NCBI GenBank assembly: GCA_014338185.1
Contig: QUBV01000019.1
Location: forward strand, 1-43,972
Source: Lysobacterales bacterium
Lineage (GTDB): Bacteria > Pseudomonadota > Gammaproteobacteria > Xanthomonadales > Rhodanobacteraceae
Reading direction: 5' to 3'
Length of the DNA stretch: 43,972 bases
The position numbers and the translations under genes are program-made. Below are positions 1 through 43,972 of the stretch, in pieces. Numbering within the stretch: position 1 is the stretch's first letter; each line of letters starts with the position of its first letter. The notes beneath the pieces were generated by a model, which saw only the letters and a list, made by a program, of their open reading frames with translations, ran no database searches and was not told where the DNA came from.

Positions 1-74
1 GCGAACACGTCGCCTGGGCACTGGCCCGGCAGCACGCGCGTGGCAGTGGCCAGGCCCCGCCCGAGGGCCGCTGA
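1..74 (+). CDS. C-terminal end of an unidentified protein (possibly QueG)
   Basis: The third forward frame is open from the left edge to a TGA ending at base 74 and reads EHVAWALARQHARGSG and a few more residues. The REHVAWAL-like end resembles the C-terminus I recall for epoxyqueuosine reductase QueG, but only about 23 residues are visible. It would converge with lptG, leaving a short gap of about 60 bases. The call rests on recalled similarity over a very short stretch, so the product name is tentative. Confidence 0.3.
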   Translation, partial: EHVAWALARQHARGSGQAPPEGR

Positions 75-134
75 TCGCGCGCGGCACGGGGCGGCGGCTG
101 CGCGGCCGATGCGCGCCGGGCCCGCGCGCACGGG

Positions 135-1265
135 TCAGGCGCGATGCCGGAACCAGGCCGCGGCCAGCGCGGCGAGGATCAGCGGCGGCAGCAGGTTGGC
201 GAGCGCGGGATGCACGTCGTACACCGCCGCGATGTTGATGGTCGACCGCTGCAGCAGGTAAAAGCCCAGCGCGATCACGATGCCCAGCAGCAGGCGCTTG
301 GACAGGCCGCCGCTGCGCAGCGTGCCGAACGCGAACGGCAGCGCGCACAGCGCGGGCACGAGCACGGCCAGCGGGTAGAACACGCGCGCCCAGTACGCAC
401 TGCGGAACGCGCCCGCATCCTGCTGGTTGCGATCCAGCAGCACGATATTGCGCTGCAGGTCGCGCAGGTTCATGTAGCGCGGCCGCACGATGCTCGCCTG
501 CAGCACGCTCGGCTCCAGGCTCGAACGCCACTGCTCGGTCGGCAGCGTGGTCGACGCGGCGCTGTCCGGCCCGAACACCGTGCGGCGCACCTCATGCAGC
601 GTCCACCGGCCATCGGCATGGATCGCCTTGCGCGCGGTCGACAGGGTACGCAGGCGGCCATCGTCCTCGAACTCGAACATGCGCACCTCGTCGAGCTGCA
701 CCGCATCGCCCGTGCCATGCGCACGCGCGGTGCGCGCTCCGATCATCGCGCTGCCATCGCGTGCCCACAGCACGCCCTTGGCCAGCGCGACTTCGCTCGA
801 CTTGGCGGCCAACTGCACCTGTTGCGCGCGGCGCTCGCCCCACGGGCCGAGCGTCTCGCCGAGCACGACCACGCCGGCGGTGAGCAGCAGCATGCTCAGG
901 GCCACCGAGGCACAGATGCGCAGGCGCGACAGGCCGGCCGCGCGCAGCGCGGTGAGCTCGCCCGAATTGGCCAGTCCGCCCAGGCCGAGCAGCGCGCCGA
1001 TCAGCGCGGCGTAGCCGAACATCTCGTACACGCGCCGCGGCACGGTGAAGGCAACATACAGCGCGGCGCGGCCGAGCGTGTAGTGGCCCTGGCCGATGTC
1101 ACCGAGCTCGCCGACGAAGATGCGTAGCGCGTCCAGGCTCACGATCACGCCCCAGCTCAGCGCGATCATGCCCAGCACCGCGCCGGCGATGAGCCGGTCG
1201 ACGCGCTTGAACCACGGCCGCCGCAGGCGTGCCGGAGCCGGCAGCGTGGTCGCCGCGGCACTCAT
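135..1265 (-). CDS. lptG: LPS export ABC transporter permease LptG
   Basis: LptG is one of the two inner-membrane permeases of the LptB2FG complex, which extracts lipopolysaccharide from the inner membrane and passes it to LptC/LptA. The 376-residue product has an N-terminal membrane segment (about residues 20-42), two more segments, a large central periplasmic beta-rich region and C-terminal membrane helices, the LptF/G family layout. The start is the ATG at 1265, which overlaps the TGA of the upstream lptF gene (ATGA); a longer open frame extends inside lptF but is a shadow. The usual length is about 355-370 residues, so the gene looks intact. Confidence 0.93.
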   Translation of the reverse strand: MSAAATTLPAPARLRRPWFKRVDRLIAGAVLGMIALSWGVIVSLDALRIFVGELGDIGQGHYTLGRAALYVAFTVPRRVYEMFGYAALIGALLGLGGLANSGELTALRAAGLSRLRICASVALSMLLLTAGVVVLGETLGPWGERRAQQVQLAAKSSEVALAKGVLWARDGSAMIGARTARAHGTGDAVQLDEVRMFEFEDDGRLRTLSTARKAIHADGRWTLHEVRRTVFGPDSAASTTLPTEQWRSSLEPSVLQASIVRPRYMNLRDLQRNIVLLDRNQQDAGAFRSAYWARVFYPLAVLVPALCALPFAFGTLRSGGLSKRLLLGIVIALGFYLLQRSTINIAAVYDVHPALANLLPPLILAALAAAWFRHRA

Positions 1266-2413
1266 GGCGCGGCTCCGCGCGCGGGCGCCTTGAGCCGTTC
1301 GCCGCTGCGGATCAGCCACAGCGCGAGCAGCAGCGTGGGCAGGTGCACCCACCACAGCCCCGCCGCCGCGGGCAAGGCGTCGGCGGCCAGCCACGAACGC
1401 CCGAGCAGCAGCAGGTTGTAGTAGACCAGCCACGCCAGCAGCGCGAGCAGCAGGCGCGCATAGCGCGGCTCGCGCGGGCTCGAGCGCGCCAGCGGCCAGG
1501 CCAGCAGGCCGAGCACGCACACCGACAGCGGCGCGGCCAGGCGCCAGTGCAACTCGGCGCGTGCAAACGGATCCTCGGCGCTCGCGCGCCACAGGCTGGT
1601 GCTGCGCACGGCACGCTTGCGCGCGGTTTCGCTCTTGTCGCTGACCACGTCGGGCAGCTTCATGTCGTTGCGCTGGAAGCGCATGAGGCGGTAATCATCC
1701 TCGCCGAGCTTGCCTTCGACGCGAAAGCCGTCCTCCAGCGCGAGGTAGCGGCCCACGCCATCGGCATCGTGGTAGAGGAAACCCGACGCCGCGGTGATCA
1801 CGTCGATGCGGCGCTTGCCTGCCTGTGCGTCGGCGCGCTCGATCTCGATGAACATGCGCTTGAAGCGCGTGCCGTCGGCCGACATCTCCCCGACGTGGAT
1901 CACGCCCTCGCGTCCCGGCAACTCGACGAAGCGCCCCGGCTCCAGCCCGGCCACGATCAGCGAGCGGCTCGCGCGCGTGACCAGGTCCTGGGCCTTGCGG
2001 TCGGCCGCCGGCGCCAGCCACAGCGCCACCACCGCGAGCAGCAGCGCCGCCGGCAGCACACACCACAGCAGCGGCCGCAGCAGGCCGCGCGCATCCAGTC
2101 CCGAGGCCTGCAGCACCGCCATCTCGCTGTCGCGCCACAGCCGCCCGTAGCCGAGCAGCACGCCCAGCAGCACCGCCAGCGGCACCAGCAACGGCAAGGT
2201 GCCCACCGCATGCAGCCCGATCAGTGTGAGCAGCAGCTCGGCCGGGATGCGCCCGCGCGCGACGTTGTTGAGCATCTCGGTGGCCAGTCCGCCGACCATC
2301 ACCAGCAGCAGCACCGCCGCCGCCGCGCCACAGCCGGCCACGACTTCACGCCACAGGTAGCGATCGACGATACGCAGGTGCAACGGGCTTTGCCTTAGAC
2401 TATTGGGCTTCAT
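1262..2413 (-). CDS. lptF: LPS export ABC transporter permease LptF
   Basis: LptF is the partner permease of LptG in the lipopolysaccharide transport complex. The product (383 residues from the ATG at 2413; a GTG two codons upstream is possible) begins MKPNSLRQSP and has an N-terminal transmembrane segment after the conserved IVDRYLWRE stretch, two further helices near residues 55-110, a periplasmic domain and C-terminal helices ending near residue 370. It is divergent from pepA across about 160 bases and translationally coupled to lptG. The lptF-lptG pair divergent from pepA is the arrangement known from enteric bacteria and xanthomonads, which supports the call. Confidence 0.93.
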   Translation of the reverse strand: MKPNSLRQSPLHLRIVDRYLWREVVAGCGAAAAVLLLVMVGGLATEMLNNVARGRIPAELLLTLIGLHAVGTLPLLVPLAVLLGVLLGYGRLWRDSEMAVLQASGLDARGLLRPLLWCVLPAALLLAVVALWLAPAADRKAQDLVTRASRSLIVAGLEPGRFVELPGREGVIHVGEMSADGTRFKRMFIEIERADAQAGKRRIDVITAASGFLYHDADGVGRYLALEDGFRVEGKLGEDDYRLMRFQRNDMKLPDVVSDKSETARKRAVRSTSLWRASAEDPFARAELHWRLAAPLSVCVLGLLAWPLARSSPREPRYARLLLALLAWLVYYNLLLLGRSWLAADALPAAAGLWWVHLPTLLLALWLIRSGERLKAPARGAAP

Positions 2414-2571
2414 GCGCACACTCGGGAGCAGCGGGCGAGCCGGCGTGCAATGGCCGTTGCCGCGCGATCCGTGGCGTGCGTCGCGGCCGCGTGGCGGCCG
2501 CGGGCACCGGATCGATGGGACAGTGTAACCGCGTCGGCGCCATGCACCCTCAAACCCTGCCGGAACCTCCG

Positions 2572-4059
2572 ATGACCCTGCACTTCACGCTCAGCACCGA
2601 CTCGCCCGACAGCATCGCCAGCCCCTGCGTGGTGGTGGGCCTGCACCAGGGCGGCGCGCTCACACCCTCGGCCCGGCGCATCGACGAAGCCAGCGGCGGC
2701 GCAATCGCGCGCGTAGTGGCCAGCGGTGATGCCACCGGCAAGGCCGGCGCCACCACGGTGCTGTTCGGCCTGCCCGGGATCAAGGCCGAGCGCGTGCTGC
2801 TGGTCGGGCTCGGCGACCCCGCCAAGTGCGACGTGGCGGCCTTCCACCGCGCCGCCGCCGACGCCGCGCGCGCGCTCAGGGCGATGCCGATCACCAGCGC
2901 CCACAGCACCCTGGCCGAAGTCGAGGTCGAAGGCCGGGAACTGGCGTGGAAACTGCGCACGATCGCGCTCGCGACCGATGCGCAGGCCTACCGCTACACC
3001 GCCACGTTCAAGCCCAAGGGCGAGGCCGAGCCGCCGCAGCTGGCCACGCTGGGCCTGGCCGGCGCCGACGGCCCGGCCACGCGCACGGCCCTGGCGCAGG
3101 CGAGCGCGATCGCGAGCGGCGTGCGCTTCGCCCGCGAACTGGGCAACCTGCCGCCCAACATCTGCAACCCGGCCCACGTCGCCGCCCAGGCACGCGAGCT
3201 GGCCGCGCGCCATGCGGGCGTGAGCGTCGAGGTGCTCGAGCGCGAGGATATGACCAAGCTCGGCATGGGTGCGCTGCTGGGCGTGGCGCAGGGCTCGGCC
3301 AACGCCCCCAAACTCATCGTGCTGCAGTGGCGCGGCGGCGGCGAGGCGCGACCGCATGCGCTGGTGGGCAAGGGCATCACCTTCGACAGCGGCGGCATCT
3401 CGCTCAAGCCCGGCGCGGGCATGGAGGAGATGAAGTTCGACATGTGCGGCGCCGCCGGTGTGCTCGGCGCGTTCCTCGCCGCGGTCGAGCTCAAGCTGCC
3501 GCTCAACCTCGTCTGCGTGGTGCCCGCGGTGGAGAACATGCCCGGCGGCAATTCCTACCGCCCCAGCGACATCCTCACCAGCATGTCCGGGCTCACCATC
3601 GAGGTGCTCAACACCGACGCCGAAGGCCGCCTGATCCTGTGCGATGCGCTGACCTACGTGCAGAAGTTCGATCCGCAGGTGATCATCGACGTGGCCACGC
3701 TCACCGGTGCCTGCGTGGTGGCGCTGGGCAAGCATGCCTCGGGCCTGATGACGCGCGACGAGGACCTGGCCGCGCAGCTGCTGGATGCGGGCCAGGCCAC
3801 CCACGACCGCGCCTGGCGCCTGCCGCTGTGGGACGACTACCAGGGCCAGCTCGACTCGGGTTTTGCCGACCTCGCCAACATCGGCGGCAAGTATGCGGGC
3901 GCGATCACCGCGGGCTGCTTCCTGTCGCGTTTCACCAACGGCCGGCGCTGGGCCCACCTCGACATCGCCGGCACCGCCTGGATCGATGGCCGCAAGGGCA
4001 GCGCCACCGGCCGCCCGGTGCCGCTGCTGGTGCAGTACCTGCTCGACCGCTGCGCCTGA
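2572..4059 (+). CDS. pepA: Leucyl aminopeptidase (cytosol aminopeptidase family M17)
   Basis: PepA is a hexameric two-metal aminopeptidase that removes N-terminal residues from peptides; in E. coli it also acts as an accessory DNA-binding protein. The M17 signature NTDAEGR is present, preceded by the metal/substrate region GKGITFDSGGISLKPG and MKFDMCGAA. From the ATG at 2572 the product is 495 residues, matching the family; an in-frame start at 2476 would add 32 residues with no family support. The N-terminal segment (residues 1-170) is the less conserved M17 N-domain. It leads a plus-strand group continuing into a small membrane protein and holC. Confidence 0.95.
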   Translation: MTLHFTLSTDSPDSIASPCVVVGLHQGGALTPSARRIDEASGGAIARVVASGDATGKAGATTVLFGLPGIKAERVLLVGLGDPAKCDVAAFHRAAADAARALRAMPITSAHSTLAEVEVEGRELAWKLRTIALATDAQAYRYTATFKPKGEAEPPQLATLGLAGADGPATRTALAQASAIASGVRFARELGNLPPNICNPAHVAAQARELAARHAGVSVEVLEREDMTKLGMGALLGVAQGSANAPKLIVLQWRGGGEARPHALVGKGITFDSGGISLKPGAGMEEMKFDMCGAAGVLGAFLAAVELKLPLNLVCVVPAVENMPGGNSYRPSDILTSMSGLTIEVLNTDAEGRLILCDALTYVQKFDPQVIIDVATLTGACVVALGKHASGLMTRDEDLAAQLLDAGQATHDRAWRLPLWDDYQGQLDSGFADLANIGGKYAGAITAGCFLSRFTNGRRWAHLDIAGTAWIDGRKGSATGRPVPLLVQYLLDRCA

Positions 4060-4060
4060 C

Positions 4061-4471
4061 GTGTCCGGACCCGACCTCAGCCAGCGCAAGCAGGCCACGC
4101 TCGTCGCGCTGGGCGGCGCCTCGTTCGTGCTCGGCATCGTCGATGTGCTGTTTGCGTTGCCACCCGCGTCCGAGGGCCAGCGCCTGCTGGTGATGATGCT
4201 CGGCAACATCGCGCTGCCGGTGATCGGCTTCCGCTGGCTCGCGCTCGATGCGCGCGAGCTGGAGATCCGCCGCCCGACGTGGCTGGACGTGGCGATCGTG
4301 CTGCTGGCCGCGATCTTCGTGCCCTACTACCTGTACAAGACGCGGCCGCAACCGCGGCGCCTGTCCGCGATCCTCGCCTTCTTCGGCCTCGTGTTCGGCT
4401 GCATGGTGCTGACCGCGCTCGGCGCCGCGGTCACCGCCAACCTCGGCGGCATCGCGCCGCCCACGCCCTGA
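4061..4471 (+). CDS. Small integral membrane protein of unknown function
   Basis: I do not recognise this 136-residue protein. It starts at a GTG one base after the pepA stop, and its own TGA overlaps the holC ATG (TGATG), so it is almost certainly translated with its neighbours. Four hydrophobic stretches are visible (about residues 14-31, 38-56, 72-86 and 106-128), with short basic loops including YLYKTRPQPRR, suggesting a four-helix inner-membrane protein. There is no signal peptide and no catalytic motif. The position between pepA and holC gives no functional hint beyond co-expression. Confidence 0.75.
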   Translation: MSGPDLSQRKQATLVALGGASFVLGIVDVLFALPPASEGQRLLVMMLGNIALPVIGFRWLALDARELEIRRPTWLDVAIVLLAAIFVPYYLYKTRPQPRRLSAILAFFGLVFGCMVLTALGAAVTANLGGIAPPTP

Positions 4472-4893
4472 TGCCACGCGCCGACTTCTACCTGATCGAC
4501 AAGCCGCGCTTCCGCGCCGAGCCGATGCTGCTGGTGTGCGAGCTGGCCAAGCGCGCGTTCGCCCACGAGCAGCCGACGCTGGTCCTCGTGCGCTCGCAGG
4601 ACGAGGCCGAGGCGCTCGATGCGCGGCTGTGGGATTTCGATGCGGACGCATTCGTGCCGCACCAGATCGCGGGCGACGAGGACGATGCGCTCACCCCGGT
4701 GCTGATCGTGCCACCGGGCGTGGCCTGTGCCGACCGTGCGCTGGTGATCAACCTGCGCGACGAGTGCGCACCCGGCCTGTTCGAACGCGTGCTCGAGGTG
4801 GTGCCGGCGGCGGGCGATGAGCGCGCCGGGGCACGGGCACGCTGGAAGACCTACCAGGCGGCCGGCTTCGAGGTAAAAAAGCACGACATGTGA
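4471..4893 (+). CDS. holC: DNA polymerase III chi subunit
   Basis: HolC (chi) is the clamp-loader accessory subunit that links SSB-coated DNA to the tau complex through psi (HolD). The 140-residue product starts MPRADFYLID, with the family pattern of an early F-Y-L, a VCELAKRAF helix, and the conserved DARLWDFDADAFVPHQ segment that corresponds to the LW.F....F.PH region of chi. The ATG overlaps the preceding stop. The pepA-holC-valS neighbourhood is well known; here two minus-strand genes (4914-6361) sit between holC and valS. The psi partner gene holD lies about 6.4 kb away in the same window. Confidence 0.92.
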   Translation: MPRADFYLIDKPRFRAEPMLLVCELAKRAFAHEQPTLVLVRSQDEAEALDARLWDFDADAFVPHQIAGDEDDALTPVLIVPPGVACADRALVINLRDECAPGLFERVLEVVPAAGDERAGARARWKTYQAAGFEVKKHDM

Positions 4894-4913
4894 ACGCGCG
4901 CGTCGGCGCGGGC

Positions 4914-5702
4914 TCAGCCCGTGCCGGTGTGGCCAGCCGCCTTGCCCGATGCCTTGCCCGCGGCCGGCTTGGCCGGTGCGCTGCGGCGGTCGCGCACGAA
5001 GGCGGCCGTGCCCTCGCCCATCTTGCGTTTTTCGACTTCGAACAGTGTGCTGGCTGCGATCAGCTCGCTGAGCTTGGCGTAGCCGTAGTTGCGCGCATCG
5101 AACTCGGGCGCCTGCTTGGCGATCACGCTGCCGACCAGGCCGAGGTTGGCCCAACCCGAGTCGTCGGACGCGGCCTCCACCGCACCGCGCAACAGGTTGA
5201 CCAGGCGCGTGTCCTGCTTGAGCTGGGCCGCGCTGCGCGGCTGCGGCGCGACCGTGTCGTCGCGTGGGCGCAGGATCTCGGTGAAGATGAACTTGTCGCA
5301 GGCGGCGACGAACGCCGCCGGCGTCTTGCTCTCGCCAAAGCCGTACACCACCAGTCCCGCCTCGCGCACACGCGCGGCGAGGCGGGTGAAATCGCTGTCG
5401 CTGGACACGATGCAGAAGCCGCCGAGCTTGGCCCCGTACAGCAGGTCCATCGCATCGATGATGAGCGCCGAGTCGGTCGCGTTCTTGCCCGTGGTGTAGC
5501 GGAACTGCTGGATCGGCTGGATCGCGTGGCTCAGCAACACGTCCTTCCAGCCCTTGAGTTGCGGCCCGGTCCAGTCGCCATAGATGCGCTTGACCGTGGC
5601 CGTGCCGTACTTGGAAATCTCCGCAAGCAGGCCTTCGACCACGCCCGGCTGGGCGTTGTCGGCGTCGATGAGCACCGCGAGCTTGGTGGACTGGCTGGAC
5701 AT
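4914..5702 (-). CDS. NYN-domain protein with C-terminal LOTUS/OST-HTH-like region
   Basis: The N-terminal half (about residues 8-150) has the NYN (PIN-like nuclease) pattern: VLIDADNAQ with acidic residues, a central DSALIIDAMDLLY helix, and CIVSSDSDFTRLA followed by VYGFGESKTP. These acidic clusters form the predicted metal site of LabA/limkain-type RNases. Residues 165-235 (LVNLLRGAVEAA, GWANLGLVGSVIAKQAPEF, YGYAKLSELI) resemble an OST-HTH/LOTUS winged helix, thought to bind RNA. The tail is Ala/Gly/Lys-rich and low complexity. The product is 262 residues with ATG at 5702. It is convergent with holC and lies downstream of upp on the same strand (23-base gap). An RNA-directed role is inferred. 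Confidence 0.85.
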   Translation of the reverse strand: MSSQSTKLAVLIDADNAQPGVVEGLLAEISKYGTATVKRIYGDWTGPQLKGWKDVLLSHAIQPIQQFRYTTGKNATDSALIIDAMDLLYGAKLGGFCIVSSDSDFTRLAARVREAGLVVYGFGESKTPAAFVAACDKFIFTEILRPRDDTVAPQPRSAAQLKQDTRLVNLLRGAVEAASDDSGWANLGLVGSVIAKQAPEFDARNYGYAKLSELIAASTLFEVEKRKMGEGTAAFVRDRRSAPAKPAAGKASGKAAGHTGTG

Positions 5703-5725
5703 GGCGGGCTGCCTCGGTCGCCGGA

Positions 5726-6361
5726 TCAGGACTGGGTGCCGAAGTAGCGGTCGCCCGCATCGCCCAGGCCGGGCACGATGTAGCTGCGCTCGTTGAGGCG
5801 CTGGTCGATCGCGGCGGTGTAGACCGGCACCTCGGGATGCTGCGCCTGCAGGTTGGCCAGCCCTTCGGGGCAGCTGACCAGGCACACGAAGCGCAGCGAG
5901 CGCGGCTGCGCGGCCTTGACCAGGTCGAGCGCGGCCACCGCGGAGTTGCCGGTGGCGAGCATCGGATCGACCACGATCGCGTCGCGCTCGGGCATGTGTT
6001 CGGGCAGGCGCAGGTAGTACTGCACCGGCTTGAGCGTGGTCTCGTCGCGGTACAGGCCGATGTGGCCGACCCGCGCGTTGGGCAGCACCGCGAGCATGCC
6101 GTCGAGCAGGCCCAGCCCCGCGCGCAGCACCGGCACGAACACGAGCTTGCGGCCTTCGATCAGGCGGCCACGCATCGGCGCCACCGGAGTCTCGATGTCG
6201 ACCTCGCGCAGCGGCAGGTGGCGGGTCACGTCGTACGCCATGAGCATCGACAGCTCGCCGAGCAGGCGCCGGAACTCGGCGGTGCTCGTGTCCTTGCGCC
6301 GCAGCAGCGTGAGCTTGTGCTGCACCAGCGGGTGGTCGATCAGGTGGACGGCCGCGGGCAT
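5726..6361 (-). CDS. upp: Uracil phosphoribosyltransferase
   Basis: Upp salvages uracil by condensing it with PRPP to give UMP. The 211-residue product from the ATG at 6361 matches the usual 208-210 residues. It shows the N-terminal [13 protein letters not shown] motif, the [14 protein letters not shown] segment and the PRPP-binding loop [17 protein letters not shown], ending with the uracil-contacting [16 protein letters not shown] longer frame to 6472 has no family support. The gene is divergent from valS, with the two starts about 100 bases apart, and is followed closely by the NYN-domain gene. Confidence 0.95.
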
Positions 6362-6387
6362 GGGCAAGTCTCCGGCAACGGGCAGGG

Positions 6388-6417
6388 TTGGGGCGATCTG
6401 GCGCGCGCCGCTAGAAT
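6388..6417 (+). promoter_or_regulatory. Candidate valS promoter
   Basis: TTGGGG (6388-6393) and TAGAAT (6412-6417) are separated by 18 bases and lie about 48 bases ahead of the valS ATG. The same AT-rich island, read on the other strand as TATTCT, could serve the divergent upp gene. The -35 match is weak, so this is a suggestion from sequence only. Confidence 0.35.
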
Positions 6418-6464
6418 ACGCGGTTTCCCCCAGCCACCGCTGCCGCCAGCGCGGCCCAATTGCC

Positions 6465-9296
6465 ATGGACAAGAGTTTCGAACCCGCCGCGATCGAGTCG
6501 AAGTGGTATGCCGCGTGGGAAGAGGCCGGCGATTTCGCTCCCGCCGGCGCGGGCGAACCTTACTGCATCCTGCTGCCGCCGCCGAACGTGACCGGCACGC
6601 TGCACATGGGCCACGCGTTCCAGCAGACGATCATGGATGCGCTGATCCGCTACCACCGTATGTGCGGGTGGCGCACGCTGTGGCAGGGCGGCACCGACCA
6701 TGCCGGCATCGCCACGCAGAAGATCGTCGAGAACCAGCTCGCCGCACAGGGCCAGTCGCGCCACGACCTGGGCCGCGAAGCCTTCGTCGAGCGCGTGTGG
6801 CAGTGGAAGCAGCAATCGGGCTCGACCATCACGCGCCAGATGCGGCGCCTGGGCGCCGCACTGGACTGGTCGCGCGAGCGCTTCACCATGGACGCGGGCC
6901 TGTCGGCGGCGGTGCGGCGCGTGTTCGTGCAGTGGTATCGCGACGGTCTGCTGTATCGCGGCCGGCGCCTGGTCAACTGGGACCCGGTGCTCATGACCGC
7001 GGTGTCGGACCTGGAAGTGGACAACCAGGAGAAGGACGGCTCGCTGTGGTCGATCCGTTACCCGACCGCCGACGGCAGCGACAGCCTGGTGGTGGCGACG
7101 ACGCGGCCGGAGACGATGCTCGGCGACGTGGCGGTGGCCGTGCATCCCGAGGACGAGCGCTATGCGCACCTGGTCGGCAAGACGCTCAAGCTGCCGCTGA
7201 CCGGCCGCGAGATCCCGGTGATCGCCGACGATTACGTCGATCGCGAATTCGGCACCGGCTGCGTCAAGATCACGCCCGCGCATGACTTCAACGACTGGCA
7301 GATCGGCGCGCGCCACCAGCTGGCACCGATCACGATCCTGACCCTCGACGCCAGGATCAACGACAACGCGCCGGAGAAATACCGCAACCTCGACCGCTTC
7401 GCCGCGCGCAAGGCCGTGCTCGCCGACCTCGAAGCCGAAGGCCTGCTGGTGGAGACCCGCAAGCACAAGCTGCAGGTGCCGGTGAGCCAGCGCAGCGAGG
7501 CCGTGATCGAGCCGATGCTGACCGACCAGTGGTTCCTCGACCTCACCAGCGACACGCGCGTCGACGGCAAACCCGGCCCGGGCGGGCGCAAGGCGATCAC
7601 CGAACCTGCGCTCGCCGCCGTGCGCGACGGCTCGATCCGCTTCGTGCCCGACAACTGGGCCACCACCTACAACCAGTGGCTGGAGAACATCCAGGACTGG
7701 TGCGTGAGCCGCCAGCTGTGGTGGGGCCACCAGATCCCGGCCTGGTATGACGAGGACGGCAACGTGTTCGTGGGCGAGGACGAGGCCGACGCGCTCGCGC
7801 ATGCCACGATCCAGCCCAAGGGCGCGCTGCGGCAGGACGCGGACGTGCTCGACACCTGGTTCTCGTCGGCGCTGTGGCCGTTCTCGACTCTGGGCTGGCC
7901 CAACGCCGGCGACACGCGCGAGGACGGCAAGGTGGTCGCCAACTGGAGCCGCGATGCGGCGTTCCTGCCCAGCGCGGTGCTGGTGACCGGCTTCGACATC
8001 ATCTTCTTCTGGGTCGCGCGCATGGTGATGGCGACGCAGTATTTCACCGGCAAGGTGCCGTTCCGCGAGGTCTACATCAACGCGATCGTGCGCGATGCCG
8101 AGGGACAGAAGATGTCCAAGTCCAAAGGCAACACGATCGACCCGCTCGACCTCATCGACGGCATCGAGCTCGAACCGCTGGTGGCCAAATCCACCGCCTC
8201 GCTGCTGATTCCGCAGGTGCGCGACAAGGTCGAAAAGCGCATCCGCAAGGATTATCCGCACGGCATCGCCGCGGTCGGCACCGATGCGCTGCGCTTCACC
8301 TTCGCCGCGCTGGCAACCTATGGCCGCACCATCAACTTCGACCTCAAGCGCGCCGAAGGCTACAAGGCGTTCTGCAACAAGCTGTGGAACGCGGCGCGCT
8401 TCGTGCTGCTCAACGTCGAGGCGGCGCCGGCCCGACCCGCGCAGCCGGTGACCGCGGCCGAACGCTGGATCATCGCGCGTCTGCGCGCGACGCTGGCCGA
8501 GGTCGAGGCGCAGATGCGCGTGTACCGCTTCGACCTGGTCGCGCAGGCACTGTACGAGTTCGTGTGGAACGAATACTGCGACTGGTTCGTCGAACTGGCC
8601 AAGCCTGCGCTGCAGGGCGAGGACCGCGCGGCCGCCGACTCCACCCGCCACACCTTGCTGTGCGTGCTCGAGGCCGCGCTGCGCGCGCTGCACCCGATCA
8701 CGCCGTTCATCACCCAGGAAATCCACGCCGCGGTGGCGCCACTGCTCGGGCTCGCCGACACGGGCAGCCTGTTGCGCCAGGCCTATCCGCGTGCGGCGGA
8801 GTTCGCGGCCGACGACGCACAGGCCGGCGCCGACATCGAATGGCTGCGCGCGGTGCTCACCCAGCTGCGCCGCATCCGCAGCGAGATGAACATCGCGCCC
8901 GCAAGGACCATCCCGCTGCTGCTCGACGGCGGCGACGCGGACGACCGCGGGCGCGTGGCGCGCTTCGGCGCGCAGATCGCATTCCTCGCACGCACCCAAT
9001 CACAGCGCTGGCTCACCACGGGCGAGGTCGCGCCGCCCGCGGCCGCCGGCATCGTCGGCGAACTCAGGCTGCTCATCCCGCTGGCCGGTCTCATCGACCT
9101 CGATGCCGAGAAAGCGCGCCTGGCGCGGGAAATCCAGCGTCTGGAGGCTGAGCTGACCAAGGCCCGCGGCAAGCTCGCCAACTTTGGCGAACGCACCCCG
9201 GCCACGGTGGTCGAGCAGGAACGTCAGCGCGTGGCCGAGTTCGAAGCCACGCTGGCCAAGCTGCGCGAACAGCTCAAGCAACTCGCCGCGGCCTGA
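6465..9296 (+). CDS. valS: Valyl-tRNA synthetase
   Basis: ValS charges tRNA-Val with valine and edits threonine. The 943-residue product starts [15 protein letters not shown], a typical ValRS opening; the larger open frame from 6030 is not supported. The class I signatures are present: HMGH at residues 47-50 (HIGH equivalent) after the PPPNVTGTL lead, and KMSKS at 549-553. The editing CP1 domain lies between them, with [10 protein letters not shown] near residue 210. The C-terminal 65 residues form the heptad-rich coiled-coil arm typical of ValRS. Length is close to E. coli ValRS (951). It follows the holC neighbourhood as in many gammaproteobacteria, here with two inserted minus-strand genes. 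Confidence 0.97.
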
Positions 9297-9334
9297 GCAC
9301 CAAGCCACCGGGCCGACGCCCAGACGTCAACCCG

Positions 9335-10645
9335 TCACGGGAACGCAGTGCCGTCGAAAGCGTCGGCGAAGATGCGATCGACCACGCGTTCGACCGCGCC
9401 GATGTCGCAGCCCGCGCCTTGCGGACGGCTCACGCTGCGCTGGTCGATCGGTGGCGCACCCAAACAGGTGCCGCTGTCGATCGCGGCGCCGGACAGGCCC
9501 GGCAACCGCGTCGGAGTGAGGCCACCATGATGGCCCAGGGCGCCGAGCAGCGGGTCGGCATCGAGGTTGCCACCGCCGTCGGTGCCCAACGCCGCGTCCC
9601 AGTTGCCACTGCCACCCGAGCCCTGGACCAGGCTGTATTCGATGGAAGATGTGGCGCTGTTGGTGTTGCGGATCTGGTGGCCCGCCTGCGTCGCGCTGTT
9701 GCCCCACAGGATCACGTTGCGCAGCAGCGGCGCCGCCGTACCCTGATTGATGATCGCGCCCCCTTCGGCGGCACTGTTGCCGGCGAAGGTCACATTGACC
9801 AGAAACGGTTGGACGATGGCAGCGCCGCTTGACGCGAAATTGCGTATCGCGCCGCCGTTGCCGAGCGCGTGGTTGTCGCTGAAGGTGACATTGACCAGGA
9901 CGGGACTGCTGGTGCCTGCACCCACCACGTAGTTGGTCATTGCGCCAGCGTCGACGCTCACCGCGTTGCCGGTGAAGGTGACATGGGTGACGGTCGGGCT
10001 GCTGTTGCCCGAGTTGCCCACGTTGGACATGCCGGCACCGTACTTGCCCGCGTTGCCGCTGAACACGACGTGGCGCACGGTCGGGCTGCACACGCTGCCT
10101 GCACCCATGCCGTTGCAAAACAGCCCGCCACCGGAATTCTGCGGCCAATCACCATCGGCGTTGCCGGCCGTGATGGTGACGCCGTCGAGCGTGGTGTCGT
10201 CCAGCAGCGGTGTGCCTGTGGTTCCATCCATGACCACCACCTGGTAGCTGTTGTCGCCCTGGATGTCGGCGGCCGATTCGGCAATGGCGTTGCCATCGAC
10301 ATCGATGTCGTCCTCGCCGATGTCGCCCGACAGCACCGTGCGATGGAGGGCGGGCCTGCGCTCGTCCCGCTGCGTCTCGGTGCCGGCAAAGCCGCCATAG
10401 ACGGCGACACCGGGCAGTATCACGAAACTGGCCGCGCGGTCACTCGTCGCCGGGCGGTACACGCCGGCGGCGGCCCAGATTTCCGTGCACTGGGCATTGC
10501 CCAGTGCCGCCTGCAAGGTCGAGGTGTCGTCCCACGCGCCGACGCCAGCGCCCGTGGGCGTGACCCGGCAAACATCCGCATGCGCCAGTGCGGCACAGCC
10601 AAGCAGCGCCAAAACCGGCGCATATCCGCGTCTTCTCATCATCAT
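9335..10645 (-). CDS. Secreted right-handed beta-helix protein (choice-of-anchor Q type)
   Basis: The product has a signal peptide (basic MRRR start, hydrophobic VLALLGCAAL, cleavage near AHA-D). Residues about 150-330 consist of imperfect repeats around PTVxHVxFxGN and GGAIxN, the coil pattern of parallel beta-helix surface proteins. Near the C-terminus ADPLLGALGHHGGLTPTRL then AIDSGTC, DQR and GAGCDIGAVE match the choice-of-anchor Q pattern, followed by a terminal DRIFADAFDG. Three ATG codons in a row open the gene (10645, 10642, 10639); a GGGGGG run sits right before them, so the third may be the real start (434 rather than 436 residues). No substrate can be assigned; a surface or adhesive role is inference. 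It lies downstream of rimI on the same strand and converges with valS. Confidence 0.85.
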   Translation of the reverse strand: MMMRRRGYAPVLALLGCAALAHADVCRVTPTGAGVGAWDDTSTLQAALGNAQCTEIWAAAGVYRPATSDRAASFVILPGVAVYGGFAGTETQRDERRPALHRTVLSGDIGEDDIDVDGNAIAESAADIQGDNSYQVVVMDGTTGTPLLDDTTLDGVTITAGNADGDWPQNSGGGLFCNGMGAGSVCSPTVRHVVFSGNAGKYGAGMSNVGNSGNSSPTVTHVTFTGNAVSVDAGAMTNYVVGAGTSSPVLVNVTFSDNHALGNGGAIRNFASSGAAIVQPFLVNVTFAGNSAAEGGAIINQGTAAPLLRNVILWGNSATQAGHQIRNTNSATSSIEYSLVQGSGGSGNWDAALGTDGGGNLDADPLLGALGHHGGLTPTRLPGLSGAAIDSGTCLGAPPIDQRSVSRPQGAGCDIGAVERVVDRIFADAFDGTAFP

Positions 10646-10703
10646 CCCCCCAGCGCCCGGCCTTGCCCGGCTACCTTACAACGCCGCGGCGGCCGACGTC
10701 AGC

Positions 10704-11192
10704 TCATGGCTCATGCAGCAGTTCCATGGCCATCACGATCGCGTCCTCGCGTCCGCGCCGCGCCGGGTAGTAGTTGGGGCGGCGCCCGAACTCGTTGAAG
10801 CCGATCGACTGGTACAGGCCGATCGCGCGCGTGTTGGAAGGACGCACTTCGAGATAGATGCGCTCGACCCGCTGCCAGCGCGCCAGGTCGATCAGGCGGC
10901 GCACGATGCGCCGGCCATGGCCCTTGCCGTGCAGCAGCGGCGCCACGCACACATTGAGCACGTGAGCCTCACCCGCGGCCGCCGACAACACGCCGTAGCC
11001 GATCACCACCTGGCCATCGCCGAGCACGATGCAGTCGTAGCCCGCGCGCAGGCAGTCGGCGAAGATCGTGCGCGTCCAGGGAAATTCGTAGGCCGAAACC
11101 TCCAGCGCCGCGACCGCGTCGAGGTCCTCCGCGCGCATGCGGCGAAACTCGGTCGGCTGGGGTTTGAGGATTGCAACCACTGCGCGTGCCAC
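10704..11192 (-). CDS. rimI: Ribosomal protein bS18 alanine N-acetyltransferase
   Basis: RimI is a GNAT-fold enzyme that acetylates the N-terminal alanine of ribosomal protein S18. Family features run through the sequence: EFPWTRTIF near the N-terminus, HVLNVCVAPLLHGKGHGRRIVRRL (acetyl-CoA loop of the R/Q-x-x-G-x-G/A type), YLEVRPSNTRAIGLYQSIGF and NYYPARRGREDAIVMAMEL. The C-terminal half closely follows E. coli RimI. The start is uncertain: no ATG fits, so a GTG at 11192 (162 residues) or 11180 (158 residues) is most plausible. A GTG-opened frame to 11345 adds an Arg/Ala-rich extension without family support. It follows holD, the same pair as in E. coli. Confidence 0.9.
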   Translation of the reverse strand: MARAVVAILKPQPTEFRRMRAEDLDAVAALEVSAYEFPWTRTIFADCLRAGYDCIVLGDGQVVIGYGVLSAAAGEAHVLNVCVAPLLHGKGHGRRIVRRLIDLARWQRVERIYLEVRPSNTRAIGLYQSIGFNEFGRRPNYYPARRGREDAIVMAMELLHEP

Positions 11193-11337
11193 CCGCCCGA
11201 AGCTGCCGCGACCGCGCGGCCGTGGCGCGATCTTGCCACGAAACCACATGCCGGCCGCAGCCGCCGCAGCCGCCTGCCGGCGCGATCGCGCCATCCGTCG
11301 GCCTGATCCCGGGCGTGCGGCGCCGCGCACGCGCGCC

Positions 11338-11769
11338 TCATGCACCAGGCATCAAGTGCGCGGCCCGCAGCTGCCGCAACAAGCGCTTGAGTTCGCCCCA
11401 CAGTGCACGCTTGGCCAGCGCATCGCCGGCCAGATGCTGCAGCGCGCCGGTGGCGACCCAGCCGATCGCCGCCTGCTGCGCCGCGTCGAGCCGCGCACCG
11501 ACCGCGCGCGCCTGCTCGGGCCCGCACACCACCAGCGCGCTGGCGCCGGCCAACTCGGCATCCTGCGCACGCGCGATGCCGGCCGCCACGCCCGCAAAGG
11601 CCAGCGTGCGCGCAAGCGCCCTCGGCAACTCGTGTTCGCACGAGTCGGCCAGCACATAAACGGCCGCGACGGCGGTGGCGCTCGCGCCGGCTGCGGGTGT
11701 CGATGCGCGCGGCAGGTACACATCGATGCCCATCTCGGCCAGCCGTCGCCGGCTGGCTTCATCCAGCAT
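11338..11769 (-). CDS. holD: Probable DNA polymerase III psi subunit (HolD-like)
   Basis: Psi bridges chi (HolC) to the tau/gamma clamp loader. The 143-residue product starts MLDEASRRRLAEMGIDVYLPR, aligning with the RRDWQLQQLGITQW opening of E. coli psi, and ends with a KRALWGELKRLLRQL helix resembling RAALWQQICTYE near the psi C-terminus. The middle is divergent and Ala-rich, as is common for this family. Immediate proximity to rimI, as in E. coli, supports the call. The ATG at 11769 overlaps the preceding lipoprotein gene by 11 bases; a second in-frame ATG at 11781 is possible. Similarity is by eye only. Confidence 0.7.
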   Translation of the reverse strand: MLDEASRRRLAEMGIDVYLPRASTPAAGASATAVAAVYVLADSCEHELPRALARTLAFAGVAAGIARAQDAELAGASALVVCGPEQARAVGARLDAAQQAAIGWVATGALQHLAGDALAKRALWGELKRLLRQLRAAHLMPGA

Positions 11770-12367
11770 CGCCGGCTCCATGACGCGCGCGCAGATCGGC
11801 CTGGAACCGCGCGAAGATGCGATCGATGGCAATGCCATAGGCATCGACCACGGCGCGGATGCTGCTGCCCGCGGCTTCCTCGTCGCGGTAGACCTCGTCC
11901 ACCAGCACCTTGCCATCCGGCGCGAGCGCGCGCAGCTTGAGCACCACCACCGCCTGCCACGCGCCATCGGTGCCGGGCACGCGGTCCATGCGCAGCAGGC
12001 TGCCACGGATGCGGATCGCCTCGCGGCTGCTCGGCAGTTCGTCGCTGACCGTGCGTGCCAGTCCCGCCTCGCGCAGCATGTGGGCCAGGCGCCGCTGCAG
12101 CATGCGCATCGGTGGGTCGGCCCACATCTGGTAGTGGTACTGGCGCAGTTCGCGCGCGTGCGGATCGAGCGCGTACACCAGCGCCTGGTCCGCATACAGC
12201 CCGTCGGCGGCGAAGGTCTCGACCACCACGGGCTCGTGCCACGGCGAGGCTTGCACCGGCAGCGGCTGCGGCGGTGGCAGCCGATGCCAGGTGAAGTCGG
12301 GTACGGTCGGTGCGGAACAACCCGCCAGTGCGAGCAGGGCGAGCCAGCCGGCCAGGCGCGCGTTCAT
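11759..12367 (-). CDS. ABC-type transport auxiliary lipoprotein (PqiC-like), MCE system
   Basis: A 202-residue lipoprotein: the signal sequence ends in the lipobox LAGC, with Cys17 the lipidation site, followed by SAPTVPDF. The rest (VVVETFAADGLYADQALVY, MLQRRLAHMLREAGL, AIRIRGSLLRMDRV, VVVLKLRAL, DGKVLVDEVYRDEEAAGSS) follows the PqiC/ABC_trans_aux family, outer-membrane lipoproteins that accompany MCE lipid transporters. Its ATG overlaps the stop of the MCE gene (ATGA), so it is part of that operon and probably the outer-membrane end of the same transport path. No MlaC-type periplasmic carrier gene is present in the operon. Confidence 0.85.
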   Translation of the reverse strand: MNARLAGWLALLALAGCSAPTVPDFTWHRLPPPQPLPVQASPWHEPVVVETFAADGLYADQALVYALDPHARELRQYHYQMWADPPMRMLQRRLAHMLREAGLARTVSDELPSSREAIRIRGSLLRMDRVPGTDGAWQAVVVLKLRALAPDGKVLVDEVYRDEEAAGSSIRAVVDAYGIAIDRIFARFQADLRARHGAGDAG

Positions 12368-13290
12368 TGTGCTTCGCCTTCGCCGGGGTCGGCCTTGGGC
12401 GCAAGGATCAGGCGATTGGGATGCATGCGGATCTCACGGCTGAACTGGTCCATGTTGCGGCTGGCCGAATCCAGGTGATGGCTGATCACGTCCATGCGGC
12501 TGGACAGCGCCTGCAGCATCGCCTTGAGGTCCTCGACCGAGTCGCGGATGTCGGTGCGATTGTCGCGCGCGATGCCCGCGATGTCGCCCAGCGCCTGGTC
12601 GAGCGTGGCGCGCGTGTGGCGCAGTTCGCTGGTGAGGTCGCGTGCCTGCGCGAGGATGCCCGCCACCGCCTTGCGGTTGTCAGGCTTGAGCACGTCGGCC
12701 AGTGCGGCCGAGGTGTCGTTGAGGCGCTGCAGCAGCTGCTGCGCCTGGTCGAGGATCGCGGGTGCATGCGAATCGAGCGTGCCGCCGATCGAGTCCACAT
12801 GCTGCGACAGCGACTTGAGCAGGGGCTGGATCTGGCTGCGGGTGAGCGCATTGATCTCCACCGCCAGGTCGTTCATCGCCACGAACATGTTGCCGCCTTC
12901 CTCACCCTGCAGTTCGCCGCCGGGCTTGAGCGCGCTGCCGCTGGCGCCTTCGAGGATGCCGACCGAGACATCGGCCAGCAGGCCGCTGGACTGCAGCCGC
13001 GCGACGCTGTCGCTCGGGATCGGCCAGTCGCGGCGAATCTGCAGCGCGACCCGGTAGCGCGTGCCCTGCGCGCCGCGTTCGGGCGTGACCGCGCCGACCT
13101 GGCCGACGCGGTAGCCCTCGTAGAACACCGGGGCGCCGTAGCGCAGGCCGGTCACGTTGCGGTAGCGCACCACGTACTCGCTGCTCGCGACCGTGCGGCC
13201 GGTGATGAGCGCGAGCGCGACCAGCAGCAGCACGGCCGCCACCAGCACCACCGCGCCGACCAGGGTGTAGTTGATGGTGTCGCGTTTCAC
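12364..13290 (-). CDS. MCE (MlaD-family) substrate-binding protein
   Basis: This 308-residue protein is anchored by one N-terminal transmembrane helix (about residues 8-30) and has an MCE domain (about 38-115: YVVRYRNVTGLRYGAPVFYEGYRVGQV, then LLADVSVGILEG). It then continues with a long, mostly helical region to the C-terminus, including LLKSLSQHVDSIGG and HTRATLDQALGDIAGIA, predicted coiled coil. MCE proteins form hexameric rings that pass phospholipids between the membranes. It is longer than MlaD of E. coli (about 183), closer to needle-forming MCE proteins. Start is GTG at 13290 with a clear GGGAGG ribosome-binding site. It follows MlaF by 52 bases and overlaps the lipoprotein gene. Confidence 0.92.
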   Translation of the reverse strand: MKRDTINYTLVGAVVLVAAVLLLVALALITGRTVASSEYVVRYRNVTGLRYGAPVFYEGYRVGQVGAVTPERGAQGTRYRVALQIRRDWPIPSDSVARLQSSGLLADVSVGILEGASGSALKPGGELQGEEGGNMFVAMNDLAVEINALTRSQIQPLLKSLSQHVDSIGGTLDSHAPAILDQAQQLLQRLNDTSAALADVLKPDNRKAVAGILAQARDLTSELRHTRATLDQALGDIAGIARDNRTDIRDSVEDLKAMLQALSSRMDVISHHLDSASRNMDQFSREIRMHPNRLILAPKADPGEGEAQ

Positions 13291-13342
13291 GCTGCCTCCC
13301 CTGTGCCGGCCCGCCAGGCCCGGCCACACACTCTAGCAAGAC

Positions 13343-14143
13343 TCATGCGCGTTCCTCGGTGAGGCGCCGCAGGTAGGCCTCGGCATCGACCGGCACCTCG
13401 CGCGGACGGCGGTTGAGCAGGTCCTGGATGCGCTCGTTGTCGGCCGCGCGCACCGCCGCCACGCTGTCGGTGAGCAGCACGCGACCCTGGTCGAGCACGG
13501 TGATGGTGTCGGCGATCTTGAACGCGCTTTCGAGTTCGTGGGTGACCACCACGATGGTCATGCGCAGCGCGTCGCGCAGGCGCAGGATGAGTTCGTCCAG
13601 TTCGGCCGACACCACCGGATCGAGGCCGGCCGAAGGCTCGTCGAAGAACAGCAGGCGCGGGTCCATCACCAGCGCGCGCGCGAGCGCCGCACGCTTGACC
13701 ATGCCGCCCGAGAGCTGGCTCGGCATGAGGTCCTGGAAGCCGCCGAGGTTGACCACCTCGAGCTTGAGCCGGCTCATGATGCGGATCGTCGCCTCGTCCA
13801 GGTCGGTGTGCTCGCGCAGCGGCAGAGCGACATTGTCGCCGACGCTGAGCGAGGTCAGCAGCGCGCCGCCCTGGAACGACACGCCGATGCGCCGGCGCAC
13901 GCCGAGCAGTTCGCGTTCGCTGGCGCGCCCCAGGTCCACCCCGAACAGGCGCACGCTGCCCGCGGCCGGGCGCTGCAGCCCGAGCAGGTGGCGCAGCAGG
14001 GTCGACTTGCCCGAGCCCGAGCCGCCCATGATCACGCGGATCTCGCCCGGGCGCACCGTGAAATCGACGCCGAACAGCACCTGCCGACGGCCATACCAGG
14101 CGTCCAGACGCGTGACTTCGATCAGTGGCGCGGGCGCGTCCAT
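13343..14143 (-). CDS. mlaF: MlaF-type ABC transporter ATPase
   Basis: This is the ATPase of an MCE phospholipid transporter. The 266-residue product carries Walker A GGSGSGKST (residues 40-48), the ABC signature LSGGM (144-148), Walker B LLFFDEP (164-170), the SAGLDPV D-loop and the switch His in VVVTHE. Residues at the C-terminal end (LLNRRPREVPVDAEAYLRRL) form the short extension seen in MlaF, which contacts MlaB/partner subunits. The ATG lies one base after the MlaE stop. A STAS protein upstream would occupy the MlaB role on this ATPase. Confidence 0.94.
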   Translation of the reverse strand: MDAPAPLIEVTRLDAWYGRRQVLFGVDFTVRPGEIRVIMGGSGSGKSTLLRHLLGLQRPAAGSVRLFGVDLGRASERELLGVRRRIGVSFQGGALLTSLSVGDNVALPLREHTDLDEATIRIMSRLKLEVVNLGGFQDLMPSQLSGGMVKRAALARALVMDPRLLFFDEPSAGLDPVVSAELDELILRLRDALRMTIVVVTHELESAFKIADTITVLDQGRVLLTDSVAAVRAADNERIQDLLNRRPREVPVDAEAYLRRLTEERA

Positions 14144-14144
14144 G

Positions 14145-14942
14145 TCAGCGGTTGATGAACCAGGAAAACACCATGTCGACCACGATGATCCAGCAGATCG
14201 ACAGCACCACCGCGCGCGTGGTGGCGCGGCCCACGCCCTCGGCGCCGCCGCTCACCGAGAAGCCCGTGCTCACCCCGATCAGCGTGATCAGCACCGCGAA
14301 CACCACGCTCTTGGACAGGCCCTGCCACACGTCCCCGGGCGACAGCAGCGACAAGGTCTGCAGCAGGTAGGCGCTGGGCGTCACGTTGAGCGCGGGCGCG
14401 CTGTACAGCGCCGCGCCGACGATGGCGACCGCGTTGGCGAAGATCGTGAGCACCGGCAGCATCACCAGCATCGCCACCAGCGCGGGCGCGACGAGGTAGC
14501 GCACCGGCTCGATGCCGATCACCGCCAGCGCGTCCACCTCCTGCGACACGCTCATCGAACCGATGCGCGCGGCCAGCGCCGAACCCGAGCGCCCGGCGAC
14601 GAGGATCGCGGTGATGAGCGCGCCGAACTCGCGCGTGACCGACTTGGCCACCGCCACCACCACCTGCGACTGCGCGCCGAACTCGGCCAGCGAGGCGATG
14701 AACTGGATGCCGAGCATGAGCCCGACCGTGAAGCCGAGCAGCGCCACGATCGGCAGAGCGTCGACGCCGATCTCGCGCATCTGCTGCGCGATCGCGGCCA
14801 GCCGCACGCGCTGGCCGACACGGCGCCCGGCCACGAGGTAGTACAGCGACTCCAGCAGCAGCATCGCGGCGTAGCCCACGCCCGCCACCGCGCCGAGCGT
14901 GGTACGGCCGAGTGCATGCAGCGGCCGCGCGAGCGCGTTCAC
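14145..14942 (-). CDS. mlaE: MlaE-type ABC transporter permease
   Basis: This permease of an MCE lipid ABC transporter has 265 residues with about five to six membrane segments and the MlaE-family core: EFGALITAILVAGRSGSALAARIGSMSVSQEVDALAVIGI, followed by LVAPALVAMLVMLPVLT and C-terminal FSVSGGAEGVGRATTRAVV. Start is a GTG at 14942 overlapping the TGA of the STAS gene (GTGA). The N-terminal amphipathic stretch (LARPLHALGRTTLGAV) corresponds to the interfacial helix of MlaE. A one-base gap to mlaF indicates strict co-translation. Confidence 0.93.
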   Translation of the reverse strand: MNALARPLHALGRTTLGAVAGVGYAAMLLLESLYYLVAGRRVGQRVRLAAIAQQMREIGVDALPIVALLGFTVGLMLGIQFIASLAEFGAQSQVVVAVAKSVTREFGALITAILVAGRSGSALAARIGSMSVSQEVDALAVIGIEPVRYLVAPALVAMLVMLPVLTIFANAVAIVGAALYSAPALNVTPSAYLLQTLSLLSPGDVWQGLSKSVVFAVLITLIGVSTGFSVSGGAEGVGRATTRAVVLSICWIIVVDMVFSWFINR

Positions 14943-15283
14943 GTGGCGGCCCCGACCGCGGCGGCGCTGTCGACGATCGTGAACACGCGGTCCAGCCGCG
15001 CCAGCTCCAGCACCGCGCGCACCGCATCGCTCGGCGCCACCAGCGCGAAGCGCTGCCCGCGCGCGCGGCCCAGCTGCAGGCCCTCGACCAGCGCGGCGAT
15101 GCCCGAGGAGTCGATGTAGCCGACCCCGGCCAGGTCCACGCCCACCGGGACGCCGTCGGCAAACGCATCGAGCACCGCGCGGCGCACCTGTTGCGACCAC
15201 GACAGGTCGACTTCGCCCTGCAGGCACACGATGGTGGCGCCGTCCACGCGCTGCCGGGTCACCGCGTTGGCGTTCGCGCTCAT
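14939..15283 (-). CDS. STAS-domain protein (MlaB slot; anti-sigma-antagonist type)
   Basis: A 114-residue single STAS domain: IVCLQGEVDLSWSQQVRRAVL, VGVDLAGVGYIDSSGIAALVEGLQ, FALVAPSDAVRAVLELARLDRVF. Its position directly upstream of mlaE/mlaF is where MlaB sits in the Mla operon; MlaB binds MlaF and is needed for activity. The DSSG motif (residues 58-61) is the phosphorylation motif of SpoIIAA/RsbV-type antagonists. As I recall it, E. coli MlaB has VDTGG there. The gene overlaps the upstream GAF-SpoIIE-HATPase gene at its start (ATGA) and mlaE at its end (GTGA). Control of the transporter by phosphorylation is inferred. Confidence 0.9.
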   Translation of the reverse strand: MSANANAVTRQRVDGATIVCLQGEVDLSWSQQVRRAVLDAFADGVPVGVDLAGVGYIDSSGIAALVEGLQLGRARGQRFALVAPSDAVRAVLELARLDRVFTIVDSAAAVGAAT

Positions 15284-16998
15284 GATTCCTCCGCCTCCTC
15301 GCTGGCCCAGGCCTCGATGTGCTTGCGCAGCACCAGGCGGTTGCCGCGACCGGTCTCGGCCGGCTCGATATGCCAATCGTCCATGATCCGGTCGATCAGC
15401 GCGATTCCGAGCCCGCCGCAGCGGCACTCGCCCAGCGTACCGGGCTTGAACGTGGCCGGATCGATCGCGGGCGCCTCGTCGATGATCTCCAGCGTGAGCA
15501 TGGCCGCGCAGCGCGTGGCGCGCACTTCGAGCGGCCCCTCGCAGGCGGGACCGTAGCCGTGGCGGATCACGTTGGTGCAGGCCTCGTCGACCGCGAGCAC
15601 CAGTTCGTCGCGCAGGCGCGGCTCCAGTGCCTCGCGGTCGAACGCCGCGCGCAGCTGCGTGCGCAGGCCGCGCATCGCATCGGCACGCGCGGGCATCCGG
15701 TCACTGAACAGCAGTTGCGGCCGCTCGACCTGCGCCGCCTCGATGAGCAGGAAGGTGGTGTCGTCGACCAGGTGCAGCCGGCGCAGTTCGCCGAGCAGGC
15801 TGCGCAGGCGCGCCTTGGGCGTGGCCTGCGCGTGGCGCTGGATCAGCGCGAGCAGCCCGGCCATGCCGATCGGCTTGCCGTCGCTGCCGCGCACGTCGGT
15901 GGCGCCGTCGGAGAATGCGTACAGCGTGCCGCCGTCGAGCGCGAGCGCATGCTCGGTGAACTGCGCCTCGCGCACGATGCCCAGCGGCGGGCCGTCGGCC
16001 AGGTACTGGCGGTACTGGCCGCCGCTGTGCACGAGCACGGGCGGGAAGCCCGCGCTGGCGAAGCGCACGTGGCGCGCGGCGCGGTCGCAGTAGCCGACCA
16101 CCGCGCACACGAATCGCCCCTCGCGCGCCGAGTCGCACAGCTCCTCGTTGGCACGTGCCAGCCACGCCGCCGGGGCGAGGCGTTCCTTGCCGATCCAGCG
16201 CAACAGGCTTGCCGCGCGCATCATGAGCAGCGCCGCATCCAGGCCCTTGCCGGAAATGTCGCCGATCAGGAAGCCGATCGAACCGTCGGTCAATTCGAAA
16301 TAGTCGTAGAAGTCGCCCGACATCTCGTGCGCGGGGCGGTTCACGCCCAGTACCGGGAAGCCGTCGCGGCGACGGCGTGGCAGCAGCGACTTCTGCAGGT
16401 GTCGCGCGAGGTCCAGTTCGCGCTTGAGTCGCTGCTGTTCGAGCAGTTCGCCGGCCATGCGCGCGTTGTTGATCGCCAAGGCGGCCGGCGCGGCCACCAG
16501 CTCCAGCAGTTCGGCATCGGCCGCGGTGAAGGGCGCGCCGTCGCGGCGGTTGACGATCTCGATCACGCCGATCGGTCCGGCCGCGGTGCGCAGCGGCGCG
16601 CACACGAGGCTGCGCGTGACGAAGCCGCTGGCTTCATCCGAGCCACGCCACACGCGCGCATCGCTGCCGGCGTCGGCCACGATCTGCGTCGCGTCCTGCG
16701 CCAGCGCCTGGCCGACGATGCCCTGCCCCACCGCCAGACGCATACCGGTGACGTCGATCGGCCCCGCGCTGACCTGGCATTCGAGCACCTGGCTGGCGGG
16801 ATCGAGCAGGAACAGCGCGATGCCTTCGACTTCGAGGAAGTCGCGCACGCGGGTGATCGCCTGGGTCAGGGTCTGCCGGAGGTCGAGCGAAACGGCCAGC
16901 GAGCGCGACAGGTCGGCCAGGAACACCAGCGCGCCGGTATCGCGCCGCCGCGGCTCAACCACAGCCGTGGCGATGCGCTCCGGCTGCGGCGAGTTCAT
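15280..16998 (-). CDS. GAF-SpoIIE phosphatase-HATPase fusion regulator (RsbU/RsbW-like)
   Basis: This 572-residue soluble protein has three parts. Residues about 35-180 form a GAF sensor domain. Residues 215-420 form a PP2C-type SpoIIE phosphatase with the metal-site motifs SGDFYD (227-232), GDISGKG (246-252), SDGATD (363-368) and DDTTFLLI. Residues 445-560 form an RsbW-like HATPase_c domain with an N-box DEACTN (471-476) and a GGLG loop (528-531). A helical linker ELLEQQRLKRELDLARHLQKSLLP joins GAF to phosphatase, the usual layout for this class. Such proteins de- and re-phosphorylate STAS antagonists in partner switches. It overlaps pssA upstream and the STAS gene downstream, both by ATGA. 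No sigma factor is adjacent. Confidence 0.93.
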   Translation of the reverse strand: MNSPQPERIATAVVEPRRRDTGALVFLADLSRSLAVSLDLRQTLTQAITRVRDFLEVEGIALFLLDPASQVLECQVSAGPIDVTGMRLAVGQGIVGQALAQDATQIVADAGSDARVWRGSDEASGFVTRSLVCAPLRTAAGPIGVIEIVNRRDGAPFTAADAELLELVAAPAALAINNARMAGELLEQQRLKRELDLARHLQKSLLPRRRRDGFPVLGVNRPAHEMSGDFYDYFELTDGSIGFLIGDISGKGLDAALLMMRAASLLRWIGKERLAPAAWLARANEELCDSAREGRFVCAVVGYCDRAARHVRFASAGFPPVLVHSGGQYRQYLADGPPLGIVREAQFTEHALALDGGTLYAFSDGATDVRGSDGKPIGMAGLLALIQRHAQATPKARLRSLLGELRRLHLVDDTTFLLIEAAQVERPQLLFSDRMPARADAMRGLRTQLRAAFDREALEPRLRDELVLAVDEACTNVIRHGYGPACEGPLEVRATRCAAMLTLEIIDEAPAIDPATFKPGTLGECRCGGLGIALIDRIMDDWHIEPAETGRGNRLVLRKHIEAWASEEAEES

Positions 16999-17795
16999 GA
17001 CAGGCCTTTGCCGGTACCGCGCTGGGCCCGCTCGCTGCGCTTGCGGCGCAGGCCCCACAACGTCATCACCGGTCCCGACAGCAGGTACAGGCTCGTGATC
17101 ACGAACAGCACGCGCGCGGTATCGATCGCCAGCGCCACGAGGATCAGCATCGCCAGCGGAATCGCGATGAACGGCACGCGATCGGACAGTGGCCAGGCCT
17201 TGAAGCTGTAGTAGCGGATGCGGCTGACCATGAGCAGGCCGGCCAGCACCGCCACGATCGGGCTCACGAAGTCCATCTCGTTGACCGACAGCCCGTACAG
17301 GTTGCCGTTCTCGATCGCCCATACGAAGGACATGCACAGCCCGGCCGCGGCCGGGCTGGCCAGGCCCTGGAAGTAACGCTTGTCGGCCACCCCGACCTGG
17401 GTGTTGAAGCGCGCCAGGCGCAGCGCCGCGCAGGCCGCGTAGATGAACGCGGCCGACCAGCCGACCTTGCCCCAGCCCGGGCCATAGGCCTGCAGGTGGG
17501 TCAGTGACCAGTTGTAGAGCACGAGCGAGGGCGCGAGTCCGAAGCTGACCAGGTCCGACAGCGAGTCGTACTGCACGCCGAAATCGCTCTGGGTGCCGGT
17601 CAGGCGCGCCACGCGCCCGTCGAGGCCGTCGAGGATCGCGGCCACGAACACCGCGATCGCGGCGTCCACGTAGCGCCCGCCGATGCTGGCCACGATCGCG
17701 TAGAAGCCCGCGAACAATGCCGCCGTGGTGAACAGGTTGGGCAACAGGTAGATGCCGCGCGGGCGCTTGCGCACGGCGGCGGTTGGCGCTTCCAT
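16995..17795 (-). CDS. pssA: CDP-diacylglycerol-serine O-phosphatidyltransferase
   Basis: PssA makes phosphatidylserine from CDP-diacylglycerol and serine, the precursor of phosphatidylethanolamine. The CDP-alcohol phosphotransferase signature D-G-x2-A-R-x8-G-x3-D-x3-D is visible in DGLDGRVARLTGTQSDFGVQYDSLSD. The 266-residue membrane protein starts MEAPTAAVRKRPRGIYLLPN and has several helices, the type II bacterial Pss form. ATG at 17795; the longer frame to 18164 runs through intergenic sequence. It heads the operon that continues through the partner-switch genes into the MCE lipid transporter, linking phospholipid synthesis and transport by co-transcription. Confidence 0.93.
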   Translation of the reverse strand: MEAPTAAVRKRPRGIYLLPNLFTTAALFAGFYAIVASIGGRYVDAAIAVFVAAILDGLDGRVARLTGTQSDFGVQYDSLSDLVSFGLAPSLVLYNWSLTHLQAYGPGWGKVGWSAAFIYAACAALRLARFNTQVGVADKRYFQGLASPAAAGLCMSFVWAIENGNLYGLSVNEMDFVSPIVAVLAGLLMVSRIRYYSFKAWPLSDRVPFIAIPLAMLILVALAIDTARVLFVITSLYLLSGPVMTLWGLRRKRSERAQRGTGKGLS

Positions 17796-17943
17796 CGTCG
17801 GTTCCGGCCCCGGGGTCGAATCAGGCGCGGAGTGTACCCTGATCGGCAAAATCCGGCCCCCATCCTTGTCTGGCGGGCGCAACAGTGCTATGCAGTGCGC
17901 ACCGATGACGCCCTGAACATCCGGCCGAACCCAAGACCCGACC

Positions 17944-18363
17944 ATGAAAGCCATCTGCACCGCCCTGTTGTTGCTGCTCGCCGCGCCTGCGTTCGCCGGC
18001 GAGATGTACTCCTGGACCGACGCCAATGGCGTCAAGCATTTCTCCGATTCGCCGCCGCCCAAGTCGGTCAAGGCCGAACGCTTGCACGTGCGCGGCGGCG
18101 TGACCACCGCGACGCCGGCCGAGGACGAGGAGGCCGACAAGGACAAGGCGGGCGGTCCGGCCATGGCTGCGGCAGCCGGTTATTCGGCCGAGGACATCAA
18201 GCGCAATTGCAGCATCGCCAAGCAGAATCTGGCCACGATCGAGGCGAACAAGCTGCCGGTCGATGCCGAGGGTTATCCGCTGGATCTGGACGCCGCCAAG
18301 CATCGCCAGGGCCAGCTCGACAAGGCCAACCAGCAGATCAAGCTGTTCTGCACGCAGCCCTGA
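17944..18363 (+). CDS. DUF4124-domain exported protein
   Basis: A 139-residue protein with a cleavable signal peptide (MKAICTALLLLLAAPAFA-G). The mature N-terminus EMYSWTDANGVKHFSDSPPP is the DUF4124 pattern (a small periplasmic module with W-D-x-G-x-x-x-Y/F-S-D), followed by an acidic linker and a C-terminal helical part with two Cys (NCSIAK and LFCTQP), which could form a disulfide. The function of the family is unknown. It is divergent from pssA across about 150 bases and stands alone, followed by a hairpin. Confidence 0.85.
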   Translation: MKAICTALLLLLAAPAFAGEMYSWTDANGVKHFSDSPPPKSVKAERLHVRGGVTTATPAEDEEADKDKAGGPAMAAAAGYSAEDIKRNCSIAKQNLATIEANKLPVDAEGYPLDLDAAKHRQGQLDKANQQIKLFCTQP

Positions 18364-18435
18364 CGCCCCATCCTTCGCTGCCCACCACGCATGGGCACCC
18401 CGCGCCACTGCGCGCGGACGGTGCGGCAGTGCATG

Positions 18436-18464
18436 CATGGCGCCACCGCGTGCGTGGCGCCATG
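18436..18464 (+). terminator. Strong hairpin after the DUF4124 gene
   Basis: A perfect 11-base inverted repeat, CATGGCGCCAC / GTGGCGCCATG, with a 7-base loop lies about 72 bases after the DUF4124 stop. No T-run follows, so a rho-independent terminator is only a possibility; it could equally stabilise the mRNA end. Confidence 0.45.
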
Positions 18465-18520
18465 TCGGGCTGACTCAGGGGGTCGCGCACACGCACGCGA
18501 TGGCGCGTGGCCAAGGCTGC

Positions 18521-18526
18521 TAAAAT
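18521..18526 (+). promoter_or_regulatory. Candidate -10 element of proS
   Basis: TAAAAT lies 30 bases before the proS ATG in an otherwise GC-rich gap. No convincing -35 is seen at 16-18 bases upstream. Confidence 0.35.
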
Positions 18527-18555
18527 CGCCGGTTCCGTTGCTGCGGTAACCGCCC

Positions 18556-20253
18556 ATGCGCCTGTCCCGTTTCCATCTCGCGACCGTCAAGGAAGTCCCG
18601 GCCGACGCCGAAATCGCCAGCCACCGGCTCATGCTGCGCACCGGCATGATCCGCAAGCTCGCCGCCGGCATCTACACCTGGTCGCCGCTCGGACTGCGCG
18701 TGCTGGCCAAGGTCGAGCAGGTGGTGCGCGAGGAAATGAACCGCGCCGGCGCGCTCGAATTGCTCATGCCCTCGGTGCAGCCGCGCGAGCTGTGGGAGGA
18801 AACCGGCCGCTGGCAGAAATTCGGCGGGCAGTTGCTCAAGCTCAAGGACCGCAAGGACGCCGATTACTGCTATGGACCCACGCACGAGGAAGTGATCACC
18901 GATTACGCGCGCCACGAACTGCGCAGCTACAAGCAGTTGCCGGTCAATTTCTACCAGATCCAGACCAAGTTCCGCGACGAGATCCGGCCGCGCTTTGGCG
19001 TGATGCGCGCGCGCGAGTTCCTCATGAAGGACGCCTATTCGTTCCACCTCACCGCGGAATCCCTGGCCGAGGAATACCGCAACATGTACGACACCTACGG
19101 CCGCATCTTCACGCGGCTGGGCCTGCGCTTCCGCGCAGTGCAGGCCGACACCGGCGCCATCGGCGGCAATGCCAGCCACGAGTTCCAGGTGCTGGCCGAC
19201 TCGGGCGAGGATGCGATCGCGTTCTCGACCGGCTCGGACTACGCCGCCAACATCGAGATGGCGCAGGCGCTCGCGCCCGCGACCACACGCGCCGCGCCCG
19301 GCCAGGCGCTCGAGCGCGTCGCCACGCCTACTCAGAAGACGATCGAGGAAGTGAGCGCATTCCTTGCGGTGTCACCGCGGCAATGCGTCAAGATCCTGGT
19401 CGTGCGTGGCCGCGACGGCCTCGTGGCGCTGTGCGTGCGCGGTGACCACGACATCAACGAGACCAAGGCGGCCAAGCTGGCGGAACTGCCGGGCGAACTG
19501 GTGCTGGCCGACGAGGCGCAGATCATTGCCGCGACCGGCACCAAACCCGGTTTCATCGGCCCGGTGGCGTTGCCGGAGTCGATCCCGGTGATCGTCGACC
19601 GCGATGCCGCGGTGCTGGCGGATTTCGTCTGCGGCGGCAATGCCGACGGCAGCCACTATCGTGGCGCCAACTGGGAGCGCGACGCGCGCATCACGCGCGT
19701 GGCCGACATCCGCAACGTGGTCGAGGGTGATGCCTCGCCCGACGGCCAGGGCGCGCTGCGGATCGCGCGCGGAATCGAGGTGGGCCACGTTTTCCAGCTA
19801 GGTGACAAATATGCCGCCGCGCTCGGCGCGAGCGTGCTCGACGACAGCGGCAAGGCGCAGGTGATGCAGATGGGCTGCTACGGCATCGGCGTGAGCCGCA
19901 TCGTGGCTGCCGCGATCGAGCAGAACCATGATGCCGCCGGCATCATCTGGCCCGAGCCGATGGCGCCCTGGCGCGCGGTGATCTGCCCGATCAACGCCAC
20001 CCAGAATGCGCAGGTGCGCGAGGAATCGGAACAGCTGTACGCCGAACTGGTCGGCCGCGGCATCGACGTGCTGCTCGACGACCGCGGACTGCGCCCGGGA
20101 CCGATGTTCGCCGACATCGAACTGATCGGCATTCCGCATCGCATCGTGGTGAGCGAGCGCGGACTGGCGGCCGGCACGTTCGAATATCGCCGGCGCGGCG
20201 AGCCAGAAAGCCTCGCCTTGGCGCGCGAAGCCTTGCTGCAACGCATTTGCTGA
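18556..20253 (+). CDS. proS: Prolyl-tRNA synthetase (bacterial type)
   Basis: ProS attaches proline to tRNA-Pro. The 565-residue product starts [34 protein letters not shown], the usual opening of bacterial class II ProRS. Motif 1/2 regions are present ([45 protein letters not shown]). The large editing INS domain occupies roughly residues 225-400 and motif 3 ([10 protein letters not shown]) follows; the anticodon-binding domain is C-terminal. Length matches the bacterial form (about 570). It is flanked by the DUF4124 gene and the H-NS-family gene, transcribed separately. Confidence 0.96.
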
Positions 20254-20321
20254 GTGCAGGTGCGGTAAATGCGTCATTCACCCGCGTTTCGGCGCATCGT
20301 GTGATTTGGCCAATTGCCGGA

Positions 20322-20327
20322 TATAAT
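20322..20327 (+). promoter_or_regulatory. -10 element of the H-NS-family gene
   Basis: A perfect TATAAT lies in the 253-base gap before the H-NS-family gene; the -35 region 16-18 bases upstream has no good TTGACA match. The resulting leader would be about 170 bases, AT-richer than its surroundings and long enough for post-transcriptional control. Confidence 0.5.
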
Positions 20328-20506
20328 CGCCCAAAGGACAATTCCGCAGCCCGTGCCGCGTGCCGGCGATTGTCGTGGTATCCGCAAACCCGTGCGGCTC
20401 CCGCGGTCATTTCCGGCGGTGTTTGCATGATGCAATGCGTTGATTGGGTGCATTGCGGATTCCTCCCGCCCGGATTGGCAAACCAAAATCAACTAGAGGC
20501 ATTTCG

Positions 20507-20830
20507 ATGGCCATTGACCTGAAGTCACTCAACCACAACCAGCTCTCCGATCTCATCGCGCGCGCCAAGGCGCGCCAGGCAGAACTCGCCAAGGAGCGCG
20601 TATCCAAGCTGCGCGACAAGATCCAGGCGCTGGTCAAGGCCGAAGGCGTCGCCCTTGACGACGTGTTTGGTGGCCGCGGCGGCCGCGGTGGCAAGGCCCG
20701 CAGCAAGGTCAAGCCGAAGTTCCGCAACCCGGCCACGGGCGAGACCTGGACCGGCCGCGGCAAGCGTCCGCGCTGGTTTGCCGCCGCACTCGCAGCAGGC
20801 AAGAAGGAAAAGGATTTCCTCATCGGCTGA
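20507..20830 (+). CDS. H-NS family nucleoid-associated protein
   Basis: A 107-residue protein with the two-part H-NS layout: an N-terminal helical oligomerisation region (LKSLNHNQLSDLIARAKARQAELAKERVSKLRDKIQALV), a Gly/Arg/Lys linker (GGRGGRGGKARSK), and the C-terminal DNA-binding core with KFRNPATGETWTGRGKRPRW. This short form with a TWTGRGxxPxW motif is common in xanthomonads and beta-proteobacteria. It binds AT-rich DNA and silences acquired genes. The ATG at 20507 has an AGAGG site 7 bases upstream. It is a monocistronic unit with its own promoter and terminator. It could silence the AT-richer cluster starting at 23 kb, but nothing in the sequence shows that. Confidence 0.93.
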   Translation: MAIDLKSLNHNQLSDLIARAKARQAELAKERVSKLRDKIQALVKAEGVALDDVFGGRGGRGGKARSKVKPKFRNPATGETWTGRGKRPRWFAAALAAGKKEKDFLIG

Positions 20831-20859
20831 GCGACCAGGCCCAGCGACAGTCGCGAACA

Positions 20860-20882
20860 CGCCGGCCCCGCGCCGGCGTTTT
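20860..20882 (+). terminator. Rho-independent terminator after the H-NS-family gene
   Basis: CGCCGGC and GCCGGCG form a 7-base-pair GC stem with a 5-base loop, followed directly by TTTT, 29 bases after the stop codon. This is the clearest classical terminator in the window. Confidence 0.8.
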
Positions 20883-20910
20883 CGTGTGGCGCTGTCACCA
20901 CGCGCTGCGG

Positions 20911-20916
20911 GATAAT
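20911..20916 (+). promoter_or_regulatory. Candidate -10 element of the acetoacetyl-CoA synthetase gene
   Basis: GATAAT lies about 50 bases before the ATG at 20968 in a GC-rich context, just after the terminator of the previous gene. The -35 is poor. Confidence 0.35.
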
Positions 20917-20967
20917 CGGCGGGCTGGCGCAGCGGTGCCGGCGCATCTTCCGTCGACACGATCCGCC

Positions 20968-22923
20968 ATGAACCAAGCTCCGATCTGGGAACCCAGCGCC
21001 GACCGCATCGAAGGCGCCAACATCAGCCGTTTCATGCGTTTCGTACGCGGGAACACCGGCAACGAGGACATCCGCCGCTTTGCCCCGCTGTACGAGTTCT
21101 CGGTACGCGAGCCCGAGCGGTTCTGGTCGTTGCTGTGGGAATTCTGCGGCATTCGCGCACATGGCGACCTGCAGCCCGTGCTGGTCGACCGCGACAAGAT
21201 GCCCGGCGCGCGCTGGTTCCCCAACGTGACGCTCAACTTCGCGCAGAACCTGCTGCGCTTCAAGGACGATCGCACCGCGATCGTGTTCCGCAACGAGTGG
21301 GGCGACAAGCGCGAGCTGAGTTACGCGCAGCTGCACGTGCAGGTCGGCCGGCTGGCCCACGCGCTCCGACAACAGGGCGTGGGCGTGGGTGACCGCGTCG
21401 CCGGCTTCATGCCCAACATTCCCGAGACGATCATCGCGATGCTCGCGACCACCTCGCTCGGCGCGACCTGGTCGTCGTGTTCGCCCGACTTCGGCATCCG
21501 CGGCGTGGTCGATCGCTTCGGCCAGATCGCACCAAAGGTGCTGTTCACCGCCGACCAGTACGGCTACGGCGGCAAGCGCTTCGACTGCCTGGACAAGATC
21601 CGCGGCGTGCTCGACGAACTGCCGGGCATCGAGCGGCTGGTGGTGGTGCCCTACGGCGGCGCAGCGTCCAAGCTCGATGGCCTGCGCGGCGCCGTGGCGC
21701 TGCCCGAGTTCATGGGCGAAGAGGACCACGCGATCGAATTCACCGCGGTGCCGTTCGACCATCCGCTGTACGTGATGTATTCCTCGGGCACCACCGGCAT
21801 ACCCAAATGCATCGTCCACGGCGTGGGCGGCACGCTCATCCAGCACCTCAAGGAACTGGTGCTGCACACCGACCTCAAGCGCGACGACAAGCTGTTCTAC
21901 TACACCACCTGCGGTTGGATGATGTGGAACTGGTTCGTGTCGGGCCTCGCGGTCGGCGCCACGCTGGTGGTCTACGACGGCTCGCCCTCGCATCCGGACG
22001 GCAATGCGCTGTGGGACATCGCCGACGAAGTCGGCATCAGCGTGTTCGGCACCAGCGCCAAATGGCTCAGCGCGATCGAGAAGGCCGGCATCAAGCCGCG
22101 CGAGACGCACAAGCTGCTGCAGCTCAAGACCATCCTGTCCACCGGCTCGCCGCTGGCACCGGAGAGCTACGAGTATGTCTACCGCGACATCAAGGAACGC
22201 GTGCTGCTCGCGTCGATCTCGGGCGGCACCGACATCATCTCGTGCTTCGCGCTGGGCAGCCCGGTGCTGCCGGTGTATCGCGGCGAACTGCAATGCCGGG
22301 GCCTGGGCATGAAGGTCGAGATCCTCGACGAGGATGGCAAGCCCGTGCGCAACCAGGCCGGCGAGCTGTCCTGCGGCGCACCGTTCCCGTCGATGCCGGT
22401 GTTCTTCTGGAACGACCCCGACGGCAGCAAGTACCACAACGCCTACTTCGCCAAGGTGGCCAACGTGTGGTGCCACGGCGACCGCGCGCTGCTGACGGAA
22501 CACGATGGCATCATCATCTACGGCCGCTCCGACGCCACGCTCAATCCCGGCGGCGTGCGCATCGGCACGGCCGAGATCTACCGTCAGGTCGAACAGATTC
22601 CCGAGGTGCTCGAATCCGTTGCGGTGGGCCAGCACTGGGGCGAGGACGAACGCGTGATCCTGTTCGTGCGCCTACGCGAGGGAGTGGTGCTCGACGATGC
22701 GCTGCGCGAGCGCATCCGCCACCAGATCCGCGTCAACACCACCCCGCGCCACGTCCCGGCCAAGGTCCTGCAGGTTGCCGATATCCCGCGCACGATCTCG
22801 GGCAAGATCACCGAGATCGCGGTGCGCGACACGATCCACGGCAAGCCGGTCAAGAACACCGATGCGCTGGCCAACCCGCAGGCACTGGAGTGCTTCCGCG
22901 ACCTGGCCGAATTGCGCAGCTGA
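20968..22923 (+). CDS. Acetoacetyl-CoA synthetase
   Basis: A 651-residue ANL-superfamily adenylate-forming ligase. It has the AMP-binding P-loop [10 protein letters not shown] (about residues 270-280), GGTD and ILSTGSPL in the mid-region, [16 protein letters not shown] and the C-terminal catalytic lysine region [10 protein letters not shown]. The N-terminus ([20 protein letters not shown]) and the phrase [11 protein letters not shown] are characteristic of acetoacetyl-CoA synthetases rather than acetyl-CoA synthetase. It activates acetoacetate for ketone-body or polyhydroxyalkanoate-linked metabolism. The ATG is at 20968. It marks the left border of the accessory glycan cluster. Confidence 0.93.
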
Positions 22924-23077
22924 GCCTGCAATCGCGCATGGATCGCACCGAGCTCCAACACGAATGCGCGGTAGCAGTCTCGATCGGACTCGGTCACGCG
23001 CATGACCGTGCCACCGTGCGTATGGGCGCGCCACGCTCGGCTGCTGCGCTCATGCCAGCCTCCATGCCGCCGGACGT

Positions 23078-25138
23078 ATGCACATGCTGACCAAAACGTT
23101 TCGACCGTTACGGAGCGGGCCGCAGCTCGATGGGGCCATTTCGGCCACACTGCTCATCGCGGCATGTACGATGCTTGCGTTCTATCTCACCGTTGGCTAC
23201 CCATCGCAGATGCATTCCGACTCGGCGATGAAGCTGCTGCTCGGCGAAGAAATGGCGCGCCAGTTCACGTTGTTGCCACGCGACTGGTATTACGTCAACG
23301 ACATCTGGCTCTTGTCACCCAACCTCATTGCCGCGCCACTGTCGTTCCTGTTCGAGCCTTCAATGGCGCTGCACGGAGTGGTCGACCTCGTGGCGGCGAG
23401 CTTGGTGCTGTGGGCAGCGTACGTTGCGTCGCGCGCAATCGGTATCAACGGCGGGTTGCGCCTGTTTACGGCCACCATGCTCGCGACGGGGCTGTCACTC
23501 GCGTTCGCAGAGATGGTGTTTGCGCAGTCGGCCTATTCAGCGGTAATGCTCACGCTGCTGCTGCTGGCTGGTTCGGGTGCGCGTTACCTGAGTTCAAGTC
23601 CCCAGGATCAGGTCAACGCACGAACGCGCAGGCGTGACCTTGGCATCATCGGCGGCCTCGTCCTCATCAGCGTTGCGTCAGGTCCGCGTGGCATCGCAAC
23701 CTACGTGGCACCGTTGTTGTTTGCAAGCGTCGGACTGTACCTGCTGGCTGGTCGCAACGATGCGCTGCGCGCTGGAGCGGTGCGGTTGGGCGCGTGCACG
23801 CTTGGTGCTGCTGCGGTGGGCGGGATCGGATTCCTGCTGCTGCTGCACATCGTGCGCTATCTGAGCGGCGCGGCGACGCAGGCATTCGCCGGCCCGGCAG
23901 AGGCAGCCCTGCACCTGCGACTGGCAGTGATGAATTGGTTCATGATCTTCGATGCACTGCCGCCGGCTGGACAGAAGTTCAGCGTGGTCACAGCCGGCAT
24001 CCATGCAGCGCGGCTGGGACTTGCCAGCGTGCTTTTGTTGTTGCCGATTGCTTTGGCCCTGCGCGTCATGCACCTGCGCTCGCCGGCGCTGCGATTCCTG
24101 GTGTTGTTCCAGCTGGGTCTCATCCTGAGCACCGGATACATGCTCGGCTTCACCAACCTGCTGGTCGATGAAGTCGTGGGCGTACCGCGCTATGTCATGC
24201 CACTGGTACCCATCGCGATCCTCATCGCCGCGCTTTGGCTGCAGGAGGTACGCGAGCACGCCCGCCCGACGGCAACCCACGTCGGCTGGCTCGTGATCGC
24301 TGTCGCCCTGTCACTGTCACCGCAACAATTGATCGGCACGGCCTTTGCGCGATGGCCGCAGCTCTCGGCCGGACTGCGTACCAATCAACGCAGCCCGCTG
24401 GTGGATGCATTGCGCCAAGCGGGACTGCACCGCGGGTACGCCGGGTATTGGGATGCCAACGTACTATCGATCCTCAGCGGCGGCGATATCCGCGTGGCGC
24501 CAATCCTGATAGGTGCGTCAGGCTTGCCCGAGCCACATCGATACCTTGGATCGGAACGCTGGTACTCGGCATCATGGGCGGACGAGCCGAGCTTTCTCAT
24601 CACGGACCCGCCAATGCGTGACCAGCTCAGCATGCCTGCGCTGGTTGCGCTGCTGGGTCCTCCCACCCGCAACCTGCATGTGGGCGAGTACGAGATCCTC
24701 GTGTTTGCGACCAACATGAGCGAGCGCCTGTCATTTGCTGTGGCGGCACCCGTCGTACGGCCACGCGTATCGCCTCAAGCGTGTGCAGCGGACCTCACCA
24801 TCACGCCGCCATTGCAACCCGTGAGAGTACGGCAGGCCGGAGTGGTCACGGTTCACGCGAGGAACGATTCGACGCTGCGTTGGATGCGCAACTACGCTCC
24901 CGGATTCAATCCCGGCCTGCGCATCATAAATGCCAACGGCACGACGGTGGCCGACCTGCGTGGCATCTTGCCGACCGCTGTTGAACCCGGTGAGAGCGTG
25001 ACGATTCCCATCCCGTTTCGTGCCCCGGACACTCCTGGCCAATACCGGCTGCAATTCAGCTTCGTCGCAGAAGGAGAGGCTTGGTGCGGCGATCTTGATG
25101 CTGGATGGGCGCAAGCCGATCTGGTGGTCGAACCATGA
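23078..25138 (+). CDS. Polytopic membrane protein, GT-C glycosyltransferase-like, with C-terminal beta domain
   Basis: A 686-residue protein I cannot name. Residues about 20-410 hold around ten hydrophobic helices, with a first large loop containing QMHSDSAMKLLLGEEM and LLPRDWYYVND, the position where GT-C enzymes (ArnT, PMT, GT39/83) keep acidic catalytic residues. After a soluble stretch (410-560), residues about 570-686 look like an Ig-like beta-sandwich (TITPPLQPVRV, DLRGILPTAVEPGESVTIPIPFRAP, FVAEGEAWCGDL), similar in pattern to NBR1-type Ig domains. Two ATGs (23078, 23084) compete. It leads a cluster of sugar-modification genes, so transfer of a lipid-linked sugar in the periplasm is inferred. 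The sequence is less GC-biased than its surroundings. Confidence 0.75.
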   Translation: MHMLTKTFRPLRSGPQLDGAISATLLIAACTMLAFYLTVGYPSQMHSDSAMKLLLGEEMARQFTLLPRDWYYVNDIWLLSPNLIAAPLSFLFEPSMALHGVVDLVAASLVLWAAYVASRAIGINGGLRLFTATMLATGLSLAFAEMVFAQSAYSAVMLTLLLLAGSGARYLSSSPQDQVNARTRRRDLGIIGGLVLISVASGPRGIATYVAPLLFASVGLYLLAGRNDALRAGAVRLGACTLGAAAVGGIGFLLLLHIVRYLSGAATQAFAGPAEAALHLRLAVMNWFMIFDALPPAGQKFSVVTAGIHAARLGLASVLLLLPIALALRVMHLRSPALRFLVLFQLGLILSTGYMLGFTNLLVDEVVGVPRYVMPLVPIAILIAALWLQEVREHARPTATHVGWLVIAVALSLSPQQLIGTAFARWPQLSAGLRTNQRSPLVDALRQAGLHRGYAGYWDANVLSILSGGDIRVAPILIGASGLPEPHRYLGSERWYSASWADEPSFLITDPPMRDQLSMPALVALLGPPTRNLHVGEYEILVFATNMSERLSFAVAAPVVRPRVSPQACAADLTITPPLQPVRVRQAGVVTVHARNDSTLRWMRNYAPGFNPGLRIINANGTTVADLRGILPTAVEPGESVTIPIPFRAPDTPGQYRLQFSFVAEGEAWCGDLDAGWAQADLVVEP

Positions 25139-25267
25139 ATGGTCGCATCAATGACGCAGTGGTGGATCCGGCATCACCCATTGAGACACCCGCTCCTTGC
25201 GGCCACAGGCCGCGACCCGGGGACCGCCAGATATCCAAGGCGCAGACCCCAGCGCGTTCGCGCGTAG

Positions 25268-25495
25268 CGCGCGATGCGCGATCGCGACCGGACGGGTGAC
25301 GTGATTGCCAAAGTGCGCGGCCTGCTGCTACATGCGACGATTCCAGGCGCTACAGTCCACATCTCGATGCCATTCCGGGCGCCCGCCAAGCACGACAAAT
25401 ACACGCTATATTTCGGCTTCGTCGCCGAGGGTCAGGCTTGGTGCGACTGGCTGGCATCGATGCCGGCCATCGTCCTCCTGTCAGTGCATCCTTGA
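25268..25495 (+). pseudogene. Degraded duplicate of the C-terminal domain of the preceding gene
   Basis: From about 25274 the frame reads RTGDVIAKVRGLLLHATIPG, then MPFRAPAKHDKYTLYFGFVAEGQAWCDW to a TGA at 25495. This aligns without gaps to the end of the 23078-25138 product (NGTTVADLRGILPTAVEPGE, IPFRAPDTPGQYRLQFSFVAEGEAWCGDL). A TAG at 25265-25267 closes the frame on the left and the stretch between 25139 and 25264 keeps no clear homology. It looks like the remnant of a tandem or exchanged paralogue. An in-frame ATG (25274) leaves a 73-residue ORF, so expression as a small protein cannot be excluded. Confidence 0.7.
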
Positions 25496-25504
25496 GGATA
25501 TTCC

Positions 25505-25879
25505 ATGCGCTGGATCCAGCAACATTCCTTCATTCTCCTGTGTGTCGCGTTCACAGTCGCCAGCCAGTTGTTGATGCGCTGGCGCGTAGGCTTGGCTGGT
25601 GACCTGCCTGCCGTACTGGGCGAGCGTGTCGAGTTCATCGGCCGGCTGCTGATTACGCCGTGGATCTGGCTTGCAATCGTATGCACGTTCCTCGCGGGGG
25701 TGAGCTGGATGCTTGCGCTCACACGATTTGAGCTTAGCTACGCGTTTCCATTCACAGGCGTGAGTTTCCTCATCATGCTGTTCGCCGGCTCGCTCATGTT
25801 CCACGAGCATGTGACCATGGGTCGAGCAATCGGCACGTTGCTGGTGATGGTGGGCCTGATCGTGGTCGTGCGTTCCTGA
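25505..25879 (+). CDS. Small multidrug resistance / ArnE-like four-helix membrane protein
   Basis: A 124-residue protein with four predicted membrane helices (about 8-24, 48-72, 78-98, 102-122). The pattern SWMLALTRFELSYAFPFTGVSFLIMLFAGSLMFHEHVTMGRAIGTLLVMVGLIVVV is that of the EamA/SMR superfamily, where small proteins such as ArnE/ArnF flip undecaprenyl-phosphate-aminoarabinose. The start ATG has a GAGGAT site 7 bases upstream. It is followed after 2 bases by a methyltransferase gene, and the cluster holds a WecE aminotransferase and an ArnC-like transferase, so flipping of a lipid-linked aminosugar is a reasonable inference. A general SMR exporter is the alternative. Confidence 0.8.
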   Translation: MRWIQQHSFILLCVAFTVASQLLMRWRVGLAGDLPAVLGERVEFIGRLLITPWIWLAIVCTFLAGVSWMLALTRFELSYAFPFTGVSFLIMLFAGSLMFHEHVTMGRAIGTLLVMVGLIVVVRS

Positions 25880-25881
25880 CG

Positions 25882-26502
25882 ATGGCGCAGATCACCACCG
25901 GCCCGCGCGCAATCTTTTCCGCGCCATGGGTGTACGACCTTGCCCAAAACCTGGTCGGCGCGAACCGCAGCCGGGCACGTCTCGTGCGCGATCATCTACG
26001 CCTGCGCCCGGGCATGCGCCTGCTCGACCTCGGCTGTGGCACCGCCGCGATGTTGCACCACCTGCCTCGTGATGTCGCCTACGTCGGTGTGGACCTGAGC
26101 GAGTCCTACATCGAGTCAGCGCGGCGAGAGTTCGGCGCGCGCGGCGAGTTCCATTGCGGCGACATCGCGCGCACCGCCCCGGATGTGTTCGGCACCTTCG
26201 ACGTGGTCGTCGCCAATGGTCTGCTGCACCACCTCGACGACGGGCCGGTGCGCAACATGCTGCGTGTGGCCCGCACGGTGCTGCGCGCCGGCGGCCATCT
26301 GGTGACCATCGATCCCTGTTTCGATCCAGGGCAATCGCGTCTAGCCCGCCTCGTGATCACACACGATCGCGGTCGCAACGTGCGCACACTCGCCGGCTAT
26401 GCCGAACTTGCGCGCGAGATGTTCACCACGGTCGAGCCTCGCCTGCGCGACGACATGCTGCGTATCCCCTACACCCACGCGGTCCTCGAGTGCCGACCAT
26501 GA
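25882..26502 (+). CDS. Class I SAM-dependent methyltransferase
   Basis: A 206-residue Rossmann methyltransferase. Motif I is LLDLGCGTAAMLHHLP (about residues 47-62), motif II VGVDLSESYIESAR, then CGDIARTAPDVFGTFDVVVANGLLHHLDD (motif IV) and VLRAGGHLVTIDP. There is no membrane segment. It belongs to the operon: 2 bases after the ArnE-like gene, and its TGA overlaps the wecE-like ATG (ATGA). The substrate cannot be read from the sequence; a sugar or lipid-linked sugar intermediate is likely from context. Confidence 0.88.
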   Translation: MAQITTGPRAIFSAPWVYDLAQNLVGANRSRARLVRDHLRLRPGMRLLDLGCGTAAMLHHLPRDVAYVGVDLSESYIESARREFGARGEFHCGDIARTAPDVFGTFDVVVANGLLHHLDDGPVRNMLRVARTVLRAGGHLVTIDPCFDPGQSRLARLVITHDRGRNVRTLAGYAELAREMFTTVEPRLRDDMLRIPYTHAVLECRP

Positions 26503-27626
26503 GCATCCCGTTCAACCGCCCGTACATGACCGGCTCGGAGCTTGGCTACATCGCCCAGGCACATGCGAATGGCCACCTCGCTGGTGATGGCGCGTTTACG
26601 CGGCGTTGCAATGCCTGGCTCGAAGCCACCATCGGAGCGCGCAAGGCCTTGCTCACGCACTCGTGCACTGCCGCGCTGGAGATGTGCGCGCTGCTGGCCG
26701 GACTGGAGCCGGACGACGAGGTCATCATGCCCTCGTTCACGTTCGTATCCACTGCCAATGCCTTCGTGTTGCGCGGCGCGGTACCGGTGTTCGTGGATAT
26801 ACGCGGCGACACGCTCAACATCGACGAAACACTCGTCGAGTCTGCGATCACGCCGCGCACGCGTGCGATCTGCGTGGTGCACTACGCGGGTGTCGCCTGC
26901 GAGATGGACGCGATCTGCGAGATCGCGCGGCGCTACGGTCTCATTGTCATCGAGGATGCCGCGCAGGGCGTGATGGCCAGCTACCGCGGACGCCAGCTCG
27001 GCTCGATCGGCGAGTTGGCTGCGCTGAGCTTCCACGAGACCAAGAACCTCATCTCTGGTGAGGGCGGCGCGCTGCTCGTCAATGATGCCCGCCACATCGA
27101 GCGCGCCGAGATCATCCGCGAGAAGGGCACCAACCGTTCGTTGTTCTTCCGCGGCCAAGTCGACAAGTACACGTGGGTCGACGTGGGATCGTCCTACCTG
27201 CCTGGCGAGATCATCGCGGCCTTCCTCGCCGCACAGATCGAGCATGCCGACGACATCACGCAGCGGCGGATGGCGCTGTGGCAGCGCTATCACGACGCCT
27301 TTGCGGCGCTGGAGAGCCAAGGCCGGCTGCGCCGTCCGATCGTCCCCGCACATTGTCGCCACAACGCCCACATGTATTACCTGCTGCTGGCCGATCTCGA
27401 TGAACGCACGCGCTTCATTACCTCACTCAAGGCGCGCGACATCCATCCGGTGTTCCACTACATTCCGCTGCACAGCGCACCTGCCGGGCAGCGTTACGCG
27501 AGGACGCATGGTTCAATGGGAGTGACTGACGCCACGAGTGACCGTCTGGTGCGACTGCCGCTGTGGTTGCCCGACCTGGATCAAGACGCCGTGATTGGCG
27601 CGGTGGAGGCGTTTTTCCATGGCTGA
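26499..27626 (+). CDS. wecE: dTDP-4-amino-4,6-dideoxygalactose transaminase (WecE/RffA type)
   Basis: A PLP-dependent DegT/DnrJ/EryC1-family sugar aminotransferase of 375 residues, nearly the same length as E. coli WecE (376). Long matching stretches to WecE are recognisable: EVIMPSFTFVSTANAFVLRGA, HYAGVACEMD, VIEDAAQGVM, and AEIIREKGTNRSLFFRGQVD. The PLP lysine is Lys182 in SFHETKN. WecE converts dTDP-4-keto-6-deoxy-D-glucose to dTDP-4-amino-4,6-dideoxy-D-galactose (Fuc4N). The precursor genes (rmlA/rmlB type) are not in this window and must be supplied elsewhere. It overlaps both neighbours (ATGA upstream, 8 bases with the glycosyltransferase downstream). Confidence 0.92.
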   Translation: MSIPFNRPYMTGSELGYIAQAHANGHLAGDGAFTRRCNAWLEATIGARKALLTHSCTAALEMCALLAGLEPDDEVIMPSFTFVSTANAFVLRGAVPVFVDIRGDTLNIDETLVESAITPRTRAICVVHYAGVACEMDAICEIARRYGLIVIEDAAQGVMASYRGRQLGSIGELAALSFHETKNLISGEGGALLVNDARHIERAEIIREKGTNRSLFFRGQVDKYTWVDVGSSYLPGEIIAAFLAAQIEHADDITQRRMALWQRYHDAFAALESQGRLRRPIVPAHCRHNAHMYYLLLADLDERTRFITSLKARDIHPVFHYIPLHSAPAGQRYARTHGSMGVTDATSDRLVRLPLWLPDLDQDAVIGAVEAFFHG

Positions 27627-28605
27627 ATCCATGCCACTGCTGTCGGTGGTGTGCCCCGTGTACGGCTGCACGGCGTGCTTGCATGAGCTGTGCCGCCGCG
27701 TGGGTATGACGATTGCGCCCATCACCGTGCACTACGAGATCATCCTCGTCAACGACGCCAGCCCCGACGAGGCCTGGCCAAACATCGTCGAACTGGCTGC
27801 GCACGACCCACGCATCAAGGGCATCAACTTGTCGCGAAACTTCGGCCAGCACTATGCGATCACCGCCGGCCTCGCCCACGCGCGTGGTGAGCGCGTGGTG
27901 GTGATGGACTGCGACTTGCAGGATCGCCCGGAAGAAATTGCCGCACTGTACGCCAAGGCCAGGGAGGGATATGACGTGGTGTTTGGCGAACGCCATGAGC
28001 GGCAGGATGGCTGGTTCAAGCGCATCAGTTCGCGCGCGTTCTTTGCCGTGCTCAACTACCTCAGCGGCGCCGACTACGATTACCGCGCCGCCAATTTCGG
28101 CGTGTTCGACCGCAAGGTGATCCAGGCGGTGCTCACGATGGGCGATCGCTACCGCTTTTTCCCGGTGATGGTGCGTTGGACCGGATTCCGCACCACCTCG
28201 ATCCCAGTGGCCCACCAGGCGCGCGAGCATGGCCGCAGCGGTTACACCTTGCGCAAGCTGCTTCGCCTCGCGCTCGACATCATCCTGTCCAATTCGGACA
28301 AGCCCTTGCGGCTGGTCGCGATCGCGGGCATCTGCGTGTCGTTCATCGCGTTGGGCCTGGCCGGCTTCAGCGTGGCGCGCTACCTGCACGGCGATGTCGA
28401 AGTAGCCGGGTACACCAGCGTGATCGCATCCATGTGGCTGCTCTCCGGCCTGACGCTGTTCGGCATGGGCATCATCGGGCTGTATCTGGGCCGCGTGTTC
28501 GAGAGCGTCAAGGCGCGACCGATCTATCTGGTGCGCGACCGCGTCAATTTCGACGACGCCTCAACGGGTACCGAAGCGCACGCGGAAGCGCTGCAGCGGC
28601 AATAG
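27619..28605 (+). CDS. Family 2 glycosyltransferase, ArnC/GtrB-like (polyprenyl-phosphate sugar synthase)
   Basis: A 328-residue GT2 enzyme: LLSVVCPVYG start, IILVNDASPDEAW, then NLSRNFGQHYAITAGLAHARG and the metal/nucleotide motif MDCDLQDRPEE (DCD at residues 97-99). Two C-terminal membrane helices (about 235-256 and 270-292) end in the YLGRVFESVKARPIYLV tail typical of ArnC, GtrB and dolichol-phosphate-mannose-type enzymes. These transfer a sugar from a nucleotide to undecaprenyl phosphate on the cytoplasmic face. The start overlaps wecE by 8 bases. Its last 45 bases overlap the 3' end of the convergent formyltransferase gene. The expected donor is the dTDP-aminosugar made next door, with or without formylation. 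Confidence 0.9.
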   Translation: MAESMPLLSVVCPVYGCTACLHELCRRVGMTIAPITVHYEIILVNDASPDEAWPNIVELAAHDPRIKGINLSRNFGQHYAITAGLAHARGERVVVMDCDLQDRPEEIAALYAKAREGYDVVFGERHERQDGWFKRISSRAFFAVLNYLSGADYDYRAANFGVFDRKVIQAVLTMGDRYRFFPVMVRWTGFRTTSIPVAHQAREHGRSGYTLRKLLRLALDIILSNSDKPLRLVAIAGICVSFIALGLAGFSVARYLHGDVEVAGYTSVIASMWLLSGLTLFGMGIIGLYLGRVFESVKARPIYLVRDRVNFDDASTGTEAHAEALQRQ

Positions 28606-29487
28606 CGAATCGCCGGTGACTCCATCGACGAGTGCGTCAATGCGCAGTAGGCCGTAGCCGCACACCACCACGGGGCGGCCGTGGTCCACGAAGATCACCT
28701 TGCCGGGCGTGCGGTTGGCGATGATGACGTCGGCCAACGCAGTGGCCGCATGGATTCGCACCAGCCGACCCGACAGCAGGCTTGCAGCGCCATGGTACGG
28801 GCTGCCCAGCGCGTCCACCGTGCGCTGCAGGCGGGCGGCATCGAGCGTCCAGTCGATGAAGTAGTCCTCATCGTCGCGCCACAGGCTGTAGGTGGCGGCC
28901 GCATCGTCCTGGGGCGTGGCCGGCGGCATTTCGCCGCGTACGAGGCAGGCCGCGACATGCAGCGCCAGTTCCTGGTAGTGGCCGCAGACCTGTTCGATCG
29001 CGTCGGCGATGCGCAGCGGATAGGTGACATCTGATGCCGCCTGCGCAATGATGTCGCCTCGATCGTACTCGGCACTCGCATACAGTGCGGTGACGCCGAT
29101 CCGCCTGTCGCCTTCGATCAACGCGGTCACCAGTGGGTTGAATCCGCGATGACGCGGCAACAAGGAGTCGTGCATCACGATCAACCGGGTCGCGCCAGGC
29201 TCGATCAACCAGCGCCACGACACCGCCAGCGCGTAGGGCGTCCGCAACGCCAGCCTGTCGCCGTGGCGCGACACGGGCACGCCGTGTTCTCCACACAATG
29301 CAACGATGCGATCGACATGATCATCGTCCAGTGCCGCATCACGCCCCACGACCACGGCTGCCACGAGCCCCGGAAACCGCCGCAGCAGCACCTCAAGCAC
29401 GGCATGGCCCTTGCGGGTCATCGCGAATACGGTGAGGCAGGCGTTCACGCTCGCTGGCACCACGTCGGCCACACGGGTGGCACTCAT
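28561..29487 (-). CDS. Sugar N-formyltransferase-like protein
   Basis: A 308-residue protein of the formyltransferase fold, as in methionyl-tRNA formyltransferase and the ArnA N-terminal domain. The loop MHDSLLPRHRGFNP carries the catalytic His (His106) and the SLLPxxxG signature, and the later AEYDRGDIIAQ supplies the conserved Asp (Asp142). The Asn normally two residues before the His is replaced by Val104. The C-terminal part (YSLWRDDEDYFIDWTLDAARLQRTVDAL, PYHGA) matches the second formyltransferase domain. It would use N10-formyl-THF to formylate the 4-amino sugar of the cluster. Its ATG overlaps the stop of the metB-like gene, so it is co-translated with a transsulfuration enzyme. Confidence 0.83.
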   Translation of the reverse strand: MSATRVADVVPASVNACLTVFAMTRKGHAVLEVLLRRFPGLVAAVVVGRDAALDDDHVDRIVALCGEHGVPVSRHGDRLALRTPYALAVSWRWLIEPGATRLIVMHDSLLPRHRGFNPLVTALIEGDRRIGVTALYASAEYDRGDIIAQAASDVTYPLRIADAIEQVCGHYQELALHVAACLVRGEMPPATPQDDAAATYSLWRDDEDYFIDWTLDAARLQRTVDALGSPYHGAASLLSGRLVRIHAATALADVIIANRTPGKVIFVDHGRPVVVCGYGLLRIDALVDGVTGDSLLPLQRFRVRFGTR

Positions 29488-30641
29488 GCGAGCGCTGCGG
29501 TCAATTCATCGCGCAAGTCGGCAATGTCCTCCACGCCCACTGACAGGCGGATCAGGCCATCGCTGATGCCGAGACGCTTGCGGTTGGCCGGCGGGATCGA
29601 TGCATGCGTCATGATCGCGGGATGTTCGATCAGGCTCTCTACGCCGCCGAGCGATTCGGCCAACGAGAACAGGCGGCAACGTTCGAGCATGCGGCGCGCC
29701 TTGCGCAGCCCACCCTTTACCTCGATCGTGACGATGCCACCAAAGCCGTCCATCTGCTTCTTCGCCAGCGCGTGCTGCGGATGCGATTTCAGGCCGGGAT
29801 AGATCACCCGCTCGATGGCTGGATGCTTCTCCAGCCATTGCCCCAGTGCAAGCGCATTTTCGCAATGCGCACGCATGCGCAGGTGCAGGGTCTTGAGTCC
29901 GCGCATCGCCAGGAACGCATCGAACGGTCCCGCGATCGAACCCACCGAGTTGTGCAGGAACGCCATCTCCTCGGCCAGGCGCGCACTGCCGCCGACCACG
30001 GCAATGCCACCGACCATGTCGGAATGGCCATTGATGTACTTGGTGGCCGAATGCACCACGATGTCGGCGCCATGCTCGATCGGGCGCTGTAGCATCGGTG
30101 AGCTGAACGTGTTGTCGACGACGAAGATGAGGCCGTGCCTGCGCGCGAATGCGCCGACCTTTGCCAGATCGACCAGCTTGAGCATCGGATTGGTCGGCGT
30201 CTCGGCCCAGATCATGCGCGTGTTGGGCTTGAGCGCGGCCTTGAGCGCCGCGGCATCGTTGAGATCGACGAAGCTGAAATCGAGCCCGGCGCTGCGCCGG
30301 CGCACACGCTCGAACAGGCGGTAACTACCGCCGTAGAGGTCGTCCATCGCGATCACGTGGCTGCCCGAGTCGAGCAGTTCGAGCACGGTGCCTGCCGCGG
30401 CGAGACCTGAGGCGAATGCATAGCCCTGGCGTCCGCCTTCGAGATCGGCCACACAGCGTTCGTAGGCCATGCGCGTGGGATTCTGTGTGCGCGAATACTC
30501 GTAGCCCTTGTGCACGCCGGGGCTGTCCTGCACGTAGGTCGAGGTCGCGTAGATCGGCGTCATGATTGCGCCGGTCGATGGATCGGGGCTCTGGCCCGCA
30601 TGGATGGCACGGGTGCCGAGCTGATGATCGCGATTGCGCAT
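29484..30641 (-). CDS. metB: Cystathionine gamma-synthase / gamma-lyase
   Basis: A 385-residue Cys/Met-metabolism PLP enzyme. PLP lysine Lys201 is in HSATKYINGHSDMVGG; SRTQNPTR, the ETPTNPMLK motif and SLGGVESLIEHPA are typical of the family. Placement with cystathionine beta-synthase in one operon favours a gamma-lyase (reverse transsulfuration) role, though MetB-type synthase activity cannot be excluded. The ATG at 30641 has a GAGGAA site. In Xanthomonas a metB gene marks one border of the variable LPS cluster, and here too it adjoins sugar genes. Upstream is FkbM (28-base gap); downstream the formyltransferase overlaps by 4 bases. Confidence 0.92.
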   Translation of the reverse strand: MRNRDHQLGTRAIHAGQSPDPSTGAIMTPIYATSTYVQDSPGVHKGYEYSRTQNPTRMAYERCVADLEGGRQGYAFASGLAAAGTVLELLDSGSHVIAMDDLYGGSYRLFERVRRRSAGLDFSFVDLNDAAALKAALKPNTRMIWAETPTNPMLKLVDLAKVGAFARRHGLIFVVDNTFSSPMLQRPIEHGADIVVHSATKYINGHSDMVGGIAVVGGSARLAEEMAFLHNSVGSIAGPFDAFLAMRGLKTLHLRMRAHCENALALGQWLEKHPAIERVIYPGLKSHPQHALAKKQMDGFGGIVTIEVKGGLRKARRMLERCRLFSLAESLGGVESLIEHPAIMTHASIPPANRKRLGISDGLIRLSVGVEDIADLRDELTAALA

Positions 30642-30669
30642 GTTGGTTCCTCTATCGAATCCGGTCCGG

Positions 30670-31626
30670 TCAGGCCGATGCCGGGTGCACAAGCAGATTC
30701 AGATGATGATCGCCCCTGCCACCGGACCTGGCGTCCGCCACATGCCACTGCCGCATGATCTGATCGGGGCTGTCGCAGGCGACGCGGGTGTCCGGGTCGA
30801 CCAGCACTTGCACGTTAGATGCGTACGCAAACAGCGTGGCCAGATAGGCCAGCGGATCGACGCGCGCGTTGTCGCGCAGGCATTGGGGATGGAATTCGGT
30901 CAACACCACGGGGCGGTGGCGCGCCAGCGTGCGCGCAAGCCCGCGCCAAGCATGCGGCTCATGGCCTTCGATGTCGAGCTTGACCAGGTCGAGCCTGTCA
31001 AGCGCAGGCAACAGGTCGTCGAGCACGCATGCCTGCGCAAACAGCGAGGGTGCGCGCCGGGTGTCGTACGGCAGCACCTCGCCGTTGGAACTGCGGGCAG
31101 TCGTTGACATCGGCAATAGTTGCGCGGCGTCGGAAGCGGCAAATGGCAGCACTTGGACGTTGTGGAACTGGTTGTGCCAGATCGTGCGGTAGATCAGCTG
31201 CAGGTTCTTGTCCATAGGCTCGACCGCGAACACGCGGCCAGTCGGACCGACCTTGTGTGCGGCCAGCGCCGTGTAATAACCGATGTTTGCGCCCACATCG
31301 AGGACGGTGGCCCCCGCATGCAGCTGCTCGTTGATCGCGGCCACCACGTCTGGCTCATAGGTGCCGTTGCGTACGGTGGCCCCGATGTCGAGATCGTCGG
31401 CCCGCGTAAACATGCTGTAGCCGTCAAAGCCCACCTCAATGCCGTCGGCATCGATACCTTGGCGTGCCCTGAATTCGGCCGAACTCATGATTACAGCCGC
31501 CAGATCGCTCGCCGTGACGCGCGCCGTCGCCAGCATCGTCCGAAACGTATCCGAGCCTTGCTGATCGGGCTCGCGCCCGAGCAGCAAGCGGTAGGCGTAG
31601 CGCACATCGTCCATCGTTGCCTGCAT
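30670..31626 (-). CDS. FkbM-family methyltransferase with N-terminal DUF4214-like segment
   Basis: Residues 1-58 (VRYAYRLLLGREPDQQGSDTF, SDLAAVIMSSAEFRAR) match the DUF4214 pattern, a small helical module seen on surface-glycan and S-layer proteins. Residues about 100-270 form an FkbM methyltransferase: TVLDVGANIGYYTALAAHKVG, VFAVEPMDKN, LDLVKLDIEGHE and VVLTEFHP. FkbM enzymes methylate hydroxyls of sugars or lipids. The ATG at 31626 has an AGGAG site 7 bases upstream; a TTG at 31656 would add ten residues. The gene sits inside the transsulfuration operon, between cbs and metB, and probably serves the glycan cluster rather than amino-acid metabolism. Confidence 0.87.
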   Translation of the reverse strand: MQATMDDVRYAYRLLLGREPDQQGSDTFRTMLATARVTASDLAAVIMSSAEFRARQGIDADGIEVGFDGYSMFTRADDLDIGATVRNGTYEPDVVAAINEQLHAGATVLDVGANIGYYTALAAHKVGPTGRVFAVEPMDKNLQLIYRTIWHNQFHNVQVLPFAASDAAQLLPMSTTARSSNGEVLPYDTRRAPSLFAQACVLDDLLPALDRLDLVKLDIEGHEPHAWRGLARTLARHRPVVLTEFHPQCLRDNARVDPLAYLATLFAYASNVQVLVDPDTRVACDSPDQIMRQWHVADARSGGRGDHHLNLLVHPASA

Positions 31627-31652
31627 GCACCGGCTCCTTGTGTTGGGGTGGC

Positions 31653-33023
31653 TCAACCCGCCCTGCGCCGCAGGTAGTTGAGCAGGTCGATGCGCGTGAT
31701 CAGGCCGAGGAACTTCGGGCCGTCGACGACGATCGCAACGTGGCCGACTTCGAACACCGGCATCAGCGCCTGGATCGGCGACTTGACGTCGAGCAGCTGC
31801 AGCTTGCGCGTCATCGCGCTGGCGACGCTGTCGCGGAAGCGGGTTTCGTCGGTGTGGACGTGCAGCAGCAGGTCGGACTCGTCGAGGATGCCGACGATCT
31901 CGTCTCCATCCATCACTGGCAGCTGCGACACGTCGTACAGCTTCATGCGGTTGTAGGCGGTGATGAGCATCTCGTTGGGCCCGACCACCACGGTGTCGCG
32001 CTGCGCGTACGGACGCAGGATCAGGTCGCGCAGGTCACCGGTGGGCTGGCGATCGAGAAAGCCGTTGTCGAGCATCCAGTAGTCGTTGTACATCTTCGAC
32101 AGGTACTTGTTGCCGGTGTCGCACACCAGCGTGACCACACGCTTGGGCGTGGTCTGCTCGCGGCAGTACTTGAGCGCCGCGGCCAGCAGCGTTCCGGTCG
32201 ACGAGCCGCCGAACACGCCCTCGCGCGCCAGCAGTTCGCGCGCGGCGAGGAAGCTCTCCTTGTCGGAGATGGCATAGGCCTTGGTCACGCGCGAGAAGTC
32301 GCTGATGCTCGGCAGGAAGTCCTCACCGATGCCTTCCACCAGCCAACTGCCCGATTTCTCCGCCAGCGTGCCTTCGTTGATGTACTGGGCGAGGATCGAA
32401 CCGACCGGATCGGCGAGGATGAACTCGGTCGCGGGCGAGGCGGTCGCGAAGTAGCGCGACAGGCCGCTCATCGTGCCCGAGGAGCCGCAGCCGAACACGA
32501 GCGCGTCGACCTTGCCGTCGAGTTGCCTGAGGATTTCCGGCCCGGTGGCCTGCTCGTGCGCGAGCGGATTGTCGGGGTTGCCGAACTGGTTGATGAAGTA
32601 CGCGCCGGGTGTTTCGCGCGCGATGCGGGCGGCGAGGTCCTGGTAGTACTCGGGATGACCCTTGGCCACGTCCGAACGCGTGAGCACCACTTCGGCGCCC
32701 ATCGCCTTGAGGTTGAAGATCTTCTCGCGGCTCATCTTGTCGGGTACGACGAGGATGAGCTTGTAGCCCTTGGCCTGCGCGACGAGGGCCAGGCCCAGGC
32801 CCGTGTTGCCGGCCGTGCCTTCGACGATGGTGGCGCCGGGCTTGAGCTTGCCGGCGCGTTCGGCGCCTTCGATCATCGACAGGCCGATCCGATCCTTGAT
32901 CGAACCGCCCGGATTGGCGCTTTCGAGCTTGAAGAACAACTCGCACACGCCGGTGTCCAGGCGCTGTGCCTTGACCATCGGCGTGTTGCCGATGAGTTCG
33001 AGGATGCTGTGGTGGATTGTCAT
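31653..33023 (-). CDS. cbs: Cystathionine beta-synthase
   Basis: A 456-residue PLP enzyme that condenses serine (or O-acetylserine) with homocysteine. The N-terminal catalytic domain has LIGNTPMVKAQ, the PLP lysine Lys43 in NPGGSIKDRIGLSM, VEGTAGNTGLGLA and the phosphate-binding GCGSSGTMSG. Residues about 335-455 hold a pair of CBS domains (MKLYDVSQLPVMDGDEIVGIL, FEVGHVAIVVDGPKFLGLITRIDLLNYL), the usual regulatory module. The ATG at 33023 is preceded by GGAGAG. It leads the operon cbs-fkbM-metB-formyltransferase. Confidence 0.94.
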   Translation of the reverse strand: MTIHHSILELIGNTPMVKAQRLDTGVCELFFKLESANPGGSIKDRIGLSMIEGAERAGKLKPGATIVEGTAGNTGLGLALVAQAKGYKLILVVPDKMSREKIFNLKAMGAEVVLTRSDVAKGHPEYYQDLAARIARETPGAYFINQFGNPDNPLAHEQATGPEILRQLDGKVDALVFGCGSSGTMSGLSRYFATASPATEFILADPVGSILAQYINEGTLAEKSGSWLVEGIGEDFLPSISDFSRVTKAYAISDKESFLAARELLAREGVFGGSSTGTLLAAALKYCREQTTPKRVVTLVCDTGNKYLSKMYNDYWMLDNGFLDRQPTGDLRDLILRPYAQRDTVVVGPNEMLITAYNRMKLYDVSQLPVMDGDEIVGILDESDLLLHVHTDETRFRDSVASAMTRKLQLLDVKSPIQALMPVFEVGHVAIVVDGPKFLGLITRIDLLNYLRRRAG

Positions 33024-33102
33024 GCGCTCTCCGCGAGGCGGACGGCGGCCTGGGCACGCCACACACCCGAATGGCCCCGCCCCGTCGGGAGGCCTGCGTG
33101 GA

Positions 33103-33108
33103 ATGATA
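33103..33108 (-). promoter_or_regulatory. Candidate -10 element of the cbs operon
   Basis: Read on the minus strand the site is TATCAT, 80 bases before the cbs ATG. No good -35 is seen; the expected place falls within the hairpin at 33125-33159, which is a reason for caution. Confidence 0.3.
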
Positions 33109-33124
33109 GCCGAGCGCGGTGCCG

Positions 33125-33159
33125 ATCCGGCACCCGCGCGCTGGCGCGCGGTGCCGGAT
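33125..33159 (-). terminator. Long GC hairpin between the DUF465 gene and cbs
   Basis: ATCCGGCAC-(C)-CGCGCGC pairs with GCGCGCG-GTGCCGGAT with one bulged base and a tight loop. It lies just after the DUF465 stop on the minus strand. There is no T-run, so it is a possible terminator or mRNA-stabilising element. Confidence 0.45.
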
Positions 33160-33169
33160 GGGCGTGGAA

Positions 33170-33394
33170 TCAGGATGAGGCGGTGAGCCGGCCCCACATC
33201 GTGGTGAGCTTGTCCTTGGCTTGCAGCTTTTCCTTTTTCATCTTGTGCAAGGTCACGTCGTCGACAGGCAACACACCGATTTCCGCATCGCGCACCTTGC
33301 TGTCCAACTCCTGGTGTCGGTAATACAGGCTGCGGAACTCAGGGTTTGCCTGCATCAATGCTTCGACTTCTTCTTTCTGGCTCTGTTCGAACAT
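33170..33394 (-). CDS. DUF465 / YdcH-family small protein
   Basis: A 74-residue helical protein: MFEQSQKEEVEALMQANPEFRSLYYRHQELDSKVRDAEIG, then LHKMKKEKLQAKDKLTTMWG. The F-R-x-L-x-x-x-H-x-x-L-D pattern and K-K-E-K-L-x-x-K-D-x-L tail are diagnostic of the DUF465 (YdcH) family, which is of unknown function. A strong GGAGG site precedes the ATG by 7 bases. An upstream 84-residue frame ends at the same place (TGATG). Confidence 0.9.
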   Translation of the reverse strand: MFEQSQKEEVEALMQANPEFRSLYYRHQELDSKVRDAEIGVLPVDDVTLHKMKKEKLQAKDKLTTMWGRLTASS

Positions 33395-33648
33395 CAGACA
33401 GCCTCCTCGAGTTGGAAAAGCAAACGCGACGGCACGCCGACCATGACGTGCCGCCGCGTTGCGCGACGAGTGACACCAGTTTGCGATACGGCTCGTGATG
33501 AGCCGGCCTGACCCAGGGATGCGGCGCGATCGCACACGATGCGTGCGGCGGTCGCGTCCGGTGCCACTGCCAGGAAACACCGGAACGCGTGCCCCATGAA
33601 TCGTGGGGCTGAGGTTGAAGAGTCCTCGGTCGCGATCGTTGCACTCAT
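33394..33648 (-). CDS. Doubtful small ORF overlapping the DUF465 start
   Basis: An 84-codon frame (MSATIATEDSSTSAPRFMGH, then RCFLAVAPDATAARIVCDRA) whose TGA overlaps the DUF465 ATG (TGATG), an arrangement typical of translational coupling. However, no ribosome-binding site precedes its ATG, the product is not recognised, and DUF465 has its own strong site. It may be chance open sequence or a leader peptide. Confidence 0.25.
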   Translation of the reverse strand: MSATIATEDSSTSAPRFMGHAFRCFLAVAPDATAARIVCDRAASLGQAGSSRAVSQTGVTRRATRRHVMVGVPSRLLFQLEEAV

Positions 33649-33954
33649 GGGCCAGACGGTTTGCCCAAGTGGGTGCCGGAAATCCGGTGCACTTGGGAGC
33701 TAGACGCTACTCCCTCGCAACGACCTTGGCAACCGCCGACGGGCAAGCTTCCCGGTCACGGCCGAATCATTGGATTCTCGTTAATTGCCTTGTCAATCAA
33801 CTACATGCAATGATGTTGCGACACACATGCCACGAGCCCGACCCCGCACGTTGCGCAACCGCTGTGGCTGCGCGGTGGCGAGTCATGCAGCGCCCGGCGC
33901 GCTGCTGCAGCGCGCTGCCGAGGGCAGCGCCAGGGCGGCGCCGGGCGCGCGCGA
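33649..33954. other. Gene-poor stretch with an AT-rich island
   Basis: No convincing gene. An AT-rich patch at about 33764-33830 contrasts with the GC-rich surroundings. On the minus strand TTGACA (33791-33796) and TCCAAT (33769-33774), 16 bases apart, make a candidate promoter for the DUF465 gene, giving a leader of more than 350 bases. GC-rich palindromic sequence (33895-33945) follows the stop of the coiled-coil protein gene on the minus strand and could act as its terminator, though no T-run is present. Confidence 0.4.
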
Positions 33955-34638
33955 TCAGCGCTTTGCCGGCTGTTTGGTCTTGGGCTTGGCCGGTGCCTTG
34001 GCCGGTGCGGGCTTGACCGCCTTGGACGGTTCGGCCGCCGCGGGTGACTGTCCGCTCAAGGCCGCCTGCAGTTCGGCCTCCTTCTTCGCCAGCGCGGCGG
34101 CCTTGGCCTGCGCGGCGGCCATGCGCTTGGCCTGGCTGGCCTCGGCGCGCGCGGCCTCGGCGGCCTGCTGGGCCTGTTCGCCTTCGGCGCGCGCGGCCTC
34201 GGCATCACGCTGGGCGCGCTCGGCCTCCTCGGCACGGATCTGCGCCTGCAGTCGCGCGCGCTCGAGTTCGGCGCGCGCGAGTTCGGCATCACGCCGCGCA
34301 ATCGCCACCTGCAGGCGATCGTTCTCGCGCTGCAATTGCAGGCGCTGCGCCTCCAGCACCTCGGCCTCGGCCGCAGCCTGTGCCGCATCGATGCGCCGTT
34401 CGGCCACGTAGGCCCACAGCTCGCGCTGGCTGCGACGCACCTCGTTGAGCATGGCCAGAGCCTCGCGTGCGCGGTCCATCGCCACCGGAGCATGGTTGGC
34501 CAGGCGCGCGTCGGTCGCGATCACGTTGAAACGATCGAGCAGGCGCTGGTATTCCTCGTTGCGCGCAGCGGCGGTGCTGGAGGCGGCTGCCAGCATCAGC
34601 AAGGCCAGCCCGGCTGGCATCGACATGGGCAGCTTCAT
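33955..34638 (-). CDS. Periplasmic DUF4398-like coiled-coil protein
   Basis: A 227-residue protein with an N-terminal signal peptide (MPAGLALLMLAAASSTAAA). Residues 30-90 (EYQRLLDRFNVIATDARLANHAPVAMDRAREAL) resemble a DUF4398-type helical segment. Residues about 85-190 are an Ala/Glu/Arg-rich heptad region (a long coiled coil) and the end is Ala-Lys-Pro-rich and probably disordered. Related proteins that I recall carry an OmpA-like peptidoglycan-binding domain after the coiled coil; here it is absent. The ATG overlaps the stop of the upstream lipoprotein gene (ATGA). A structural envelope role is plausible; no enzymatic function is visible. Confidence 0.78.
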   Translation of the reverse strand: MKLPMSMPAGLALLMLAAASSTAAARNEEYQRLLDRFNVIATDARLANHAPVAMDRAREALAMLNEVRRSQRELWAYVAERRIDAAQAAAEAEVLEAQRLQLQRENDRLQVAIARRDAELARAELERARLQAQIRAEEAERAQRDAEAARAEGEQAQQAAEAARAEASQAKRMAAAQAKAAALAKKEAELQAALSGQSPAAAEPSKAVKPAPAKAPAKPKTKQPAKR

Positions 34639-35039
34639 GGCTGTTCCTCCACCGAGTCGACGGGGTGGCGCGACAGGTCTTCTTGCAGCGCAGCATTATT
34701 GCGTTCGAGCTTGTCCACCGCGTGCCGGGCCTGGGCGCGCCGTGCACGCGCGGCGGCCAGCTCGCTGTCGGCCTGCGACTGCAGCGCCAGCTGCGCGGCC
34801 GCGTCGTAGTCACCCATCGCTTGCGCCGATTGCGCGGCCTCGTAATTGCGCGCAGCGGCGTCGAGCTCGGTGCGCGCAAACTCGCCCGCACCCAGCGAAC
34901 GCGCGTTCTCCAGGCCATGGGCGGCCGCATTGAGCTGGTCCACCGGCGGCCGCGTCGGCTCGCACGCGCTCAGCGCCAGCAGCGCCAACAGCGCCGAAAC
35001 GACGATTGACGCATGGATTTTTCCGCGATGTGGTGTCAT
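34635..35039 (-). CDS. DUF4398-like lipoprotein
   Basis: A 134-residue protein with a lipoprotein signal peptide (SALLALLALSAC, lipidated Cys26, followed by EPTRPP). The mature part (LNAAAHGLENARSLGAGEFARTELDAAARNYEAAQSAQAMGDYDAAAQLALQSQADSELAAARARRAQA) has the helical tetratricopeptide-like spacing of DUF4398 proteins. The ATG at 35039 is preferred to an in-frame TTG at 35060. It is divergent from pilU across about 115 bases and coupled to the coiled-coil gene. Confidence 0.82.
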   Translation of the reverse strand: MTPHRGKIHASIVVSALLALLALSACEPTRPPVDQLNAAAHGLENARSLGAGEFARTELDAAARNYEAAQSAQAMGDYDAAAQLALQSQADSELAAARARRAQARHAVDKLERNNAALQEDLSRHPVDSVEEQP

Positions 35040-35154
35040 AAACGTAACCGCTCGCTGCAAGACGGACGACTATTGTGGGAAGGCGTGCCAAGGTTTGGCA
35101 ACGCCACCCCTGCCCCGCGATGGCCCCGACCCCTCCAGTTTCGCGAGAACCGCT

Positions 35155-36258
35155 ATGGATATCGGCTATTTCCTCAAGTTGATGACCGAGAAGGGCGCCT
35201 CGGACATGTTCTTGACCACCGGCGCTCCGGTCAACATCAAGGTCGAGGGCAAGCTCTACCCGCTTGGCAATACCGGCCTGCCCAACGGCATGGTCAAGAA
35301 GATCGCCTATTCGCTCATGGACGAGGGCCAGGTGCCGCAGTTCGAGAAGAACCTCGAGCTCAACATGGCGATCGCGGTCAAGGACGCGGGCCGCTTCCGC
35401 GTCAACGTGTTCAAGCAGCGCGGCGAAGTGGGCATGGTGATCCGTGCGATCAAGAGCGAGATCCCCACCATCGAGCAGTTGCGCCTGCCGCAACTGTTCA
35501 AGAACATCATCATGGAACCGCGCGGACTCGTGCTGCTGGTCGGCGCGACCGGCTCGGGCAAGTCGACCACGCTGGCCTCGATGATCGACCACCGCAACTC
35601 CAACACGTCGGGCCACATCCTCACCATCGAGGACCCGATCGAGTACCTGTACCGGCACAAGAAATCGGTGGTCAACCAGCGCGAGGTCGGACTCGACACG
35701 CACAGTTTCCACGAGGCGCTCAAGAACGCGATGCGCGAGGCGCCCGACGTGATCCTCATCGGCGAGATCCGCGATGCGACCACGATGGAAGCGGCGATCA
35801 CCTTCTCCGAAACCGGTCACCTGTGCCTGGCGACGCTGCATTCCAACAACGCCGACCAGACCATCGAACGCATCCTCAACTTCTTCCCCGAATCAGCGCA
35901 CAAGAACATCCTCATGAACGTGGCGCTGAACCTGCGCGCGGTCATCAGCCAACGCCTGGTCATGGGCAAGGACGGCCACCGCCTGCCCGCGGTCGAGGTG
36001 CTGCTCAACACGCCGCACATCCGCGACCTGCTGCGCCGAGGCCAGATCCACGAGGTCAAGGAAGCGATGGACCGCAGCCTGCAGGAAGGCATGCAGACCT
36101 TCGACCAGTCGCTGTACGCGTTGTACAAGGAAGGCAAGATCGAACTCGAGGAGGCGCTCAACCACGCCGATTCGCGCGACGGCCTTGCGCTCAAGGTGCG
36201 TCTGGCCGAGGGCGGCGAAGCGCCCATGGCCGAAAGCTTCGACATCAACAACTTCTGA
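35155..36258 (+). CDS. pilU: Type IV pilus retraction ATPase PilU
   Basis: A 367-residue PilT/PilU-family hexameric ATPase. Walker A GATGSGKST is at residues 130-138. Walker B lies in PDVILIGEIRD, with the Asp box ILTIEDPIEYLY and the His box TGHLCLATLHSNNADQTI. The N-terminus MDIGYFLKLMTEKGASDMFLTTGAPVNIK and the C-terminal acidic tail (LAEGGEAPMAESFDINNF) are features of PilU rather than PilT. PilU assists PilT in pilus retraction and twitching. pilT is usually adjacent; it is not in this window, where pilU stands alone before a strong hairpin. Confidence 0.93.
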   Translation: MDIGYFLKLMTEKGASDMFLTTGAPVNIKVEGKLYPLGNTGLPNGMVKKIAYSLMDEGQVPQFEKNLELNMAIAVKDAGRFRVNVFKQRGEVGMVIRAIKSEIPTIEQLRLPQLFKNIIMEPRGLVLLVGATGSGKSTTLASMIDHRNSNTSGHILTIEDPIEYLYRHKKSVVNQREVGLDTHSFHEALKNAMREAPDVILIGEIRDATTMEAAITFSETGHLCLATLHSNNADQTIERILNFFPESAHKNILMNVALNLRAVISQRLVMGKDGHRLPAVEVLLNTPHIRDLLRRGQIHEVKEAMDRSLQEGMQTFDQSLYALYKEGKIELEEALNHADSRDGLALKVRLAEGGEAPMAESFDINNF

Positions 36259-36265
36259 GGTGCGC

Positions 36266-36291
36266 GGGCGCAGCGGCGACCCGCTGCGCCC
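36266..36291 (+). terminator. Bidirectional hairpin between convergent pilU and yqhA-like genes
   Basis: A perfect 11-base stem, GGGCGCAGCGG / CCGCTGCGCCC, with a 4-base loop lies 7 bases after the pilU stop and 12 bases from the stop of the convergent gene. There is no T-run. The position fits a shared terminator for both genes. Confidence 0.55.
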
Positions 36292-36303
36292 ACTGCCATC
36301 CGG

Positions 36304-36942
36304 TCAATGCGTCTCGGCGGCCAGTGCGTGGCTGGCCTTGGCGCCCGCCATGAGCCGGTCGGTCCAGGCGATCCCCACTGCCGAGAGTATGAACACGCAG
36401 TGGATGATGGTTTGCCACATCACCCCCTGGACCGTGAGCGTGCTGCACTGTTTGCCGGTGCCGACCGACGCCTCGCCCGCCAGCTGCGCCAGCAGCGCCG
36501 GATCACAGAACGGCAGGCCACCCAGCGCGCCGGCCTCGATGAAGGTCTTGAGCAGGTGGATCGAGCTGATGCCGATGATCGCCATCGCCAGCTTGACCTT
36601 GAGCACCGAGGCGTTGACGTGGCTGAGCCACTCGGGCTGGTCCGGATGATCCTGCAGGCGCAGGCGCGACACGAAGGTCTCGTAGCCGCCGACGATGACC
36701 ATGATGAGCAGGTTGGAGATCATCACCACGTCGATGAGGCCGAGCACGATCAGCATGATCGCCTGCTCGCTGAGCTCGAACGCATCGTGCAACAGGTGCC
36801 ACAGTTCCTTGAGGAACAGGAACACATATACGCCCTGGGCCAGGATCAGGCCCAGGTACAGCGGCAGCTGCAACCAGCGTGCGGAAAAGATCAGTGCCGG
36901 CATTGGCGGCAGGTGATGGGGCGTCGATGGGTTTCCACGCAT
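36304..36942 (-). CDS. YqhA-family (UPF0114) inner membrane protein
   Basis: A 212-residue membrane protein. [75 protein letters not shown] and [20 protein letters not shown] are four membrane segments in the YqhA pattern; the motif [11 protein letters not shown] is a hallmark. Function unknown. The start is the ATG at 36942; one at 36903 (MPALIFS) would be closer to the usual N-terminus. It is convergent with pilU. Confidence 0.88.
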
Positions 36943-37120
36943 GGAATGGACTCTGGATTGGGAATGGGTTGGGCGGGTGCGGCCCGCCCGGGGTTGGCAA
37001 CGACCTTGCGCTTTCCGCGCGATGCTCCGCCGCGCATGGCCGGGCGACTTGGACACGGATGCGCCGGTCACGTTCCCGGCCGTGCGTGGCCGGGCTTCGC
37101 ACCTGCAGACTCATGCGGTC

Positions 37121-37843
37121 TCAGGCGGGATTCGGCGGCGCCGCATACAGCTGCTCGGCGGCCTGGAACAGGATCCACGAGGTCGCGATGTACTTGTTGC
37201 CGCGCTTGGGCTGGTTGCCGCGGTGGGTGTGGGTGAAGCCGGCCGGCGCGATCGCCAACGATCCCGTGCGCGGGGTGATCTTGCGCCGCTGGTACAGGAA
37301 CTCGGTCTCACCCTCGTCGAAATCATCGTTGAGGTAGCACGTCCACAGCAGCACGCGGTGCAGGTTGTCCATGTCGCCGAGCTTGGGTGAGGTCTCGCTG
37401 TGCCAGTACGGATAGCCACCCTCATCGGCAAAGTAGCGCTGGACGTTGATGTCGCCGGGGCGGAACACATGGGTGACCAGCCGCCGCAGAGTGGCATCAT
37501 CCATCGCGCGGATGTCATCGACCCCGAGCTGGGTCATGCTGCCGTCGGCCGCCTTGCGGTACAGCGCAGTCGGCGCCAGCGCGAGGTAGGTGTACTTGCG
37601 CACGTAGCGCATCAGGCACTGCAGCATCGTCGCGTTGAACAGTCCGGCCACTTCGCTCCATTCGGCGTACTTGCTGATGGACAGGTCCCAGCTGTCCTTG
37701 AGCCTGGTATTGACGCCGCCCGCGGTGGCGCCACGACTGAGCTTGTCGCTGTTTTCGAACGCCGCGATGATCTGCTGGCAGGTCTCGGCAGCCAGCACGC
37801 CCTCGTACACTTCGATGAAATCGTCCACGATCCGGTTTCCCAT
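37121..37843 (-). CDS. 2-oxoglutarate/Fe(II)-dependent oxygenase (prolyl-4-hydroxylase-like)
   Basis: A 240-residue protein with the double-stranded beta-helix dioxygenase pattern: INVQRYFADEGGYPYWHSET gives the first metal ligands as His148 and Glu150 (HxE rather than HxD), CYLNDDFDEGETEFLY is the common beta strand, and FTHTHRGNQPKRGNKYIATSW supplies the distal His (205 or 207) and a basic residue for 2-oxoglutarate. The substrate is unknown; small bacterial relatives hydroxylate peptides or free amino acids. ATG at 37843; it lies 15 bases downstream of the PAP2-like gene, probably in one transcript with fbp. A promoter-poor gap of 178 bases follows. Confidence 0.83.
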   Translation of the reverse strand: MGNRIVDDFIEVYEGVLAAETCQQIIAAFENSDKLSRGATAGGVNTRLKDSWDLSISKYAEWSEVAGLFNATMLQCLMRYVRKYTYLALAPTALYRKAADGSMTQLGVDDIRAMDDATLRRLVTHVFRPGDINVQRYFADEGGYPYWHSETSPKLGDMDNLHRVLLWTCYLNDDFDEGETEFLYQRRKITPRTGSLAIAPAGFTHTHRGNQPKRGNKYIATSWILFQAAEQLYAAPPNPA

Positions 37844-37858
37844 GCGATTGGGGTGATG

Positions 37859-38428
37859 CTACGCGATCCGCAGCACGGCGCCGGCCACGCTGCCGAGCAC
37901 CACGCCCGCGACCACCTCCGCGGGTCGATGTCGCTGCAGCACCAGGCGCGACCAGGCCACCGCGAGCGCAAGCAGGAGCAGGCCCGCCACCGCAGTCGGC
38001 CACAGCGGCAACCACGCCGCCAGCGTGGTGAAGGCCGCATGCAGCGACACCTTGAGCCAGCGCGCGAGCAGCATCGCCAGCACGATCATGACGGCGGCCA
38101 GCGCCAGTGCGCGCGTGAGCAGGCCCGGTCCCTGCGCCCATGCCGACGCCGCCGCTGCCACCACGAGCAGGGCGAGCAGCGCGCGGTTGAGGTCACGCCG
38201 CTCGCCGCGGCCGCTGGCATCGACATGCGCCCAGTGCCCGCGCCACACCTGCCACCGGCTGTAGCCCAGCACCGCCAGCGCCAGCACCGCCAGCCACAAG
38301 CCGAGGCCGCGCACCACGCCGGCATCGGCGCCACGCGAAGCCGCCGCGAGCATGGCCGCGAGCGGCACCACCAGCAGCGGATGGCCGAGCAGCGAAAGGC
38401 CGCGCGCGAGCGTGAGCTTCGCGCTCAA
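37859..38428 (-). CDS. Degenerate PAP2-like membrane protein
   Basis: A 189-residue polytopic protein. The PAP2 phosphatase signature is only partly kept: [10 protein letters not shown] takes the place of the PSGH motif, [16 protein letters not shown] corresponds to SRxxxxxHxxxD (with Glu for the Asp) and no clear KxxxxxxRP motif is seen. About six hydrophobic helices span it. The likely start is a TTG at 38428 overlapping the stop of fbp (TTGA). It might be a phosphatase of undecaprenyl pyrophosphate or phospholipid type, or an inactive relative. Confidence 0.7.
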
Positions 38429-39444
38429 GCATCCGCCTCGCGGTGGTAGGCTGTCACGCGCTCGACCTCGTGCCGGGATCCCAGGAACACCGGTACGCGC
38501 TGGTGCAGCCGCTCGGGTCGCAGCGCGAGGATGCGCTCACGGCCCGTGGTGGCCGCACCACCGGCCTGCTCGACGATGAAGGCCATCGGGTTGGCCTCGT
38601 ACATGAGGCGCAGCTTGCCGGGCTTGGACGGATCCTTGAGGTCGCGCGGATAGATGAAGATGCCGCCGCGGGTGAGGATGCGGTGCACGTCGGCCACCAT
38701 CGACGCCACCCAGCGCATGTTGAAATCGCGCCCGCGTGGACCGGTCTTGCCCGCCAGCAGTTCCTCGATGTAGCGCTTCATCGGCGCTTCCCAGTGGCGC
38801 AGGTTGGACATGTTGATCGCAAACTCCGAGGTATCGGCCGGAATCTGCAGGTTGGAGCCGGTGAGGATGAAGCTGCCCTGTTCGCGGTCGAGCGTGAAGC
38901 TGTGCACGCCATCGCCAAGCGTGAGCACGAGCACCGTGCTCGACCCATACACCGCATAGCCCGCCGCGACCTGCTGCGTGCCCGGCTGCAGGAACGCCGC
39001 TTCGGCCGGGTCCTGCACGCCTTCGGGACAGCGCAGCACCGAGAAGATCGTGCCGACCGAGATGTTGACGTCGATGTTGGACGAGCCGTCGAGCGGATCG
39101 AACACCAGCAGGTACTCGCCCTTGGGATAGCGGTTGGGGATCGGGTGCGGATCATCCATTTCCTCGGATGCCAGCGCCGCGAGGTGGCCGCCCCACTCGT
39201 TGGCTTCGAGCAGGATCTCGTTGGACAGCACATCGAGCTTCTTCTGCGTTTCGCCCTGCACGTTCTCGGTGCCGGCGCTGCCGAGCACGCCGCCGAGCGC
39301 ACCCTTTCCCACCGCGATCGAGATGCGCTTGCAGGCGCGCGCGACCACCTCGATGAGCAGGCGCAGGTCGGCGTTGATGTGGCCGTGCTCGCGCTGCTGC
39401 TCGATCAGGAAACGCGACAGGGACACCTTGGACCGGGACGGCAT
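38425..39444 (-). CDS. fbp: Fructose-1,6-bisphosphatase class I
   Basis: A 339-residue enzyme of gluconeogenesis hydrolysing fructose 1,6-bisphosphate. The diagnostic [10 protein letters not shown] metal motif follows [12 protein letters not shown], with upstream ASEEMD. The substrate region [37 protein letters not shown] is complete. The ATG at 39444 begins [17 protein letters not shown]; a frame opening at 39537 has no support. GACAAT on the minus strand at 39473-39478 is a possible -10. The stop overlaps the start of the PAP2-like gene. Confidence 0.95.
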
Positions 39445-39612
39445 GGAACGGCTCCGCGACAGGAATCGGCCTATTGTCGCGGGCCACCGGCACGGATGCC
39501 ATCCCGCAGGCCCTGCGGATCGGCCGGTGCGCGGCACCTACTGCGTGCCACTGCCGTTGGCGGCGGCGGTCAAGCGCTACCGGCCCCATCGCGCCCGGGC
39601 CGCGCGCGGCCC

Positions 39613-39650
39613 TCCACAGATTTGTGGATGTGCATACGGGGCCGTACGTT
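39613..39650 (+). promoter_or_regulatory. Candidate promoter with overlapping inverted repeat before the exported-protein gene
   Basis: TTGTGG (39622-39627) and TACGTT (39645-39650), 17 bases apart, lie 80 bases upstream of the ATG at 39731. An inverted repeat, TCCACA-GATT-TGTGGA (39613-39628), covers the -35 and could be a small operator. The site stands out from its GC-rich surroundings. This is a prediction from sequence alone. Confidence 0.35.
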
Positions 39651-39730
39651 CATGCTGCGAAGCGGGCAGCGCCGCCGCCATCGTGCAGCGACGTCGCGCC
39701 GCTGCACGATGCATTTTCCCGGAGCCCGCC

Positions 39731-42082
39731 ATGATCGCACCCACCCCTGGAACGCTGCGCCCGATCCCGACCCGACGGACGGCGTGGCGCCATACGCTCG
39801 CACTGCTCACGCTGCTGGCCGGCGGCGCCGCCCACGCAGCCGACCCGCCCGAGCCGCCGATATTCGTCGACGGCTTCGACGGTTGGGTCGCGGTCTGCAG
39901 TTCGCTGGAGCCGATCCAATGGGGATTTCGCGGCAACGAATCGGCCAGCGACTTCTTCATCCCGGCCTGGCAACAGCGCAAATTTGGCGATCGATGCCCG
40001 AGCGGCTCGGAGATGCTCGGGTTCAGGGACGCCGAGTGCCACGAAGTGCTGGGAAGCCCCGCCAACCCGTCGTCGCCACCCGAGCACACACACTGCACCG
40101 CCAACCTGTGCTGTGGCGCGCCCCCGCCCATACCCACGTGCGACCAGCCCGCCGACGCCGGCATCCCGCCGGAAGCCCTCGACGTGGAACCACCGGTCGA
40201 CGAGGAAGAGACGCGCGGCTCGCTGTCCGACCTGTACCCGGGGCAGGACACCCGCACCGGCGACTTCCGCGACACTCTCGCCTGCGATCCCGCGATCGGC
40301 GAGACCGACATCCCGCCCGAGGTGGACGAGCCGCCCGAGGCCGAGGTGCTGCAGGCCGAGGAGGCCCTGGAGACCTGGGAGCAGAGTGACGGCAGCGACC
40401 TGGCCGCGCAGCAGACCTCCGCGCCCGCGCCCATTTCCACATCTCCAGGCCATATCCCCGATGATGTGTGCTATTGGTCGGTCTTGCCGCCCTTGCTGGT
40501 CGTCCCGTGTGAACAGATGCTGGACCCGACCCAGCCATTCGACGGCCGCGATGTGATCTACGTGCGCGGCTTCGGCACCGAGCAGATCAAGGATGCGTTG
40601 CTTTTTGGCGATTCGGAAGCGCGCAAGACCTGGCCGGAGGATCGTGCCGCATTCGAGCCCGGCGGCTACTTCTACGGGGCCGCGTACGACTACTGGAAGG
40701 ACCACATCCGCGAGCACCTGTGGGCGGTGGATGGTTCGCCATGGGACGTCGCGGGCTGGCAATGGTGGGCGGGTGACGCCGACCCCAACTACCGACCCAA
40801 GAAGAACCGTGTCCTCATCGTGGCCTGGTCCACCAACCAGCGCCTGAACTATTCGCAGCACGCATTCCTTACCCAGGTCAGTGACGCGATCAAGTACGGC
40901 CGCAACGTGTTGTCGCCGCCCGGGCTTCCAACGCACCAGTACCGCCCGTTCTGCGCCAACGGCTGCGTCATCATCTCGCACTCGACCGGCGGCCTGCTGG
41001 TCAGTTCGGCCCTGGGCGCGGTGAACGCGGGCGCGTATGGGCTGGAAACGCGTTCCCTGCTCAGCCACCTGCGCGTGCATGTGGCCTTCGACAGCGCGAT
41101 CTCGGGCAGCCGCTTGGCCAGCACCGCCCTCGCGGTCGGCTCACCGATGATGACCGATCCCATGCGCGACAGCCTGTGCGCGATCGTTAGTCCGATGTTC
41201 GACACCGACCTGGTGTGCGGCATGGGCGTGCACAACGTGTTGCAGCAGTCGGTACTGGTTGACCTGATGCCGATGGTGGCGCAGTCGGTGTGGGGCCCGG
41301 TGCTGAGCCTGTCGCCGGTGCCGACCCTGACCGTGGCAGGCGGCGCGCCGGTCGGCAACTATGTTTGGGGCGGTACCAAATGGCTGCTGCCGGGTATCGA
41401 TGACGGCGTCGTCACCGCCAACTCGGCCTGCGGCAACCCGAACCCGGTCTGGCCCGATGGCGTATCCGCACCCAGCGGCGTCATCGTGCGCTCTCTGCGC
41501 AAGTCCTTCGACCTTGGCGACAAGCTGTCGCGCGCGACCCAGATCATGATCGCGCAAAAGAACCTGATGGCCGGCCACCGGCCGGCGCCGCTGAACTACC
41601 TGGCCGGCATGTGCACACCGTATCTCTCACCCAGCGGCATGGTGCTGCCCGTGGTCAACTCCATGCGAAGCACACCCTGGGATCCGCGCCGGCGCTACCC
41701 CAACCACTATTCGATGATCCAGTCGATCGAGGATCACTCCTACAACGGCGGCGGCGACGCTGCCAACCCGTGGCCAAGCTCGGTGGGTGCACCGGCGTCC
41801 GCGCCGCGCCACTACCTGGAGCCGCGCAGCGGCTGGGTCAACAACGAGGAATCCAGTGCGGTCACCGACGCGGGCATCTTCCGGCAGTTCCCTGACGGCA
41901 GCTACCTGGTCAAGCCCCAGTTCGCCAACAGCGTCGAGATCGTGAAGGGCAAGAGCATCAAGTTCCGCTTGTTCCGGCGCACGCACAAGGTCTGGTTGTG
42001 GAAGCGCACCTACGAGCGGCTCGCCGGCTGGGAAACCAAGCAAAGCAGCCATTACGTGTACGAATTCGTGGCACGCCACTGA
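39731..42082 (+). CDS. Large exported protein with serine-hydrolase-like nucleophile elbow
   Basis: A 783-residue protein with an N-terminal signal peptide (TLALLTLLAGGAAHA-A). Just after cleavage is the motif PIFVDGFDGWVAVCSS. Residues 50-260 are rich in Cys, Pro and acidic residues and low in complexity. From about 270 an alpha/beta-hydrolase-like part follows: DVIYVRGFG, RVLIVAWSTNQRLNYSQHAF, and CVIISHSTGGLLVSSALG, where Ser418 sits in an S-H-S-T-G elbow. A lipase/esterase-like activity is inferred; acid and base residues cannot be fixed. A GGAG site precedes the ATG by 6 bases. No family name recognised. Confidence 0.8.
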   Translation: MIAPTPGTLRPIPTRRTAWRHTLALLTLLAGGAAHAADPPEPPIFVDGFDGWVAVCSSLEPIQWGFRGNESASDFFIPAWQQRKFGDRCPSGSEMLGFRDAECHEVLGSPANPSSPPEHTHCTANLCCGAPPPIPTCDQPADAGIPPEALDVEPPVDEEETRGSLSDLYPGQDTRTGDFRDTLACDPAIGETDIPPEVDEPPEAEVLQAEEALETWEQSDGSDLAAQQTSAPAPISTSPGHIPDDVCYWSVLPPLLVVPCEQMLDPTQPFDGRDVIYVRGFGTEQIKDALLFGDSEARKTWPEDRAAFEPGGYFYGAAYDYWKDHIREHLWAVDGSPWDVAGWQWWAGDADPNYRPKKNRVLIVAWSTNQRLNYSQHAFLTQVSDAIKYGRNVLSPPGLPTHQYRPFCANGCVIISHSTGGLLVSSALGAVNAGAYGLETRSLLSHLRVHVAFDSAISGSRLASTALAVGSPMMTDPMRDSLCAIVSPMFDTDLVCGMGVHNVLQQSVLVDLMPMVAQSVWGPVLSLSPVPTLTVAGGAPVGNYVWGGTKWLLPGIDDGVVTANSACGNPNPVWPDGVSAPSGVIVRSLRKSFDLGDKLSRATQIMIAQKNLMAGHRPAPLNYLAGMCTPYLSPSGMVLPVVNSMRSTPWDPRRRYPNHYSMIQSIEDHSYNGGGDAANPWPSSVGAPASAPRHYLEPRSGWVNNEESSAVTDAGIFRQFPDGSYLVKPQFANSVEIVKGKSIKFRLFRRTHKVWLWKRTYERLAGWETKQSSHYVYEFVARH

Positions 42083-42087
42083 TGTCC

Positions 42088-42120
42088 CGCCCTGCTCCGC
42101 CGCAATGGCGGAGCAGGGCG
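42088..42120 (+). terminator. Perfect 14-bp hairpin after the exported-protein gene
   Basis: CGCCCTGCTCCGCC pairs perfectly with GGCGGAGCAGGGCG around the loop GCAAT, 6 bases after the stop codon. No T-run follows. The length and position make it the probable transcript end of the preceding gene. Confidence 0.6.
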
Positions 42121-42215
42121 CACCGGGTCCACACTCGCTGCCCGCCCCATCCTCCGGCACTGTCGCGGCCGGGGTTCGATGCGATGATGGGCGTTTCCGC
42201 CATGGAGACGCCGTC

Positions 42216-43972
42216 ATGAGATCCCTCTGCCTCGTCCTGCTGCTGGGCCTGGTGCTGGGCGCGCCCGCTCGGGCCGGCCAGGCCGATGACCAGTTCAAGG
42301 CCGTGTACACGAAAGAGTGGAGCTGGCGTCAGCAGCAGTTTGGCGGCTATGACGACGAGGACAGCGCATCCAGTCCGCAGGCCGCGCGCCTGCCCGAGGT
42401 CGGTGCCAAGGCCCAGGCGGCGCGGCTGGCCTACTGGAACGACGTGCTCAGGCAGCTCGATGCGATCCCGCTCCGGGAGCTGTCGGCCGAAAACCAGGTC
42501 AACTACGCGGTGTATCGGCCGCAGGTTGAGAACCTGGCTGCCTCGGTGCGCTTCCGCGACTACGAGATGCCGTTCAACAGCGACTCGCAGTTCTGGTCCA
42601 ACCTTGGCTTCATGACCCGCCGGCCGTTGCGCGACGAGGCCGCCGTGCGGGCCTACATCGGCAAGCTCGACGACGTGCCGCGCTACTTCGACGAGCAGAT
42701 CGCCAACATGCGCGCCGGCCTCAAGCGCGGCTTTTCGGTGCCACGCGCCGTGCTCGCGGGGCGCGATGTGTCGATCGCGAGCTACATCGAGGTCAAGTCG
42801 CCCGAGGACAGCGACTTCTACAAGCCGCTCAGGAACCTGCCGGCCACGCTGCCGGGCGAACTGCAGGAAAGCCTGCGCGCGGACGCGCGGCGCGCGATCC
42901 GCGAGCGCGTGATCCCGGCCTACGCCAAGCTGCTCAAGTTCTTCCGCGACGACTACGTGCCCAAGGCGCGCAAGACGCTCGCGGCCGAAGCGATGCCCGG
43001 CGGCAAGGCGTGGTACCGCCAGCAGATCCGCGAATACACCACACTCGATCTCGATCCCGAAGCGATCCACCGGATCGGCCTCGATGAGGTCGCGCGCATC
43101 GATGCGCAGATGCAGGCCACGATGCGCCAAACCGGCTTCAAGGGCGATTTTCCCGCGTTCCTGCACTTCCTGCGCACCGACCCGCAGTTCTACGCCAAGA
43201 CGCCCGAAGAGCTGCTCATGCGCGCGGCATGGATCGCCAAGCAGGTCGACGCCAAGCTCGCGCGTTATTTCGGCCTGTTGCCGCGCGGACGCTTCGGCAT
43301 CGAACCGGTGCCGGCGGCGATCGCGCCGTTCTGGACGGCCGGCCGCGGCAGCGCGCACACCTACTGGGTCAACACCTATGACCTGCCCTCGCGCCCGCTC
43401 TACAACCTGCCCGCGCTGACCGTGCACGAATCCGCACCGGGGCACTCGATGCAGGGCGCGCTGGCCGAGGAGCAGACCGGCTATCCCGACTTCCGCAGCA
43501 AGAACTACATCTCGGCCTACGGCGAGGGCTGGGCGCTGTACTGCGAGAAGCTCGGCCAGGAAATGGGCATCTACCACACGCCCTACGAGGAGTTTGGCCG
43601 CCAGACCTACGAGATGTGGCGTGCGGCGCGACTGGTGATCGACACCGGCGTGCACCACAAGGGCTGGACCCGCAAGCAGGCGATCGATTACCTGGCCTCG
43701 CACACCGCACTGTCGCTGCACGAGGTCGAGACCGAGGTCGACCGCTACATTTCCTGGCCCGGGCAGGCGCTCAGCTACAAGCTCGGCGAGATCAAGATCG
43801 TCGAGCTGCGCGCGCGGGCCGAACGCGAACTCGGCCCGAAGTTCGACCTGCGCGCATTCCACGACCACGTGCTCGCGCTGGGTTCGGTGCCGCTGCCAGT
43901 GCTGGAACAGCAGGTCGACGCCTGGATCGCCGCGGCCAAGGCCGCACCGGCGCAGGCCGCGGGCAAGGCCTG
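42216..43972 (+). CDS. DUF885-family exported protein, 3' end cut by window edge
   Basis: An exported protein with a signal peptide (LCLVLLLGLVLGAPARA-G). The 585 visible residues carry the DUF885 pattern: AYIGKLDDVPRYFDEQIANMRAGLKRGF, LTVHESAPGHSMQGALAEEQ with His404-Glu405 and His410, and YGEGWALYCEKLGQEMGIY downstream. The HESxPGH and EGWALY motifs suggest a zinc metallopeptidase-like fold, but a proven activity for the family is not known to me. The last two bases visible (TG) are probably the first two of the stop codon, after a Pro/Ala-rich end, so essentially the whole gene is present. Confidence 0.92.
   Translation, partial: MRSLCLVLLLGLVLGAPARAGQADDQFKAVYTKEWSWRQQQFGGYDDEDSASSPQAARLPEVGAKAQAARLAYWNDVLRQLDAIPLRELSAENQVNYAVYRPQVENLAASVRFRDYEMPFNSDSQFWSNLGFMTRRPLRDEAAVRAYIGKLDDVPRYFDEQIANMRAGLKRGFSVPRAVLAGRDVSIASYIEVKSPEDSDFYKPLRNLPATLPGELQESLRADARRAIRERVIPAYAKLLKFFRDDYVPKARKTLAAEAMPGGKAWYRQQIREYTTLDLDPEAIHRIGLDEVARIDAQMQATMRQTGFKGDFPAFLHFLRTDPQFYAKTPEELLMRAAWIAKQVDAKLARYFGLLPRGRFGIEPVPAAIAPFWTAGRGSAHTYWVNTYDLPSRPLYNLPALTVHESAPGHSMQGALAEEQTGYPDFRSKNYISAYGEGWALYCEKLGQEMGIYHTPYEEFGRQTYEMWRAARLVIDTGVHHKGWTRKQAIDYLASHTALSLHEVETEVDRYISWPGQALSYKLGEIKIVELRARAERELGPKFDLRAFHDHVLALGSVPLPVLEQQVDAWIAAAKAAPAQAAGKA

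Follow-up and report, generated by a model that had tools for sequence, protein, structure and literature searches.

The stretch of DNA analysed here (the window) covers positions 1 to 43,972 of contig QUBV01000019.1 from a Lysobacterales bacterium. Its minus strand carries a run of seven genes in the order pssA, GAF-SpoIIE-HATPase regulator, STAS, mlaE, mlaF, MCE gene and PqiC-type lipoprotein gene. The run is headed by pssA (16995..17795), encoding a CDP-diacylglycerol-serine O-phosphatidyltransferase (TIGR00473, 111.1 bits with a cut-off of 107; CDP-OH_P_transf, 67.4 bits). There follow, all on the minus strand, the gene for a 572-residue GAF-SpoIIE(PP2C)-HATPase_c_2 regulator (15280..16998), by its Pfam domains a candidate bifunctional STAS kinase/phosphatase; the gene for a STAS protein of 114 residues (14939..15283; TIGR00377, 67.6 bits with a cut-off of 53.45; Pfam STAS, 61.1 bits); an mlaE-type permease gene with a GTG start (14145..14942; PF02405, 235.4 bits; TIGR00056, 208 bits, slightly below the cut-off of 212.2); and an mlaF-type ATPase gene (13343..14143; ABC_tran, 101.1 bits), whose product has a C-terminal extension that includes YLRRLT. 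The initial annotation described these five genes as joined by three ATGA/GTGA overlaps and a 1-base gap, and the coordinates bear this out: pssA and the regulator gene share ATGA at 16995-16998, the regulator and STAS genes ATGA at 15280-15283, and STAS and mlaE GTGA at 14939-14942, while a single base (14144) separates mlaE from mlaF. The run was taken to extend over 13343-17795; the five genes stand, but the end point does not, since the genes for an MCE (mlaD-type) protein (12364..13290, minus strand; 308 residues from an assumed GTG start at 13290; PF02470, 48.2 bits) and a PqiC/ABC_trans_aux-type lipoprotein (11759..12367, minus strand; PF03886, 40.3 bits; 4-base overlap with the MCE gene) prolong it to 11759. 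The Pfam matches cited for the pssA, STAS, mlaE and mlaF products all score above their cut-offs. Pfam matches revealed no sigma factor among the seven encoded proteins and no second STAS protein in the run, and MlaC is absent from it.

All three domains of the window regulator score above their Pfam cut-offs (SpoIIE, PF07228, 130.8 bits; HATPase_c_2, PF13581, 89.4 bits; GAF, 51.7 bits), and these are its only Pfam domains, with no response-regulator receiver domain among them. It has both the metal-binding Asp residues of SpoIIE/PP2C phosphatases and the N-box Glu and Asn of HATPase_c_2 kinases, and the alignment contains every motif initially ascribed to it: SGDFYD, GDISGKG and SDGATD for the phosphatase, DEACTN and GGLG for the kinase. 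PP2C Asp229 and Asp247 are kept in 82 of 82 aligned rows and Asp364 and Asp413 in 81 of 82, the remaining row being truncated; the HATPase Glu, Asn and Asp are kept throughout (81/81). These counts exclude the paralogues L200-L203, L205, L206, L209, L211 and L212, among which L205 and L209 were classed by tblastn alone. By eye, what remains of the HATPase in L200 lacks both the N-box Asn and GGLG; L201 has a separate STAS-HATPase pair with another SpoIIE gene upstream. Kinase and phosphatase form one polypeptide in the window; at 24 of 80 other loci each has a gene of its own, the two being neighbours in such lineages. A predicted fold of the regulator alone (pLDDT 38.2) was useless.

The DSSG motif of the STAS protein occupies residues 58-61, as first annotated, and aligns with SpoIIAA. 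In the predicted structure (pLDDT 95.2) Ser59 lies at the start of a helix spanning residues 59-74, and D-S-S is found in 74 of 75 aligned rows, the last being cut by a contig edge. The protein passes the anti-sigma antagonist model TIGR00377 and fails the MlaB model NF033618 mlaB_1 (23.2 bits, cut-off 90). Its best structural matches are TM1442, RsfB, RsbV and SpoIIAA complexes, other SpoIIAA entries being no better than MlaB. Judged by its sequence, the window STAS protein occupies the MlaB place but is RsbV/SpoIIAA-like. Its final helix covers residues 108-112 in the model, whereas most STAS proteins of the Marinicella family (f9) have 100-103 residues and end earlier. In the window and at many of the compared loci, a stand-alone STAS protein with a phosphorylatable-type Ser is encoded beside MlaE and MlaF. 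D-S-A at the Ser59 site is also present in MlaB-like proteins with no kinase within the 1.5 kb read, so conservation of the Ser by itself proves nothing. Elsewhere in the same genome we noted an MlaB-like STAS protein at a canonical mla run (C83) and a STAS-MlaE fusion at a separate locus (C31).

For the window MlaF, the top NCBIfam model is PRK11831 MlaF, at 188 bits and below its cut-off of 441. The pattern Y-hydrophobic-x-x-hydrophobic in its C-terminal extension is found in all 69 sequences compared; in E. coli the extension (Tyr261, Leu265, Leu266) sits packed between MlaB and MlaF, according to the available part of the report (PMC7367683). With its longer MCE protein, PqiC-type lipoprotein and run without MlaC, the encoded transporter departs from the classical MlaFEDCB set and resembles the chimeric Mla-Pqi type (Mpc).

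The gene order first noted in the window recurs in order-level relatives: outside f9, STAS and mlaE lie downstream at 29 of 30 other regulator loci, and the exception (L078) is a stretch that ends at a contig edge. Among those 29, mlaF is present in 25 and the MCE and lipoprotein genes in 19. At class level, 28 regulator-like loci, out of 57 matches of which another 2 were already in the set, were read in wide stretches; 21 have HATPase and STAS, and 20 have mlaE as well. At phylum level, 4 new matches of 19 were taken as wide stretches. A STAS scan yielded at least 538 relatives, and among the best 80 named loci mlaE is present in 79, a HATPase beside STAS in 74 and both in 73; as these loci were gathered partly with a pattern containing DSSG, they were kept out of the Ser-conservation counts. 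The same layout is seen across Gammaproteobacteria and in Alphaproteobacteria, including the cultured species Rudaea cellulosilytica, Tahibacter aquaticus, Aquimonas voraii and Marinicella marina. With ortholog tiers set by eye at score gaps (regulator E <= 1e-83, MlaE E <= 5.1e-74), 57 of 250 genomes have the regulator and this MlaE type together, 2 the regulator only, 4 MlaE only and 187 neither, shared ancestry being ignored in these counts. L083-L086 stand outside the analysed locus set. Two groups of exceptions were counted against our best explanation: L093-L096 have STAS-mlaE with no mlaF nearby, and in L199 and L290 mlaE is missing from beside the HATPase-STAS pair. The linkage of regulator, STAS and transporter is not due to chance.

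In f9 the genes are split: STAS-mlaE-mlaF-mlaD stands apart from pssA-regulator in 20 of 20 stretches (22 MCE stretches were taken, from 31 genomes in the MlaE tier). Sixteen of these 20 genomes have a single strong HATPase_c_2 match (E at most 8e-19, the runner-up at 8e-9) and a single strong SpoIIE match (E at most 1.3e-33, the runner-up at 7e-8), in both cases the regulator. In the same 16 genomes, the transporter STAS is the only short-frame STAS match, the others lying in frames of about 500-620 residues; this census used PF01740, which may overlook MlaB-like STAS proteins, and PF13466, run on three f9 genomes, gave no additional short STAS frame. In 9 of the 16 genomes both loci are on one contig, 53-58 kb apart, which we counted against our explanation. 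Four f9 MAGs (G123, G143, G148, G192) keep the STAS-MCE run and have no strong SpoIIE or HATPase_c_2 match, reflecting either loss of the regulator or an assembly gap. Inspection by eye of four f9 regulator loci found no sigma-type target beside the regulator; the gene after it is peptidase-like and shared in L053 and L113, and differs in L067 and L105.

Co-inheritance, the invariant enzyme and Ser signatures and the sole short STAS frame in f9 together indicate that the STAS protein is probably the substrate and that the switch probably acts on the transporter, with no sigma factor involved. On balance we favour a sigma-independent partner switch that gates the MCE phospholipid transporter through STAS-MlaF binding. 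Unphosphorylated STAS would take the place of MlaB on the MlaF ATPase, allowing the MlaF-MlaE-MCE-lipoprotein machine to assemble and work. The HATPase domain would phosphorylate Ser59, on the predicted MlaF-facing surface, breaking the contact and lowering transport, and the SpoIIE domain, under GAF control, would strip the phosphate and restore transport. Gene linkage, co-inheritance, signature invariance, the STAS fold and the conserved MlaF extension are the data on which this explanation rests; from them we infer that STAS is phosphorylated, that it binds MlaF, which of its states is on and which off, and that GAF is the input. Gating of lipid transport by the switch, as initially proposed, is thereby strengthened in that kinase/phosphatase, STAS and MCE transporter are inherited together with invariant signatures; the identity of the parts is corrected, the transporter being Mpc-like and the STAS protein failing the MlaB model. 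In the accessible parts of the E. coli studies, MlaB T52E weakens MlaB-MlaF binding (PMC7367683), and T52A keeps MlaF binding and abolishes ATPase activity (PMC5016091), so the residue at the Ser59 site may have a non-phospho role.

Such a role would suit a STAS protein that is a constitutive MlaB-like assembly factor, with Ser59 structural or catalytic and the kinase/phosphatase acting elsewhere or only marginally on STAS. The available text of the E. coli reports fits this, ATPase activity requiring MlaB Thr52 in a system that is kinase-less as far as known (PMC7367683, PMC5016091), and so do the four f9 MAGs with STAS-MCE and no regulator detected. We nevertheless hold it unlikely, as it would not explain why regulator and transporter are almost always inherited together, nor why they are paired in f9.

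The split loci also bear on two readings in which the output lies elsewhere. The transporter could be the sensor, MlaF-bound or free STAS reporting the state of transport to the HATPase protein, with a sigma factor or other regulator, for example, as output. HATPase_c_2 proteins act as anti-sigma factors elsewhere, the STAS protein is RsbV/SpoIIAA-like by sequence, and its f9 gene has remained beside those of the transporter, apart from the kinase gene, all of which would suit such reverse flow; set against this, the four f9 regulator loci inspected have no adjoining sigma-type target, and an enzyme that carries a GAF sensor is more suggestive of signal entry at the enzyme itself. The reading is quite improbable to us. 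We give very little credence to a conventional transcription-controlling switch that sits in the operon merely for co-expression and whose STAS protein never contacts MlaF. The pass with TIGR00377 and not mlaB_1, and top structural matches that are anti-sigma antagonists, speak for it; the f9 STAS gene, however, goes with mlaE-mlaF-mlaD, away from the kinase, the MlaF extension is conserved, and the window run has no other STAS protein, though the genome encodes the MlaB-like one on C83.

The initial annotation regarded regulation of this kind as new. Papers of 2016 and 2020 had in fact already suggested that MlaB is phosphoregulated, and their available portions know of no enzyme for it (PMC5016091, PMC7367683); the available portion of the latter treats regulation of the active MlaB level as an open question; the candidate dedicated enzyme is what is new. 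In the literature searched, which mostly leaves subscription papers outside, no paper co-mentions MlaE and SpoIIE or MlaF and RsbW. The locus brings candidates for both enzymes alongside the STAS protein and transporter, also in species that are in culture, and its recurrence in many related bacteria makes control of such transporters directly testable. If the gating switch is real, a cytosolic signal could switch outer-membrane lipid traffic post-translationally, and STAS partner switching, so far known chiefly as a means of regulating transcription, would also act on an ABC transporter directly. It seems somewhat probable that such a regulatory layer is widespread in proteobacteria, a sensor kinase/phosphatase switching a STAS subunit between its states and partner switching thereby gating an MCE lipid transporter of the ABC kind.

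With the Bacillus RsbU/RsbW/RsbV and SpoIIE/SpoIIAB/SpoIIAA switches the window locus shares a PP2C phosphatase, an HATPase_c_2 kinase and a D-S-[ST]-G STAS protein. The output of those switches is a sigma factor, whereas the window switch genes are linked to a lipid transporter. Vibrio fischeri SypE/SypA also combines serine kinase and phosphatase in one protein with a stand-alone STAS partner; in the accessible parts of the reports, SypA is active when unphosphorylated and its target is not a known sigma factor (PMC4517449, PMC8256260). SypE, however, is a response regulator and the window enzyme a GAF protein, and SypA controls biofilm by a mechanism that those parts call unknown and for which they name no transporter, while the window STAS protein is transporter-linked (PMC4517449, PMC8256260). 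E. coli MlaFEDB, as far as the available text describes it, shares the MlaE permease, MlaF with its C-terminal extension, an MCE protein and a small STAS protein, MlaB, with Ser/Thr at the equivalent place (PMC7367683, PMC5016091); the window STAS protein is longer and RsbV/SpoIIAA-like, a dedicated GAF-PP2C-kinase is encoded with it, and the run has a PqiC-type lipoprotein and no MlaC. The chimeric Mla-Pqi system Mpc of Brucella abortus, from the accessible part of its description, has the same MlaE-type permease, MlaF-type ATPase, long MCE protein and PqiC-type lipoprotein, likewise without MlaC (PMC12436622). The Mpc STAS domain is fused to the permease, whereas that of the window is free, encoded by a separate gene that meets mlaE at the GTGA overlap, and has its own kinase/phosphatase (PMC12436622 for Mpc).

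The initial annotation placed pssA, a regulator gene, a STAS gene, mlaE and mlaF in one run with three overlaps and a 1-base gap, and the coordinates bear this out. On the minus strand, pssA (17795-16995) comes first and shares an ATGA overlap with the gene of the regulator, a GAF-SpoIIE-HATPase protein (16998-15280); a second ATGA overlap joins the latter to the STAS gene (15283-14939) and a GTGA overlap joins STAS to mlaE (14942-14145), which mlaF (14143-13343) follows after one base. The run reaches past the limits first drawn by two minus-strand genes: 13290-12364 encodes an MCE protein, and 12367-11759 a lipoprotein of the PqiC/ABC_trans_aux type. In a Pfam search, the domains of the run's proteins scored above the cut-offs. 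The STAS protein exceeded the cut-off of the anti-sigma-antagonist model TIGR00377 and fell below that of the mlaB_1 model (23.2 vs 90 bits). The best named relative is a Dokdonella MAG, with identities over tblastn pieces of 82% (STAS), 92% (MlaE) and 95% (MlaF). A small, divergent secreted-protein gene adjoins pssA at 17944-18363; judged by eye, four of seven loci compared (L053, L105, L113 and L093) have a similar divergent gene beside pssA.

The upper tier of the regulator search held 59 orthologues among 250 genomes of the order, and the 58 other than the window's were each read across a wide stretch (28 in the Marinicella family, f9, and 30 outside it). STAS and mlaE lie downstream on the same strand in 29 of the 30 non-f9 loci, the sole exception (L078) being interrupted by a contig edge. 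Among these 29, mlaF comes next in 25, and 19 continue with both the MCE gene and the lipoprotein. The missing genes are partly explained by contig ends, except in five f4 loci (L055, L057, L073, L074 and L110), which have no MCE gene or lipoprotein match after mlaF, and in L093-L096, where pssA-regulator-STAS-mlaE continues without a match to mlaF, the MCE gene or the lipoprotein in the fetched flank. Among 80 non-window regulators having a HATPase, SpoIIE and HATPase are fused in 56 and encoded by two genes in 24.

The f9 loci are split. No STAS gene adjoins the regulator in the pssA-regulator loci, and STAS-mlaE-mlaF-mlaD stands at a separate locus in 20 of 20 stretches; in the 16 regulator-bearing genomes searched, the two loci lie 53-58 kb apart on one contig (nine genomes) or on different contigs (seven). 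STAS, SpoIIE and HATPase_c_2 family searches covered 20 f9 genomes including these 16, each of which has a single strong HATPase_c_2 and a single strong SpoIIE match, both being the regulator. Further HATPase_c_2 hits, at E 8e-9 or worse, fall elsewhere, mostly in long frames that probably encode histidine kinases or similar proteins, and the further SpoIIE hits, at E 7e-8 or worse, fall in frames 230-336 aa long. The transporter's STAS match lies in a frame of 102-144 aa (interrupted by a contig end in G123); all other STAS matches occupy frames some 500-620 aa long, except one of 282 aa (G192). This pattern suggests that, within reach of the models used, the regulator's sole stand-alone STAS partner in f9 is the transporter's. 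The remaining four genomes (G123, G143, G148 and G192) gave no strong regulator match, through either loss or an assembly gap. The transporter-linked STAS proteins of f9 (L161-L178) are mostly 100-103 aa long (111 in L173), and those elsewhere in the order 105-118 aa.

The regulator and this MlaE type are also inherited together. In the upper tiers of both searches, 57 of the 250 genomes have both and 187 neither; two have the regulator alone (G073 and G172) and four, all f9, this MlaE type alone (G123, G143, G148 and G192). Fisher's test gives p ~7e-49, a value that is too small since the genomes share ancestry; a hand tally per genus gives 23 with both, one with the regulator alone and 53 with neither. 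Within families f1 and f2, presence of the two is patchy yet concordant.

Beyond the order, 28 regulator-like loci were read at class level: 21 have HATPase and STAS, 20 of them mlaE too, and the other seven have neither a HATPase nor a STAS match downstream. A variant layout, read gene by gene in L187 with names assigned by eye, has regulator-STAS, a more diverged mlaE, then MlaD-, VacJ/MlaA- and MlaC-like genes before a convergent mlaF; L188, L198 and L204 resemble it by match pattern. These four genomes carry further STAS genes, some adjoining another MlaD/MlaC-like pair. The regulator at L200:1876-3645, with no STAS match beside it, has a HATPase part without the N-box Asn and GGLG motif and is possibly a kinase-dead relative. 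In L201, a separate STAS-HATPase pair, itself preceded by another SpoIIE match, lies upstream of the GAF-SpoIIE gene; these genes make up a neighbouring, different partner-switch set. Of four phylum-level loci, L207 reads regulator-STAS-mlaE-mlaF-mlaD, L208 stops after STAS, and L211 and L212 lack STAS and mlaE. A STAS-alignment scan of named genomes found at least 538 relatives; the best 80, Rhodospirillales and Paramagnetospirillum among them, have mlaE beside STAS in 79, HATPase in 74 and both in 73. An upstream pssA match occurs in 56 of these 80, mainly in Lysobacterales records, which marks pssA as a lineage-specific neighbour.

An MlaE search of the window genome found three loci (gene names by eye). 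Besides the window's, contig C83 carries one with mlaF, an mlaD-like gene and a STAS_2 match of its own, and the third, on C31, is a fusion of STAS and MlaE. SpoIIE was matched on C81, C71 and, weakly, C64, so that among the three MlaE loci a SpoIIE gene adjoins the window's only. C81 holds a second partner-switch set, in which STAS, HATPase and SpoIIE are each encoded anew (L079:6997-10273 and 10699-11076; the STAS and HATPase genes are plus-strand, SpoIIE is convergent, and there is a further HATPase_c_2 match).

The simplest reading of the locus is a phospho-switch on STAS-MlaF docking. Unphosphorylated STAS would dock on MlaF and enable transport; the HATPase would phosphorylate Ser59 and eject STAS, and SpoIIE activity under GAF control would restore docking and transport. 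E. coli MlaB Thr52 lies near the centre of the MlaB-MlaF interface, and T52E lowers binding (PMC7367683); we infer from this that phosphorylation would mean off. T52A keeps MlaF binding and loses ATPase activity (PMC5016091), so the residue may matter for reasons other than phosphorylation. All 69 MlaF proteins with at least 55% identity to the window's have Y-hydrophobic-x-x-hydrophobic, mostly YLxRLT, within the last 22 residues. At the level of this motif, they are compatible with the docking mode of E. coli, where Tyr261, Leu265 and Leu266 of the MlaF C-terminal extension pack between MlaB and MlaF (PMC7367683).

Casali and Riley (2007) described, in the neighbourhood of mce genes, both STAS genes and fusions of STAS to a permease (PMC1810536), in a main text where the words 'phosphatase' and 'SpoIIE' are both absent. 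MlaB phosphorylation was proposed by Thong (2016; PMC5016091) and Kolich (2020; PMC7367683), the latter describing it as yet to be determined. Among the matches listed in our literature search, nothing linked partner switching to an MCE transporter. The components are already known; their combination into a transporter switch is new. A precedent for the regulator is the Vibrio fischeri pair SypE/SypA (PMC4517449, PMC8256260): SypA is active when unphosphorylated, its target is given as unknown, and a single protein, SypE, exerts both kinase and phosphatase activity on this stand-alone STAS protein.
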